Below are positions 1 through 49,498 of a DNA stretch of 49,498 bases, one piece after another. Each line of letters opens with the position of its first letter. The stretch's first letter is position 1. A program made the translations under genes and the position numbers. The stretch comes from Desulfarculaceae bacterium (GTDB lineage Bacteria > Desulfobacterota > Desulfarculia > Desulfarculales > Desulfarculaceae), in contig JAIPDO010000029.1 of the NCBI GenBank assembly GCA_021737645.1, positions 1-49,498 of the forward strand. Direction: 5' to 3'. The notes under the pieces are model-generated. The model had not been told where the DNA came from, made no database searches, and was given only the letters and a program-made list of their open reading frames with translations.

Positions 1-611
1 GACAGGGCCTTTACCGGCACCAGAAAACTATTGGGGGCGGCATTCCATTTGTTGCCGTCGCCATCCAGCCCGCCTCCGGTAGCCACAATATGCAGATGAG
101 GGTGATGGCCAAGCTCCTGGTTCCAGGTGTGTAGCACGGCGGGGGAGCCCACCTTGGCCTTCAGTCTTTCATACCCTTGGGCCAGTTCAAGAAGAGCCTG
201 GGAGCCGGCCTGAAACAAGAGGTTGTATATGACCTGCTTGTTGCGCAAGGCCAAAGGGCTCAGCTCGCCTGGCAAGGTCACCACCACGTGGAAGTAATGG
301 GTCGGCAGTATCCTTCCCATGCGGCCCGCCAGCCATCTCGCGCTGGCGACTGCTTGGCACTTGGGGCAATGACGGTTGCGGCAGGAGTTATAAAAGACCG
401 CCTTGTACCCGCATCCCGCCTGGCATTCGTCTATGTGACCGCCAAGCTCCGGCGTACGGCACACGGTTATGTCGCGCATTACCTTTCGTTGGTCGCCAAA
501 CAGCAAACTTTCCCGGCGATAGTCGCCTCCATATGCCCTTAAGATGTCCGACAGCTCAAGAGCACGCGGCTTCCCGTCCCCGCAATCAGCGGGCGGTGTG
601 ATATGTGCCAT
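1..611 (-). CDS. IS91-family transposase (N-terminal part; runs off the window)
   Basis: Translating the minus strand from the ATG at 611 gives about 203 codons that stay open to the window edge, so the gene is cut by the window rather than shown to be broken. The N-terminal part has the cysteine-rich zinc-binding arrangement of IS91-type transposases: CRTPELGGHIDECQAGCGY, then NSCRNRHCPKCQ. Further on, HHPHLHIVATGGG is the HUH histidine pair that binds metal in rolling-circle (Y1/Y2) transposases; the catalytic tyrosines would lie beyond the window. It starts only 6 bp after the recombinase at 618-1478, so the two are probably co-transcribed. In this family the enzyme nicks one strand at the element end and moves it by rolling-circle transposition. 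Confidence 0.88.
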   Translation of the reverse strand, partial: MAHITPPADCGDGKPRALELSDILRAYGGDYRRESLLFGDQRKVMRDITVCRTPELGGHIDECQAGCGYKAVFYNSCRNRHCPKCQAVASARWLAGRMGRILPTHYFHVVVTLPGELSPLALRNKQVIYNLLFQAGSQALLELAQGYERLKAKVGSPAVLHTWNQELGHHPHLHIVATGGGLDGDGNKWNAAPNSFLVPVKAL

Positions 612-617
612 GGCCGG

Positions 618-1478
618 CTACTCTCGGGCTGCCGGCTTTATGGCCTCTATTTTCTCCAAGGGGCTGGTCACCTCCGCCATCAGGCGGTCGGTCACGTGCA
701 CATACCTGGCCGTGGTGCGTATCGAGTAATGGCCCAGAAGCACCTGCACCACTCGCAAATCGTGACCGGTCTCCAATAGGTGGGTGGCGTAGCTATGCCG
801 AAGGGTGTGCGTGGAAGCCTTCTTGTTGATGCCGGCGGCCTTCACCACTTTCTTCATGGCTTGGCTCACCGCGCCTGTGCAGAGATGAGTCCCTGGCTTC
901 CTGCCTGGAAACAGATACTCGCCTTCAGGCCGGTATTCGGCGTAGTAGCGGCGAAGCAAATCCAGGGTGCTTTGGCCCAAGGTGACATAGCGGTCCTTCT
1001 TCCCCTTGCCCAGTTCCACTCGCACCAGCATCCTCTGGCTGTCGATATCGGTCTTTTTCAGCCGACACACCTCCAAAACCCGCAAGCCGCAGCCGTAGGA
1101 CAGGCCAAAGACAGCCCTGTACTTGACGGACCTGATGGCCCCAAAAAACTTGTCCACCTCCTCCATGCTCAAGACCACAGGTAAGGTCTTGGGACGCTTG
1201 GGAAGCTTCAAGTCCATAACCACCATGGGCCGATTGAGGATAAACTTGTACAAAAACCTGGCCGCATAGCCAAACATGCACTGGTAAGCTGCCCCAGTGC
1301 TGGTCTCCTCGGCCAGGTAGCGTTGGTACTCACGGATTTCGTCTCTGCCCATCTCTGACGGACAGCGCATGAAATGCTTGGCGAAGCGCTTGATGTGATC
1401 CAGGTAGCTGGTTATGGAGCTGGTGCTGTAGCCACGGCCCACCATCTCGGCACGCATCTTTTGACGAAGCTCTCCCAT
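618..1478 (-). CDS. Tyrosine recombinase / phage-type integrase
   Basis: A 286-residue protein with an N-terminal SAM-like core-binding domain (about 1-95) and a C-terminal tyrosine recombinase catalytic domain. The catalytic residues are visible: Arg in GCGLRVLEV (about 133), HTLRH (about 224-228) and the nucleophile Tyr in TTARYVHV (about 260). The ATG at 1478 is preceded by a strong AAGGAGG ribosome site. Its close coupling to the IS91-type transposase downstream suggests both belong to one IS91-type element carrying an integrase. Alternatively it belongs to whatever integrated at the tRNA-Asp gene 1.7 kb away. The sequence does not decide between these. Confidence 0.9.
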   Translation of the reverse strand: MGELRQKMRAEMVGRGYSTSSITSYLDHIKRFAKHFMRCPSEMGRDEIREYQRYLAEETSTGAAYQCMFGYAARFLYKFILNRPMVVMDLKLPKRPKTLPVVLSMEEVDKFFGAIRSVKYRAVFGLSYGCGLRVLEVCRLKKTDIDSQRMLVRVELGKGKKDRYVTLGQSTLDLLRRYYAEYRPEGEYLFPGRKPGTHLCTGAVSQAMKKVVKAAGINKKASTHTLRHSYATHLLETGHDLRVVQVLLGHYSIRTTARYVHVTDRLMAEVTSPLEKIEAIKPAARE

Positions 1479-1492
1479 CGTTTCCCTCCTTG

Positions 1493-1824
1493 CCTAAATT
1501 GACGTTTGAGGAAAACGGTAACTCTAAACAACGGCGGGTGGCCATCTGCGCTATCAAGGGAAACTCGCGAAAAAACAAAACGCCCCGGTCAAAACGGGAC
1601 GGTCGGAACCGGTCCCCACGCGAAGCGTTTAGTGCGGTCGGCTACAGGCTTAACTCTGGCGGCTCGGGCGAAAATTAGCGTAGTATTTGCTAGCTGAAAA
1701 TCAGGCTGGTTTTGAGCAGTGGACGTCAAGTGATTTTCCCCGTTTCGCCAACTATGGAACCAATTCCGGCATAAGCGAATAACTTACTAAAATAAATGGC
1801 TAATTAGGTAAAATTAAGTTTTTA
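1493..1824. other. Non-coding stretch upstream of the recombinase
   Basis: No convincing gene on either strand. Composition shifts from GC-rich near 1500-1660 to AT-rich after about 1660, which may mark the edge of the IS91-type element. A GGGCGAAAAT near 1669 and an ATTTTCCCCGTTTCGCC near 1731 form an imperfect inverted pair; I do not assign it a role. Confidence 0.3.
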
Positions 1825-1851
1825 GGCCTCCGGCGAGTTACGCCGGAGGCC
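1825..1851. repeat. Perfect 11-bp GC hairpin next to the tRNA-Asp remnants
   Basis: GGCCTCCGGCG, AGTTA, CGCCGGAGGCC: an 11-bp perfect stem with a 5-nt loop. The left arm is identical to the 11 bases that open the conserved anticodon-arm part of the tRNA-Asp copies at 1937, 2995 (one change) and 3209. It has no T-run on either side, so it is not an obvious intrinsic terminator. It may be a back-to-back attachment-core fragment or a chance GC hairpin. Confidence 0.5.
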
Positions 1852-1892
1852 GACTCCCTACGTCAAACCATACGTCATGGCCAATTTTTGGC

Positions 1893-1925
1893 AAAAAAAG
1901 AGGCTAGCCCAGATGAGCTAACCTC
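1893..1925 (-). terminator. Rho-independent terminator beside tRNA-Asp remnant A
   Basis: On the minus strand a 9-bp stem (GAGGTTAGC with GCTAGCCTC, one G-U pair) and an 8-nt loop are followed by seven T. It sits just 3' of the tRNA-Asp fragment at 1937-1981, the same placement as the terminator of the intact tRNA-Asp gene at 3209. It is therefore probably the displaced original terminator. Confidence 0.75.
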
Positions 1926-1936
1926 TTGATTTTATT

Positions 1937-1981
1937 TGGCGGGGACGACGAGACTTGAACTCGCGGCCTCCGGCGTGACAG
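1937..1981 (-). repeat. tRNA-Asp 3'-half remnant A (putative attachment site)
   Basis: 45 bp corresponding to the tRNA-Asp gene from the anticodon loop through the CCA end. It matches the intact gene at 3209-3253 in 37 of 45 positions by hand alignment. All differences lie in the T arm, where they still allow a fully paired stem (GCGAG, TTCAAGT, CTCGT with one G-U). This looks like the 3' half of a once functional tRNA-Asp of another lineage, as expected of the displaced end left after integration into a tRNA gene. No 5' half is present to the right. Confidence 0.75.
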
Positions 1982-2100
1982 CAAGGATTTGGCCGATCAT
2001 AAAGAAACAACAATAAATAGTAATTGGCTGTAATTAGAAATAAAATCATCAAGCAAAAACCAGGTGACCCCTCAGGTAAACCCTAAAAAAGCCGGGAAAG

Positions 2101-2118
2101 TTGTCATATGTTGTCACG
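2101..2118. repeat. TTGTCA-TATG-TTGTCA box, copy 1
   Basis: TTGTCATATGTTGTCACG: two direct TTGTCA hexamers one helical turn (10 bp) apart. The box lies about 120 bp from tRNA remnant A. Identical or near-identical copies lie at 2928 and 3144. Closely spaced direct hexamers near a recombination core resemble integrase arm-type binding sites; that role is inferred. Confidence 0.7.
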
Positions 2119-2229
2119 CTATGCCCGCCTGAGTAGATGAGTAGAGGCTAGCTTGCGGACCATCCCTGGTTTAAAGTAGTTTTATTGCGTCGCCCGATTG
2201 AGGGGCGGAACACTGAACATGGAGGGTCA

Positions 2230-2790
2230 GTGACTAAGCTCAGGGTCCATCATTGGCTGATGACGATTGTGGCGGGGATTATCGCAGGTGTTGCTTCGAT
2301 TATTGTTTCACCTTCTGTGCGCGAGTTGATAAAGGCAGCTTGGGTTGGAACAACGTCTGCGCTCCGATGGTTCTTTGTTGCAAAGATTCAATTGCCTGTA
2401 TGGCTAGTAACGCTCCTATCCCTAGTGTCGCTAATCGTGGCCATTAGGATCATAGTGGCGCTAAGTAGGTCAAAACAAGAAGATGAGCGGCCGTGGCATG
2501 ACTATAAATCGGATAATTTTTTGGGCGTTGATTGGCGTTGGGATTATGATGTTTTTGGCCGCATGACCACTCCGCTTGCTTTTTGCCCAGATGATCAAAC
2601 AGCATTAGTATTTGAAATCCCACAGTTTCAAGGCGATATTTTTCTACGTTGTGATTGTTGCGGAAAGAGAACCAACACATCTAGATCAGATGCAACTGAT
2701 GTTGAAAATACGGTGAAACGATTGGCGGTAAGGAAAATTGATACTGGTGAATGGGAGCAGGTAGTTAATAGTCAACCAGCCGATTCATAG
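2230..2790 (+). CDS. Small two-TM protein with a cysteine-rich C-terminal domain, unknown function
   Basis: I do not recognise a named family. The GTG at 2230 is preferred over an in-frame start at 2185 because GGAGGG sits 4-9 bases upstream of it; this gives 186 residues. Two hydrophobic segments follow (about residues 9-27 and 55-77), then a soluble domain with a DYKSDNFLGVDWRWDYD stretch and a pair FCPDD and CDCCGK that resembles a degenerate zinc ribbon. The gene is visibly AT-richer than its chromosomal neighbours and lies alone between tRNA-Asp remnants A and B, so it is probably cargo of an integrated element. The GV.WRW plus CP/CxCC pattern recalls hypothetical proteins from mobile islands, but I give no function. 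Confidence 0.7.
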   Translation: MTKLRVHHWLMTIVAGIIAGVASIIVSPSVRELIKAAWVGTTSALRWFFVAKIQLPVWLVTLLSLVSLIVAIRIIVALSRSKQEDERPWHDYKSDNFLGVDWRWDYDVFGRMTTPLAFCPDDQTALVFEIPQFQGDIFLRCDCCGKRTNTSRSDATDVENTVKRLAVRKIDTGEWEQVVNSQPADS

Positions 2791-2927
2791 CTTCTAATGT
2801 GAACAGCAGGTTGAAAACTATTTGATCCCTGGAAATGGGGATAAGCGCCCATGCACATGCTGACTTCGATAATGTCAGGGCAAAAATTTAGCAATTCCCC
2901 TGGAAAACTTCTTAGCAACCACAAAGT

Positions 2928-2945
2928 TTGTCATATGTTGTCGTG
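2928..2945. repeat. TTGTCA box, copy 2
   Basis: TTGTCATATGTTGTCGTG, matching copy 1 at 16 of 18 positions; the second hexamer is changed to TTGTCG. It lies immediately left of the degraded terminator and of tRNA-Asp remnant B. Confidence 0.65.
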
Positions 2946-2994
2946 TGGTTACATAAAATGGTCTAGCTCAACATAGCTAACCCCTTGATTTAGC

Positions 2995-3038
2995 TGGCGG
3001 GGACGACGTAACTTTAACTTGCGGCATCCGGCGTGACA
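2995..3038 (-). repeat. tRNA-Asp 3'-half remnant B (decayed)
   Basis: 44 bp matching remnant A more closely (about 39 of 44) than the intact gene. Its T-arm no longer pairs: two of five pairs are broken and the TTC becomes TTA. The flank to the left (GCTAACCCCTTGATTTA) also resembles the flank of remnant A. This is an older, drifting copy of the same attachment site. Confidence 0.7.
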
Positions 3039-3143
3039 AACCGGATACGGCCATAGAAAAGAATAATTTGTTGCTTGTGATTTCTGGAAAATGCTTTGGA
3101 CAAGAATTGAAAAGCCAAGGAAACACTCCAAAAACCAGAAAAT

Positions 3144-3161
3144 TTGTCATATGTTGTCACG
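3144..3161. repeat. TTGTCA box, copy 3
   Basis: TTGTCATATGTTGTCACG, identical to copy 1 over 18 bp. It lies directly next to the terminator of the intact tRNA-Asp gene. Confidence 0.7.
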
Positions 3162-3201
3162 CGAAAAAAGAAAAGGGCTTAGCCATATAGGCTAAGCCCT
3201 T
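3162..3201 (-). terminator. Rho-independent terminator of the tRNA-Val/tRNA-Asp operon
   Basis: On the minus strand a perfect 12-bp stem (AAGGGCTTAGCC with GGCTAAGCCCTT) and 5-nt loop are followed by TTTTCTTTTTT. It starts 8 bp after the CCA end of tRNA-Asp. Confidence 0.9.
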
Positions 3202-3208
3202 GAAATTA

Positions 3209-3286
<78 letters not shown>

Positions 3287-3354
3287 GCGTAGTATCTATT
3301 TTAAAGCCGGTGTCGGTTCGGTCCTACCGCCACCGTCCTCAACGGGGATCGTGG

Positions 3355-3430
3355 TGGTAGGCGGAACAGGGCTCGAACCTGTGACCCCCGGCTTGTAAGG
3401 CCGATGCTCTCCCAACTGAGCTACCCGCCC
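3355..3430 (-). tRNA. tRNA-Val (anticodon TAC)
   Basis: A 76-nt cloverleaf on the minus strand. The acceptor is GGGCGGG with TCCGCCT, giving a G1-U72 wobble at the first pair. The anticodon loop CTTACAA gives anticodon TAC, the T arm is ACAGG-TTCGAGC-CCTGT, and A73 is followed by an encoded CCA. It is the first gene of a two-tRNA unit, with 68 bp between it and tRNA-Asp. Confidence 0.95.
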
Positions 3431-3486
3431 AAGTCCCGAGGCCACGCGATCTCTCGCCCAGCCTCGCACCCCGTCAAGGGGACTAC

Positions 3487-3515
3487 TATTTATCAATACA
3501 GCTGCGATCTGTCAA
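3487..3515 (-). promoter_or_regulatory. Promoter of the tRNA-Val/tRNA-Asp unit
   Basis: Minus-strand TTGACA (3510-3515), a 17-bp spacer and TAAATA (3487-3492), about 57 bp upstream of tRNA-Val. The -35 is perfect and the -10 is partial. Confidence 0.6.
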
Positions 3516-3529
3516 TAGATTACGGTCGA

Positions 3530-5926
<2,397 letters not shown>

Positions 5927-6024
5927 ATCCGTCTTCCTCTCTTTAGAAGAGGATAAGTATTCTTTGGGGCGTTTGCATGATTATTTTGCCGTCCCGTGGG
6001 CGGACGGACCGGGCCGCACGCGTC

Positions 6025-7278
6025 TTAGGCGTACTCGGCCTGGTCCGAATAGAGCAGCAGAGGCTGATCACCCTTGGTGATAACTTCCTCGCCCACCACG
6101 CACTCGGTGACTTCCTTGAGAGAGGGCAGCTCGTACATTATGTCGAGCATGGCCGACTCAAGGATGGAGCGCAGGCCACGGGCGCCGCTTTTGCGGACCA
6201 ATGCCTCCTGGGACACCGCCTTCAGGGCTTCGTCGCTGAACTTCAGCTCAACGCCTTCCAACTCAAAAAGTTTCTGGTACTGCTTGACCAGGGCGTTTTT
6301 GGGCTCGGTGAGGATGCGGATCAGGGCCTCCTCGCTCAGCTCTTCCAGGGTGGCCACCACCGGCAGGCGTCCCACGAATTCGGGGATGAGGCCGAAGCGG
6401 ATCAGGTCCTCGGGCTGGCACTTGGCCAGCACCTCTCCCAAGGGGACATCTTCGGGACGCTCCTTCACCTCGGCGGTGAAGCCCATCATCTTGGCGCCCA
6501 GGCGGTTTTTTATCACCCGGTCCAGGCCCACGAAAGCCCCGCCGCACACAAACAGGATGTTGGTGGTGTCCACCTTGACGAACTCCTGCTGCGGATGCTT
6601 GCGCCCGCCCTTGGGCGGCACCGAGGCCTGGGTGCCTTCGATGATCTTCAGTAGCGCCTGCTGCACGCCCTCGCCGCTGACGTCGCGGGTGATGGAGGGG
6701 TTTTCGCTCTTGCGGGCGATCTTGTCGATCTCGTCGATGTAGACGATGCCCCGCTGGGCCCGCTCCACGTCGTAGTCCGCCGCCTGGAGCAGGTTGAGGA
6801 TGATGTTCTCCACGTCCTCGCCCACGTAACCGGCCTCGGTGAGGGTGGTGGCGTCGGCGATGGTGAAGGGGACGTTTAGTATCTTGGCCAGGGTCTGGGC
6901 CAACAGGGTCTTGCCGCAGCCGGTGGGGCCCACCAACAGGATGTTGGATTTTTGCAGCTCCACCCCGCCCATTTCCATCTTGGCGTCGATGCGCTTGTAA
7001 TGGTTGTGCACGGCCACGGAAAGAATTTTCTTGGCCCGGTCCTGCTCAACCACGTACTCGTCCATTATCGCCTTGATTTCCACGGGCTTGGGAATGGCGA
7101 CGCGGCTGGCGGCCTCTTCCTTCTGGTACTCCTCTTCGATGATCTCGTTGCAAAGCTCGATGCATTCGTCGCAGATGTACACCGAGGGCCCGGCGATGAG
7201 CTTTTTCACCTCATCCTGGCTCTTGCCGCAAAAGGAGCAAACTAGATCGGAACCTTTGCCGTCGTTATTTTTGGTCAT
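6025..7278 (-). CDS. clpX: ATP-dependent Clp protease ATP-binding subunit ClpX
   Basis: 417 residues, the usual ClpX length. The N-terminal zinc-binding domain has four cysteines (C14, C17, C36, C39) that recruit substrates and adaptors. Walker A GPTGCGKT is at about 117-124, Walker B is in [10 protein letters not shown], and the FVGRLPV sensor region is present. ClpX unfolds substrates and feeds them into the ClpP chamber. The gene sits 43 bp downstream of clpP on the same strand, so the two subunits are expressed together. Confidence 0.97.
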
Positions 7279-7321
7279 TTAGACCAGCCTCCGTCCCCCT
7301 GGGGAACTTGCGGGGTGCTTG

Positions 7322-7915
7322 TCATTCAGCCAATTCGCGGTGAGTTATCACCTTGTCGATGATGCCGTAAGCCTTGGCTTCTTCCCCGCTCATGAAAAAG
7401 TCGCGCTCAGTGTCGGTGGCGACCTTCTTTACGCTCTGACCGGTGTGTCCGGCCAGAATCAGGTTGAGCTCCTCCCTAAGACGCAAAATTTCCTTGGCAT
7501 GTATGTCGATGTCGCTGGCCTGGCCCTGAAAGCCGCCCATGGGCTGGTGTATCAGGATGCGCGAGTGGGGCAGCGAAAAACGCATGCCGGGCTCGCCGGC
7601 GGCCAAGAGGATGGCGGCCATGCTGCTGGCCTGGCCCAGGCACAGGGTGCTCACCTTGGACTTGATGTAGCTCATGGTGTCGTAGATGGCCATGCCGGCG
7701 GTCACTTGCCCACCAGGCGAGTTTATGTAGAGGCTGATGTCCTTGGTGGGGTCCTCAGCCTCGAGGAACAACAATTGCGCTATGAGCACGTTGGCCACGT
7801 GATCGTCAATGGGCTCGCCCAAGATGATGATGCGGTCTTTCAACAGCCGCGAATAGATATCGTAAGATCTCTCGCCGCGGCTGGTTTGCTCAATGACAAA
7901 AGGAATTAGGGGCAT
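7322..7915 (-). CDS. clpP: ATP-dependent Clp protease proteolytic subunit ClpP
   Basis: 197 residues with the ClpP fold. The catalytic serine is Ser98 in GQASSMAA, the histidine is His123 in RILIHQP, and the acid lies in the TERD segment near 172. SPGGQVTAG is the oxyanion/glycine-rich strand. Fourteen subunits form the peptidase barrel capped by ClpX. The gene lies between tig (37-bp gap) and clpX (43-bp gap), the common bacterial order. Confidence 0.97.
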
Positions 7916-7952
7916 CAGCGCCTCGTTTCGTTAATCAGATTCAGCTAGCGAT

Positions 7953-9287
7953 TTAGCCCTCGGCCTCGCCGTTTTCAGCGGCCAATTCGGCTGGGTCTAC
8001 TTGTGTAATAGTAGCACCGGCCTTTACAGCCTGCAACGTCTTTTCTTCCAGGATATGGGCGGTCAGTGTGGGCATGGCATTGTTTTTATTGTATATATCT
8101 CTGAGCGCCTTAGCCGGCTGACCGGTGCTTTCAGACATTTTTTCGAACTCGGCGTCGATGTCTTCATCGGATATCTGGATGTCTTCCATCTCGGTAATCT
8201 TGCCCAAGACGATACCGGCGCGGACCTTCTTTTCGGCCTGGGGCCTAAAGTCATCGGCCAGCTTCATGGGGTCCAGGCCCGCGGCCTTGGGGTCCATGCC
8301 CGACTGGGTCAGCCGCTGCATGAAATCCTTGACCATTTCCTCAAGCTCGCCCTCCACCAGAGAGGTGGGGATCTCGAACTCGCCCAACTCGCGCACCTGG
8401 TCCAAAATCTGGCGGCGCGTCTCCTGGTCCTTCTGCTCCTGGTACATCTTTTCCAGGTCCTGGCGGATGCGCTCCTTCAGGGCGTCCAGGGTCTCGAACT
8501 CGCCGCCCAGGGAGCGGGCGAAGTCGTCGTCCATCTCGGGCTTGACCTTGCTCTTGAGGCCTTTTACCTGCATGACGAAGCGGATGTCTTTGCCGGCCAT
8601 GGACTTGTTGGGGTGGTCGTCTTCAAAGTGCACGTTGGCCTCGGCGGTGTCGCCCACCTTGGCCTTGACCAGGGCCACCTCGATCTCTTGCTGGCTCTGG
8701 CCCGTGCCCAGGTCCACTTCCACGTTCTCGGCCTTGCCGCCGTCCAGGGGCTCGTCACCGTCAAAGGCCTCGTAGTCCACCACCACCACGTCGCCGATGT
8801 CCGCGGGGCGCTCTTGTTCCACCGGCACCAGCACCGCTTGGCGCTCGGCCAGTTGGTCCAGGCGCTTGGCGATCTCCTCGTCGGTGGCTTCCAGCTTGGG
8901 CTCCTTAAGCTCAAAGCCCTGGTAGTCTTCTTTTTTGATTTCGAACTCGGGGCGTATGTCAAAGATCAACTTGTAAACGAAATCCTCGCCCGCCTTGGGA
9001 GGATCGAAGTCGAAATCCGGCTGAGCCACCGGCTCCAGGCCGCTTTCCTTGAGTGCGTCGGAATAGCTGCCGCCCAGAAGCTCTTGAGAAGCCTCGCTGG
9101 CCGCCTGGTCCCCGTAGTAGCGCTCCATAATGGGCCGCGGCACCTTGCCGGGGCGGAAGCCCTTTATCTTCACGGAGTTCTTCAGCTTGTTGTAAACCTT
9201 GTTCAGGATCTTATCGACTTCTTTGGCCGGCAGCTCCACCGTAATGCGTCGCTGGACCTGGCTCAGCTCTTCCACGTTGACCTTCAT
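7953..9287 (-). CDS. tig: Trigger factor (ribosome-associated chaperone / prolyl isomerase)
   Basis: 444 residues with the three trigger-factor regions. The N-terminal ribosome-binding domain carries the GFRPGKVPR signature (about 44-52). A central FKBP-type prolyl isomerase domain spans about 150-240, and the C-terminal helical chaperone arms follow. It binds at the ribosome exit tunnel and shields nascent chains. It is the first gene of the tig-clpP-clpX-lon run, with a candidate promoter just upstream. Confidence 0.96.
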   Translation of the reverse strand: MKVNVEELSQVQRRITVELPAKEVDKILNKVYNKLKNSVKIKGFRPGKVPRPIMERYYGDQAASEASQELLGGSYSDALKESGLEPVAQPDFDFDPPKAGEDFVYKLIFDIRPEFEIKKEDYQGFELKEPKLEATDEEIAKRLDQLAERQAVLVPVEQERPADIGDVVVVDYEAFDGDEPLDGGKAENVEVDLGTGQSQQEIEVALVKAKVGDTAEANVHFEDDHPNKSMAGKDIRFVMQVKGLKSKVKPEMDDDFARSLGGEFETLDALKERIRQDLEKMYQEQKDQETRRQILDQVRELGEFEIPTSLVEGELEEMVKDFMQRLTQSGMDPKAAGLDPMKLADDFRPQAEKKVRAGIVLGKITEMEDIQISDEDIDAEFEKMSESTGQPAKALRDIYNKNNAMPTLTAHILEEKTLQAVKAGATITQVDPAELAAENGEAEG

Positions 9288-9344
9288 GACCGGTATTCCT
9301 TGCCCTCAAGAGGGGTTAGGGGTGAACTAATCTGAAATTGTAGT

Positions 9345-9373
9345 GATATAACACCCCACTGGACCCGCCGCAA
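9345..9373 (-). promoter_or_regulatory. Candidate promoter of the tig-clpP-clpX-lon operon
   Basis: Minus-strand TTGCGG (9368-9373), a 17-bp spacer and TATATC (9345-9350), about 58 bp upstream of the tig start. Both boxes are partial matches to the housekeeping consensus. No heat-shock-type motif was recognised. Confidence 0.4.
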
Positions 9374-9412
9374 CCCAAAAGCAGAACCCAAGGGGCCGTA
9401 ATCGGTTGGTTT

Positions 9413-10480
9413 TCAGTAAGTGGCCAGCTGTTGGCGCACCAGGGTGATGTCCTCGGCCTCCGGCAGGAAGGGGTAGTTGCGCAGGTCCGGACCCGGCCGT
9501 TCGTTGCCGTAGGGCCGGTTGCAGGCCACCTTTCCCGAGGCCCCTGGGCAGCCCGAGGTCATGAAAGGACGTCCCGAGGCGATGGCCTGTTCGATCATCT
9601 CCGGGTCGTCGCCGAAGAACACGATGCGCCCCTGGCCGTCAAAGGCCATGTCCGAGGCCTTGGCCTGGTCGTGGTCGATAAGCCAGCGGGCCAACTGGAT
9701 GCGGCGGTAGCCTGAGGCCGGGGGCTGGGGGGTGTCGGCCATGGCCGAAAAGCGCTCGGGGTAAAAGCAGAACAGATGGGTGTAGCCGCCCATGCGCCGA
9801 GCCCGGTCCATGGCCCATACCAATTCTTCCTCGGTCTCGCCTAGTCCGTATATGAGGTGCACCCCCGCCATGTCCCGGCCAAAGACCTCGATGGACTGCT
9901 TATAAATTTCCCAGTAGTGATCCCAGCGGTGGGGGCCGCCGGCGGGTTTGCCTCTGAACTTGGCAAACAGCTCCGGCGTGGCCGCGTCTATGGCCACCCC
10001 GATACGATCGGCCCCGGCCTCTTTCATCTCCACCAGGTTGTCGCGCTTGAGAATGGTGGGGGCAATAAGAAGGCTAACCGGCAGATGGCTGCCCGCGCGC
10101 ACCCGGCGGCAAATCTCCAGGGTGTCTTCACGGGCCTTGGGGTGGGTGACCATGGATATGCACACCCGCTCCACGTGGGGCGGAGCTGCGGCGCAGGCCT
10201 CGACCACCTGGTCCAACTCGTAGGCCCGCCAGATCACCCGGATGAATTTTTGAAACCTGGGGTCCTCGGCCGGGATTTGGCTCTCACGGGCCAAGCCGCA
10301 AAAGGCGCAGTTGGCCTTGCACCCGCCAGGGTAGGTGAGTAGCAGGTTGATGCACCCCAGGCGGGCGTTGCGATAAAAACGGCCCTCGGCAAAGCCCAGG
10401 GTCATGGCCGCGGCCAGGGAAAGGCGCACGTATTCCGGGCTGGAGTGGCTCAAGTCTGCCTCGGCGGCGGCTAAGGGCAT
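9413..10480 (-). CDS. lipS2: Radical SAM lipoyl synthase-like protein (LipS2 candidate)
   Basis: The ATG at 10480 is preferred to one at 10510 because GAGGAG lies 5-10 nt upstream of it; this gives 355 residues. The radical SAM cluster motif is C54-X3-C58-X2-C61 (GGCKANCAFCG). The C-terminus has further conserved cysteines in SGCPG and ACNRPYGNERPG, fitting an auxiliary Fe-S cluster. The overall pattern is biotin-synthase-like. Two such proteins next to a lipoate ligase and an FAD oxidoreductase match the LipS1/LipS2 system, in which two enzymes insert the two sulfurs of lipoate into a protein-bound octanoyl chain. Which of the pair is 1 or 2 is tentative. The gene lies 14 nt downstream of its partner. 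Confidence 0.72.
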   Translation of the reverse strand: MPLAAAEADLSHSSPEYVRLSLAAAMTLGFAEGRFYRNARLGCINLLLTYPGGCKANCAFCGLARESQIPAEDPRFQKFIRVIWRAYELDQVVEACAAAPPHVERVCISMVTHPKAREDTLEICRRVRAGSHLPVSLLIAPTILKRDNLVEMKEAGADRIGVAIDAATPELFAKFRGKPAGGPHRWDHYWEIYKQSIEVFGRDMAGVHLIYGLGETEEELVWAMDRARRMGGYTHLFCFYPERFSAMADTPQPPASGYRRIQLARWLIDHDQAKASDMAFDGQGRIVFFGDDPEMIEQAIASGRPFMTSGCPGASGKVACNRPYGNERPGPDLRNYPFLPEAEDITLVRQQLATY

Positions 10481-10494
10481 GGTTTCTCCTCGCT

Positions 10495-11421
10495 TCAGGC
10501 CAGGGAACAACAGGTGTCTTGAAAGGTAACTTGTACACCCAAGGACCGGGCCTGCTCAAGGGCTCCGTCGCTGGGGATGGCCAAGGCGTTGATTCCCGCC
10601 CGCACCGCCAGGGCGTCCAGCTCGGCCCGGTAGCGCCCCCGGGGGCGGGCGCAGCCCAGGTGGTGGCGGGCGGTTGGCATGCGCATACGGGCCTCGGCCA
10701 TGAAGCGGGCCACCTCCTCCACTGTGGGAGGTTCGGCCTGGGCCAGGGGGGTGTCCTTGAGCGGCATGAGCACCACGAACACCATCCGCTGGGGGCTAAG
10801 CTGGGCGACCGTCTCCAGGGCGTCGTACTCGCCGATAAGGTGGCCGTGGTCCAGGCCCATGATGATGTGGGGCACCACCTCCAGCCCGGCGTCTACACAG
10901 GCGGCCAGGGTCTCGCCCTGGGCGGCCAGGCCGTCGGGCAAATGCAGCACCCGCTGGGCGGTGCCCTCGCTGCCCACCACGTCGATCAGGGCTTGGCGCA
11001 CTCCGGCGGCCTTGAGGGCCAGGGCCGTGGCCGCGTTTATGCGTCCCACATGGGCGGTGAGCACCAGATCGGTTTCAGCGGCCAGGCGCTCAATGGCGGG
11101 CAAGGCGCTTTCCCAGGGCAGGCGGCCCTGGGCGTCGCTGCCCCCGGAGATGAGCATGCCCACTTGCCCCTGGGTGGCCAGGCGCTTGCCCAGGGCGTAG
11201 AGGGCTTCAGCTCCCACGGCCGGGTGCATGGTTCGCAGCAGTTGCCCCCGGCAATGGTCGCAGCCCTGGCGGCATTCGGTGCCGGTGATGCTTACTGCCG
11301 GGTAGCGTCCCTTGCGGCCATAGGCGGTGAACATGCCCGGCAGGAAAATGCCCAGGTTGGGGCCGTGGTGTTGCCAGGACAGCTCGCGGGCCTGGTCCAG
11401 GGCCTGGTTCAGATCAGGCAC
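10495..11421 (-). CDS. lipS1: Radical SAM lipoyl synthase-like protein (LipS1 candidate)
   Basis: The frame is open upstream to 11667, but that part only shadows the preceding oxidoreductase gene. The GTG at 11421, with GGGGAAG upstream and an 8-nt overlap with the oxidoreductase stop, gives 308 residues that begin just before recognisable homology. The radical SAM motif is C50-X3-C54-X2-C57 (GTECRQGCDHC). A paired CC near the end (C304, C305 in DTCCS) and GCARPRG resemble the auxiliary-cluster features of the LipS family. With the adjacent radical SAM gene it would perform one of the two sulfur insertions of lipoate assembly. The function is inferred from motif and context. Confidence 0.72.
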   Translation of the reverse strand: MPDLNQALDQARELSWQHHGPNLGIFLPGMFTAYGRKGRYPAVSITGTECRQGCDHCRGQLLRTMHPAVGAEALYALGKRLATQGQVGMLISGGSDAQGRLPWESALPAIERLAAETDLVLTAHVGRINAATALALKAAGVRQALIDVVGSEGTAQRVLHLPDGLAAQGETLAACVDAGLEVVPHIIMGLDHGHLIGEYDALETVAQLSPQRMVFVVLMPLKDTPLAQAEPPTVEEVARFMAEARMRMPTARHHLGCARPRGRYRAELDALAVRAGINALAIPSDGALEQARSLGVQVTFQDTCCSLA

Positions 11422-12460
11422 GGCGCCGTCTTCCCCAGGCGGGCCAGGTGCGGGCCATGAGCCCGGCAAAGTCAGCGCCGTCCCAGCCTTGCTCCATTTC
11501 CTGGCGGGCGGCCAGGCCACGGGCCAGGTGGCTGCCGTAGCGGGCCAAAATTTCTTGCTGATATTCGTCGCCCGCTTCGGACCGGCCCCCGGCCAAGCCC
11601 ACGGCTGCGCGGCCCGCTTCAGTGCCGGAGAACACCGCCTGGGGTATGCCTGCCCCGGTGACCGCATGGGTGAGCCCGGCCGCGTCTCCGGCCAGAAGCA
11701 CTCGGCTCTTGGCCATCTCGTCGCGCGGTCCGCCCACGGGAATGGCCCCCCCGGCCAAAGCCAGCACGCCGGGCAGGATGAGGCCTTGCTCCATCAAGCG
11801 GGCGCGCAGCTCGTCCAAGAGGCGCTGGGGCTTGGCCTGAACCCGGCAGCCAAGGCCCAGGTTGGCGGCATCGCCGCGCGGGAAGAGCCAGGCGTAGCCG
11901 TGGCGTATGGTCTGTTCCAGATAGACTTGGGTGCGCTCCAGGGGTTTGGCCAGAGGCACCTGCATCTGCACCCCGGCCATGAGGGCCTGGGAGGACCACC
12001 CGGCCAGGCGGGTGGTGAGCGAGGCCGCGCCGTCGGCGGCCACCACCGCGCCGGGGGTGATGCTGATCTTGCGGGCTCCCCGCTGAATTTCCCAGGCGTC
12101 GCCGCTTTGGCTCATTAGCTTGGCCCCGGCCCACACCCGCGCCCCGGCCCGGGCGGCGGCCAGCACCAGGCCGTGGTCAAACACCTGACGGTCCAATATC
12201 CAGCCCGGCCCTGGAGTGAAAGTTTCCTGGCCTTCCAGAACAGTGAGCATGCCTTCCACCGGCTGCACCTGGCTGCGGGCCGGGAAGTCTACCTCCCTGG
12301 CCAGCAAACGGGGCACGAACTCGGCGCAGTGGGGCAGGGCTCCGAAGCGGCGTTTCTTGTCAATAAGCAGCACCTGGGCCCCGGCCTGGGCCGCCTCCTT
12401 GGCTGCCAAAGCCCCGGCGGGGCCGCCGCCGATGACCAGTACGTCCACCATCTCAGGCAT
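11414..12460 (-). CDS. FAD-dependent oxidoreductase, geranylgeranyl-reductase-like (LipT candidate)
   Basis: 348 residues with an N-terminal FAD dinucleotide-binding motif (VLVIGGGPAGALAA, 8-20), a central substrate domain with WLFPRGDAANLGLGC, and a C-terminal FAD motif VLLAGDAAG. This is the layout of geranylgeranyl-reductase-family flavoproteins. It overlaps the ligase gene upstream and the radical SAM gene downstream by 8 nt each, so translation is coupled. In described LipS-type lipoate clusters an FAD oxidoreductase (LipT) is the proposed electron donor for the radical SAM pair. This gene occupies that position, but a role in isoprenoid reduction cannot be excluded from sequence alone. 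Confidence 0.7.
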   Translation of the reverse strand: MPEMVDVLVIGGGPAGALAAKEAAQAGAQVLLIDKKRRFGALPHCAEFVPRLLAREVDFPARSQVQPVEGMLTVLEGQETFTPGPGWILDRQVFDHGLVLAAARAGARVWAGAKLMSQSGDAWEIQRGARKISITPGAVVAADGAASLTTRLAGWSSQALMAGVQMQVPLAKPLERTQVYLEQTIRHGYAWLFPRGDAANLGLGCRVQAKPQRLLDELRARLMEQGLILPGVLALAGGAIPVGGPRDEMAKSRVLLAGDAAGLTHAVTGAGIPQAVFSGTEAGRAAVGLAGGRSEAGDEYQQEILARYGSHLARGLAARQEMEQGWDGADFAGLMARTWPAWGRRRRA

Positions 12461-14012
12461 GGCCCATCCTCCGGGCCACCTTTTCGATGAGCGCGGTGTT
12501 CATCTCGGTCTGGTTGTCAAAGTGCCCGGCATAGGCGGCCATGCCCTTGCCCAGGTCGTAGCAGGTGGTGGAGTCCAGATTGACCAACACCCCCTGAGCC
12601 CCGGAATCTTCCATCTCCCGCTGGTGCTTGGCATAGAATGCCTCGCAGCAGGAACCCAGGAACCAACCGCCCTGCTTTTGGATCAAGGCCAGGTTCTCCA
12701 TGAGGTGTTCAAAGGATTGGATGCTCACCGGCTTGAGGCTCAATTCCTCGCCCAGGGTGATCATCTGAGTAAATTGGCACTCGCCGCAAACCCCGCAGTC
12801 GGGCACGTAGCGGTAGTCGCAGTCCGGCGGTTTGGAGCAATAGGGGAGCAGCAGCCAGGCCGGTTTTTGGGCCAGGGCCTGGTCTGGGGTGAGGTTCACC
12901 AAAAACAGCTCGGCCGCGTCTTCCTGGCCCAGCTCCCGGGCCAGCGCTAAGCGCGCCCCGGCCTCGGCCACGGCGCGGGCCGCCTCTTGGGGAGTGATGC
13001 CCACCAACTCGCCGGTGGCGCCCGTCAGGAACTCCTCCACCACCCGGCGAAGCTCCTCGGGCTTGGCCTTGACACCCATAAGGGCCGCTTCCAGGTCAGG
13101 CACCAGGCGCTGGGGCCGGGCAAAGAAATCGCCGCTGATCAGGGCCTTTTGCACCCGCGTCCCCCGCTTTTCCAGCCAAAGGTGCACCCGCATGCTGCCG
13201 CCCTCGCCCTGCACGTAATGGCGCAGCCAGGCCGGACGGTCCGAGGGGAGGGATTTTAGCTTGAGCCATTTTTCGGAGCGGAAATAGGGCAGGCGCTGGG
13301 CCAGTTCCTCACGTTCACCGTCGGTCAGCCCTCCTGGCTCCAGGGTGAGGCCCAGGCCTTGGGCCAGGCCCCGAGCCAGGGCGTCTTTAAGCTCGGCCAT
13401 GGGCAAAGGCCGTCCCAACAGGTCTTCCAAAAAGGCCATGCGCTCCATGAGCGAGTCGATCTCCCGGCGCTTGAGCTTTTCCACCGGCACCCTGAGCGCC
13501 CTCAGGAAGCGCTCGATTTCATTGCTCACCAGCACGGTGCCCTGGAACATGGCCCCGCCTTCCAAGACCATGCCCCCGGTGCCGGATATCTTGCGGCCGT
13601 CCACCTCGATGTCGTTGCGGGGCCTAAAGCAAGCCTCCACCCCCAGGGAAGACAGGCCCTGGGCGGCGGCCAGGCAGATGCGCTCCAGGGCGGCGTTGAA
13701 GCCACCGGCAAAGGGGCCCTCGCCCCAGGGGGCGATGATCTCCCAGCCCAGGCTGGATTCCTGGAACAGTAGGGCTCCGCCGCCGGTCACCCGGCGGTTC
13801 ACCTCTATGCCATTGGCGGCGCAATAGTCCAGGCGCAACTCCCGCTCCGCTTCCTGATGATATCCCACCAGGGCGGCGTCCGGGCTGAAGCGTAAAAATC
13901 GCAGGGTGGGAGGGGAAAGGCCCGCCCCGGCCCGGCGGGTGAGCACCTCGTCCAGGGCCATGTTCTCGGCGGCGGTCAACAAACCGGTGTCTAGCAAGCG
14001 GAAGATCGTCAA
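12453..14012 (-). CDS. Lipoate-protein ligase fused to LplB-like and DUF116 domains
   Basis: 519 residues, far longer than a stand-alone ligase. Residues about 1-255 are an LplA-type catalytic domain with RRVTGGGA (73-80) and the substrate lysine K141 in GRKISG. About 270-350 resembles the LplB/accessory domain (MRVHLWLEKRG, ISGDFF). From about 385 to the end is a DUF116-like domain with C392, C398, C406, C409, C412, C455, C456 and C484, suggesting a metal or Fe-S site. The start is a TTG at 14012, supported because the LDTG..TAAENMALDE opening is at the usual distance. The ligase would activate and attach octanoate or lipoate to carrier proteins. The DUF116 role is unknown. It is the first gene of the tight four-gene lipoate set. 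Confidence 0.82.
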   Translation of the reverse strand: MTIFRLLDTGLLTAAENMALDEVLTRRAGAGLSPPTLRFLRFSPDAALVGYHQEAERELRLDYCAANGIEVNRRVTGGGALLFQESSLGWEIIAPWGEGPFAGGFNAALERICLAAAQGLSSLGVEACFRPRNDIEVDGRKISGTGGMVLEGGAMFQGTVLVSNEIERFLRALRVPVEKLKRREIDSLMERMAFLEDLLGRPLPMAELKDALARGLAQGLGLTLEPGGLTDGEREELAQRLPYFRSEKWLKLKSLPSDRPAWLRHYVQGEGGSMRVHLWLEKRGTRVQKALISGDFFARPQRLVPDLEAALMGVKAKPEELRRVVEEFLTGATGELVGITPQEAARAVAEAGARLALARELGQEDAAELFLVNLTPDQALAQKPAWLLLPYCSKPPDCDYRYVPDCGVCGECQFTQMITLGEELSLKPVSIQSFEHLMENLALIQKQGGWFLGSCCEAFYAKHQREMEDSGAQGVLVNLDSTTCYDLGKGMAAYAGHFDNQTEMNTALIEKVARRMGHA

Positions 14013-14087
14013 GTTTAATGAACCCCCGGATGGGTCAACGATGGGGTAAAAATACCTTTGCGCGAGGTCCGAGGCAAGCGAAGTCCA

Positions 14088-15584
14088 TCAGGAACGGGCT
14101 TCGGGGCGCAGCTCGAAATGCTCTCGGTGCAGGCTTTGGTTGGGCACCACATGGATGGTGAGCTGAAGCAGCCCCTCCAACTCCTCCAAGGCGAAGCGCT
14201 CCTCCTGGAGCATCACCTCGGCCACGTGGGGGTGCACCATGACGCTGACCGTGCCAGCCACCGAGTTTTTCATCTCCCGCTCCAAGGCGCGGAATATCTC
14301 GTAGCACACCGTGGTGGGGTCGCGCAGGCGGCCGGAGCCTTCGCAGTAGAAACAGGGCTCGCCCAGGGACTCGCCCAAGGATTCGCGCACCCGCTTGCGG
14401 GTCATTTCCACCAAGCCCAGGGGGCTCATGGACAGTACGTTGGTCTTGGAGCGGTCCGCGCTCAGGGCCTCTTTCATGGCCGCTACCACCCGTTCGCGGT
14501 TGTCCTCGCGCTCCATGTCGATGAAGTCGATGACGATGAGCCCGCCGATGTCCCGAAGGCGTATCTGGCAGGCGATCTCCTTGACCGCCTCCAGGTTGGT
14601 CTTGACGATCGTCTCTTCCAGGTTGTAGCCGCCCACGTAGCGCCCGGTGTTTACATCAATGGAGGTGAGCGCCTCGGTCTTTTCAATGACCACGTAGCCG
14701 CCGCTCTTGAGCCAGACCTTGCGCTCCAGGGCCCTGGCCAGCTCCGGCTCCACCTCGTAGGCGTCGAAGATGGGATCACCCCGGTCGTAGAGCTCCACAC
14801 TGGGCAGCAGGCGGGGCATGAAGGTGGATACAAACTCCACCACCTGGTCGTACTCTTCCTGGCAATCGATGATCAGGTGGTCCACCTCGCGGGTGAACAG
14901 GTCGCGCACCGCCCTGAGGCTAACCGACAGGTCCTGGTGCAACACAAACGGCACCGAGGCCAGGCGGCGGCGCTGACCGATGGAGTCCCACAGAGAGCGC
15001 AAAAAGTCCATCTCGGCGGCCAGTTTTTGGCGGCTGACCCCCTCGCTCACCGTGCGGGCGATAAAGCCCATGCCCCCAGGGCGCAGTTCCTCGATGAGCC
15101 CGCGCAGGCGCTGGCGCTCTTCAGGGTCTTCTATGCGGCGGCTCACCCCCACGTGGTCGATGGTGGGCATCAGCACCAGGTTGCGCCCCGGCAGGGTCAC
15201 GTGGCTGGTGATGCGGGCTCCCTTGTTGCCAAGGGGCTCCTTGGCCACCTGCACCATGATCTCCTGGCCCTCGCGCAGCATCTGCTCTATGCGGCTGCCG
15301 GGGCTGCGCTGGGCTTCGGGGGGCACCTCGCCGGCGTCCCACTGCATCTCTTCCGGGGGCTCGTAAACGTCACTTACGTAAAGGAAGGCGGCCTTGGGCA
15401 GGCCGATGTCCACAAAGGCGGCCTGCATGCCCGGCAGCACCCGAGCCACCCGGCCCAGGTATACATTGCCCGCCAGGGACATCTGTTTGTGACGCTCCAC
15501 GTAGACTTCCACGCATTGGCCGTTTTCCAGCAAGGCCACGCGGGTTTCATAGGAACGCGAGTTTATGAGCAGAGTCGAGGCCAT
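14088..15584 (-). CDS. rng: Ribonuclease G
   Basis: 498 residues. An S1 RNA-binding domain (about 35-115) is followed by the RNase E/G catalytic domain, with metal-binding aspartates D310 (SIDVNTG) and D353 (VIDFIDM) and the zinc-link CFYCEGSG (C411, C414). It lacks the long C-terminal scaffold of RNase E, so RNase G is the better name. It cuts single-stranded RNA near 5' monophosphates, for example in 16S rRNA 5' maturation and mRNA turnover. Its ATG shares one base with the stop of the upstream radical SAM gene. A 75-bp gap separates it from the ligase gene. Confidence 0.94.
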   Translation of the reverse strand: MASTLLINSRSYETRVALLENGQCVEVYVERHKQMSLAGNVYLGRVARVLPGMQAAFVDIGLPKAAFLYVSDVYEPPEEMQWDAGEVPPEAQRSPGSRIEQMLREGQEIMVQVAKEPLGNKGARITSHVTLPGRNLVLMPTIDHVGVSRRIEDPEERQRLRGLIEELRPGGMGFIARTVSEGVSRQKLAAEMDFLRSLWDSIGQRRRLASVPFVLHQDLSVSLRAVRDLFTREVDHLIIDCQEEYDQVVEFVSTFMPRLLPSVELYDRGDPIFDAYEVEPELARALERKVWLKSGGYVVIEKTEALTSIDVNTGRYVGGYNLEETIVKTNLEAVKEIACQIRLRDIGGLIVIDFIDMEREDNRERVVAAMKEALSADRSKTNVLSMSPLGLVEMTRKRVRESLGESLGEPCFYCEGSGRLRDPTTVCYEIFRALEREMKNSVAGTVSVMVHPHVAEVMLQEERFALEELEGLLQLTIHVVPNQSLHREHFELRPEARS

Positions 15585-18082
15585 CAGCCTTGAACTTCCT
15601 CTCTAGCTTCCACCTTGAGGGCCCGTCCGGCCGCCGCCTCCTCAGGGCTGAGGCCGAAGATGCTCACAAGCACCTCCATCGGTTTGGGCCGTCCCCCGGC
15701 CGAGCCGGTGGCCAACAGCAACTCCTCGCCTTCCAGCTTCAACTGCCGGATGGCGGCCTTTAGGTCGATCTCCCGTTGGCCCTTGGGGGAATGTCTAAGC
15801 ATAGTCCACTCTCCGGCCTCATGGAAAGCCTCAAGGAGCGCCGGGTCCAGGGGCTGGGCCGGGGTGATCCGGTACACCGCCACCGGCGGGTCGATGAGTT
15901 TTTCGCCGGGGCGCCCCGGACGGCCGCCGCGCAGGCGCAGGCCCGGAGGTAGCAGGGCGTTTATCTGGGCGGCCATGTGGTCCGGGTCGTAGGAGCGGAT
16001 GGTGGACACCGTCAGGGTTTCCACCAGGCTCTCCACCCCGGTGGTCAGGGCGGCGGCGGTCTTGACCAGGGCGTGGGGGTGGAAGCCCTGGGTGTAGGCC
16101 AGCTCCACCCCCGCGGCGCGGATGGTGCGCTCAATGAGGCGCATCATCTCCAAATGGCCCAGATAGCGGGCCGGGCCGGTTTTTTCCAAACGGAAGCGCC
16201 AGTCCATGCGCTCGCCCTCCGCGGGAGCGGCCGGCGGGGCGGGCAGGGTGGCCTCGGCGCACAGGCGCGGCTTGATGAGCTTGTGGTCGCACACCCCGCA
16301 GTCAAAGCAGCGGCCCGCGCGGCAGTCGGCGGTGGATTCTCCAGTAAGGGATTTCTCTCTTTCAGACCAGAGAAAGGCCTTGGTCACCCCCACGTCGATG
16401 TGTTCCCAGGGCAAAAGCTCGTCGTGCTCCCTGGGCCGCAGAAAGTCGTCCAGTGACAGGCCGTTGTCGTCCAGGGCCGAGAGCCAAGCCTTGTAGTCCA
16501 GGTGTTCGGTCCAGCCGTCGAAGCGGCAGCCCAACTCCACGGCCCTCATGAGCACCGCGCCCAAACGGCGGTCGCCCCGGCTGAGCATTCCCTCGATGAT
16601 GCTGGTCTTGGCATCGTTCCACTTGGCCTTGACTCTACGGTCGCCCAGGTTGGACTTGGCCAGGCTCAGGCGGTCGCGGGATTCTTCCAGGCCGATCTGC
16701 CCCTCCCACTGGAAGGGGGTGTGGGGCTTGGGCACGAACAGGCCCAGGCTGGCGTTTACCACTGGTCGCTTGCCCCGGCCCCGCCCGGCGTTTTTGGCCT
16801 CACCGGCCACCAGGGAGGCCAAACGGCCGATGGCCAGGATGTCCTCTTCGGTTTCGGTAGGCAGGCCCAGCATGAAGTAGAGCTTTACCAAGTTCCAGCC
16901 CATGCAGTACACCGTACCGGCGGTGCCTACGATCTGCTCTTCGCTCAGGTTCTTGTTGATCACCCCCCGCAGGCGCTCGCTGCCCGCCTCAGGGGCCAGG
17001 GTGAAGCCGGTTTTGCGCACCCTTTTGATCTGGTTGATCAGTTCCTCGCCCAGGGAGTCCATGCGCAGGCTGGGCAGGCTAAGGCTGATGCGCCGGGGCT
17101 CCAAGGCGTCCATGAGCGCGGCGGCCAGGGGCTCGATGCAGGTGTAGTCGCTGGTGGAAAGCGACAGCAGAGCCAGCTCTTCCAGGCCTCCAGCGTCCAG
17201 GCCGGCCATGGCCGCCTGGTACACCTGCTCGGCCGGGCGCTCGCGCACCGGGCGATAGATGAACCCGGCCTGGCAGAAGCGGCACCCCCTGGTGCAGCCC
17301 CGGGCCAGTTCCACCCCCAGGCGGTCGTGCACCGGGGTGACCGTGGGAAGTATGGTCCGGTGGGGAGGCGCATGCTCGCCCATGTCGGCCACGATGCGCC
17401 GATGCACCTTGGGGTGCTCCGGGTCCAGGGCCTTGATCTCGCTCAGGCGTCCTTCCTCATAGACGGGCTGGAACAAGGCAGGGGCGTATACGCCCTCGAT
17501 TTTCACCGCCTCGCGGTAAAGGCGCTCTCGGGGCCAGGCCTCCTCCTTGGCCTGGATGAGCAGGTCCATGAGGGGATGGATGATCTCCTCGGCCTCGCCA
17601 ACCACGGCCAAGTCCAGGAAGTCGGCCAAGGGCTCGGGGTTGACCATGGTCGGCCCCCCGGCGATGACCAGGGGATCGCCGGGTCCGCGTTCATCCCGGC
17701 GGGCGGGCACCTTGGCCAACTTAAGCATCATAAGCAAGTTGGTGTAGGTCAGCTCGTATTGCAGGGAAAAGCCGATCACGTCGAAGTCGCCCAGGGCCCG
17801 GCCGCTTTCCAAGGACCAGGGAGACTCGCCCTCGGCCTCCATGATCTCCATGAGGTCCAGCCAAGGGCAGAACACCCGCTCGGCGGCCACATCGGGACGC
17901 CCGGCCAGGCACTCGTAGAGCACCTTGATACCCAGGTGGCTCATGGCGATCTCGTATATTTCGGGAAAGGCCAAGGCGAAGCTCAGGCGCACCTGGGCCT
18001 GGTCCTTGATCACCGTTCCCGGTTCGCCGCCCAGGTAGCGGGCCGGTTTTTCCACCCGGCCTAATAGTTCCCAGCGAGGCAC
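15584..18082 (-). CDS. B12-binding-like radical SAM protein fused to a DUF2344 (TIGR03936-type) domain
   Basis: 832 residues starting at a GTG. An N-terminal cobalamin-binding-like region (about 30-200) precedes a radical SAM core with C263-X3-C267-X2-C270 (RGCTRGCRFCQAG), as in the TIGR03960 family. Residues 587-598 hold another cysteine set (CRAGRCFDCGVC). From about 626 (MDWRFRLEKTG..RYLGHLEMMR) a DUF2344-like domain runs to the end. In several bacteria these two halves are neighbouring genes next to rng; here they are one chain. The substrate is unknown; the link to RNase G suggests RNA or translation. It lies 3 bp downstream of the MBL gene. Confidence 0.88.
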   Translation of the reverse strand: MPRWELLGRVEKPARYLGGEPGTVIKDQAQVRLSFALAFPEIYEIAMSHLGIKVLYECLAGRPDVAAERVFCPWLDLMEIMEAEGESPWSLESGRALGDFDVIGFSLQYELTYTNLLMMLKLAKVPARRDERGPGDPLVIAGGPTMVNPEPLADFLDLAVVGEAEEIIHPLMDLLIQAKEEAWPRERLYREAVKIEGVYAPALFQPVYEEGRLSEIKALDPEHPKVHRRIVADMGEHAPPHRTILPTVTPVHDRLGVELARGCTRGCRFCQAGFIYRPVRERPAEQVYQAAMAGLDAGGLEELALLSLSTSDYTCIEPLAAALMDALEPRRISLSLPSLRMDSLGEELINQIKRVRKTGFTLAPEAGSERLRGVINKNLSEEQIVGTAGTVYCMGWNLVKLYFMLGLPTETEEDILAIGRLASLVAGEAKNAGRGRGKRPVVNASLGLFVPKPHTPFQWEGQIGLEESRDRLSLAKSNLGDRRVKAKWNDAKTSIIEGMLSRGDRRLGAVLMRAVELGCRFDGWTEHLDYKAWLSALDDNGLSLDDFLRPREHDELLPWEHIDVGVTKAFLWSEREKSLTGESTADCRAGRCFDCGVCDHKLIKPRLCAEATLPAPPAAPAEGERMDWRFRLEKTGPARYLGHLEMMRLIERTIRAAGVELAYTQGFHPHALVKTAAALTTGVESLVETLTVSTIRSYDPDHMAAQINALLPPGLRLRGGRPGRPGEKLIDPPVAVYRITPAQPLDPALLEAFHEAGEWTMLRHSPKGQREIDLKAAIRQLKLEGEELLLATGSAGGRPKPMEVLVSIFGLSPEEAAAGRALKVEAREEVQG

Positions 18083-18085
18083 GGG

Positions 18086-19681
18086 CTAGGATGCCTCCCC
18101 CAGCGAAGCCGCTTGATTGGCCGCTTTGAGGGTCTTGAGCAGGGCGGTGGCGTCTTCCGGGGTCAGGCCGCCTTCCGGCACGGCCAGGCGCTCGGCCAGC
18201 TGGGCCAGGCGGCTGCTTAGTTGGCGCATCTCGTCGGCCAGCTCGGCCGGCTCCACCTTGGCCAGCTCCACCGGGCGGGCGCCCAGCTCCAGCACCTCGT
18301 TCCAGCGAGGGATGTGGAAGCGGACCTTGGGGAAGCGGGTATGGGCCAGGGCCTTGAAGGTGACGATCTGTTCCTCCTCGCCGTGGATCAGGTTCACCTT
18401 GACGCCGGGGCGCATCAGGGGCTCCATCCAACTCAGAAGCTCATTCTGGTCGGCGTGGGCCGAGAAGCCGTTGATGGTGTGCACCTTGGCCCGCACCGCC
18501 ACCTCCTCGCGGAATATCTTCACCTTGGGCGCGCCTTCCACCAGCAGGCGGCCGGTGGTGTTCTTGGCCTGGAAGCCCACGATGATTACATGGCAGTTTG
18601 GCCGCCACAGGTTGTGCTTCAGGTGGTGCTTGATGCGCCCGGCGTTGGCCATGCCGCTGCCCGCGATGATGATGGCCGGGCCCATGTGCCGGTTGATGTT
18701 CCGGCTTTCCTCGGTGGTGGTGGTGAACTTCAGGTTGGGGAGGTTGAGCGGCGTGTCGCCGTTGGCCAGAATTTCCTTGGTGTCGGCGTCGAAATACTCG
18801 GGGTGGTCCCTAAATATGCGGGTGGCGTTGATGGCAAGGGGCGAGTCAAGAAACACCGGCATGTCATCGGGCAGCTCGCCCCGGCGGTGGGCGGCGGCCA
18901 GGATGTAGATGATCTCCTGGGTGCGCTCCACGGCAAAGGCCGGGATGAGCACTTTGCCGCCTTCCTCGTAGGCCTCCTTGACCACTGCCAGAAGCTCGTC
19001 TACGCTGGCGGGAAGGGATTTGTGGGTGCGCCCACCGTAGGTGGTTTCCATGAATAGGGTGTCCACCGGGTCCATCTTGCCGGGGTCGGGCACGATGAGC
19101 TGGTTGGGACGGCCCAGGTCGCCCGAGAAGCCCACCCGGTGCACTCCGTCTTCACCTTGCAGGGTCAGGTGCAGGCTGGCCGCTCCCAGGATGTGGCCCG
19201 CGTTTACAAAGCAGGCCCGCACTCCGGGCAGAAGCTCCTCGTGGCACTCCAGCTCTATCGGCCTGAGCAGGGTGATGGCCGCCTCGGCGTCGGCCACCTC
19301 GTACAGGGGGTCCAGCGCGTTTTTGCCCTGGCGGCGGTTCTTGCGGCTCTGCCATTCGGCCTCCATCTCCTGGATGTGGGCCGAGTCCAGCCAGAGGATC
19401 TTGAGTAGCTCGCAGGTGGGTTTGGAGGCGAATATAGGGCCGGAATAGCCGCCCCGCACCAAGCGGGGCACCAGGCCGGAGTGATCTATATGAGCATGGG
19501 TGATGAAGATGGCGCTGAGGTCCGGCACCCGGTAGGGCCGGTCGATCCAGTTGCGCCGCTCTAGCTGGGAGCTGCCCTGGAAAAGGCCGCAGTCCACCAG
19601 GAAGCAGCGGTCGTCGTCCATTTCGATGAGGTAGGATGATCCGGTGACGGTGCGGGCCGCGCCCATACAGGTTAGTCGCAT
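18086..19681 (-). CDS. MBL-fold beta-CASP RNase-like hydrolase
   Basis: 531 residues. The metallo-beta-lactamase motif HAHIDH (62-67) binds the catalytic metals. A beta-CASP insertion follows, and the RNA-specificity region contains SGMANAGRIKHHL and NGFSAHADQNELL, the arrangement of CPSF-73/RNase J relatives. It is probably a ribonuclease. A C-terminal helical tail of about 70 residues is rich in Leu, Ala and Arg. The ATG at 19681 has AAGGAG 6 nt upstream. It is the first gene of a minus-strand run that continues through rng to the lipoate genes, grouping three candidate RNA-metabolism proteins. Confidence 0.88.
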   Translation of the reverse strand: MRLTCMGAARTVTGSSYLIEMDDDRCFLVDCGLFQGSSQLERRNWIDRPYRVPDLSAIFITHAHIDHSGLVPRLVRGGYSGPIFASKPTCELLKILWLDSAHIQEMEAEWQSRKNRRQGKNALDPLYEVADAEAAITLLRPIELECHEELLPGVRACFVNAGHILGAASLHLTLQGEDGVHRVGFSGDLGRPNQLIVPDPGKMDPVDTLFMETTYGGRTHKSLPASVDELLAVVKEAYEEGGKVLIPAFAVERTQEIIYILAAAHRRGELPDDMPVFLDSPLAINATRIFRDHPEYFDADTKEILANGDTPLNLPNLKFTTTTEESRNINRHMGPAIIIAGSGMANAGRIKHHLKHNLWRPNCHVIIVGFQAKNTTGRLLVEGAPKVKIFREEVAVRAKVHTINGFSAHADQNELLSWMEPLMRPGVKVNLIHGEEEQIVTFKALAHTRFPKVRFHIPRWNEVLELGARPVELAKVEPAELADEMRQLSSRLAQLAERLAVPEGGLTPEDATALLKTLKAANQAASLGEAS

Positions 19682-19847
19682 TACCTACTCCTTGGCCTGG
19701 TAGAATTGCTCCGGCCGGACCCACGGCCCATGTCTTGACAGCGGGCAACCGTTGCGTGGACTATACGAAAACGACTGCTAGTATATCAGGGTCTTTGTCC
19801 TTGGTCCCATGGCCGGGGGCAAAGAATCATCCCCAAGAGGTGAGGCC

Positions 19848-20510
19848 ATGCCGGATAAAAGCGAGCAACAATACGTAATCGACTCACTCAGCGCCCGGGA
19901 ATCCTGGCGCATGTTCCGCATCATGAGTGAGTTCGTCGACGCCATCGACGAGATGAGCCACATCCCCAAGGGGGTGAGCATCTTCGGCTCAGCCAGGGTG
20001 GCGCCGGACAGCCCCGAGTACAAATTGGCCGAAAACATGGGCCGCCAACTGGTGGAGGCGGGGTTTTCGGTGATCACCGGCGGCGGCGGCGGGGTCATGG
20101 AGGCGGGCAACAAGGGAGCCACCGAGGCGGGCGGGCACTCCATAGGGCTCAACATCGAGCTGCCTTTTGAGCAGCGGCCCAACCCCTACGCCAACGTGCG
20201 CCTGGACTTCCGCTACTTTTTCGTGCGCAAGGTCATCTTCGTCAAGTACTCGGTGGCCTACATAGTCATGCCCGGAGGCTTCGGCACTTTGGACGAAATG
20301 GCCGAGGCCCTCACCCTAATTCAGACCAGGCGAATACGCCCCTTCCCGGTCATCTTGATGGGCAGCGATTACTGGTCGGGGCTGGTAGACTGGATCAAGA
20401 ACACCCAACTAGCCGGGAAGATGATTAGTCCTGAAGATTTGGACTACTTCCGGGTCATGGACGACCCGGTCGAGGTGGTTCGGCTCATCAAACAAGTGGT
20501 GATACTGTAG
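19848..20510 (+). CDS. LOG-family protein (TIGR00730-like Rossmann-fold nucleotide hydrolase)
   Basis: 220 residues from the ATG at 19848, which has AAGAGGTG just upstream; an in-frame ATG at 19809 lacks such a site. The LOG signature is intact: [14 protein letters not shown] (78-91) and PGGFGTLDE (142-150). Members cleave nucleoside 5'-monophosphates to free base (cytokinin-activation type), although many bacterial members were first annotated as lysine decarboxylases. It is divergent from the MBL gene across 166 bp and leads a plus-strand series of housekeeping genes. Confidence 0.9.
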
Positions 20511-20545
20511 AGTCCGAAATAAATCTTTTCGGCGCGGAGCGTTAC

Positions 20546-21142
20546 ATGAGAGCAACCAAGTTAGTGGTTTTCGCAATCATGGCTGCGGCCATTACCTTAA
20601 CTTTTATGGCCGGGGGAGCGTCCCTGGCTGCAAGGAGCAATCCCGTGGTCAAACTTCAGACCAGCATGGGCGACATCGAAGTCGAACTGTATGCCGACAA
20701 GGCCCCAAAATCCGTGGAGAATTTCCTGGCCTACGTCAACAAAGGCTTTTACAACGGCACGATTTTCCATCGGGTGATCAACGGTTTCATGGTCCAGGGC
20801 GGCGGGCTCAACGACAAGATGCAGCTCAAGGCCACCGATAAGCCCATTCAGAACGAGGCGGACAACGGCCTGACCAACGATGAGTACACCCTGGCCATGG
20901 CCCGTACCATGGACCCCAACAGCGCCACCGCCCAGTTTTTCATCAACGTGACCGACAACGACTTCCTCAACTTCAAGAGCAAGGACGCTCAGGGTTGGGG
21001 CTATGCCGTGTTCGGCAAGGTGATCAAGGGCATGGACGTAGTGGACAAAATCAAGGCCGTGGAGACCACCACCAAGGGCATGCACCAGGACGTGCCGGTG
21101 ACCCCCGTGGTGATCGAAAAGGCGGAAGTGGTCCAGGAGTAA
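20546..21142 (+). CDS. Exported cyclophilin-type peptidyl-prolyl isomerase
   Basis: 198 residues. An N-terminal signal peptide (hydrophobic about 6-28, likely cleaved near SLAAR) precedes a compact cyclophilin domain with [21 protein letters not shown] and the late [15 protein letters not shown] motif. It should act in the periplasm on prolyl bonds of exported proteins, comparable to PpiA. It is followed by nth after only 3 bp. Confidence 0.92.
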
Positions 21143-21145
21143 GCC

Positions 21146-21835
21146 TTGGCCAAGAGCGCGGCTAAAACCAGCGGGCGGGGTTTTTCCCCGCCCGACCCCG
21201 CCAGGGTGAAGGCGGTGTTGGCCGCCCTTAACAAGCTGTACCCCAAGGCCAAGTGCGCCCTGGACTACACAACTCCGTGGGAGCTTTTGGTGGCCACCAT
21301 CCTGAGCGCCCAGTGCACCGACCAGCGGGTGAACCTGGTCACTCCCGGCCTGTTTGCCAAGTATCCCGCTGTGGCCGATTTCGCCAAAGCGGATATCACC
21401 GAGTTGGAAGATGCGGTGCGCTCCACCGGCTTTTTCCGCAACAAGGCCAAGTCCATCAAGGGCGCGGCCCAGGCCATCGTGGAAAGCCACGGCGGGCAGG
21501 TACCCGGCGATCTGGACGCCCTGGTGAAGCTGCCCGGCGTGGGGCGCAAGACGGCCAACGTGGTGCTGGGCAACTCCTTCAATGTGCCGGGCATCACCGT
21601 GGACACTCACGTGGGACGAGTTTGCCGCCGCCTGGAATTCACCGACCAGACCGACGCGGTCAAGGCCGAGTTCGCCCTCATGGAGATCATCCCCAAAAAG
21701 CGCTGGACCGCTTTCAGCCATCAGGTCATTTCTCACGGACGTCAGGTGTGCCACTCGCGAAAGCCGGATTGCCCGAACTGCGGACTGCTCAAGCACTGCC
21801 CCTTTGGGCAGGAGCACATAGCTGATCAGGATTAG
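21146..21835 (+). CDS. nth: Endonuclease III (DNA glycosylase/AP lyase)
   Basis: 229 residues from a TTG start 3 bp after the cyclophilin stop. The helix-hairpin-helix LPGVGRKTA contains the lyase lysine K135, and VDTHVGR supplies the catalytic D153. The C-terminal 4Fe-4S loop is C202-X6-C209-X2-C212-X5-C218, the exact Nth spacing. It removes oxidised pyrimidines and nicks the abasic site in base excision repair. Confidence 0.95.
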   Translation: MAKSAAKTSGRGFSPPDPARVKAVLAALNKLYPKAKCALDYTTPWELLVATILSAQCTDQRVNLVTPGLFAKYPAVADFAKADITELEDAVRSTGFFRNKAKSIKGAAQAIVESHGGQVPGDLDALVKLPGVGRKTANVVLGNSFNVPGITVDTHVGRVCRRLEFTDQTDAVKAEFALMEIIPKKRWTAFSHQVISHGRQVCHSRKPDCPNCGLLKHCPFGQEHIADQD

Positions 21836-21839
21836 GACC

Positions 21840-22118
21840 ATGGAAAAAGAACGAGTCTTCGTCGTGGTCCTGGGCAAGGACCAAAAAGGAATTATCGCCC
21901 AGGTAAGCGGTTTGTTGTTTCAGCACGGGGCCAACATCGAGGACGTGCAGCAGAAGGTCATGGACGGCACCTTTGTGATGACCATGCTGGTGGACATCAG
22001 TGAGAGCGCTTCCGGCTCGGCCGGGCTGCGCAAGGCCTTGGACGAGCTGGCCGAATCCTTGGGCCTAAAGGTGATGCTGCATAACGAGGCGGTCATCAAG
22101 GCCATGCACAGGATTTAG
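21840..22118 (+). CDS. ACT-domain regulatory protein (UPF0237 type)
   Basis: A 92-residue protein that is essentially one ACT fold: FVVVLGKDQKGIIAQVSGLL opens it and NIEDVQQKVMDGTFVMTMLVDI follows, the regulatory amino-acid-binding pattern. It starts 4 bp after nth and is 15 bp from the DUF711 gene, a pairing seen in many bacteria. It probably binds a small ligand and acts with its neighbour; the ligand is unknown. Confidence 0.88.
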   Translation: MEKERVFVVVLGKDQKGIIAQVSGLLFQHGANIEDVQQKVMDGTFVMTMLVDISESASGSAGLRKALDELAESLGLKVMLHNEAVIKAMHRI

Positions 22119-22133
22119 GGGTAGGGTGCCGCC

Positions 22134-23492
22134 ATGGAATTCGGAGTAGAAGAGGTATTTGAAACCGCGGGGATGATTCTCTTTGAGAATTTCGACATCC
22201 GCGCGGTCACCCTGGGGGTGAACCTCAAGGATCTGATCGACCGCGACGCCGGCCGCCTGGCCGAGGATACCCAGGAGCGTCTAGCCGGGCTGGGCAGGCG
22301 CCTGGTCAGCGAAGCCGGGGCGCTCAGCGAGTCCATGGGCCTGCCCATCATCAACAAGCGCCTGTCCATCACCCCGGCCGCCTGGCTTATCGAGCCCTGC
22401 GCCCAGGCCGACGCGCCCCTGGTGCTGGCCCAGGCCCTGGACCGGGCCGCCTGCGAGGCGGGGGTGGACTTCATCGGCGGTTTCGGGGCGTTGGTGCAAA
22501 AAGGGGCCACCGCCGCCGACCGGCGCATCATGGAGTCTTTGCCCCAGGTGCTCAGCTCCACCCAGCGGCTTTGCGGCTTCTTGAACCTGGCCTCCACCCT
22601 GGCGGGCATGAACATGGACGCCATCGTCCGCCTGGGCCACATCCTCAAGGACATGGCCGCCGCGGCGGACAAGGGCATCGCTTGCGCCAAGTTCGTGGCC
22701 TTTTGCAACGCGCCGGAAGACAATCCCTTCATGGCCGGGGCCTTCCATGGCGGGGGCGAGGCCGACGCGGCACTGAACGTGGGCATCAGCGGGCCCGGCG
22801 TGGTGCGGGCGGTGGTGGACAAGCACCCCGAGGCCGACCTCACCGAGCTTAGCGAGATAATCCGGCGCACCGTGTTCAAGATCACCCGTGGTGGCGAGTT
22901 GGTGGGCCGCGAGCTGGCCCGGCGCCTGGGCGTGCCCTTCGGGGTGGTGGACATAAGCCTGGCTCCCACCACGGCCATTGGCGACAGCGTGGGCCGCATC
23001 TTGGAGGGCATGGGCCTGGAGCGGGTGGGCGCGCCGGGCACCACCGCCGCCTTGGCTCTTTTGATCGACGCGGTTAAAAAGGGCGGGGCCATGGCTTCGG
23101 GCCGGGTGGGCGGCCTCTCGGGCACCTTCATTCCGGTGAGCGAGGACGAGGCCATGATCGAGGCGGTTCAGATGGGGGCGCTGAGCTTGGAAAAACTGGA
23201 AGCCATGACCGCCGTATGTTCGGTGGGCCTGGACATGTTCGCCGTGCCCGGCGATACCAGCGCGGGCACCTTGTCGGCCATCATCGCCGACGAGTTGGCT
23301 ATAGGCATGGCCAACGACAAGACCACCGGGGTCAGGGTGATCCCCGCGCCGGGCACCGTGGCCGGAGATATGATCGACTTCGGCGGCCTGTTGGGCCGCG
23401 CGCCGGTGATGCCGGTGTGCGGCTTCTCGGGCGAGGCCTTCGTGGCCAGGGGCGGCAGTATGCCACCCCCCATACGCTCGCTGAGGAACTAG
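22134..23492 (+). CDS. DUF711/UPF0210 (PFL-family) protein
   Basis: 452 residues matching the DUF711/PFL-like family in length and pattern: MILFENFDIRAVTLG near the start, a Gly/Ala-rich core with AFHGGGEADAALNVGISGPGVV, and a C-terminal segment AIGMANDKTTGVRVIPAPG. Members resemble glycyl-radical enzyme folds but lack an obvious glycyl-radical motif, and their activity is not established. It is always expected beside the ACT protein, which lies 15 bp upstream here. Confidence 0.88.
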   Translation: MEFGVEEVFETAGMILFENFDIRAVTLGVNLKDLIDRDAGRLAEDTQERLAGLGRRLVSEAGALSESMGLPIINKRLSITPAAWLIEPCAQADAPLVLAQALDRAACEAGVDFIGGFGALVQKGATAADRRIMESLPQVLSSTQRLCGFLNLASTLAGMNMDAIVRLGHILKDMAAAADKGIACAKFVAFCNAPEDNPFMAGAFHGGGEADAALNVGISGPGVVRAVVDKHPEADLTELSEIIRRTVFKITRGGELVGRELARRLGVPFGVVDISLAPTTAIGDSVGRILEGMGLERVGAPGTTAALALLIDAVKKGGAMASGRVGGLSGTFIPVSEDEAMIEAVQMGALSLEKLEAMTAVCSVGLDMFAVPGDTSAGTLSAIIADELAIGMANDKTTGVRVIPAPGTVAGDMIDFGGLLGRAPVMPVCGFSGEAFVARGGSMPPPIRSLRN

Positions 23493-23566
23493 TCTGAAGA
23501 TCACACGACGGCCCAAGGCTCACCTTTGCCGGGCAGTCGGGGTTGGGTTTCCGCCGAGGGGGAAAA

Positions 23567-24517
23567 ATGGATTTTCAGATACGGGTGTTGTCCTCCATAG
23601 CGGTCCTGGTGGGCCTGATCTGCCTGGCGGTTCTGCTGCGCAAGCTCAAGGTGCTCGACGAGTCCCACGGCGCTTTGTTTGCCAAGCTGGTCTCCCAGGT
23701 GACCCTGCCCGCCACCATCTTCGTCTATCTGGTTGAACAACCCATCCCCTGGTGCGAGACCCAGTTGGCAGGGATCATGTTCCTGGCCGAGGTGGTTTGT
23801 CTGGTTCTGGCCTGGCTGGTGGGGCGTTGTATCGGCCTGGACCGGCCCCGCCTGGGCGCTTTCATCCTCACCGCCGGTTTCGGCTCCTCGGCCCTGTTGG
23901 GTTATGCCCTGGTGTCGGAGGCCTTCCCCGGCCAGGCCCAGGCCATAGTGGACGCGGTCATCATCTCCGAACTGGGCGTGGGCCCGGCCCTGTTCACCAT
24001 AGGGGTCATGGTGGCCATCTACTTCGGCGGGCAGCAAGTCGGAACCAGGGAAAGGGTTTCGGCGGCCCTGGCCTTTTTCCGCTCCCCCATATTCTTCGCC
24101 CTGGCCCTGGGGCTGATTTGCGCTTCGTTTGGTTTGCCCATCCACAACCCGGTGGTGGCTTCTCTCCTGGACGGCCTTAAGGTGGTTGCCGGGGCCAACA
24201 CCCTGGCCGTAGCCCTAACCGTAGGCCTTATCCTGCGGCTCAACGTGCTCTCCGCCGGGGTGGGGTTGGTGGCGGCGGTGTGCGCCATTAAGCTGATCCT
24301 GAAGCCGCTGCTGGTTTGGCTGCCCTTGTCGCTTTTGGATCTGCCCGATCTGGGCAAGCACATCCTCATTCTTGAGGCGGCCATGCCCTCGGCTCTGCTG
24401 GGCGTGGTTTTGGCCAAACGCTACGGCTGCGACGGCGGCCTGGCGGCCAAGCTGGCCTTTTCCACCACCATCGCCGGCGGGGCCACCATTGTGCTGGTGG
24501 CCTGGCTAATGATCTGA
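23567..24517 (+). CDS. AEC-family (auxin efflux carrier-like) transporter
   Basis: 316 residues from the ATG at 23567, preceded by GAGGGGG; an ATG at 23543 is in frame but lacks a ribosome site. About ten hydrophobic helices are visible, with a short hydrophilic middle section (about 158-170) and the NTLAVALTVGLIL and EAAMPSALLGVVLAKRY segments common in AEC proteins. It is likely a secondary carrier of organic acids or similar anions in the inner membrane. The substrate cannot be read from sequence. It converges on asnB with a 14-bp gap. Confidence 0.85.
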   Translation: MDFQIRVLSSIAVLVGLICLAVLLRKLKVLDESHGALFAKLVSQVTLPATIFVYLVEQPIPWCETQLAGIMFLAEVVCLVLAWLVGRCIGLDRPRLGAFILTAGFGSSALLGYALVSEAFPGQAQAIVDAVIISELGVGPALFTIGVMVAIYFGGQQVGTRERVSAALAFFRSPIFFALALGLICASFGLPIHNPVVASLLDGLKVVAGANTLAVALTVGLILRLNVLSAGVGLVAAVCAIKLILKPLLVWLPLSLLDLPDLGKHILILEAAMPSALLGVVLAKRYGCDGGLAAKLAFSTTIAGGATIVLVAWLMI

Positions 24518-24531
24518 TAGAGGGTTCCGCT

Positions 24532-26505
24532 TCAGACTACTGGCTGATTCTCCAGCCAAGCCTGGAACATTAGCACCGTCCATAGCTGGTGGTGCCGGTC
24601 GCGGCGTTCGCTCTGGTGCTCGCTCCAGGCCTGGGCGATGGGCTGGGGGTTGAACCAGCCCTCCCGCTCCAGGCGGCCCGGCTCCAGCAGGGCCGCGCCC
24701 CAATCCTTTAGCGGACCGCGCAGCCAGGCGGCCAGGGGAACCCCGAAGCCCATCTTGGGGCGGTCCAAAAGTTGGCGGGGCAGGTGGCGGTAGGCCACCT
24801 GGCGCAGGGGCCACTTGCCCCGGCCGTCCCGGGCCAGGAGCCCGGCGGGCATGCGCCAGGCCAGCTCCACCACCCGGTGGTCCAGCAGGGGGCTGCGGGC
24901 CTCCAGGCTCACCGCCATGCTGGCCCGGTCCACCTTGACCAGGATGTCGTCGGGCAGGTAGCTCATCCCATCCCAATACATCATGCGCCGGTCATAGGGC
25001 GCGGCGTCCTCGGGCCCGGAGGCTTGGGACAGGACCGTGCCCGCCTCGCCATCGCCGCGCACCAGCCCGGCCGGGTTAAAGCCGAGCGACATGAGGCGGC
25101 GGTACAGTTCGCGCTCGTCGCGGCAGGCCAGGAGGGACGCCACCCGGTCCAGGTTGTCGGCCGGGTTGCTCTTGCGCAGCCGCCGGGGCAAAACCGCCAT
25201 GGCCCCGCGCAACAGGCGGTCCCAGGTGCTGGTGGGCAGGGCCGTAAGCGCTCCGGCCAGGGCCCGGCGCAGGGGCAGGGGGGCCTGGCGGTTGAAGCGG
25301 GCCAGGCGCTGGGCCCAGAAATAGCGGTCATAGCCCATGAAGGCCTCGTCCCCGCCGTCGCCGGTGAGGGCCACGGTGACCTGCTCTCTAGCCAAGCGGG
25401 AAACCAGGTAGGAGGGTATCTGGGAGGAGTCGCCAAAGGGCTCGTCGTAAATGGTGGGCAACAGGGGAACCACGTCCAGGGCCTGCCCCGGCGATACGTA
25501 AAGTTCGGTGTGCTCGGTGCCCAGGTGCTTGGCCACCTGGCGGGCAAAGGGTGCTTCGTCATGCCCGGCCTGGTTGAAGCCGATGGAAAAGGTGCGCACC
25601 GGCAGGGAAGATCGTTGCCCCATCAGCGCCACTACAGTGGAGGAGTCGATGCCGCCGGAGAGCAACGCGCCCAGGGGCACATCGGAGACCATTCTCATAT
25701 GCACCGCGTCGCCCAGCAGCCCTTCCAAGCGGGTCGCCGCCTCCTGGGGAGGGCCGGCGAGGGGATCGGCCAGGCCTCGGGCCATGGCCTGTCCTAGGGA
25801 CCAGTAGGCCTGGGGCTCGGGCAAAACCTGGCGTTGGGTGGGGTCCAGGCAGATGAAGCAGCCTGGGGTCAGCTTGCGCAGGCCCTGGAATATGCAGTGG
25901 GGCGCGGGCACGTAGCCGTGGCGTACGTAGGCGGCCAGAGCCCGGCGGTCCATCTGCCCCTGAAAATCGGGGTGGGGTGCAAGGGCCTTCAGCTCCGAGG
26001 CGAACATCAGGCTGCCCTCAGCCCAGCCGTAGTAAAGGGGCTTTTGGCCCATGCGGTCCCGGGCCAGGAACAGTCGCTTGGCTCGCCGGTCCCACAGGGC
26101 CAGGGCGAACATGCCGTTGGCCTCTTGTAATGCCTTTTCCAGGCCCCAGGCGGCGATGGCCTGCAAAAGCACCTCGCTGTCCGAGCGCCCCCGCCACCTC
26201 CCGGCCAGCTCCGGGTCAGCGGACTCCAGGCGGCGGCGCAGGGTTTCGAAATTGTAGACCTCGCCATTGTAGGCCAGCACCAGATTGCCGTCGTGGGAGA
26301 GCATGGGCTGGGACCCGGCCGGGCTCAGGTCGATGATGGACAAGCGGCGGTGCCCCAGGGCGACCCCGCTGCCTGGATCCACCCACTGGCCCGAGTCATC
26401 CGGCCCCCGGTGAGCCAGGGTCTGGTTCATGGCCCGGCAGATATGCTCCAGATCTTGTCTGCCGCGCTGGGAACGGCTGTCTATGAAACCGGCGAATCCG
26501 CACAT
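24532..26505 (-). CDS. asnB: Asparagine synthetase, glutamine-hydrolysing
   Basis: 657 residues. The class II glutaminase nucleophile is Cys2 (MCGFAGFID), with HRGPDDSG and the RRLSIIDLSPAGSQPM strand. The synthetase half has the ATP pyrophosphatase P-loop LLSGGIDSS and the ALTGDGGDEAFMGYDRY segment. It makes asparagine from aspartate, glutamine and ATP. Two-domain AsnB homologues also amidate surface sugars. There is no glycan gene directly adjacent, so the metabolic role is the default. Confidence 0.92.
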   Translation of the reverse strand: MCGFAGFIDSRSQRGRQDLEHICRAMNQTLAHRGPDDSGQWVDPGSGVALGHRRLSIIDLSPAGSQPMLSHDGNLVLAYNGEVYNFETLRRRLESADPELAGRWRGRSDSEVLLQAIAAWGLEKALQEANGMFALALWDRRAKRLFLARDRMGQKPLYYGWAEGSLMFASELKALAPHPDFQGQMDRRALAAYVRHGYVPAPHCIFQGLRKLTPGCFICLDPTQRQVLPEPQAYWSLGQAMARGLADPLAGPPQEAATRLEGLLGDAVHMRMVSDVPLGALLSGGIDSSTVVALMGQRSSLPVRTFSIGFNQAGHDEAPFARQVAKHLGTEHTELYVSPGQALDVVPLLPTIYDEPFGDSSQIPSYLVSRLAREQVTVALTGDGGDEAFMGYDRYFWAQRLARFNRQAPLPLRRALAGALTALPTSTWDRLLRGAMAVLPRRLRKSNPADNLDRVASLLACRDERELYRRLMSLGFNPAGLVRGDGEAGTVLSQASGPEDAAPYDRRMMYWDGMSYLPDDILVKVDRASMAVSLEARSPLLDHRVVELAWRMPAGLLARDGRGKWPLRQVAYRHLPRQLLDRPKMGFGVPLAAWLRGPLKDWGAALLEPGRLEREGWFNPQPIAQAWSEHQSERRDRHHQLWTVLMFQAWLENQPVV

Positions 26506-26628
26506 GCCTGTTCATCCCGATGAAATGAGGCGCGCCCGCCATGGGGCGCATTGGCCAAAACTAGCACGAGCCGCCCCGGCTTGACTATCCCCGCTTCGCC
26601 TTGAAGAGAGGTGGCCCGGGGTGCGATG

Positions 26629-26656
26629 ATTATAGGTATGGCGGCTTTTTTGTCCG
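26629..26656 (-). promoter_or_regulatory. Candidate promoter of asnB
   Basis: Minus-strand CGGACA (26651-26656), a 16-bp spacer and a perfect TATAAT (26629-26634), about 125 bp upstream of the asnB start, inside the 190-bp gap to the divergent pcm gene. Confidence 0.45.
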
Positions 26657-26695
26657 GACGGCCACGGCGGCTGCCCGGTGGAGGAGGGGAAAGCC

Positions 26696-27400
26696 ATGTT
26701 CACGCGAAGGTTCTTAGGTTGTCTTTTGCTGCTGACCCTGGCTATGCCCGCCCAGGGAGGGGACTACGCCGCCGCGCGGAAGCAAATGGTGGCCCGGCAA
26801 CTGGCCTCCAGGGACATACGCGATCAGCAAGTGCTGGCGGCCATGGGCCGGGTGCCGCGCCACGAATTCGTGCCGTTCAAAATGCGAGGCCAGGCCTACG
26901 GCGACCATCCCCTGCCCATAGGCCAGGGCCAGACCATTTCCCAACCATATATCGTGGCTTTCATGAGCCAGGCGGTGCGGGTGAAGCCCGGCGATAAGGT
27001 GCTGGAGATCGGCACCGGCTCGGGCTACCAGGCTGCGGTGTTGGCGGCCATGGGGGCCAAGGTCTACAGCGTTGAGATCATCCCCGAACTGGCCCAGCGG
27101 GCCGGGACGCTGCTCAAACGCTTAGGCTACGCGGTGCATATCAAAGTGGGTGACGGTAACTTCGGCTGGCCCCAAGAGGCTCCCTTTGACGCCATCCTGG
27201 TAACCGCAGCCGCCCGGCATGTGCCCCCCAAGCTGGTGGAGCAGTTGAAGCCGGGCGGGCGCATGGTCATCCCGGTAGGGCCGGGTGCATGGGCCGAGGA
27301 GTTGGTGCTGGTGACCAAGGATTCGCAGGGCAAGGTGAAAAAGCGCTCCCTGATGGCGGTGCGTTTCGTGCCCCTGGTGGGCGGCGATCAGCCCAAGTAA
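26696..27400 (+). CDS. pcm: Protein-L-isoaspartate O-methyltransferase with signal peptide
   Basis: 234 residues from the ATG at 26696. An in-frame GTG 18 bases upstream overlaps the ribosome site GGAGG, so it is less likely. The catalytic domain shows QTISQPYIVAFM and the SAM-binding VLEIGTGSGYQ, then GDGNFGWPQEAPFDAI, the PCMT motifs. It methylates L-isoaspartyl residues so they can revert to aspartate. Unusually, the protein opens with FTRRFLGCLLLLTLAMPAQG, a convincing export signal, so it should work in the periplasm. The sixA-like gene follows 28 bp downstream. Confidence 0.92.
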   Translation: MFTRRFLGCLLLLTLAMPAQGGDYAAARKQMVARQLASRDIRDQQVLAAMGRVPRHEFVPFKMRGQAYGDHPLPIGQGQTISQPYIVAFMSQAVRVKPGDKVLEIGTGSGYQAAVLAAMGAKVYSVEIIPELAQRAGTLLKRLGYAVHIKVGDGNFGWPQEAPFDAILVTAAARHVPPKLVEQLKPGGRMVIPVGPGAWAEELVLVTKDSQGKVKKRSLMAVRFVPLVGGDQPK

Positions 27401-27427
27401 TGCACAAAGGCGGAAAAGAGGTGTGCC

Positions 27428-27916
27428 ATGGAAATTTATCTGATGCAACACGGCCCCAACCTGCCGCCGGAACAAGACCCCCAAGAGGGGCTGAGTCCAC
27501 AAGGGGCTGAAGTGGTTACCCGCACCGCTTTGGCCCTGGCTCGTTTGGCCTTGCGTCCGGGCCTCATAATTTCCAGCCCCAAAGCCAGAGCGCGCCAGAG
27601 CGCCGAGACCGTGGCCCGGGCCCTGAATTACGATTTGGAAAAAATTCTGATCAGCGATCAGGTCAAGGCCATGACCGAGCCCGGCGACACCTTGCATTAT
27701 TTGGCAACTCAGCAGGACAAGGCCCCTCTGATGGTGGTGGGGCATTTGCCCAATCTGGCCAAGGTGGCCGCCGGGCTGCTCTCGGCCGCTGGTCAGGCCA
27801 AGGTGGATTTCCAGCGAGGCGGGATTTGCGCTATCGAGGTGGAGGACCTGCCCAGAGGCAAGGGCAAGCTGCTTTGGTATTTGCCTCCGGCAGTCACTTC
27901 TCTAATCGCGCCGTAG
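27428..27916 (+). CDS. sixA: SixA-like phosphohistidine phosphatase
   Basis: 162 residues of the histidine phosphatase superfamily in the short SixA form. The catalytic histidine is H8, but the usual RHG reads QHG (LMQHG). SSPKARARQSAE supplies the second arginine and MVVGHLPNL the second histidine. SixA removes phosphate from HPt-type phosphohistidines, including nitrogen-related PTS proteins in E. coli. The Arg to Gln change at the first motif may alter catalysis, though the rest of the site is intact. Confidence 0.83.
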   Translation: MEIYLMQHGPNLPPEQDPQEGLSPQGAEVVTRTALALARLALRPGLIISSPKARARQSAETVARALNYDLEKILISDQVKAMTEPGDTLHYLATQQDKAPLMVVGHLPNLAKVAAGLLSAAGQAKVDFQRGGICAIEVEDLPRGKGKLLWYLPPAVTSLIAP

Positions 27917-27927
27917 ACGATTGCGCC

Positions 27928-29355
27928 TCAATCTTCCAGGTCTTCGGGATGCTCGGGAACCCAACTGGGTTTTTTGATCCTCTCTAATATGAATGGCGGC
28001 AGGCTCAGCACCACGATGCCTAAGATCAAAAAGGCCTCAAAGCCGATGAGGCCGCTGATCTTGACATCGATGGGCGGCACGAAGCCTACGAAAAAGGCGA
28101 AAAAGCTGGCACCTAGGCCCAGCCCTCCAATGATCCACATGCCGGCCATGCCGCCGGGCACCTGATAGGGCCGCTTGGCGTCACGGTCGCTGTAGCGCAG
28201 CTTGATGGCCGAGGCGAACATGAGGATATACATGATCAAGGTGATCTGGGCGGTGAGGGCCGAGAGAATCCAATAGAAACTGTTGGCGTTGGGCACCAGC
28301 AAAAACAAGAGCACGAACACGGTGCTCACCAGGCCCTGGGCCACCAGGATGGATACGGGCATGTGGGCCTTGTTCACCTTTTCCAACACCGGAGGCAAAG
28401 AGCCGTCCCGGGCCGTGGCCAACAGGCCCTTGGATGGGCCCACCAGCCAGGTGGATATCTGGGCTATGCCTCCGGCCGCCACCAACACCGCCAGCACCGG
28501 CACCAGCCACTGAAGCCCGAAGGGATCGAAGAACTTCTCCATGGCCTGCATCAGCCCGGCCACCAGGCTGATATCCTTGGCCGGCACCACCACGGCGATG
28601 GCCAAAGAGCCCATTATGAAAATGGCCACGATGATTACCACCGATAGCAGAATGGCCTTGGGGTAGTCGCGCTTGGGGTCGCGAGCCTCACGGGCGTGAT
28701 AGGCGGCCATTTCTATACCAAAGTAGCCCAGGATCACTCCCGCGAAAAATGACATGTTGGAAAACTTCATTTCCGGGATGAAGGCGTCCCAGGAAACCGT
28801 GAACTGCACCCCCTTGCCCATGACCAGCCAGATCACCGCCATAATGATAAGTAGGCTGCCGGGGATGATGGTGCCGGCGATGGTGCCTATGCTGGAGATG
28901 AGCCCCGAAGCCTTCATGCCGAAGAAGTTAATAAAGGTGGCGCCCCAATAGACCACCAACATCACCGTGACCATGAAGAACTTGTTTTCGTCCAAGCTGG
29001 GGGCCACCGCATAGGCGATGGTGGCGGCCACGAAGGAGAGCACCGTGGGGAACCAGACCACGTTCTCCACCCAATCCATCCACACCGCCAAAAAGCCGTA
29101 TTTGGCGCCGAAGCCGCGCTTGACCCAGGCATATACGCCGCCCGCCTCGGGATAGGTGGTGGCCAACTCGGCCGCCACCAGAGCCACCGGCAGGAAAAAG
29201 GCCAAGGCGGCCACGCCGTAGAAAAAAACCGAAGCCAGGCCGTAAAAAGCCATCAGGGGAAGGTTTCGCAGGGTGAGGATGGCGGCCATGTTGATCATGG
29301 CCAGAGTGAAGATGCCCAAGGTTCTCTTGGGGCCGCCGCCGGGGTTGTCAGCCAT
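27928..29355 (-). CDS. APC-superfamily amino acid permease
   Basis: 475 residues with about twelve hydrophobic helices. The opening LGIFTLAMINMAAILTLRNL and the helix 3 region TYPEAGGVYAWVKRGFG are typical of APC glutamate/GABA-type transporters, as is EMAAYHAREARDPKRDYPKA in the middle. It is likely an inner-membrane amino acid importer or exchanger. The substrate is not identified. It converges with the sixA-like gene, with an 11-bp gap. Confidence 0.88.
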   Translation of the reverse strand: MADNPGGGPKRTLGIFTLAMINMAAILTLRNLPLMAFYGLASVFFYGVAALAFFLPVALVAAELATTYPEAGGVYAWVKRGFGAKYGFLAVWMDWVENVVWFPTVLSFVAATIAYAVAPSLDENKFFMVTVMLVVYWGATFINFFGMKASGLISSIGTIAGTIIPGSLLIIMAVIWLVMGKGVQFTVSWDAFIPEMKFSNMSFFAGVILGYFGIEMAAYHAREARDPKRDYPKAILLSVVIIVAIFIMGSLAIAVVVPAKDISLVAGLMQAMEKFFDPFGLQWLVPVLAVLVAAGGIAQISTWLVGPSKGLLATARDGSLPPVLEKVNKAHMPVSILVAQGLVSTVFVLLFLLVPNANSFYWILSALTAQITLIMYILMFASAIKLRYSDRDAKRPYQVPGGMAGMWIIGGLGLGASFFAFFVGFVPPIDVKISGLIGFEAFLILGIVVLSLPPFILERIKKPSWVPEHPEDLED

Positions 29356-29531
29356 GCTCGCCTCGCGAAATATTTGTGGGGATCAAGCTTTTGTAATGCA
29401 CCTTAACGGTGGGGCCAAGGCCGGGTCTTTGTCAAGCACCTTGCCGGTTGACCAGCCCCCGGCCGGCCAGTATCCTTGCATCCTTTACCATCCCCCGCAA
29501 AACCCCAGGTGTTCGGGTTAAGGTGTGCGCA

Positions 29532-30920
29532 ATGCTTAGGCGCTGGTCCCAACCAAACGGCTATCGCCACGTTTTGGCCGTTGGTCTGCCCTTGGTGGTG
29601 AGCTTCGGCAGCACCTCCTTGATTCACTTCACGGACCGGATGTTTCTGGCCAACTACTCGGTGAACGCCATAGCCGCCGCTCTGCCCGCGGGAATAGCTT
29701 CTTTTCTAAGCATCTGTTTTTTTATGGGCGTGGTCAGCTACGTCAACGTCTTCGTGGCCCAGTACGTGGGCGCCGGAGCTCCGGAACGGGTGGGGGCCTC
29801 CCTGTGGCAGGGGATTTATTTCTCACTGGCCGCCGCCTTGTTGTTGGCCTCGCTGTATCTCATCGCCGAGCCTCTTTTCAGGTTCGCCGGGCACCATCCC
29901 GACGTCATTCGCTTGGAGGTGATCTATTTTCGCATCTTGACCCTGGGGGCGGGAGCGGTGGTTTTGGCCACCACCTTGAGCTGCTTTTACTCCGGCCGGG
30001 GGCTCACCCGTCCGGTGATGCTCATAAACCTGGCCGGGGCAGGGATCAACATTCCCCTGGACTATCTGCTCATCAATGGGGTGGGGCCATTCCCGGAAAT
30101 GGGCATCGCCGGAGCGGCGGTGGCCACGGTCATATCCCAGGTTCTGCTGGTGGTGCTGTTCGGGCTGGCCGTGTTTCGCAAACGCAACGAGCACGCTTTC
30201 GCGGTGCGCCGGGCTTGGGCCTGGGACAGTGTCCTGATGCGGCGCATGCTGCGCTATGGCCTGCCCGGCGGGGTGCAGTTTTTCCTGGACATCCTGGTGT
30301 TCACATTCTTTGTATTCATGGTGGGGCGCCTGGGCCGGGCCGAGTTGGCGGCCACCAACATCGTGATCGCCATCAACACTTTGTCCTTCATGCCCATGGT
30401 GGGCATGTCCGTGGCGGTGAGCACTTTGGTGGGCCAGGCCATCGGCGCGGGCAAGCCCTCCGGAGGGGTGCGGGCCACCACCAGCACCCTGCATATCGCC
30501 TTGGTTTATATGGGCCTGGTGGCCTTGGCATTTGTCTTCTTGCCTCGCGAACTGCTTAGTTTTTTTCACACCGACGGTGCCCCGGCCGCAGCCCATATCC
30601 ACATGGTTGAGCTGGGGGTGGAGCTCTTGCGCTTCGTGGCGGTGTACTCCATGTTTGACGCCATGGTTCTGGTCTATATCGGGTCTTTGAAGGGAGCCGG
30701 GGACATTTACTTTGTAATGTGGTCCATGGCCCTGGTCTGTGTGGGCCTGGTGATAGTGCCCTTGCTGGTGGGAGTGGAAGCTCTGGGCCTGGGGCTGTAT
30801 TTCATCTGGGGCTGCGTCACCATGTACGTGGTGGTCCTGGGCTTGATCCTGCGCTGGAGATATTCCCGGGGCTTGTGGAAAAAAATGCGGGTCATCGAAG
30901 CCGCGCCGAGCTCCGGATAA
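29532..30920 (+). CDS. MATE-family multidrug/Na+ (or H+) antiporter
   Basis: 462 residues from the ATG at 29532, which has AAGGTG 8 nt upstream; a longer in-frame start at 29409 adds a non-hydrophobic leader and is less likely. Twelve transmembrane helices in two related halves are seen, with FTDRMFLANYSVNAIAAALPAG in helix 1-2 and the matched PGGVQFFLDILVFTFFVFMVGRLG opening the second half. MATE proteins export cationic compounds in exchange for Na+ or H+. Confidence 0.88.
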   Translation: MLRRWSQPNGYRHVLAVGLPLVVSFGSTSLIHFTDRMFLANYSVNAIAAALPAGIASFLSICFFMGVVSYVNVFVAQYVGAGAPERVGASLWQGIYFSLAAALLLASLYLIAEPLFRFAGHHPDVIRLEVIYFRILTLGAGAVVLATTLSCFYSGRGLTRPVMLINLAGAGINIPLDYLLINGVGPFPEMGIAGAAVATVISQVLLVVLFGLAVFRKRNEHAFAVRRAWAWDSVLMRRMLRYGLPGGVQFFLDILVFTFFVFMVGRLGRAELAATNIVIAINTLSFMPMVGMSVAVSTLVGQAIGAGKPSGGVRATTSTLHIALVYMGLVALAFVFLPRELLSFFHTDGAPAAAHIHMVELGVELLRFVAVYSMFDAMVLVYIGSLKGAGDIYFVMWSMALVCVGLVIVPLLVGVEALGLGLYFIWGCVTMYVVVLGLILRWRYSRGLWKKMRVIEAAPSSG

Positions 30921-30965
30921 AGCGGGCGGAATCAACCGGGCCACTGAACCACGCAAAAAATGAAT

Positions 30966-30981
30966 CGCATGGGCCCATGCG
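30966..30981. repeat. 16-bp perfect palindrome upstream of the PAS/MFS pair
   Basis: CGCATGGGCCCATGCG, perfectly self-complementary. It sits 46 bp after the MATE stop and about 85 bp before the PAS gene. A TTGACC (17-bp spacer) TAAGGT candidate promoter lies just downstream, near 30996-31024. It is a possible operator; no matching regulator gene is adjacent. Confidence 0.45.
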
Positions 30982-31065
30982 CCTGCTTGGCTTCTTGACC
31001 CAGCGGGACCATGGGCCTAAGGTGTTTTAGCGTCAGTTTTTATCCCCATCTTGGAGTGGCGAAAA

Positions 31066-31410
31066 GTGAGCGCGACACAACAGAGCATCCCGGTGAGTGA
31101 GTTGTTGGACCAAGCCCCGGTGGCGGTCACCGCTTTGGACAACAGGGGAACCATCGTGTTTTTCAACCAGTACGCTGGCAACATCGTGGACCGTAAGCCA
31201 GAGTACCTGGGCCGGGACATCAGGGAGTTTCATCAGCCGGCCAGCAACGCCAAGGTCGATGCCATTCTGGATGCCTATGCCCAGGGAGGGCGCGAGGAAT
31301 ACTCCTGGCGACTCAAGCGGGGAGACAAAGAGTTCATGGTGCGAGTCAGGCCCTGGCTGCGAGACGGCAAGTGGGCGGGCTTGGTGCACACAGTAATGCA
31401 GCTGGGGTAG
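31066..31410 (+). CDS. Single-domain PAS protein
   Basis: 114 residues from the GTG at 31066, with GGAG 9-12 nt upstream. The whole protein is one PAS fold: LLDQAPVAVTALDNRGTIVFFNQYAGNIV, then YLGRDIREFHQPASNAKVDAIL and a C-terminal beta-sheet region with KEFMVRVRPW. The RxxxxFHQP helix resembles PAS domains of DUF438-type proteins, in which a histidine follows the GR motif. It has no output domain. The gene is 6 bp upstream of the MFS gene, so it may sense a small molecule or redox state and act on that transporter; this is inferred. Confidence 0.8.
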   Translation: MSATQQSIPVSELLDQAPVAVTALDNRGTIVFFNQYAGNIVDRKPEYLGRDIREFHQPASNAKVDAILDAYAQGGREEYSWRLKRGDKEFMVRVRPWLRDGKWAGLVHTVMQLG

Positions 31411-31416
31411 GGCGCG

Positions 31417-32706
31417 GTGAAGGCTCAGGCCAAATCATACCCGCCGCTTTGGTTGAGCTGGTTGATTTGGGGCCTGGGCGCTCTTTTATATCTGATTGGT
31501 TTTTACCAGCGGGTGGCCCCCGCGGTAATAACCAAAGAGTTGATGAGTCAGTTCAGCCTGTCCGCCGCAGCCTTGGGCAACCTGTCTGCCTACTATTTTT
31601 ACGCCTACGTTGCCATGCAACTTCCCACCGGAGTGCTGGCCGACCATTGGGGCCCCCGCCGCCTGCTTTGCGCCGGAGCTTTGGTGGCGGGGGTGGGATC
31701 GGTGCTTTTCGGCATGGCTCCCGCCCTGGTATGGGCCGAACTGGGACGCTTGTTGGTGGGCGGGGCGGTGGCCGTGGCCTGGGTGGCCCTGTTAAAGCTG
31801 GCCGGGCATTGGTTCAACGCAAAGCGCTTCGCGGCCATATCGGGCATGGGCCTTTTGGTTGGGGTGGTTGGGGCGGTCACCGCCGGGGTGCCTCTGCGCC
31901 TGATGGTGGACGCCTTTGGCTGGCGGCCGGTAATGGTGGCCTCTGGCGCTATTACCCTGGCCCTCGCCTTGGCCATATGGCTGGTCATTCGCGACGACCC
32001 AAGCCGGCGTGGCTGGCGAAGCTACGCCCCGCAGCAGGCGGTGGACGGTGCATCGTGTGGGATTTTGGCCGGGGTGGGCCGCATCTGGCGCTATCCCAAC
32101 ACCTTGCTTTTGTTCTTCGCTTCCGGTGGCCTGGTGGGGCCGGTGCTCACCTTTGCGGGACTTTGGGGCGTGCCATATTTGAGCCTGCGCTACGGCCTGA
32201 CGCCCGCTAAAGCGGCCTTTTTCTGCTCGGTGCTTATGATCGCCTGGGCCATGGGTGGCCCCATCATGGGAGCCCTGTCCGACCGGATGGGAAAACGCAA
32301 GCCTCTATATTTGGGAGGCGCGTTAGTGGTGTTGTTGAGTTGGCTGGTGATGCTCTACCTGCCGGGCCTGCCGCTTTGGGCTTTCGTGGTGGTGAGTATC
32401 ATTTCCGGGCTGGCCAGCGGCACCATCATCATCACCTTCGCCTGGTGCAAGGAATCGGTGCCCGCCCACCTCGGAGGTACGGTGAGCGGAGCGGCCAACA
32501 TGGGGGTGATGCTGGGGCCGACCTTGTTGCAGCCGGTGGTGGGCTGGTTGTTGGATCTGAACTGGGGCGGCCAAGTGGACCAGGGTGCGCGGGTGTACGA
32601 CCTCAGCGCCTTTCAAGTCGGCTTTGTTCCCATGATGGCTTGGATTATGGTGGCCGTGGTGCTGGTGGCCCTGGCCCGTGAAAGCCATTGCCGCCAGCTT
32701 GTCTGA
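31417..32706 (+). CDS. MFS transporter
   Basis: 429 residues from a GTG start 6 bp after the PAS gene. Twelve hydrophobic helices are visible; the loop between helices 2 and 3 carries LADHWGPRRLLCAG, the major-facilitator motif A, and GALSDRMGKRKPLYLGG repeats it in the second half. A polar stretch (about 190-205) marks the central loop. The substrate is unknown; the tight link to a PAS sensor suggests uptake linked to a sensed compound. Confidence 0.88.
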   Translation: MKAQAKSYPPLWLSWLIWGLGALLYLIGFYQRVAPAVITKELMSQFSLSAAALGNLSAYYFYAYVAMQLPTGVLADHWGPRRLLCAGALVAGVGSVLFGMAPALVWAELGRLLVGGAVAVAWVALLKLAGHWFNAKRFAAISGMGLLVGVVGAVTAGVPLRLMVDAFGWRPVMVASGAITLALALAIWLVIRDDPSRRGWRSYAPQQAVDGASCGILAGVGRIWRYPNTLLLFFASGGLVGPVLTFAGLWGVPYLSLRYGLTPAKAAFFCSVLMIAWAMGGPIMGALSDRMGKRKPLYLGGALVVLLSWLVMLYLPGLPLWAFVVVSIISGLASGTIIITFAWCKESVPAHLGGTVSGAANMGVMLGPTLLQPVVGWLLDLNWGGQVDQGARVYDLSAFQVGFVPMMAWIMVAVVLVALARESHCRQLV

Positions 32707-32832
32707 ACCGATGATTTCCCGGTTGAGGCTGGTTTTCAGTTGGATCTAAGGGCTTCCGGTTTGTGGTACGAGGCCTTTGATGGTAAACAAGCGGATGAGA
32801 AATCGAGGCGTTGCACAGCAAGGGCGTTTTTC

Positions 32833-33774
32833 ATGAAGCATGCGGACTGGGCACATCGTCCGGTGATAATCACTGGCGCGGCGGGATTTTTAGGCCGTCA
32901 CCTAATATCGGCCCTGGCCAAGGCTGGAGCCAGGGTGTTGGCCCTGGATCAGGCCGCGCCGCCGGATGACCTGCCCAGCCAGGTTCAGTGGCGTCAGGTG
33001 GATTTGATGAACCCCCAGGGCATGGCCCAAGGCCTGGAGCAGGGGCCAGGCCCGGCGGCCGACACCGCGCTGTTTCACTTCGCCGCCTTGAGCATGCCGG
33101 TGGATTGCGCCCGCGATCCCCAACTGGCACGGGCCCTCAACGAGGGCATGGCCACGGCCTTGGGCCGTGCTTGGCTGGAGCGGGGAGGGCGGCAGATGGT
33201 TTTCGCCTCCAGCGCCTTGGTCTACACGCCGGTGGAGGACGGGAGCAACATAAGCGAGGACGGCCCGGTGATGGGCCGCAACCCCTACACCGAGGCCAAG
33301 CTGGCCGCCGAGCAAGGACTGACCTCCTTGGCGGCACAAGGCGGCCTGGCTCTGCAGATAGTTCGCCTGAGCAACGTCTACGGGCCGGGAGCCCACTCCA
33401 ACACCGTGGTGCTGGAAGCCATGGAAATGGCCCGCGCCGGCCAGACGCCCATCATGCGTCGTCCAGGCGAGGAGCTAGATCTGCTCTACATCGACGACGT
33501 GATCCAGGGGTTGCTTCGCCTAGCCGCTTTGGAGCCGGTCGTGGGTTGCCGAATCGTCAACCTGGCCACCGGCAAGGCATGGCGGGTAGCCCAGATGGCG
33601 GCTGAGATCAGCCGTCTGGCCGGGGTCGAGCCGCCGCCGGACGACGAGTCCCAACCCGGCTATGGCTACCGCTTGGTCCTGGACAACAGCCTCCTGCGCC
33701 GCCTCACCGGCTGGGAGCCCCAAACAGAAGTGACCCAAGGCCTGGCGTTCACTTGGAGCGCCTACAACGCCTGA
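32833..33774 (+). CDS. NAD-dependent epimerase/dehydratase (extended SDR)
   Basis: 313 residues from the ATG at 32833. An open frame extends upstream to 32740, but homology begins at about residue 9. The NAD-binding glycine motif is GAAGFLG (15-21). The catalytic serine is in FASSALVYTP and the YxxxK pair is in NPYTEAKLAAE. The RLSNVYGPG strand is typical of UDP-sugar epimerases and dehydratases. It probably makes a nucleotide sugar for the surface glycans whose assembly enzymes appear to follow at 33813-38851. The precise sugar cannot be read. Confidence 0.85.
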   Translation: MKHADWAHRPVIITGAAGFLGRHLISALAKAGARVLALDQAAPPDDLPSQVQWRQVDLMNPQGMAQGLEQGPGPAADTALFHFAALSMPVDCARDPQLARALNEGMATALGRAWLERGGRQMVFASSALVYTPVEDGSNISEDGPVMGRNPYTEAKLAAEQGLTSLAAQGGLALQIVRLSNVYGPGAHSNTVVLEAMEMARAGQTPIMRRPGEELDLLYIDDVIQGLLRLAALEPVVGCRIVNLATGKAWRVAQMAAEISRLAGVEPPPDDESQPGYGYRLVLDNSLLRRLTGWEPQTEVTQGLAFTWSAYNA

Positions 33775-33812
33775 TTCTCATGGCCGCCCCGCAAGGCGGA
33801 GTTACGGCCAAA

Positions 33813-36482
33813 TTAATTTTCCGCTACAGAGATTCGGATGGCCAGACCTGGCGGCAAGGGCGGACTCTGGCGGCTCAGGCGCAGGTAGCGCGCCGGTGCG
33901 GAGTCCACCTCCAGACGCACCGGCCCAGGCGCTACGGCCATGGGAGCCAGGCCGGACCAGTAGAGCCGGGACGGCCACAGGGCCTTGAAGGGGGCTGGGG
34001 TGTAGTGCTCGCCGTCTTGGGACAGCTCCAGTTGCAGCCCAGCCGGGCTTAGGGCCAAGCCCTTGGGAGGCAGCAACTCCAACGACCGCAGCTTTTGCAT
34101 CGCGCCCAGGTCGGCGGCCATAACCGGTCCCTCGGGACGGAGGGTAACTTGGCGGCCGGGCCCGGCGGCCGGAACCGGGGGCGGGTCGGCGACTATCAGA
34201 CTATAGCCGTGGGCCGTCTTGGCCGTGGTGCGCCATCCGGCACTGGCCAGGGCGGCCTGGGCGTAGCCCGCCCGCCCGCTATCCACCGCGAAATACAGGC
34301 GGTGATTCTCTGGTAGAAGCCAGGGAGCCCGTAAATATCGGGGCAGCCAGTCGGGCTGGGCGTGACGATGCGGCTGGGGCCGCATGCCTGCGGGCAGCCA
34401 AGCGGCCAGGCCGGGCGGGCACCAAACCCGCGTCTGATCGCCCAACGCTCGGCGAAGCCAGGCGGCGGCGGCTGAGGGGTCGGGCTGGGGCGCTCCGGCC
34501 CGGCCTACCAGAACCTCCAGCACCGACCAGTTCCAATTGGGGCGAAAGCCGATCTGTTCCAGGCTGATGTAGCGCAGGCCGCGGGGCGCAAATCGCAGCT
34601 CCTGCCAGTTGTCAAAGCGCAGGGCCACCAGCTTGTCCCCGCCGGTCCAGGCGTAGGGCACCGGGTCGCCCTCCACCTCCACCAGCTTTTCCCAGGTCTG
34701 GCCGTCGGCGCTGCCTCGCGCCAGGATGCGGTGGGGAGCGTCCTCGGCCATGCCGTTGAACAAGAGCACTTGGCACACCTGGGGCACCTTCCGGCCCAAA
34801 TCCACCAGTAGGCGCTGGCCCGGCTCCTGACCTTGTTGGGTGCGCCAGCCCAGGTTGGCGTTATAGTCAGCCGCCCTTGGCGACCAGATAGGGTTGGGGG
34901 TGGCTTCTAACCGCCAGGCGGCGGGCGAAAGGGCCTGGGGATGCCCAGGCGGGGGAGTCACATCGTAGAACAGCCGCCAGCCGCGCAGCTCGTGCTCCTT
35001 GAACCTGGCTCCTAGGGAAAGGAGGTTGTCGCGCAGCCGAGGCACGGCCGGGTTGCCGGTTTCGCAAAAGGCGAAGCGCTTGGCCCTGAGTAGGCCCCGT
35101 TCAAAGGCCGGGTTGCGGTCCTTGCGCGAAACCACGAACACCACCTTTTGACGGCAATCAAAAGTGAGCACCGGGGCCACCCAATAGTGGGAGACATAGG
35201 CGTGGCTCACTCCCTGGGAGGCCAGAAATCCGGCCATGTCCCGGGCCAGGGCGGTCTGGCCCTCATAGCGGGGCTTGAGGGTGGGGTCGCCCAGGGGGGA
35301 GATTCGGTAAACCCCCACCGCCAACAGCACCACCACCGCGCCCAGCCCAGCCCAGGCCGCCAGTTTGACTGCCGTGCCTCGATTCATCAGGCGATCGAAG
35401 GCCCAGGCCATGAGCAGCGGCCACACCGCGTACAGGGGCACCAGATAGCGGTGAGTGCCCGAGGACGAGAGGCCCATGGCTCCGAACACCAGCACCACGG
35501 TAAACACGGTGAGCAGCAGCAGCTCCGATCCGTCGCCCCGGTCGCCCCATATGGCGCGCCTGAGCAGGTTCTTGCCCCAAAACAAAAGCCCGGCCAGGGC
35601 GCTGAGACCGGTGAGCCCCAATACTGCCTGGCTCAGGCCCGGCACCACCACCGCCTCCTTGCCCACCAAGGCGAAGTAGTGGGCTCCCAAAAGCACTGGC
35701 AGGCTACGCTGCCAGATAAAACGCAGGCTTTGCCAGAACGGCTCCTTGGGCTTGGGGTGGAACATGAAGTAATAGGTGGACCAGTCGGTGATCAGGTTGT
35801 GCCACCACAAGGGCGCACTGCCCAGGAAAAAAGCGGCCATCATCAGGGCGAAGGCCGGGCGTATCACCAGACGCGGGTCGCGACGCCACCACACCAGGGC
35901 GCAGGGCAGGATGAAATACACTGCCAACATGTGGCACCAGACCGCCACTCCGGCCACCAGGCCGAACACCGCGCAGAGCCGGGCATAGCCTTTGGTGCCG
36001 GGCTCCTTGCGCAGAGACCTGAGGGTGATCCAAATCAGCCACACCCCCAGGGCCAGGGTGTCGATGTAAATGGCTCTGGGCAGCACCGAGTGCCATATCA
36101 GGTAGAAGGGGCCCAGGGAGGCCAAGAACAAGGCCACCAGCCCGGCCCGGCGGCCCCAGAGATCTCGCCCGATGAGGTAAACCGCTGCCAGGTAGAACAG
36201 GGACATGAAGGTGGGCGAAAGGTACAGGCTCTGACGGCTAACCCCCAACAGAGCGAAAAAACCGGCGGCCACGATGGACTCCAGGCTGCCGCCGTAGTCC
36301 TGGCCCCAAAACATCAGGGGCAGGTGGCCGTGCAGGATGTCCATGCCCATGAGCCCCACCACCGCTTGGTCCGAGTCCAGGCTGGGGGCCAGGAAAAAAA
36401 TTCCCCGAACCGCCAAGGCCAACAGGGCCAGGGCAACGATCCAAAGGGTTGGGGAAAATTTTTGGTCTTCAGTTTGACTCAC
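33813..36482 (-). CDS. GT-C (family 39-like) membrane glycosyltransferase with C-terminal discoidin-like regions
   Basis: 889 residues. The first half has about ten transmembrane helices and, after helix 1, an acidic LDSDQAVVG loop, the place of the catalytic acid in ArnT/PMT-type lipid-linked sugar transferases. The C-terminal 450 residues are soluble. A region with LLVDLGRKVPQVCQVLLFNG and GSADGQTWEKLVEVEG (about 545-640) looks like an F5/8-type (discoidin) carbohydrate-binding fold. A second similar stretch ends the protein (LQLELSQDGEHY and PARYLRLSR). It probably transfers sugars on the periplasmic side. Confidence 0.7.
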   Translation of the reverse strand: MSQTEDQKFSPTLWIVALALLALAVRGIFFLAPSLDSDQAVVGLMGMDILHGHLPLMFWGQDYGGSLESIVAAGFFALLGVSRQSLYLSPTFMSLFYLAAVYLIGRDLWGRRAGLVALFLASLGPFYLIWHSVLPRAIYIDTLALGVWLIWITLRSLRKEPGTKGYARLCAVFGLVAGVAVWCHMLAVYFILPCALVWWRRDPRLVIRPAFALMMAAFFLGSAPLWWHNLITDWSTYYFMFHPKPKEPFWQSLRFIWQRSLPVLLGAHYFALVGKEAVVVPGLSQAVLGLTGLSALAGLLFWGKNLLRRAIWGDRGDGSELLLLTVFTVVLVFGAMGLSSSGTHRYLVPLYAVWPLLMAWAFDRLMNRGTAVKLAAWAGLGAVVVLLAVGVYRISPLGDPTLKPRYEGQTALARDMAGFLASQGVSHAYVSHYWVAPVLTFDCRQKVVFVVSRKDRNPAFERGLLRAKRFAFCETGNPAVPRLRDNLLSLGARFKEHELRGWRLFYDVTPPPGHPQALSPAAWRLEATPNPIWSPRAADYNANLGWRTQQGQEPGQRLLVDLGRKVPQVCQVLLFNGMAEDAPHRILARGSADGQTWEKLVEVEGDPVPYAWTGGDKLVALRFDNWQELRFAPRGLRYISLEQIGFRPNWNWSVLEVLVGRAGAPQPDPSAAAAWLRRALGDQTRVWCPPGLAAWLPAGMRPQPHRHAQPDWLPRYLRAPWLLPENHRLYFAVDSGRAGYAQAALASAGWRTTAKTAHGYSLIVADPPPVPAAGPGRQVTLRPEGPVMAADLGAMQKLRSLELLPPKGLALSPAGLQLELSQDGEHYTPAPFKALWPSRLYWSGLAPMAVAPGPVRLEVDSAPARYLRLSRQSPPLPPGLAIRISVAEN

Positions 36483-36526
36483 GTCACCTAGTTCCGCAGG
36501 TTATCGGTGCCGGATTTTGCCAGGAA

Positions 36527-38851
36527 TCAACGCAGGCGCAGCCAATCCAGGCCCACCGCGTCACGCCCGTTGTGGCTGAGCATGGCCACCCTCAGATGGT
36601 AACGGCCCGGAGCAATATTTACCGGCAGGCGATAGATTCGCCAAGACGCGTCTTCCACCAATACCCGCCCCAAGAGATTGTCGGCCAGATAAAAAGCTAT
36701 CTCCGGCGGCGGGTAGGCACGGGGAAGGCCCACCACCCGGTCGGCCCTGACCTCCAAGGCGGTGACGCCATCTCCCACCACCACCAAGGCCTGGCCGAAA
36801 TCGCTGGGGCCACGCAGCACCAGCTGCACCCGATCATTGTAAAGATCGCCATAAAGCCGCGAATGAGGGGTGCGCAGGCTTTCCGCTTCCATATAGCCGG
36901 TGGGAGTCACCCGCCCCAGAATCGTTGTAGCCAGCAGCGCGGTCAACACCAGCGCCCCGGCGGTAAACCCCAAACGGCTCAGGCTCCATGGGGGGCGGGG
37001 GGGATATGCGTAGCGGGGTTCGCGCCAGAGGTACACCGCCGCGCCGGCCAGCAGCACCAGCCAGGGCAGCACCGGCAGGATAGGCTGCCAGGAAATTTCA
37101 TTGAACGAAGGCCAGAAGCGGTGGGCCAGGCTGCCCAGATTGTCATCCAGCCAGGCCAGGAGATTGTTGATACCGGTGCGGCGGTGGAAGCGCCATTGGG
37201 GGATCAGGGTGAAAACCCAGGCCATTCCCAGGCTGGCCATTCCCAGGCTGGCGCATAGCAACCGCCAAAGGCGTCCGCCCCGAGACCAGGCGGGCAGGGA
37301 CCACAGGGCCAGCATGGGCAGCAGGGGAGCCAAGAAGCGCCCCGGTGGGGTGAAGCCGCCCTGCCACTGCACCCAGCGCCACAGCACCACTGCGGCAAAG
37401 GACACCCCGGCGATGATCAGCGAATAGAGCATCGGGCGGCGATGCTCCCAGCCGAAACGAGCCGCTCCGGCCAAGCCCAGGAGCAACCAGGGCGCGTAGG
37501 CCAGCAGGCCGAACTGCTGGTCAAAGAACATGGCCGGCAGTGAAAGCAGCATGGGCCCAGGCTGGATGCGGTAGATGTTTCCCAGTTTCGCGCCCAGGTG
37601 GCCCAGGCCGGGCGCGTTCAGCAGCGCCCCCAAAATCAGGGTCAGCACCAAGGCGGCCAGGCATACTCCGGCAATGGCGATCCAACGCCTCCAAGCGGGT
37701 CGGTTCAGGTACAGGGCGGAAAGCGTGGCCAGGGCAAGGCCCAGGGAGACCGGAGCCAGGCGCATCTTGACCAGGGCCAGAACCAGGGCCGTCCCGGCCA
37801 GGCCCAGGAGAATCCAGCCGGTGCGTTTGTCGATGCGATGCAGCCAGTACAGCCCGGCGGTGACCCCCAACACCCCCAGGGCGCCGGGATACACGTGCTG
37901 GGTGAGTTGCAACAGGGGCAGGGAAAAGCCCAAGAGCCAGGTGGCGGCCAGGACGGGCCGAGCGCGGTAGCCCAAATCAAGGGCAAGGCGGCAGAACAAG
38001 CCCAGGCTCATCGCCCCGGCCAAAGCCAAAATTGCCAAGGCCCCCAAACGCCCCGCCGCCAGCCAGCCCGGTCCCAGCAGAACGAAAAGAGCCCAGGATT
38101 CGCCCAGGGGCCGCGCCAGACGGCTGCTCCAGCCGCCCCAGTAAAACTCCAAGCGGCACTGGGGCAGATGGGCCTGGCCGGATGAGAGGCCCAGGGTGGC
38201 CATGAGGCGGTCGGTGTTGATCAGGTAGAGGGTTTCATCGCCGCAGGTGCTGACCGCCTGAGTGATCCAGAAGTTAAGGGCCAGATACAGGGCCAGGGCC
38301 AGGGCGGCGCCGCCCCAGGCCAGGAGGCGGCCGTCGGGGACCGGGCGGCCCCCCGCCTCCCACAACAGCGAGGCGGCCAGGGCGGTCTGCCAAGTCAGGG
38401 CGGCCATATAGGCGGCCCCGCACAAAAGGGACCAGGCCGGGGTATGGCCGTGCAGGGCGGTGAAGCCCAGAATCAGGGGCAGGGCCAGATAGGCCAGCCA
38501 ATCGCGCTTGGCCAAGCGGGCCGCGGACAGGGGCGCGTCCACCGAGGCCCAGCGGGCCAGCAGATGCCCGGCGCTGCTCATGACGAGCAGGCCGAGGGGA
38601 GCCCAGTCGCTGAGGAACTTCCACCAGAAGCCGGGGCGGTCCAGGCCCACGAGAGGGGCCAGCTCCCCGGCCGGGGAGTCGGGCAGGCCCAGGCGCTGGG
38701 CCAGCAGGCGCATGGCCAGAGCCCAAAGCAGGGCCAAGGCCGCTTTGCCCAGCCATGATCGCGGGATCTTCAAGGCGGTTACCACCACCTGCAAGTAGAA
38801 AGCATATCCATCGCCTTTCGCCGTAGGGGGCGCGGCCACTCCCAGATTCAC
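36527..38851 (-). CDS. Large polytopic membrane protein, GT-C-like, with C-terminal beta-rich domain
   Basis: 774 residues in the longest frame; the true start may lie downstream (for example a TTG at about 38770, just before the first hydrophobic helix). It has about twelve to fourteen hydrophobic helices. An acidic CGDETLYLINTDR loop after helix 5 or 6 fits the GT-C catalytic position. The last 130 residues are soluble and beta-rich (YMEAESLRTPHSRLYGD..), resembling a carbohydrate-binding end. It is 44 bp upstream of the other GT-C gene on the same strand, so both probably serve one glycan pathway. Confidence 0.6.
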   Translation of the reverse strand: MNLGVAAPPTAKGDGYAFYLQVVVTALKIPRSWLGKAALALLWALAMRLLAQRLGLPDSPAGELAPLVGLDRPGFWWKFLSDWAPLGLLVMSSAGHLLARWASVDAPLSAARLAKRDWLAYLALPLILGFTALHGHTPAWSLLCGAAYMAALTWQTALAASLLWEAGGRPVPDGRLLAWGGAALALALYLALNFWITQAVSTCGDETLYLINTDRLMATLGLSSGQAHLPQCRLEFYWGGWSSRLARPLGESWALFVLLGPGWLAAGRLGALAILALAGAMSLGLFCRLALDLGYRARPVLAATWLLGFSLPLLQLTQHVYPGALGVLGVTAGLYWLHRIDKRTGWILLGLAGTALVLALVKMRLAPVSLGLALATLSALYLNRPAWRRWIAIAGVCLAALVLTLILGALLNAPGLGHLGAKLGNIYRIQPGPMLLSLPAMFFDQQFGLLAYAPWLLLGLAGAARFGWEHRRPMLYSLIIAGVSFAAVVLWRWVQWQGGFTPPGRFLAPLLPMLALWSLPAWSRGGRLWRLLCASLGMASLGMAWVFTLIPQWRFHRRTGINNLLAWLDDNLGSLAHRFWPSFNEISWQPILPVLPWLVLLAGAAVYLWREPRYAYPPRPPWSLSRLGFTAGALVLTALLATTILGRVTPTGYMEAESLRTPHSRLYGDLYNDRVQLVLRGPSDFGQALVVVGDGVTALEVRADRVVGLPRAYPPPEIAFYLADNLLGRVLVEDASWRIYRLPVNIAPGRYHLRVAMLSHNGRDAVGLDWLRLR

Positions 38852-38918
38852 GGCACGATGAATGTAAGATACCAGCCGCCTGGGGGCGGGGGCAATAAAA
38901 TGGCTCCTGGAGACAGGG

Positions 38919-38956
38919 CAAAAAAAGGCCGCCGCACCCAGGTGAGCGCGGCGGCC
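38919..38956 (-). terminator. Rho-independent terminator of the mvhD-metVF-glt operon
   Basis: On the minus strand a 9-bp stem GGCCGCCGC with GCGGCGGCC and a 12-nt loop end in seven T (38920-38926). It lies 22 bp after the last stop codon of the operon. The plus strand also has a shorter GGTTTTTG tail. Confidence 0.85.
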
Positions 38957-38978
38957 GGTTTTTGATGTTGGTTCTAAG

Positions 38979-41666
38979 CTACTCGGGGATAGCTTCCTTG
39001 GGCGACATCTGTTTCTGCCCAGGGCCCACTTTACGGTAGACCTCGCGGGGGGCGCGTTTTACGCCGTCCACGGTTAGCAGGTCGTCGATGCTGATGCCGA
39101 AGTGGCGCTCATTGGCCTCCAGGTAGGGGAGAATCAAATCCCAGTCCTGGTCGGTAAGCTCATAGTAGGCTCCGCCGTTGAGCTGCTGGTCCACCAGCTT
39201 GTGGTGCGGGTCGCGCACGTAGATGGCGCCGCCGCTGGCCAGGGAGAATAGGTTGGCGCCGGGATAGGGATTATCCAAAGCCACAACCTTGCCCTTCTTG
39301 TCGAAGGTGATGCCGTTTAGCACCACGAAGCCGCCGCCGTTGTAGGGGTCGCCGGCCATGAAGGACTCGGCCAAGAAGTCCAGGCAGGTGCCGTTGATCA
39401 CCACCCGGGGACGGCCCACCGCGTTGATCAGCGGACGGCCCGCGCCGTTGCCCATGATAAAGACCTCGCCGCCCTTGGCGCCGTACATAAAGGCCTGGCC
39501 CACGTCGCCGTGGATTACCAAGGTTCCGGCTTTGGTGATCTGGCCCAACTGGTCCTGGCCGTTGTCGTGGATCTGGAGCTCCAGGCCGTCCATGCCCGAG
39601 GCGATGTAGTCGCCGGAAGCGCCGTAGATGTCCAGGCGCACGTCCTCGGTTGCCGGCCCCAGGCCGCAGCCCTGGAAGCGCTGACCCTTGAGGCCGTAGA
39701 CGATGAAGCGCTTCCAGCCCAGGTGATAGGCTTCCACCTCCACCCGGGCGTCGCATTCGTCGCCCTCGGGCGGGAAGTGATGGGCGTAGACCACCAGCAC
39801 CTTTTCATCGCCGGTGGGAGCGCGCAGATCGCCGCGAGTCTCCCAGTCGATGCGGGCGTAGCGGGTGCCCTTGGTTTCGGCGATGGCCGGGGTGCGGTGC
39901 AGGATGCCGTCGATGGAGGTGCGCAGCAATTGCAGCACCACCGAGCGCTTCTTGTCGCCGGTGTCGTAGCGGCGGTCGTTGAGCAGGGTCAGCAGCTCAA
40001 TGGCCCACTGGGTTCCCTGGTCGCCGGACTCGGCCACTTTTTCCACCTGGGCGATGAACCAGCGAAGCTGGCTGAAGCTCCAGGAGGCCATGGCCTCGGC
40101 CGCCTGCTCGTACACCGCGTAGGGCTCGTAGCCCTCGGGCGCGGCGCTCAGCGCCTGTTCCAGGTTTTGGGCCTGATCCGGCGCGATGGCCGCCTCTTCC
40201 GGGTCGAAGCGCCATTGGCCCTGGTCCACCTCGATGGGGGTGCCGAACTTGTCCGTGCAGCTCAACTTGTAGCCGTCGCCGTTGCCCTGCACGTTGAACA
40301 GGAAGGCGCCGCCGTCGGTGGAGCTGCCGCCACGGGCGTTCCAGTAGCGGTCGGCCACCAGGCGGAAGCGGGGGTCTTCCTGGTTCAGGGAGAGCAGGGT
40401 GGCGTCGATGGCCTGCTTTTCCGAGCCAACCAGCCCGATGGTTACGTCGCCCTCTTGCAGGGCGAAGACCTGGGGCCGGAGCATGGAGGTGTCGGTGATG
40501 CCCAAAAGCTGGTACAGGTCCTGGTCCGGGTTGGATCGGGCGATGATGAAGAACCAGGGGCCGTCCGGGCTGCCGTGCATGTGCATGGCCTGGATGGCCC
40601 GGTACACCGGCTTCCTTTGGGCCGAAAGGCGCTCAAAGTCCAGCTCGGTGGTGGGGGCCATGGCCTCGATGACGTACTCCAGGGGGTAGTGGTACACCCT
40701 GGTCCACAGGTCAAAGAGCAGTACCGCAACCTCGGTGTCGGTGAGGAACTGGGTGGCGATGCCGTGCTGGCGCAGGTATTCGCTTACGCTGTAGTAGTTG
40801 GCAAAGTCGCCGTTGTGCACCAGGGCCTCGTTGAGCCCGATGAAGGGGTGGCTTCCGCCGGGGTGCCAGACGCGGCCCTTGGTGGGGTAGCGCTGGTGGG
40901 CGATCCACACCTGGGCGTTGAAGTCCTCCATACCGTAGTACTGCACCACCGTCTCGGCGAAACCCACGACTTTCATGATCACCAGGTTGCGGGCGTGGCT
41001 TAGCACGAAGGCGCGCTTTTCGCCCAGGCTGGTGTAGAAGGTGGCGTTGAGGCGGTTGGTGTTGCGGTAGATGAACTCGTCTTCCAGGGCGCGGCCACTC
41101 AGCTCGCTCAGGCCCTCCTCGGCGGCAAAGGCGTCCAGGGCCCCTTGCTTGGCCCGCACGAAGTAGCGCACCACGTCCGGAGGCTTCACCTCCAGGCCGA
41201 AGTCGCGGTAGTCGCCCTGGGTTTCCACTCGCGCTTTGTGGTGGATGTCCAGGTAGGGGCTGACACACTGTTCCTCGACTTCTTTTTCCGCCTCGGGGTC
41301 CAACAGGGCCACCTGGAGAATGTAGTCGTTTTTGAGCGTGTCGGAGTCAACGCCCAGCTGCGTGGGGTCCAGGCAGGCCGCGGCGATGCCGCCGCCCTTG
41401 CCGTTGCCCCGGTTGTGCATCTGGACGGAAGGTTCGAATATATGCCGGCCGCGCACGGGCACGTTGGCCGCGAAACCCACCACGCCGCAACCGCCTTCTT
41501 CGGCGGTCCGGTGGGGGCTCAGCGGGGGGGCGTCGGCCGACGCCCTCCGGCGAGAGGCCAAAATAGCCTCGGTCATGCGAGTCAGCTCCTCCCGCGAGGG
41601 GAGGCGGTTTTGTCGTCCTTGGGCTTGGAATAGACTGGCCACGACGGCTGTTCCTCTCTCTTTCAA
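38979..41666 (-). CDS. Glutamate-synthase-like subunit: GATase (class II) plus GXGXG domain
   Basis: 895 residues from a TTG at 41666 that overlaps the upstream stop. A GTG at 41642 with AGAGAGG upstream is an alternative start. The class II amidotransferase begins at Cys60 (EEGGCGVVGFAAN) with HNRGNGKGGGIAA. Cys60 would be exposed only after removal of about 59 residues, longer than usual GltB propeptides. The C-terminus (about 650-800) is a GXGXG beta-helix domain with GGEVFIMGNGAG and NGTCLDFLAESFM. The FMN synthase barrel is absent here and sits in the preceding gene. Together they would make glutamate from glutamine and 2-oxoglutarate, with electrons from Fe-S proteins. Confidence 0.85.
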   Translation of the reverse strand: MKERGTAVVASLFQAQGRQNRLPSREELTRMTEAILASRRRASADAPPLSPHRTAEEGGCGVVGFAANVPVRGRHIFEPSVQMHNRGNGKGGGIAAACLDPTQLGVDSDTLKNDYILQVALLDPEAEKEVEEQCVSPYLDIHHKARVETQGDYRDFGLEVKPPDVVRYFVRAKQGALDAFAAEEGLSELSGRALEDEFIYRNTNRLNATFYTSLGEKRAFVLSHARNLVIMKVVGFAETVVQYYGMEDFNAQVWIAHQRYPTKGRVWHPGGSHPFIGLNEALVHNGDFANYYSVSEYLRQHGIATQFLTDTEVAVLLFDLWTRVYHYPLEYVIEAMAPTTELDFERLSAQRKPVYRAIQAMHMHGSPDGPWFFIIARSNPDQDLYQLLGITDTSMLRPQVFALQEGDVTIGLVGSEKQAIDATLLSLNQEDPRFRLVADRYWNARGGSSTDGGAFLFNVQGNGDGYKLSCTDKFGTPIEVDQGQWRFDPEEAAIAPDQAQNLEQALSAAPEGYEPYAVYEQAAEAMASWSFSQLRWFIAQVEKVAESGDQGTQWAIELLTLLNDRRYDTGDKKRSVVLQLLRTSIDGILHRTPAIAETKGTRYARIDWETRGDLRAPTGDEKVLVVYAHHFPPEGDECDARVEVEAYHLGWKRFIVYGLKGQRFQGCGLGPATEDVRLDIYGASGDYIASGMDGLELQIHDNGQDQLGQITKAGTLVIHGDVGQAFMYGAKGGEVFIMGNGAGRPLINAVGRPRVVINGTCLDFLAESFMAGDPYNGGGFVVLNGITFDKKGKVVALDNPYPGANLFSLASGGAIYVRDPHHKLVDQQLNGGAYYELTDQDWDLILPYLEANERHFGISIDDLLTVDGVKRAPREVYRKVGPGQKQMSPKEAIPE

Positions 41667-44587
41667 GCCTTTTTTTGATAATCCAGGTGGGTGAGCAGGT
41701 CGCTACGTCCCACCAGGTCCCGAACACTCTTGAGTCCCAGCCGCCAAAGGATGTCCCGCAGCTGGATGGCCCAGGAGTTGAACAGGTTGATCACGCGCTG
41801 GGAGCCCCAGTCGGAGTCGTAGGCCATCTGAAGCTCGGAGTCGGTGGTGGCGATGCCCCGTGGGCAGCCCCGGCCGGACTCGCAGTTGGCGCAGCGGATG
41901 CACTCCAAAGCCACCATGTCGGCGGTGCCGCAGACGATGCCGTCGGCGCCCAGGGCGATGGCCTTGGCCACATCCCAGGCGGTGCGCACGCCGCCGGAGG
42001 CGATCAGGGTGATCTTGTCGCGGATGCCTTCCTCGGACAGGAAGCGGTGCACCATGGGGATGGCGTACTCGATGGGCATGGCGATGTTTTTCTTGGCGAT
42101 GTCCGGTGCCGCCCCAGTGCCGCCGTAGCTGCCGTCCAGGTGCACGATGTGCGCCCCGGCGTAAAAGGAGCCCACGGCCACCATGTCTACGTCCATGGGG
42201 GTGGAGACCTTCACCGAGACCAAAGCGCGGGGATTGATGTGTTTGATCCAATCCACATGCTTCTTGTGGTCTTCCACCGAATACACCGAGTGGAAGGGGA
42301 AGGGGCTGAACAGGGAGTTGCCCACCACGGCCTCGCGCATCTTGGCCACAGCCGGGGTCACCTTGTCTCCCAGCAGGTGCCCGCCCAGTCCGGGCTTGGC
42401 GCCCTGGGCGTACTTGAACTCCACGATGCGCACCCGCTGGATGGTTTCTTCGCGCACCCCGAACAGGCCCGTGGCCACCTGGGTGATCACGTTGTCGGAG
42501 TACTTTTCCAACACGGGCGGGAAGCCGCCCTCACCGGTGCAGGTAAAGGAGTTTAGCGCGGTGTAGGCCCGAGCCCGGCTCTCCATGGTGGCCTGGCTCA
42601 CCGAGCCGAAGCTCATGCCGCCGCCATATATCGGGAAGCCGATCTCCACCGGGGGCCGTCCGTCGTCGTCGCGCCGGTTCAGGGGCAAGGACAGGTCCAC
42701 GTCGTCCGGGCCGAAGCTGGCGTCCGGCGGCTCGGCCGGGAACACGATGTCCATGCGGTCGAAGCCACCGCCGCTGGCGCCCTTGCGGTATTCCAGGTTC
42801 TCCTGGGGCGGCTGGCCGGTTTCGGCCTGAATCCAGGTGGCCACCAACAAATCGGCGGGCCAACGGGGATCGCCGAAGGTTTTCCACACCGGGTTTTGCC
42901 CCACCCGGATGGCCTCCACCGGGCAGGCGTCGCCGCAGTAGGAGCCGATGGAGCGGCAGTAGTCCGCGCCCCGGCAGTTGCGGTTGCGCGGGGCCAGCAT
43001 TTTTTCGCCGGCCTTTACGTGCACCCCGAACTGGCATACCTCGGCGCACTTGCCGCAGGCCACACAGGTGGTCAGGCGCTCGGCCTTGTATTTGGTCAGG
43101 GCGTTGCGGTAGCGCGAGGAGGCTTCGGTTATCTCCACCGGCAGGGAGCTGTAGGTGCCGGGAGCCAACTCCGGGGCCGGGGCGGCCTTGGCGGGCTCCA
43201 GGGCGGTTACCCGCTCGCCGAAGATGGGCGCGAAGCTCATCTTTTCCAGGTCCTCGAAGACCATGGCCCGGCCCATCTCGCCGCGCAGGCGGCGCACCTC
43301 GCGGATGCCCATGGCCCCCATCAGCTCGATGAGCTGGGAGTGGAAGGCGCCTACCAGGTTGAGCAGACGCTTTTTGCCCTGCTCCTCGTCGATGGTGTCC
43401 AGGTTCACCGGGCAGTCGAAGCCTTCGGAGCAGGAGTGGCAAAGGCGGCACTCCATGGCCACGTTGAGCACCAGGTCCAGGCCCACGCCGTCCGCGCCGC
43501 AGAGGATGGTTTTGGCCACGTGTTCGGCCAAGGCCACGCCGCCGCCCGCCAACAGGGTCACTTGGTCGCGGCAGGCTTCGTCCACCAGGCGCAGGTGCAC
43601 CTCGCGGATCAGCTTGGTGATAAAGGTGTCCGAGGCCTTGCCCAGGCCCTGTCCATTGTCACCGGCCTGAAGGTAGAGCACCTCGGCTCCGGCCAGGACC
43701 ACCCCGGCGGCCCGGTCGGCCGCGTTTTCGTCCAGGGGCAGGCGCACGGCCACCACCAGGTCCGGCCTCAGCTCCTTGAGCTGGGCCACCTGGTCCATCA
43801 CGCCGGGGGCGTATAGCATCTCGGCCATGGCCGCGCCTTCCAAGGGGCCAAGGTCGGCCGGCACGCCGTCCACGCGCACGATGAGATTGGCCTTGAGATC
43901 GGCCAGAAGCCCGGCGGCTTCATCATAAGTGGCCACGGCCAGGGTCTTGCCCGCCTTGGCGGCCAGGGCCACGGCCCGGCGGGTGCCGGGGCCTATTTTG
44001 CCCCAGGGGGGCAGGTCCAGGACCATGGGGGTGGGCAGCTCCACCATGGGAGGCATGTCCACGGCCAGATCGCCCGCCTCGTCAAAGAAAAGGCGCTCGG
44101 GGCGGCGGCCCAGCTCGATGACGGTGCTGATGTACTCGCGGCCGTGGATGCCGTCGCGGGTGGGCCTGACGATCTCGCTCATGTCGGTCCACATCTGGTC
44201 GAAGCCAGGACCGGCAAAGGGGCCCCGGTAGCCGGCCCCGGAGACCGGGATGCTGCCGGTGGCGGCCTGTTTCCACAGGGTGGCGATGATGTCCGGCCGC
44301 CAATATTCGTCGCCCATGGCCTCGAACTGGGGGTTCACGGCCCGGCTTAGGATGTTCTTCTTGCATTCCTGCACGCAGCGCATGCAGCTGATGCACATGG
44401 AGTCTGTGGTGTCCACCACCTGCCCGGCGTCGAAGACCTTTTTGCGATAGACATCGTAGATGCAGCTATCGCGCTTGACGCACTTCAGGCAGCCCAGACA
44501 GCCCTCCACCTCCATGGCGGCCAGCTTGGCCACCGGGGTGAAGCGCGGTTGGGTGGGGCCCACCTCGACGTGATACTTTTCGCCCAT
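41663..44587 (-). CDS. Fe-S/FMN glutamate-synthase-like subunit with duplicated synthase domain
   Basis: 974 residues. The N-terminus has two cysteine groups (C30, C33, C36, C42 and C65, C68, C71, C75). A partial synthase barrel follows, ending in C380-X2-C383-X2-C386-X5-C392. Then comes a ferredoxin-like region (C508, C511, C514, C518 and C538-C555). The full FMN/glutamate synthase barrel (about 640-970) has IYGGGMSFGS, GAKPGLGGHLLG and the same cluster motif at C896-X2-C899-X2-C902-X5-C908. The first barrel lacks the FMN and GG.LLG segments. No NAD(P)H-binding GltD-type domain is present, so electrons probably arrive by ferredoxin. It overlaps the GATase gene by 4 nt and is 45 bp downstream of metF. 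Confidence 0.85.
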   Translation of the reverse strand: MGEKYHVEVGPTQPRFTPVAKLAAMEVEGCLGCLKCVKRDSCIYDVYRKKVFDAGQVVDTTDSMCISCMRCVQECKKNILSRAVNPQFEAMGDEYWRPDIIATLWKQAATGSIPVSGAGYRGPFAGPGFDQMWTDMSEIVRPTRDGIHGREYISTVIELGRRPERLFFDEAGDLAVDMPPMVELPTPMVLDLPPWGKIGPGTRRAVALAAKAGKTLAVATYDEAAGLLADLKANLIVRVDGVPADLGPLEGAAMAEMLYAPGVMDQVAQLKELRPDLVVAVRLPLDENAADRAAGVVLAGAEVLYLQAGDNGQGLGKASDTFITKLIREVHLRLVDEACRDQVTLLAGGGVALAEHVAKTILCGADGVGLDLVLNVAMECRLCHSCSEGFDCPVNLDTIDEEQGKKRLLNLVGAFHSQLIELMGAMGIREVRRLRGEMGRAMVFEDLEKMSFAPIFGERVTALEPAKAAPAPELAPGTYSSLPVEITEASSRYRNALTKYKAERLTTCVACGKCAEVCQFGVHVKAGEKMLAPRNRNCRGADYCRSIGSYCGDACPVEAIRVGQNPVWKTFGDPRWPADLLVATWIQAETGQPPQENLEYRKGASGGGFDRMDIVFPAEPPDASFGPDDVDLSLPLNRRDDDGRPPVEIGFPIYGGGMSFGSVSQATMESRARAYTALNSFTCTGEGGFPPVLEKYSDNVITQVATGLFGVREETIQRVRIVEFKYAQGAKPGLGGHLLGDKVTPAVAKMREAVVGNSLFSPFPFHSVYSVEDHKKHVDWIKHINPRALVSVKVSTPMDVDMVAVGSFYAGAHIVHLDGSYGGTGAAPDIAKKNIAMPIEYAIPMVHRFLSEEGIRDKITLIASGGVRTAWDVAKAIALGADGIVCGTADMVALECIRCANCESGRGCPRGIATTDSELQMAYDSDWGSQRVINLFNSWAIQLRDILWRLGLKSVRDLVGRSDLLTHLDYQKKA

Positions 44588-44632
44588 GATAAAAATCCTG
44601 CTCGTCTGCTGGCGTTGAGCCCGGGCCGGAGT

Positions 44633-45574
44633 CTAGACCTCCGGACGCGGGGACAGGCCTGCCTGGTTGATGATCTCGGGCAACAGTTCCTCGGCCTCGA
44701 TGGCCTGAAGGTGCACGCCCTTGACCCCCGGCAGCTCTCTAACCTGCTCGATCAGCTCCAAGGTCACCTTGACGCCCTCGGCTTGGGGGTCGGAGGCCTG
44801 CTTCATGCGATCGATGAGTTCCTGGGGAACCACCACGCCGGGCACGTTCTTGTTCATGTAGTTGAGCATGCCCGCCGAGCGGGGCACGATTAGCCCCGGC
44901 AGGATGGCGGTTTTCTCGGTCAGGCCCATGTCCACGGCCTTGGCCATCTGCTCGGCAAAGGCCTTGATGTCATACACCGCCTGGGTCTGGATGAAGTCCG
45001 CGCCCGCGGCCACTTTCTTGGCCAGGCGCAACACGCGGAACTCGATGGGCGGTCCCAGGGGGGTCCAGGCCGCGCCGATGAAGAACTCCGGCTTGCTGGT
45101 CAGGGTGTCGCCCCCGGCCTGCACGCCTTCATCGCGCATGTTCTTGATGATGTTTATCAGCTGGATGGAGTCAACGTCGTAGACGCCCTTGGCTCCGGGG
45201 TGGCCCTTGAGCTTGCCGCTGGCGCCGGCGCCCTGGTGGTCGCCGCTGATGGCCAGGATGTTTTTGAGCCCCAGGGCGGCCGCGCCCAAAAGGTCACTCT
45301 GCATGGCGATGCGGTTGCGGTCCCGGCAGGTCATCTGGGCCACTGGCTCCAAACCGGCGTCCAAGAGGATCTTGGAACCGGCGATGGATGACATGCGCAC
45401 CACCGCGGTCTGGTTGTCCGTTACATTGTAGGCATCGGCCACACCCTTGAGAATGTCGGCTTTTTTAAGCACCTCATCCACGTCGGGGCCACGGGGCGGG
45501 CCCACCTCGGTGGTGAGGGCGAACTGGCCGGCGGCCAAAACCTTCTCTAGTTTGGTTCCCGCGTGCAAACTCAT
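44633..45574 (-). CDS. metF: 5,10-methylene-tetrahydrofolate reductase
   Basis: 313 residues, standard MetF. The VGPPRGPDVDEV and NVTDNQTAVVRMSS openings, and the AQMTCRDRNRIAMQSDLLGAAALGL and AISGDH segments, match the FAD-binding TIM barrel. It reduces methylene-H4F to methyl-H4F, a step of the Wood-Ljungdahl methyl branch and of methionine synthesis. Its ATGA overlap with metV indicates coupling. Together with MetV and MvhD the electron supply is probably not direct NADH. Confidence 0.94.
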   Translation of the reverse strand: MSLHAGTKLEKVLAAGQFALTTEVGPPRGPDVDEVLKKADILKGVADAYNVTDNQTAVVRMSSIAGSKILLDAGLEPVAQMTCRDRNRIAMQSDLLGAAALGLKNILAISGDHQGAGASGKLKGHPGAKGVYDVDSIQLINIIKNMRDEGVQAGGDTLTSKPEFFIGAAWTPLGPPIEFRVLRLAKKVAAGADFIQTQAVYDIKAFAEQMAKAVDMGLTEKTAILPGLIVPRSAGMLNYMNKNVPGVVVPQELIDRMKQASDPQAEGVKVTLELIEQVRELPGVKGVHLQAIEAEELLPEIINQAGLSPRPEV

Positions 45575-46242
45575 GACCGCAGATCCTCCCGCAGCATCCT
45601 CTTGGGCCCTCCGGCCGGCGAGTTGGACCAGTCCTTGGGAGGCCGGACCTTGGTCAGGTCCTCCAACCGGCCGCGGGCGGTGGCCCGCTCCACGATCAGC
45701 CGCCAGATACAGGGCGTGTCTTGGTTGATCTCACACATCCCATCGGTGCGGGTGCCGCCGCAAGGGCCGTTTTGCAGGCTCTTGGCGCAGCGGGCCACCG
45801 GGCACAGGCCGAAGGTCAGCCCCAGCACGCAGTCGCCGCAGGCGGCGCAACGGCTGGTCCACAGGCCCGGCTCCTCGCGGATGCTCAGACTGGTGGTGTT
45901 GACTCCGGGGTAGAGCGGGGTGTCGGCGTAGTGCTCGGCCACCAGCTGCATGCCGATTCCACAGGCCACGCTGACGATGGCGTCGGCATCGGCCGCCGCC
46001 TCGGAGATGGCTTCCAGGAACTCGGGTTCGCACTGGCGCTCCAGGGTGGCGCTTTTAACTTCAATGGGGTTGCCGTCGTTTTGCATGGCCATGGCCAGCA
46101 GGGGCGCCAGGGTCTCCACCTCGCGCTCTCCGCCGGCGGCGCATTCGGCCACGCAGGTGGCGCAGCCGATTACCAGCACCTTCTTATGGCCGCGCAGGTA
46201 ACCCACCATTTCCTCAATGGGCTTCCACTCAGCGGTGATCAT
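45571..46242 (-). CDS. metV: MetV: zinc/Fe-S partner of methylene-tetrahydrofolate reductase
   Basis: 223 residues of the MetF C-terminal-domain-like (MetV) family. The N-terminal cysteines are C27, C30, C34 (GCATCVAEC). Near the C-terminus CAACGDCVLG and LCPVARCAKSLQNGPCGG carry further metal-binding cysteines. In acetogens and methanogen-like systems MetV forms a complex with MetF and links it to Fe-S electron donors. It lies between mvhD (7-bp gap) and metF (4-nt overlap). Confidence 0.92.
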   Translation of the reverse strand: MITAEWKPIEEMVGYLRGHKKVLVIGCATCVAECAAGGEREVETLAPLLAMAMQNDGNPIEVKSATLERQCEPEFLEAISEAAADADAIVSVACGIGMQLVAEHYADTPLYPGVNTTSLSIREEPGLWTSRCAACGDCVLGLTFGLCPVARCAKSLQNGPCGGTRTDGMCEINQDTPCIWRLIVERATARGRLEDLTKVRPPKDWSNSPAGGPKRMLREDLRS

Positions 46243-46248
46243 CGGCGC

Positions 46249-46677
46249 TCAAACTCCTTTCATGGGGTTGGGGCCCAGGGCCCGCACGGCCTCGGCCCTC
46301 TGGCCGGCCATCTCCATTAAATCATCAAGGCTAAGGCCCGCGCCCCGGTCCAGTCCCAGGCGCTCGGCACCCATACCCACCTGCTCAAGAAGCCCCCGGC
46401 CGCGCGCGATGCGTTTTTCGGCCCGGTTGCTGCCCACCAGATGCTGGCAGGCCTTTTCGGGGCAAGCCGCTATCTGCAACCCGTCGCAGCCCTGCTCCAG
46501 CAGGCGCATGAGATGGGGAAGCTGCACCTTGCTGCTACAGGGCAAAAGCACCAAGCGGACGCTGAAGCCGTCTCCGGCCCGGTTGCCCTGGACCGCCTTG
46601 ACCTCGGCGGCCAGGCTCTGACGACAGTAGAGCAGGGTGATCTGCGGCTGGAAATCTGCGGTCGAATTATTGGCCAT
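46249..46677 (-). CDS. MvhD-like hydrogenase/heterodisulfide reductase iron-sulfur subunit
   Basis: 142 residues of the FlpD/MvhD family. It retains a cysteine near the N-terminus (C18), C47 in PCSSKVQ, and ACPEKACQHL (C72, C77) before GSNRAEKR. The classic CxxC at the first position is reduced to one cysteine. MvhD carries a 2Fe-2S cluster and passes electrons between hydrogenase or NAD(P)H modules and Hdr. It opens the operon and precedes metV by 7 bp. No HdrA, B or C gene is nearby, so the partner is unknown. Confidence 0.85.
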   Translation of the reverse strand: MANNSTADFQPQITLLYCRQSLAAEVKAVQGNRAGDGFSVRLVLLPCSSKVQLPHLMRLLEQGCDGLQIAACPEKACQHLVGSNRAEKRIARGRGLLEQVGMGAERLGLDRGAGLSLDDLMEMAGQRAEAVRALGPNPMKGV

Positions 46678-46682
46678 GGTCT

Positions 46683-46721
46683 AAAAAATCTCCCGGGTCC
46701 CCGCCCGGCGTCTAAGCCGGG
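46683..46721 (-). promoter_or_regulatory. Candidate attenuator directly before mvhD
   Basis: On the minus strand a 5-bp CCGGG/CCCGG hairpin (46693-46708) is followed by GAGA and six T, six bases from the mvhD ATG. The proximal arm (46704-46708) can instead pair with 46716-46721 in a 6-bp stem, so the two hairpins exclude each other. The terminator stem is short, and no known riboswitch class was recognised. Confidence 0.35.
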
Positions 46722-46900
46722 GCCGGCCGCTCAAAATAACGTTGCGGCTACCGGTTTGGTTGACCGCGACAAGCCCCATGCCGCCTCCCTGCCGGGGAAG
46801 CGGCCTCTCGCCGGGGGTCGCGGATTGTAAACTGCACCCGTCCCGCGAAGGGACGGCCGGAGGGCTAAAACGGCCCTTGGCAAACACGGCAACCTTTGCC

Positions 46901-46929
46901 TTTATGACAGAGGATTCCTTTATTGTCAA
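46901..46929 (-). promoter_or_regulatory. Promoter of the mvhD-metVF-glt operon
   Basis: Minus-strand TTGACA (46924-46929, perfect), a 17-bp spacer and CATAAA (46901-46906, 4 of 6). It would begin a 5' leader of about 215 nt. Confidence 0.6.
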
Positions 46930-46991
46930 TACCTGGGCGCCCAGCAGGGTTGTAAGGCCTGCTCCCAGTTGATTTAATGAGTTAACCCGTT

Positions 46992-47009
46992 GTTTTGTCC
47001 ATACAAAAC
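46992..47009. promoter_or_regulatory. Inverted repeat, candidate operator 1
   Basis: GTTTTGT-CCAT-ACAAAAC: 7-bp perfect arms with a 4-nt spacer, about 63 bp upstream of the mvhD -35 and 92 bp upstream of nrpR. It is suitable for a dimeric regulator such as NrpR, whose methanogen consensus is different. Confidence 0.5.
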
Positions 47010-47049
47010 GATAGCCCGCCATGGTTTAAGTTCGGGTTGTGGGCCATAG

Positions 47050-47065
47050 GCGGCAATTTTGCCGC
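47050..47065. promoter_or_regulatory. Inverted repeat, candidate operator 2
   Basis: GCGGCAA-TT-TTGCCGC: 7-bp perfect arms with a 2-nt spacer, 36 bp upstream of the nrpR start. The position suits autoregulation of nrpR. It could also fold in the nrpR leader. Confidence 0.45.
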
Positions 47066-47100
47066 ATACGGTCTTGACTTCAAGGAGGGAAGCGGTTAGC

Positions 47101-48144
47101 GTGAAGTCGATTGCTGGGGAGGGTAAATCCTACCAAACGGAAGGAACACATCTGGTGGACGAACGCAGCAGGCGCAAAATATTGGATGTATTAAGGGTGC
47201 TGTCCGAATCGGACAAGCCCTTGGGCGGAACCCGCATCGCCCACGCTCTGGCTCTGGCGGGCAAGGATATGAGCCAACGCACCATCCGTTACTACCTAAG
47301 TATTACCGATGATGAGGGCCTCACCCAGCAGGTGGGCCGCCGGGGGCGCCAACTGACTCCGGTTGGCCGCCGGGAGCTGGAAACCGCATACGTGGTGGAC
47401 AAGGTGGGTTTCGTGGCCGCCAGGGCCGAAGCCTTGATATTCGGCATGGATTTTAAGCTGCGCCAGGGTCGAGGCAAGGTGGTGGTGAATCTGTCGGTGC
47501 TGCGTTTCGAGGATCTGCCCCGGGCCAAGGCGGTGATGCGCCGGGTGTTCAGGGCAGGCTACTCCCTGGGCGACCGTTTGCTCATCGGCCGTCCGGGGCA
47601 AAAGGTGGGCAGCTACACCCCCGGCGCCGGCGAGGTGGTGGTGGCCACGGTGTGTTCCATCGCCATCAACGGGGTGATGCTCGACGAAGGCGTGCCCATG
47701 ACCAACCGCTTCGGAGGGCTGTTGCAGGTAAGCGATCACAAGCCCCTGCGCTTCACTCAAATCATCAACTACGACGGCACCACCCTGGACCCTTTGGAGA
47801 TTTTCATCAAGGGCCGCATGACCTCGGTGAGCCAGGCCGTGGCAACCGGAGAAGGCGTAATCGGGGCCAGCTTCCGCGAGATTCCCGCCCCGGCGGCGGA
47901 AAAGGCCCGGCGCTTGGCCGGACGCCTGGAGCGGGCCGGGCTGGGCGGCATCATTCTGGTGGGCCGTCCCGGCCAGCCCCTGCTGGAGGTGCCCTTGTCC
48001 ACCGGGCGGGTGGGTCTGGTGGTGCGCGGAGGGCTCAACCCCATGGCCGCGGTGGAAGAAGAGGGCATCGTCACCACCAACCGCGCTTTCAACCAACTGT
48101 TGCCCTTCGAACAGCTCAGCCGCTGGGAGGAGGTCCTGGTATGA
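47101..48144 (+). CDS. nrpR: NrpR-family (DUF128) transcriptional regulator
   Basis: 347 residues from the GTG at 47101, with AAGGAGGG upstream; an in-frame start at 47059 lies before that ribosome site. The N-terminal winged helix (about 20-95: RKILDVLRVLSESDKPLGGTRIAHAL) precedes an NrpR regulatory domain (DUF128) to the C-terminus, with GRPGQKVGSYTPGAGEVVVATVCSIAINGVML. NrpR in methanogens represses nitrogen-assimilation genes and releases DNA on binding 2-oxoglutarate. Its placement divergent from a glutamate-synthase-like operon fits that role. Its stop overlaps the channel gene (ATGA). Confidence 0.88.
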   Translation: MKSIAGEGKSYQTEGTHLVDERSRRKILDVLRVLSESDKPLGGTRIAHALALAGKDMSQRTIRYYLSITDDEGLTQQVGRRGRQLTPVGRRELETAYVVDKVGFVAARAEALIFGMDFKLRQGRGKVVVNLSVLRFEDLPRAKAVMRRVFRAGYSLGDRLLIGRPGQKVGSYTPGAGEVVVATVCSIAINGVMLDEGVPMTNRFGGLLQVSDHKPLRFTQIINYDGTTLDPLEIFIKGRMTSVSQAVATGEGVIGASFREIPAPAAEKARRLAGRLERAGLGGIILVGRPGQPLLEVPLSTGRVGLVVRGGLNPMAAVEEEGIVTTNRAFNQLLPFEQLSRWEEVLV

Positions 48145-48887
48145 AAAAAGTTCAGACCGGCCCGGTGGCCGCGCCCCGCTATAGCCACAAGCTGCCCTGG
48201 TTCAAGTCCCGGCACTTGTGGCTGTTCATCATCCTGATGCTCTATTTTTTGATGGTGCCCTTAATCGAACAGATATTACCGCGCACCAGAACCATTCTGG
48301 ACTTGTTCATCATCCTGGTGCTGGTGGCCGCCGCCTATACGGTGATCAACCGTAAACGCACCTTTGTTTTGGCTTTGGTCCTGCTGGTCGCGGGGCTTAT
48401 TTTGGTGCTGGGCGATTACCATTGGCACAGCAACAAAATAATGGTGGTGGCCTGCGTCTGTTATGTGGGCTTTTTGGGCATCATTATTTATTCCATTCTA
48501 AAAGAGGTGATGACTCTCAGGGAGGTCTCCTTTGACACCATAAGCGGGGCTTTGAACGGCTACCTGCTTATGGGACTGATGTGGGGATTCGCCTACCAGG
48601 CGGTGGAGGCGGCATGGCCCGGCTCATTTGCCATCGCCATGGACGCCAATAAACTGGCCGGTGTCTCGGCTTACGTGGGCCCCGAACTGTCCTCTCTTTT
48701 CTATTTTAGTTTTGTAACCATCACCACCACCGGCTATGGCGACATAACTCCTTTGAGCACCATTGCCGGGCAGTTGGCCATCACCGAATCAGTGGTGGGA
48801 CAGTTTTACATGGTGGTATTGGTGGCGCGCTTGGTGAGCCTTCACACCATGCTTGCCCCAAAAGGGAAGCGTCAACTCACTAAATAG
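48141..48887 (+). CDS. Two-pore-helix type potassium channel protein
   Basis: 248 residues from the ATG at 48141, which overlaps the nrpR stop by 4 nt. Six hydrophobic segments are seen (near 26-42, 52-69, 74-91, 99-119, 138-153 and 216-236), with the K+ selectivity filter TTTGYGD at 195-201 between the last two. No cytosolic RCK or cyclic-nucleotide domain follows; the chain ends about 12 residues after the last helix. It is an ion-channel (Ion_trans_2-type) protein of the inner membrane. Translational coupling to nrpR suggests co-expression. Confidence 0.88.
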   Translation: MKKVQTGPVAAPRYSHKLPWFKSRHLWLFIILMLYFLMVPLIEQILPRTRTILDLFIILVLVAAAYTVINRKRTFVLALVLLVAGLILVLGDYHWHSNKIMVVACVCYVGFLGIIIYSILKEVMTLREVSFDTISGALNGYLLMGLMWGFAYQAVEAAWPGSFAIAMDANKLAGVSAYVGPELSSLFYFSFVTITTTGYGDITPLSTIAGQLAITESVVGQFYMVVLVARLVSLHTMLAPKGKRQLTK

Positions 48888-48908
48888 CTTGTTATAATGC
48901 CAAGTATG

Positions 48909-48937
48909 TTGACAATCCTCAGGCTATCCAACAAGAT
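48909..48937 (+). promoter_or_regulatory. Candidate promoter of the efflux lipoprotein gene
   Basis: TTGACA (48909-48914), a 17-bp spacer and CAAGAT (48932-48937, 3 of 6), 26 bp before the start codon. A perfect TATAAT at 48893-48898 has no good -35 and may be an alternative. Confidence 0.4.
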
Positions 48938-48963
48938 AAGCATGATCTTAGGAGGGCGAAAAG

Positions 48964-49498
48964 AATGCATCTTCGCATGCGGAGTCTGAGCAAAACATCG
49001 GGATTGGTCACTGTGTGCCTGGCTCTGTCTGCCTTGCTGGTCCTGCCCGGCTGCATGAAGGTGGGGCCGGACTACATACCGCCTAAAACCCAGGTTCCCG
49101 CTTCCTGGCAGGAATCCAACGACCCCGCCTTGGTCAAGCGTCAAACCGACTTGGCCAAATGGTGGACCGTATTCAATGATCCCCAATTGACCGCCTTGAT
49201 CAAGCGGGCCGACACCGGCAACCTTGACCTCAAGGTGGCCGTGGCCAGAGTGAAAGAGGCTCGCGCCCAATTGGGAGTGGTGCTGGGCGCGGAGCTGCCT
49301 GCGGTGAGCGCCCCGGCCTCTGCCATTCGCCAACAAAACAGTGAAAACGACTTGGCCGGCAGCGGCATCACCGGCAACAACATCTCCCTAGGCCTGGAGG
49401 CCAGCTGGGAGATCGACCTGTTCGGCCGGGTGCGGCGCTCGGTGGAGGCGGCCCAGGCCGACTTCCAGGCCACCCAGGAAGACCGCATCGGGGTGATG
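48964..49498 (+). CDS. RND efflux outer-membrane lipoprotein (NodT/TolC-like, N-terminal part)
   Basis: 178 codons, open to the window edge. The ATG at 48964 has GGAGGG 7 nt upstream. The N-terminus is a lipoprotein signal peptide with lipobox LPGC (Cys30), followed by MKVGPDYIPPKTQVPASWQ, the common start of NodT-family outer-membrane factors. WWTVFNDPQLTALIKRA and SWEIDLFGRVRRSVEAAQAD are family hallmarks of the periplasmic helical barrel. It would form the outer-membrane duct of an RND pump, whose inner-membrane and adaptor genes should lie beyond the window. Confidence 0.92.

Follow-up and report, generated by a model that had tools for sequence, protein, structure and literature searches.

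Four genes on the minus strand of the window (the whole 49,498-nt stretch of DNA analyzed here) form a lipoate assembly operon of the LipS1/LipS2 type, which probably produces the cofactor lipoate on carrier proteins of a particular group. They encode a lipoate-protein ligase that carries a DUF116-type domain, an FAD-dependent oxidoreductase, and two radical SAM proteins, as follows.

12453..14012, minus strand: lipoate-protein ligase with DUF116-type domain (519 amino acids [aa], TTG start; Pfam LplA-B_cat, 148.1 bits)
11414..12460, minus strand: FAD-dependent oxidoreductase in the LipT position (348 aa; TIGR02032, 180.6 bits)
10495..11421, minus strand: LipS1-type radical SAM protein (308 aa, GTG start; NF053742 and tree)
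9413..10480, minus strand: LipS2-type radical SAM protein (355 aa, ATG start; NF053743 and tree)

Operon anatomy and identity of the radical SAM pair

Operon anatomy, homology, co-occurrence, and conserved residues were derived from the sequence. A preliminary description had reported four genes on one strand with 8-nt overlaps or a 14-nt gap, and the coordinates agree: the ligase gene overlaps the FAD protein gene by 8 nt, the FAD protein gene overlaps the LipS1-like gene by 8 nt, and 14 nt separate the LipS1-like from the LipS2-like gene. The operon is real and not a chance arrangement, because its genes are found together repeatedly in related loci across Desulfobacterota and other phyla. 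Among the best 80 of 229 matches to the fused DUF116 subtype, the nearest relatives with a family name are Desulfarculaceae. Repeats at 34 to 40 kb of the window resembled chance in GC-rich coding DNA and were dismissed.

In the NCBIfam search, the LipS1-like protein matched the LipS1 profile NF053742 with 210.8 bits (next best, BioB with 46.6), and the LipS2-like protein matched the LipS2 profile NF053743 with 223 bits (next best, 51.3). The intended families were the top matches by far, but both scores are below the curated equivalog cut-offs of 230 and 270 bits, respectively. The NF053742 cut-off was passed by only 4/44 LipS1-positive Desulfobacterota genomes. The two copies at locus L148 pass both cut-offs, with 270.6 bits for LipS2. 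In a tree of rows hand-picked from 27 loci and the window, from which characterized LipS1/LipS2 sequences are absent and which carries a long-branch warning, LipS1 formed one clade (support, 99/98) and LipS2 another (97/82), each including the L148 copy and each apart from BioB (from 3 of 8 fetched loci), LipA, and MSMEG_0568; the LipS1 half of L216 was lost to the score threshold. Both radical SAM proteins of the window fall inside the LipS clades, and a BioB, LipA, or MSMEG_0568 identity was rejected by the profile scores and the tree. The profile matches and the tree agree with the earlier assignment of a LipS1/LipS2/LipT/sLpl(AB)-type operon to a Desulfobacterota host. At E <= 0.01, a PDB sequence search gave no relatives for either LipS1 or LipS2. 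Among the plasmid matches listed (20 of 65 records) there was no clear LipS2, these being weak (23-28% identity) and mostly MSMEG_0568.

The motifs and loop of the pair are located as follows.

11251..11274, minus strand: CX3CX2C motif of LipS1 (46/48 rows, in an alignment that includes one wrong-frame row, L122, and one cut row, L128)
10507..10512, minus strand: C-terminal CC of LipS1 (47/48 rows of the same alignment), counterpart of C276/C277 in Thermococcus kodakarensis LipS1 (PMC9585515, available text)
10298..10321, minus strand: CX3CX2C motif of LipS2 (38/38 rows)
9521..9550, minus strand: expanded C-x8-C auxiliary loop of LipS2 (x8 spacing)

The CX3CX2C motifs and extra cysteines previously described in both proteins were found again and are conserved. 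In fragment numbering, the auxiliary ligand candidates of LipS1 are C239, C286, C287, and H167, each in 47/48 rows, and those of LipS2 are C108, C312, and C321, all present and conserved. The available text of PMC9585515 gives the CC pair as a cluster ligand in T. kodakarensis LipS1, and H167 would be the counterpart of H159 of that enzyme, judged by spacing only. The C-x8-C loop had been overlooked. The last two auxiliary cysteines of the window LipS2 do not have CX2C spacing, and the protein was filed as a variant. The x8 spacing occurs in 76/81 distinct LipS2 copies scoring >300 bits after removal of duplicates between two collections (83/89 with them), and the L148 LipS2 has CX2C in its place. 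A strict tie of C-x8-C to DUF116 was rejected, since L131, L170, and L126 combine this loop with ligases without DUF116.

The FAD protein scored above the cut-off of the geranylgeranyl reductase family TIGR02032 (180.6 versus 158.8 bits), and no LipT-specific profile was among the matches listed (25 of 82 NCBIfam families). LipT directly follows the ligase gene in 60/73 related loci.

The ligase and its DUF116-type domain

Four features of the ligase are referred to below.

13776..13796, minus strand: RRxTGGG motif (R73, R74, T76, G77, G78, and G79 invariant, 66/66)
13590..13592, minus strand: lysine 141 in the stretch NDIxxxGRKISG (invariant, 66/66)
12555..12875, minus strand: Pfam match to DUF116, residues 380-486 (24.8 bits)
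about 12456-12977, minus strand: whole extra region, residues ~346-519 (AlphaFold2 pLDDT, 89.1)

Lysine 141 is the residue that we take to be catalytic from the LplA literature. Judged by sequence, the ligase would qualify as an sLpl(AB), with an LplA catalytic domain, an LplB accessory domain, and linkage to LipS1/LipS2; the accessory domain (Pfam Lip_prot_lig_C) scored 22.8 bits, just under the cut-off of 24. The structural model of the ligase resembles LplA structures (Thermoplasma acidophilum LplA 2art; TMt, 0.85).

The DUF116-type extension, the main oddity of the ligase, went unnoticed in the preliminary description. Its 24.8 bits in the window ligase are marginal against the Pfam gathering cut-off of 25, which fused relatives exceed. 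Eight cysteines of the region (392, 398, 406, 409, 412, 455, 456, and 484) are invariant in 66/66 aligned ligases; the row sets of fused open reading frames (ORFs) were A1 (26/40) and, from the 71 full-length frames at 71/80 loci, A2 (65) and A3 (63). This DUF116 subtype is fused to the ligase in 80/80 of the best 80 of 229 matches. Of these, 35 fusion loci have long flanks, and they contained LipT in 35 cases, LipS1 in 34, and LipS2 in 32, with all three present in 32/35. The eight-cysteine domain accompanies the LipS1/LipS2 pathway in bacteria and archaea. However, DUF116 is not strictly needed, because genome G060 has LipT, LipS1, LipS2, and a carrier with the ESGKW motif (see below) together with a ligase without DUF116. 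No linked ligase-DUF116 fusion was seen in 10/44 LipS1-positive genomes, and G150 (genome 80% complete) has a fused DUF116 frame with no LipS1 match. For the DUF116 region, a fold search of the PDB yielded nothing at E <= 0.001 and a PDB sequence search gave a single match (a designed protein; E, 0.86). Among the titles listed in literature searches for DUF116, none was on lipoate.

The standalone membrane form of DUF116 (PF01976) has the C-x5-C and CxxCxxC cysteines in common with the fused form. The standalone examples examined are about 255-280 aa long with a hydrophobic N-terminal region, and in L097, L101, and L107 they lie beside fmt- and rsmB-like genes. In contrast, a CC pair and a TTCY motif mark the fused form, with ligase fusion throughout the best 80 of 229 matches.

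Lipoylation genes of the host and candidate carriers

The host genome encodes two LipA and one LipB that exceed their curated cut-offs. It also has an E2, further ligase-domain genes, eight GcvH-like proteins, and a gcvT-gcvH pair. Whole-genome searches for GcvH, ligase/LipB, LipA, and E2 found only the operon ligase itself on the contig of the window, and at this sensitivity the window is free of lipA, lipB, and carrier genes, as first described. The first reading of the operon as the LipA-independent pathway was not supported in full by the genome scan. With two LipA, LipB, E2, and further ligases in the genome, the operon is therefore not a stand-alone replacement for LipA, and its role as the sole lipoate route was likewise rejected.

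Five of the eight GcvH-like proteins have the lipoyl motif ESGKWxG and are encoded beside FAD-oxidase/CCG/Hdr-like genes. These paralogues are likelier carriers than the glycine-cleavage GcvH or the 2-oxoacid dehydrogenase E2 originally proposed. Among Desulfobacterota, an ESGKW-type DNA pattern was present in 36/44 LipS1-positive versus 31/253 LipS1-negative genomes (Fisher p, 2.5e-20), and a reversed-pattern control was found in 3/44 and 17/253, respectively. Carrier neighborhoods were fetched at one locus each for 20 of the 36 LipS1-positive and 20 of the 31 LipS1-negative pattern genomes. All 20 LipS1-positive loci were GcvH-like and had homologues of CCG, Hdr-like, or FAD-oxidase proteins in the neighborhood; only 4/20 LipS1-negative loci were GcvH-like. 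At L219, L207, L136, and L135, an ESGKW GcvH, CCG and/or FAD oxidase, and the operon lie close together. In G159 and G169 the fusion is present and an exact ESGKW match is absent; at L197, L206, and L237, GcvH-like ORFs without KW lie 5-8 kb from the operon on the other strand. From this co-occurrence, the operon is likely linked to the ESGKW carriers, which are encoded outside the window.

A clean split, with LipA/LipB never beside KW carriers, was rejected: of 132 operon-region loci that were searched for LipA/LipB near such carriers, two go against it. At L126 (G060), a single ORF containing both LipB and LipA is immediately upstream of a KW-type GcvH, and at L135 (G133), LipA lies two genes upstream of one. 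L211 has a third LipA, on the other strand.

Proposed role and comparison with known pathways

The following points on what the enzymes do, which acceptors they modify, what DUF116 contributes, and how the carriers serve in redox reactions are our inferences. The explanation that we favor, and consider fairly probable as a whole, is that the operon gives the ESGKW carriers a dedicated lipoylation line, second to LipB/LipA, with DUF116 as an iron-sulfur module. The ligase part of the fusion would load octanoate (or lipoate) onto carrier proteins. By analogy with the T. kodakarensis enzymes, which insert sulfur at C8 (LipS2) and C6 (LipS1) according to the available text of PMC9585515, LipS2 would then act at C8 and LipS1 at C6. 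The FAD protein LipT is the likely electron donor. The fused DUF116 would most likely serve both radical SAM enzymes: it would reload their sacrificial auxiliary clusters or relay electrons to them from LipT. The carriers would most likely be the five ESGKWxG GcvH-like proteins, partnered with FAD-oxidase, CCG (HdrB/D-like), and HdrA/FlpD proteins, and LipB/LipA would mainly serve the true GcvH and E2.

LipS1 and LipS2 depend on reducing power and, as LipA does, seem to sacrifice the sulfur of auxiliary iron-sulfur clusters. A concrete candidate for the partner that recharges or reduces them is the eight-cysteine domain, which is conserved and is part of the ligase of the same pathway. The carriers with the ESGKW motif suggest that lipoate acts as an electron carrier for CCG-type dehydrogenases, and we did not find such a role in the papers listed by our literature searches. 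It is possible, and we propose it tentatively, that many anaerobic bacteria and archaea have a lipoamide redox shuttle beyond central carbon metabolism, in which the lipoyl dithiols of ESGKW GcvH-like proteins carry electrons between FAD dehydrogenases with CCG domains and complexes of the HdrABC/FlpD type. A dedicated machine would lipoylate these proteins, and a new eight-cysteine DUF116 iron-sulfur module within its ligase would feed electrons or fresh clusters to LipS2 and LipS1.

DUF116 could instead be a docking or specificity domain that recognizes ESGKW carriers or tethers LipS1/LipS2. The pattern was found in 32/34 LipS1-positive genomes with a linked fusion versus 4/10 without (Fisher p, 0.0007, uncorrected for kinship), but eight invariant cysteines exceed the needs of docking and the G060 carrier coexists with a ligase without DUF116, and we regard this role as doubtful. 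That the pair is a general synthase, serving all lipoyl carriers or sharing the ESGKW carriers with LipB/LipA, appears unlikely. Sequence cannot by itself reveal carrier specificity, octanoyl-lysyl peptides were accepted by LipS1/LipS2 in vitro (PMC9585515, available text), and a KW-type GcvH has LipA (L135) or a LipB-LipA fusion (L126) in its vicinity. However, the ESGKW carriers track LipS1; in the host, LipB, E2, and one LipA lie within 16 kb of one another on contig C64; and a statement on the E. coli and B. subtilis machineries in the available text of PMC6067878 also argues against a general synthase.

On contig C96, HdrA-like, FlpD, HdrB-like (CCG), and GcvH-like genes are grouped, as expected if the carriers were LbpA proteins holding sulfur for Hdr-like oxidation in an sHdr-type module. 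LbpA has two cysteines absent from GcvH, one of them near the N terminus, with some archaeal exceptions (PMC6067878, available text). A cysteine in the first 45 residues was present in 0/28 KW-type carriers as cut out (L215 being truncated at the start), although 21/28 have one elsewhere, and at several loci the carrier is accompanied by FAD oxidases instead of a full Hdr set. The sHdr LbpA identity was rejected on the N-terminal cysteine, and a sulfur-oxidation module is quite improbable. Least probable, we believe, is a non-lipoate product of the radical SAM pair, such as another sulfur modification of the carrier lysine arm. Both scores under the curated cut-offs, the C-x8-C loop, and the unusual ESGKW acceptor motif would fit such a product, but the ligand cysteines are conserved, the clades include a copy above the cut-offs, and a lipoate ligase is in the same operon.

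The dedicated line proposed here can be compared with known systems. The canonical LipB/LipA of the host would yield the same lipoyl product, but canonical LipA is a single enzyme with a different auxiliary-cluster motif (PMC9585515, available text), and LipB and one LipA sit near E2, apart from the operon. In T. kodakarensis (same source), LipS1 and LipS2 share the CX3CX2C motif with the window proteins, in which counterparts of C230, C276, and C277 of LipS1 and of C85, C276, and C279 of LipS2 are present. However, the last two auxiliary cysteines of its LipS2 form CX2C rather than C-x8-C, and its two genes are >130 genes apart, whereas the window pair is clustered. The sLpl(AB)-LipS1/LipS2-LipT pathway of sulfur oxidizers (Tanabe et al. 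2023, PMC10332631; Cao et al. 2018, PMC6067878; available text of both) has the same four functions in one cluster, also with GcvH-like carriers and canonical lipoylation in the same genome. The sLpl(AB) of H. denitrificans is about 361 aa, as inferred from the deletion design, and the window ligase adds the DUF116-type eight-cysteine domain. For LipS2, the loop comparison (C-x8-C against CX2C) was made with T. kodakarensis. Unlike those of the sulfur-oxidizer pathway, the KW carriers are without the N-terminal LbpA cysteine and are encoded beside FAD-oxidase/CCG genes.

Operon layout and identity of the radical SAM proteins

The preliminary description placed four genes on one strand, with 8-nt overlaps and a 14-nt gap, and this arrangement was recovered in full:

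12453-14012, minus strand: ligase, 519 aa, TTG start
11414-12460, minus strand: FAD protein (LipT), 8-nt overlap with the ligase gene
10495-11421, minus strand: LipS1-like gene, GTG start, 8-nt overlap with the end of the FAD gene
9413-10480, minus strand: LipS2-like gene, 14 nt after the LipS1-like gene

Further in-frame starts that would lengthen the LipS1-like gene are present, but the ORFs of two related loci (L121 and L125) are 308 and 312 aa long. By reading of the ORFs, an RNase G/E-like ORF and a large radical SAM-like ORF lie upstream of the operon, and ORFs resembling trigger factor, ClpP, ClpX, and Lon lie downstream. Read in the same way, the start of the contig (1-1478) has ORFs resembling transposase and tyrosine-recombinase genes, and metF-like, metV-like, and MvhD/FlpD-like ORFs follow one another at 44633-46677.

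LipS1 and LipS2 were the best NCBIfam matches of the two radical SAM proteins, but both proteins scored below the curated cut-offs (LipS1, 210.8 bits versus 230, next best BioB at 46.6; LipS2, 223 bits versus 270, next best family at 51.3). Among 297 sampled Desulfobacterota genomes, a LipS1 match at E <= 1e-20 was found in 44 (LipS1+ genomes) and a match over the cut-off in 4. In a 60-row tree, built without characterised sequences and including BioB (3 rows), LipA (2), and MSMEG_0568 (1), the proteins fell inside a LipS1 clade (26 rows, 99/98) and a LipS2 clade (28 rows, 97/82), both separate from these other rows. Locus L148 is present in both clades, and its proteins are barely over the cut-offs (230.6 and 270.6 bits); the tree tool flagged long branches, including L148. 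This LipS1/LipS2 pair (L148:6960-8685, genome G217), with no ligase found nearby, was the only one over both NCBIfam cut-offs among six pairs tested; its contig is archaeal in appearance and may be misbinned.

The ligase-DUF116 fusion

The ligase matched the Pfam LplA/B catalytic domain at 148.1 bits, the accessory domain at 22.8 (cut-off 24), and, in its C-terminal part, DUF116 (PF01976) at 24.8 (cut-off 25). The catalytic motifs were unchanged in 66/66 aligned ligases, and eight cysteines of the DUF116 region were likewise kept in 66/66. The predicted ligase model resembles LplA structures, with 116 PDB matches at E <= 0.001 (TMt 0.85 for Thermoplasma acidophilum 2art). In the DUF116 model (pLDDT 89.1, pTM 0.86), the fold is alpha/beta, its strands are five in number and short, and several cysteines are positioned at, or directly after, strand ends; the model had no match among PDB folds at E <= 0.001. 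The whole-fusion model reached a pTM of only 0.54, indicating that the predicted arrangement of domains is not reliable.

A scan of named genomes with this DUF116 subtype gave 229 relatives, of which the best 80 were kept. A ligase domain was fused to it in all 80 (80/80 of the best 80 of 229; incomplete at a contig start in L186, L236, and L243 and split over two ORFs in L227). Within this set, 35 loci have long flanks: LipT was present in 35 of them, LipS1 in 34, and LipS2 in 32, and 32 had the complete trio. LipT directly followed the fusion in 60 of 73 loci. Judged by record title, the hosts among these 80, mostly MAGs, include Desulfarculaceae, Desulfomonile, Chloroflexi, WOR-3, Cloacimonadota, Planctomycetota, and Clostridia among other bacteria and Thorarchaeota, Bathyarchaeota, Thermoplasmata, and Terraquivivens among other archaea. 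The architecture is conserved across bacteria and archaea, and our searches of an open-access library gave no description of it. The third ligase subgroup of PMC10332631 probably includes such proteins; the term "DUF116" is absent from the main text of that paper. In the phylum sample, the fusion was linked to LipS1 in 34/44 LipS1+ genomes; among the other 10, some operon regions lie on short contigs. Genome G150 has a fused DUF116 frame yet no LipS1 match.

Other arrangements were also observed. In four Desulfobacterota loci (L093, L097, L101, and L107, by eye), an fmt-like gene is followed by a DUF116 gene of the standalone membrane type, with an rsmB-like gene after it in L097 and L101 and one gene further on in L107. 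DUF116 matches in 630- and 597-aa open frames (G134:C96:140457-140843 and G260:C156:116128-116535), scoring unlike the ligase fusions, are possibly other DUF116 fusions. Dethiosulfatarculus sandiegensis has tandem ligases, with a DUF116-less one directly before the fusion (L183:5812-8468). In a Planctomycetota MAG (L216:4438-6426), LipS2 and LipS1 form one 662-aa ORF, followed by a GcvH of the KW type described below and the fusion.

Candidate carriers and canonical lipoylation

The host genome (4.05 Mb, 94.4% complete) has eight GcvH-like loci. Five of the eight proteins (contigs C4, C32, C96, C108, and C111) read E-S-G-K-W-x-G at the lipoyl lysine (KW type), and all five adjoin FAD-oxidase, CCG (HdrB/D-like) iron-sulfur, or HdrA/FlpD/HdrB-like genes. 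The GcvH on contig C14, located after gcvT, has ESVKTA in place of ESGKWxG. A 308-aa host protein (L022:7560-8486) combines a cysteine-containing N-terminal part with a GcvH domain. Among GcvH-like ORFs from the host and operon loci, 28/37 carry KW; those without it include two other aligned host proteins and four Terraquivivens ORFs. In L198, L207, L216, L219, L238, and L244, the operon has a KW-type GcvH gene as its neighbour; in L197, L206, and L237, KW-less ORFs lie on the opposite strand, 5-8 kb away. The second GcvH-like ORF of Terraquivivens, with EHGMRV and an apparent M at the lipoyl-lysine position, is a possible lipoate-free homologue:

L226, 15389-15790: EHGMRV ORF
L227, 15912-16382: EHGMRV ORF
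L228, 15415-15834: EHGMRV ORF
L231, 15429-15830: EHGMRV ORF

A degenerate ESGKW DNA pattern occurred in 36/44 LipS1+ genomes versus 31/253 genomes without a LipS1 match (p 2.5e-20), and the reversed control pattern in 3/44 and 17/253, respectively. Sampled pattern loci were GcvH-like in 20/20 cases from LipS1+ genomes, each with a partner homologue nearby, and in 4/20 from the others, those with partners too (phmmer, 60 bits; "HdrA" may take in other FAD proteins). Among LipS1+ genomes, the pattern was present in 32/34 with a linked fusion versus 4/10 without (p 0.0007, kinship ignored). The KW-type proteins are probably a new class of carriers. Identity with LbpA, the sHdr carrier, was considered and rejected, as 0/28 KW carriers matched the cysteine criterion published in PMC6067878; that paper describes LbpA carriers as served by their own ligases.

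Several loci join carriers and operon. The order is FAD oxidase, CCG protein, KW-GcvH, ligase-DUF116, LipT, LipS2, and LipS1 in L219 (Clostridia); KW-GcvH, acyl-ligase-like ORF, CCG protein, and ligase-DUF116 in L136; and cytochrome-like ORF, KW-GcvH, CCG protein, and ligase-DUF116 in L135. In L207, KW-GcvH is flanked by two FAD oxidase/iron-sulfur gene pairs, with the operon after. In L238 (Bathyarchaeota), the order is NiFe hydrogenase, KW-GcvH, LipS2, LipS1, and ligase-DUF116; in this MAG (L238:2337-4745), NiFe-hydrogenase and maturation-protease-like genes stand directly ahead of KW-GcvH and LipS2.

The host is not LipA independent: two LipA (contigs C64 and C39) and one LipB (C64) scored over cut-offs in the same genome, which also has one E2 (C64) and four further ligase-domain matches, one a contig-end fragment. 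LipA or LipB was present in 3/132 operon-region loci (two sets, 52 and 80, some from the same genome). In L126 (2166-3851, genome G060), a single ORF contains LipB together with LipA, each scoring above its NCBIfam cut-off; it is directly upstream of KW-GcvH and of a LipS operon with a DUF116-less ligase. LipA lies on the far side of the cytochrome-like ORF adjoining KW-GcvH in L135 and on the opposite strand in L211. Canonical enzymes may therefore share KW carriers in some hosts; PMC10332631 likewise notes that canonical genes are occasionally linked to lipS1/S2.

Proposed mechanism and comparison with the known pathway

Operon anatomy, homology, co-occurrence, and residue conservation were established here. 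According to published work, the attachment of octanoate or lipoate is the task of sLpl(AB), the ligase of the pathway, with LipT as a likely electron donor (PMC10332631), and LipS2 acts at C8 before LipS1 at C6 (PMC9585515). In the scheme that we propose, DUF116 would serve LipS1/LipS2 as an Fe-S module, the acceptors of lipoylation would be the KW carriers, and CCG sites would reduce the lipoyl disulfide.

The CX3CX2C motif and extra cysteines noted in both radical SAM proteins were confirmed by alignment of window fragments. The LipS1 fragment has CX3CX2C with C239, C286, C287, and H167 (each of these four in 47/48 rows), and the LipS2 fragment has CX3CX2C with C108, C312, and C321 (38/38 rows). 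For Thermococcus kodakarensis, PMC9585515 gives as cluster ligands CX3CX2C with C230, C276, and C277 (and a conserved H159) for LipS1 and CX3CX2C with C85, C276, and C279 for LipS2. The final cysteine pair of LipS2 is thus C-x8-C in the window, in contrast to CX2C in T. kodakarensis. Among 81 distinct copies over 300 bits against a custom LipS2 profile, the spacing was eight residues in 76 and 9-14 in 4, and one ORF was incomplete; the L148 LipS2, under 300 bits, has a CX2C loop. Because LipS1 and LipS2 score below the curated cut-offs and the spacing departs from CX2C, we class the operon as a variant; the type of pathway is already known, and the LipS2 loop is modified.
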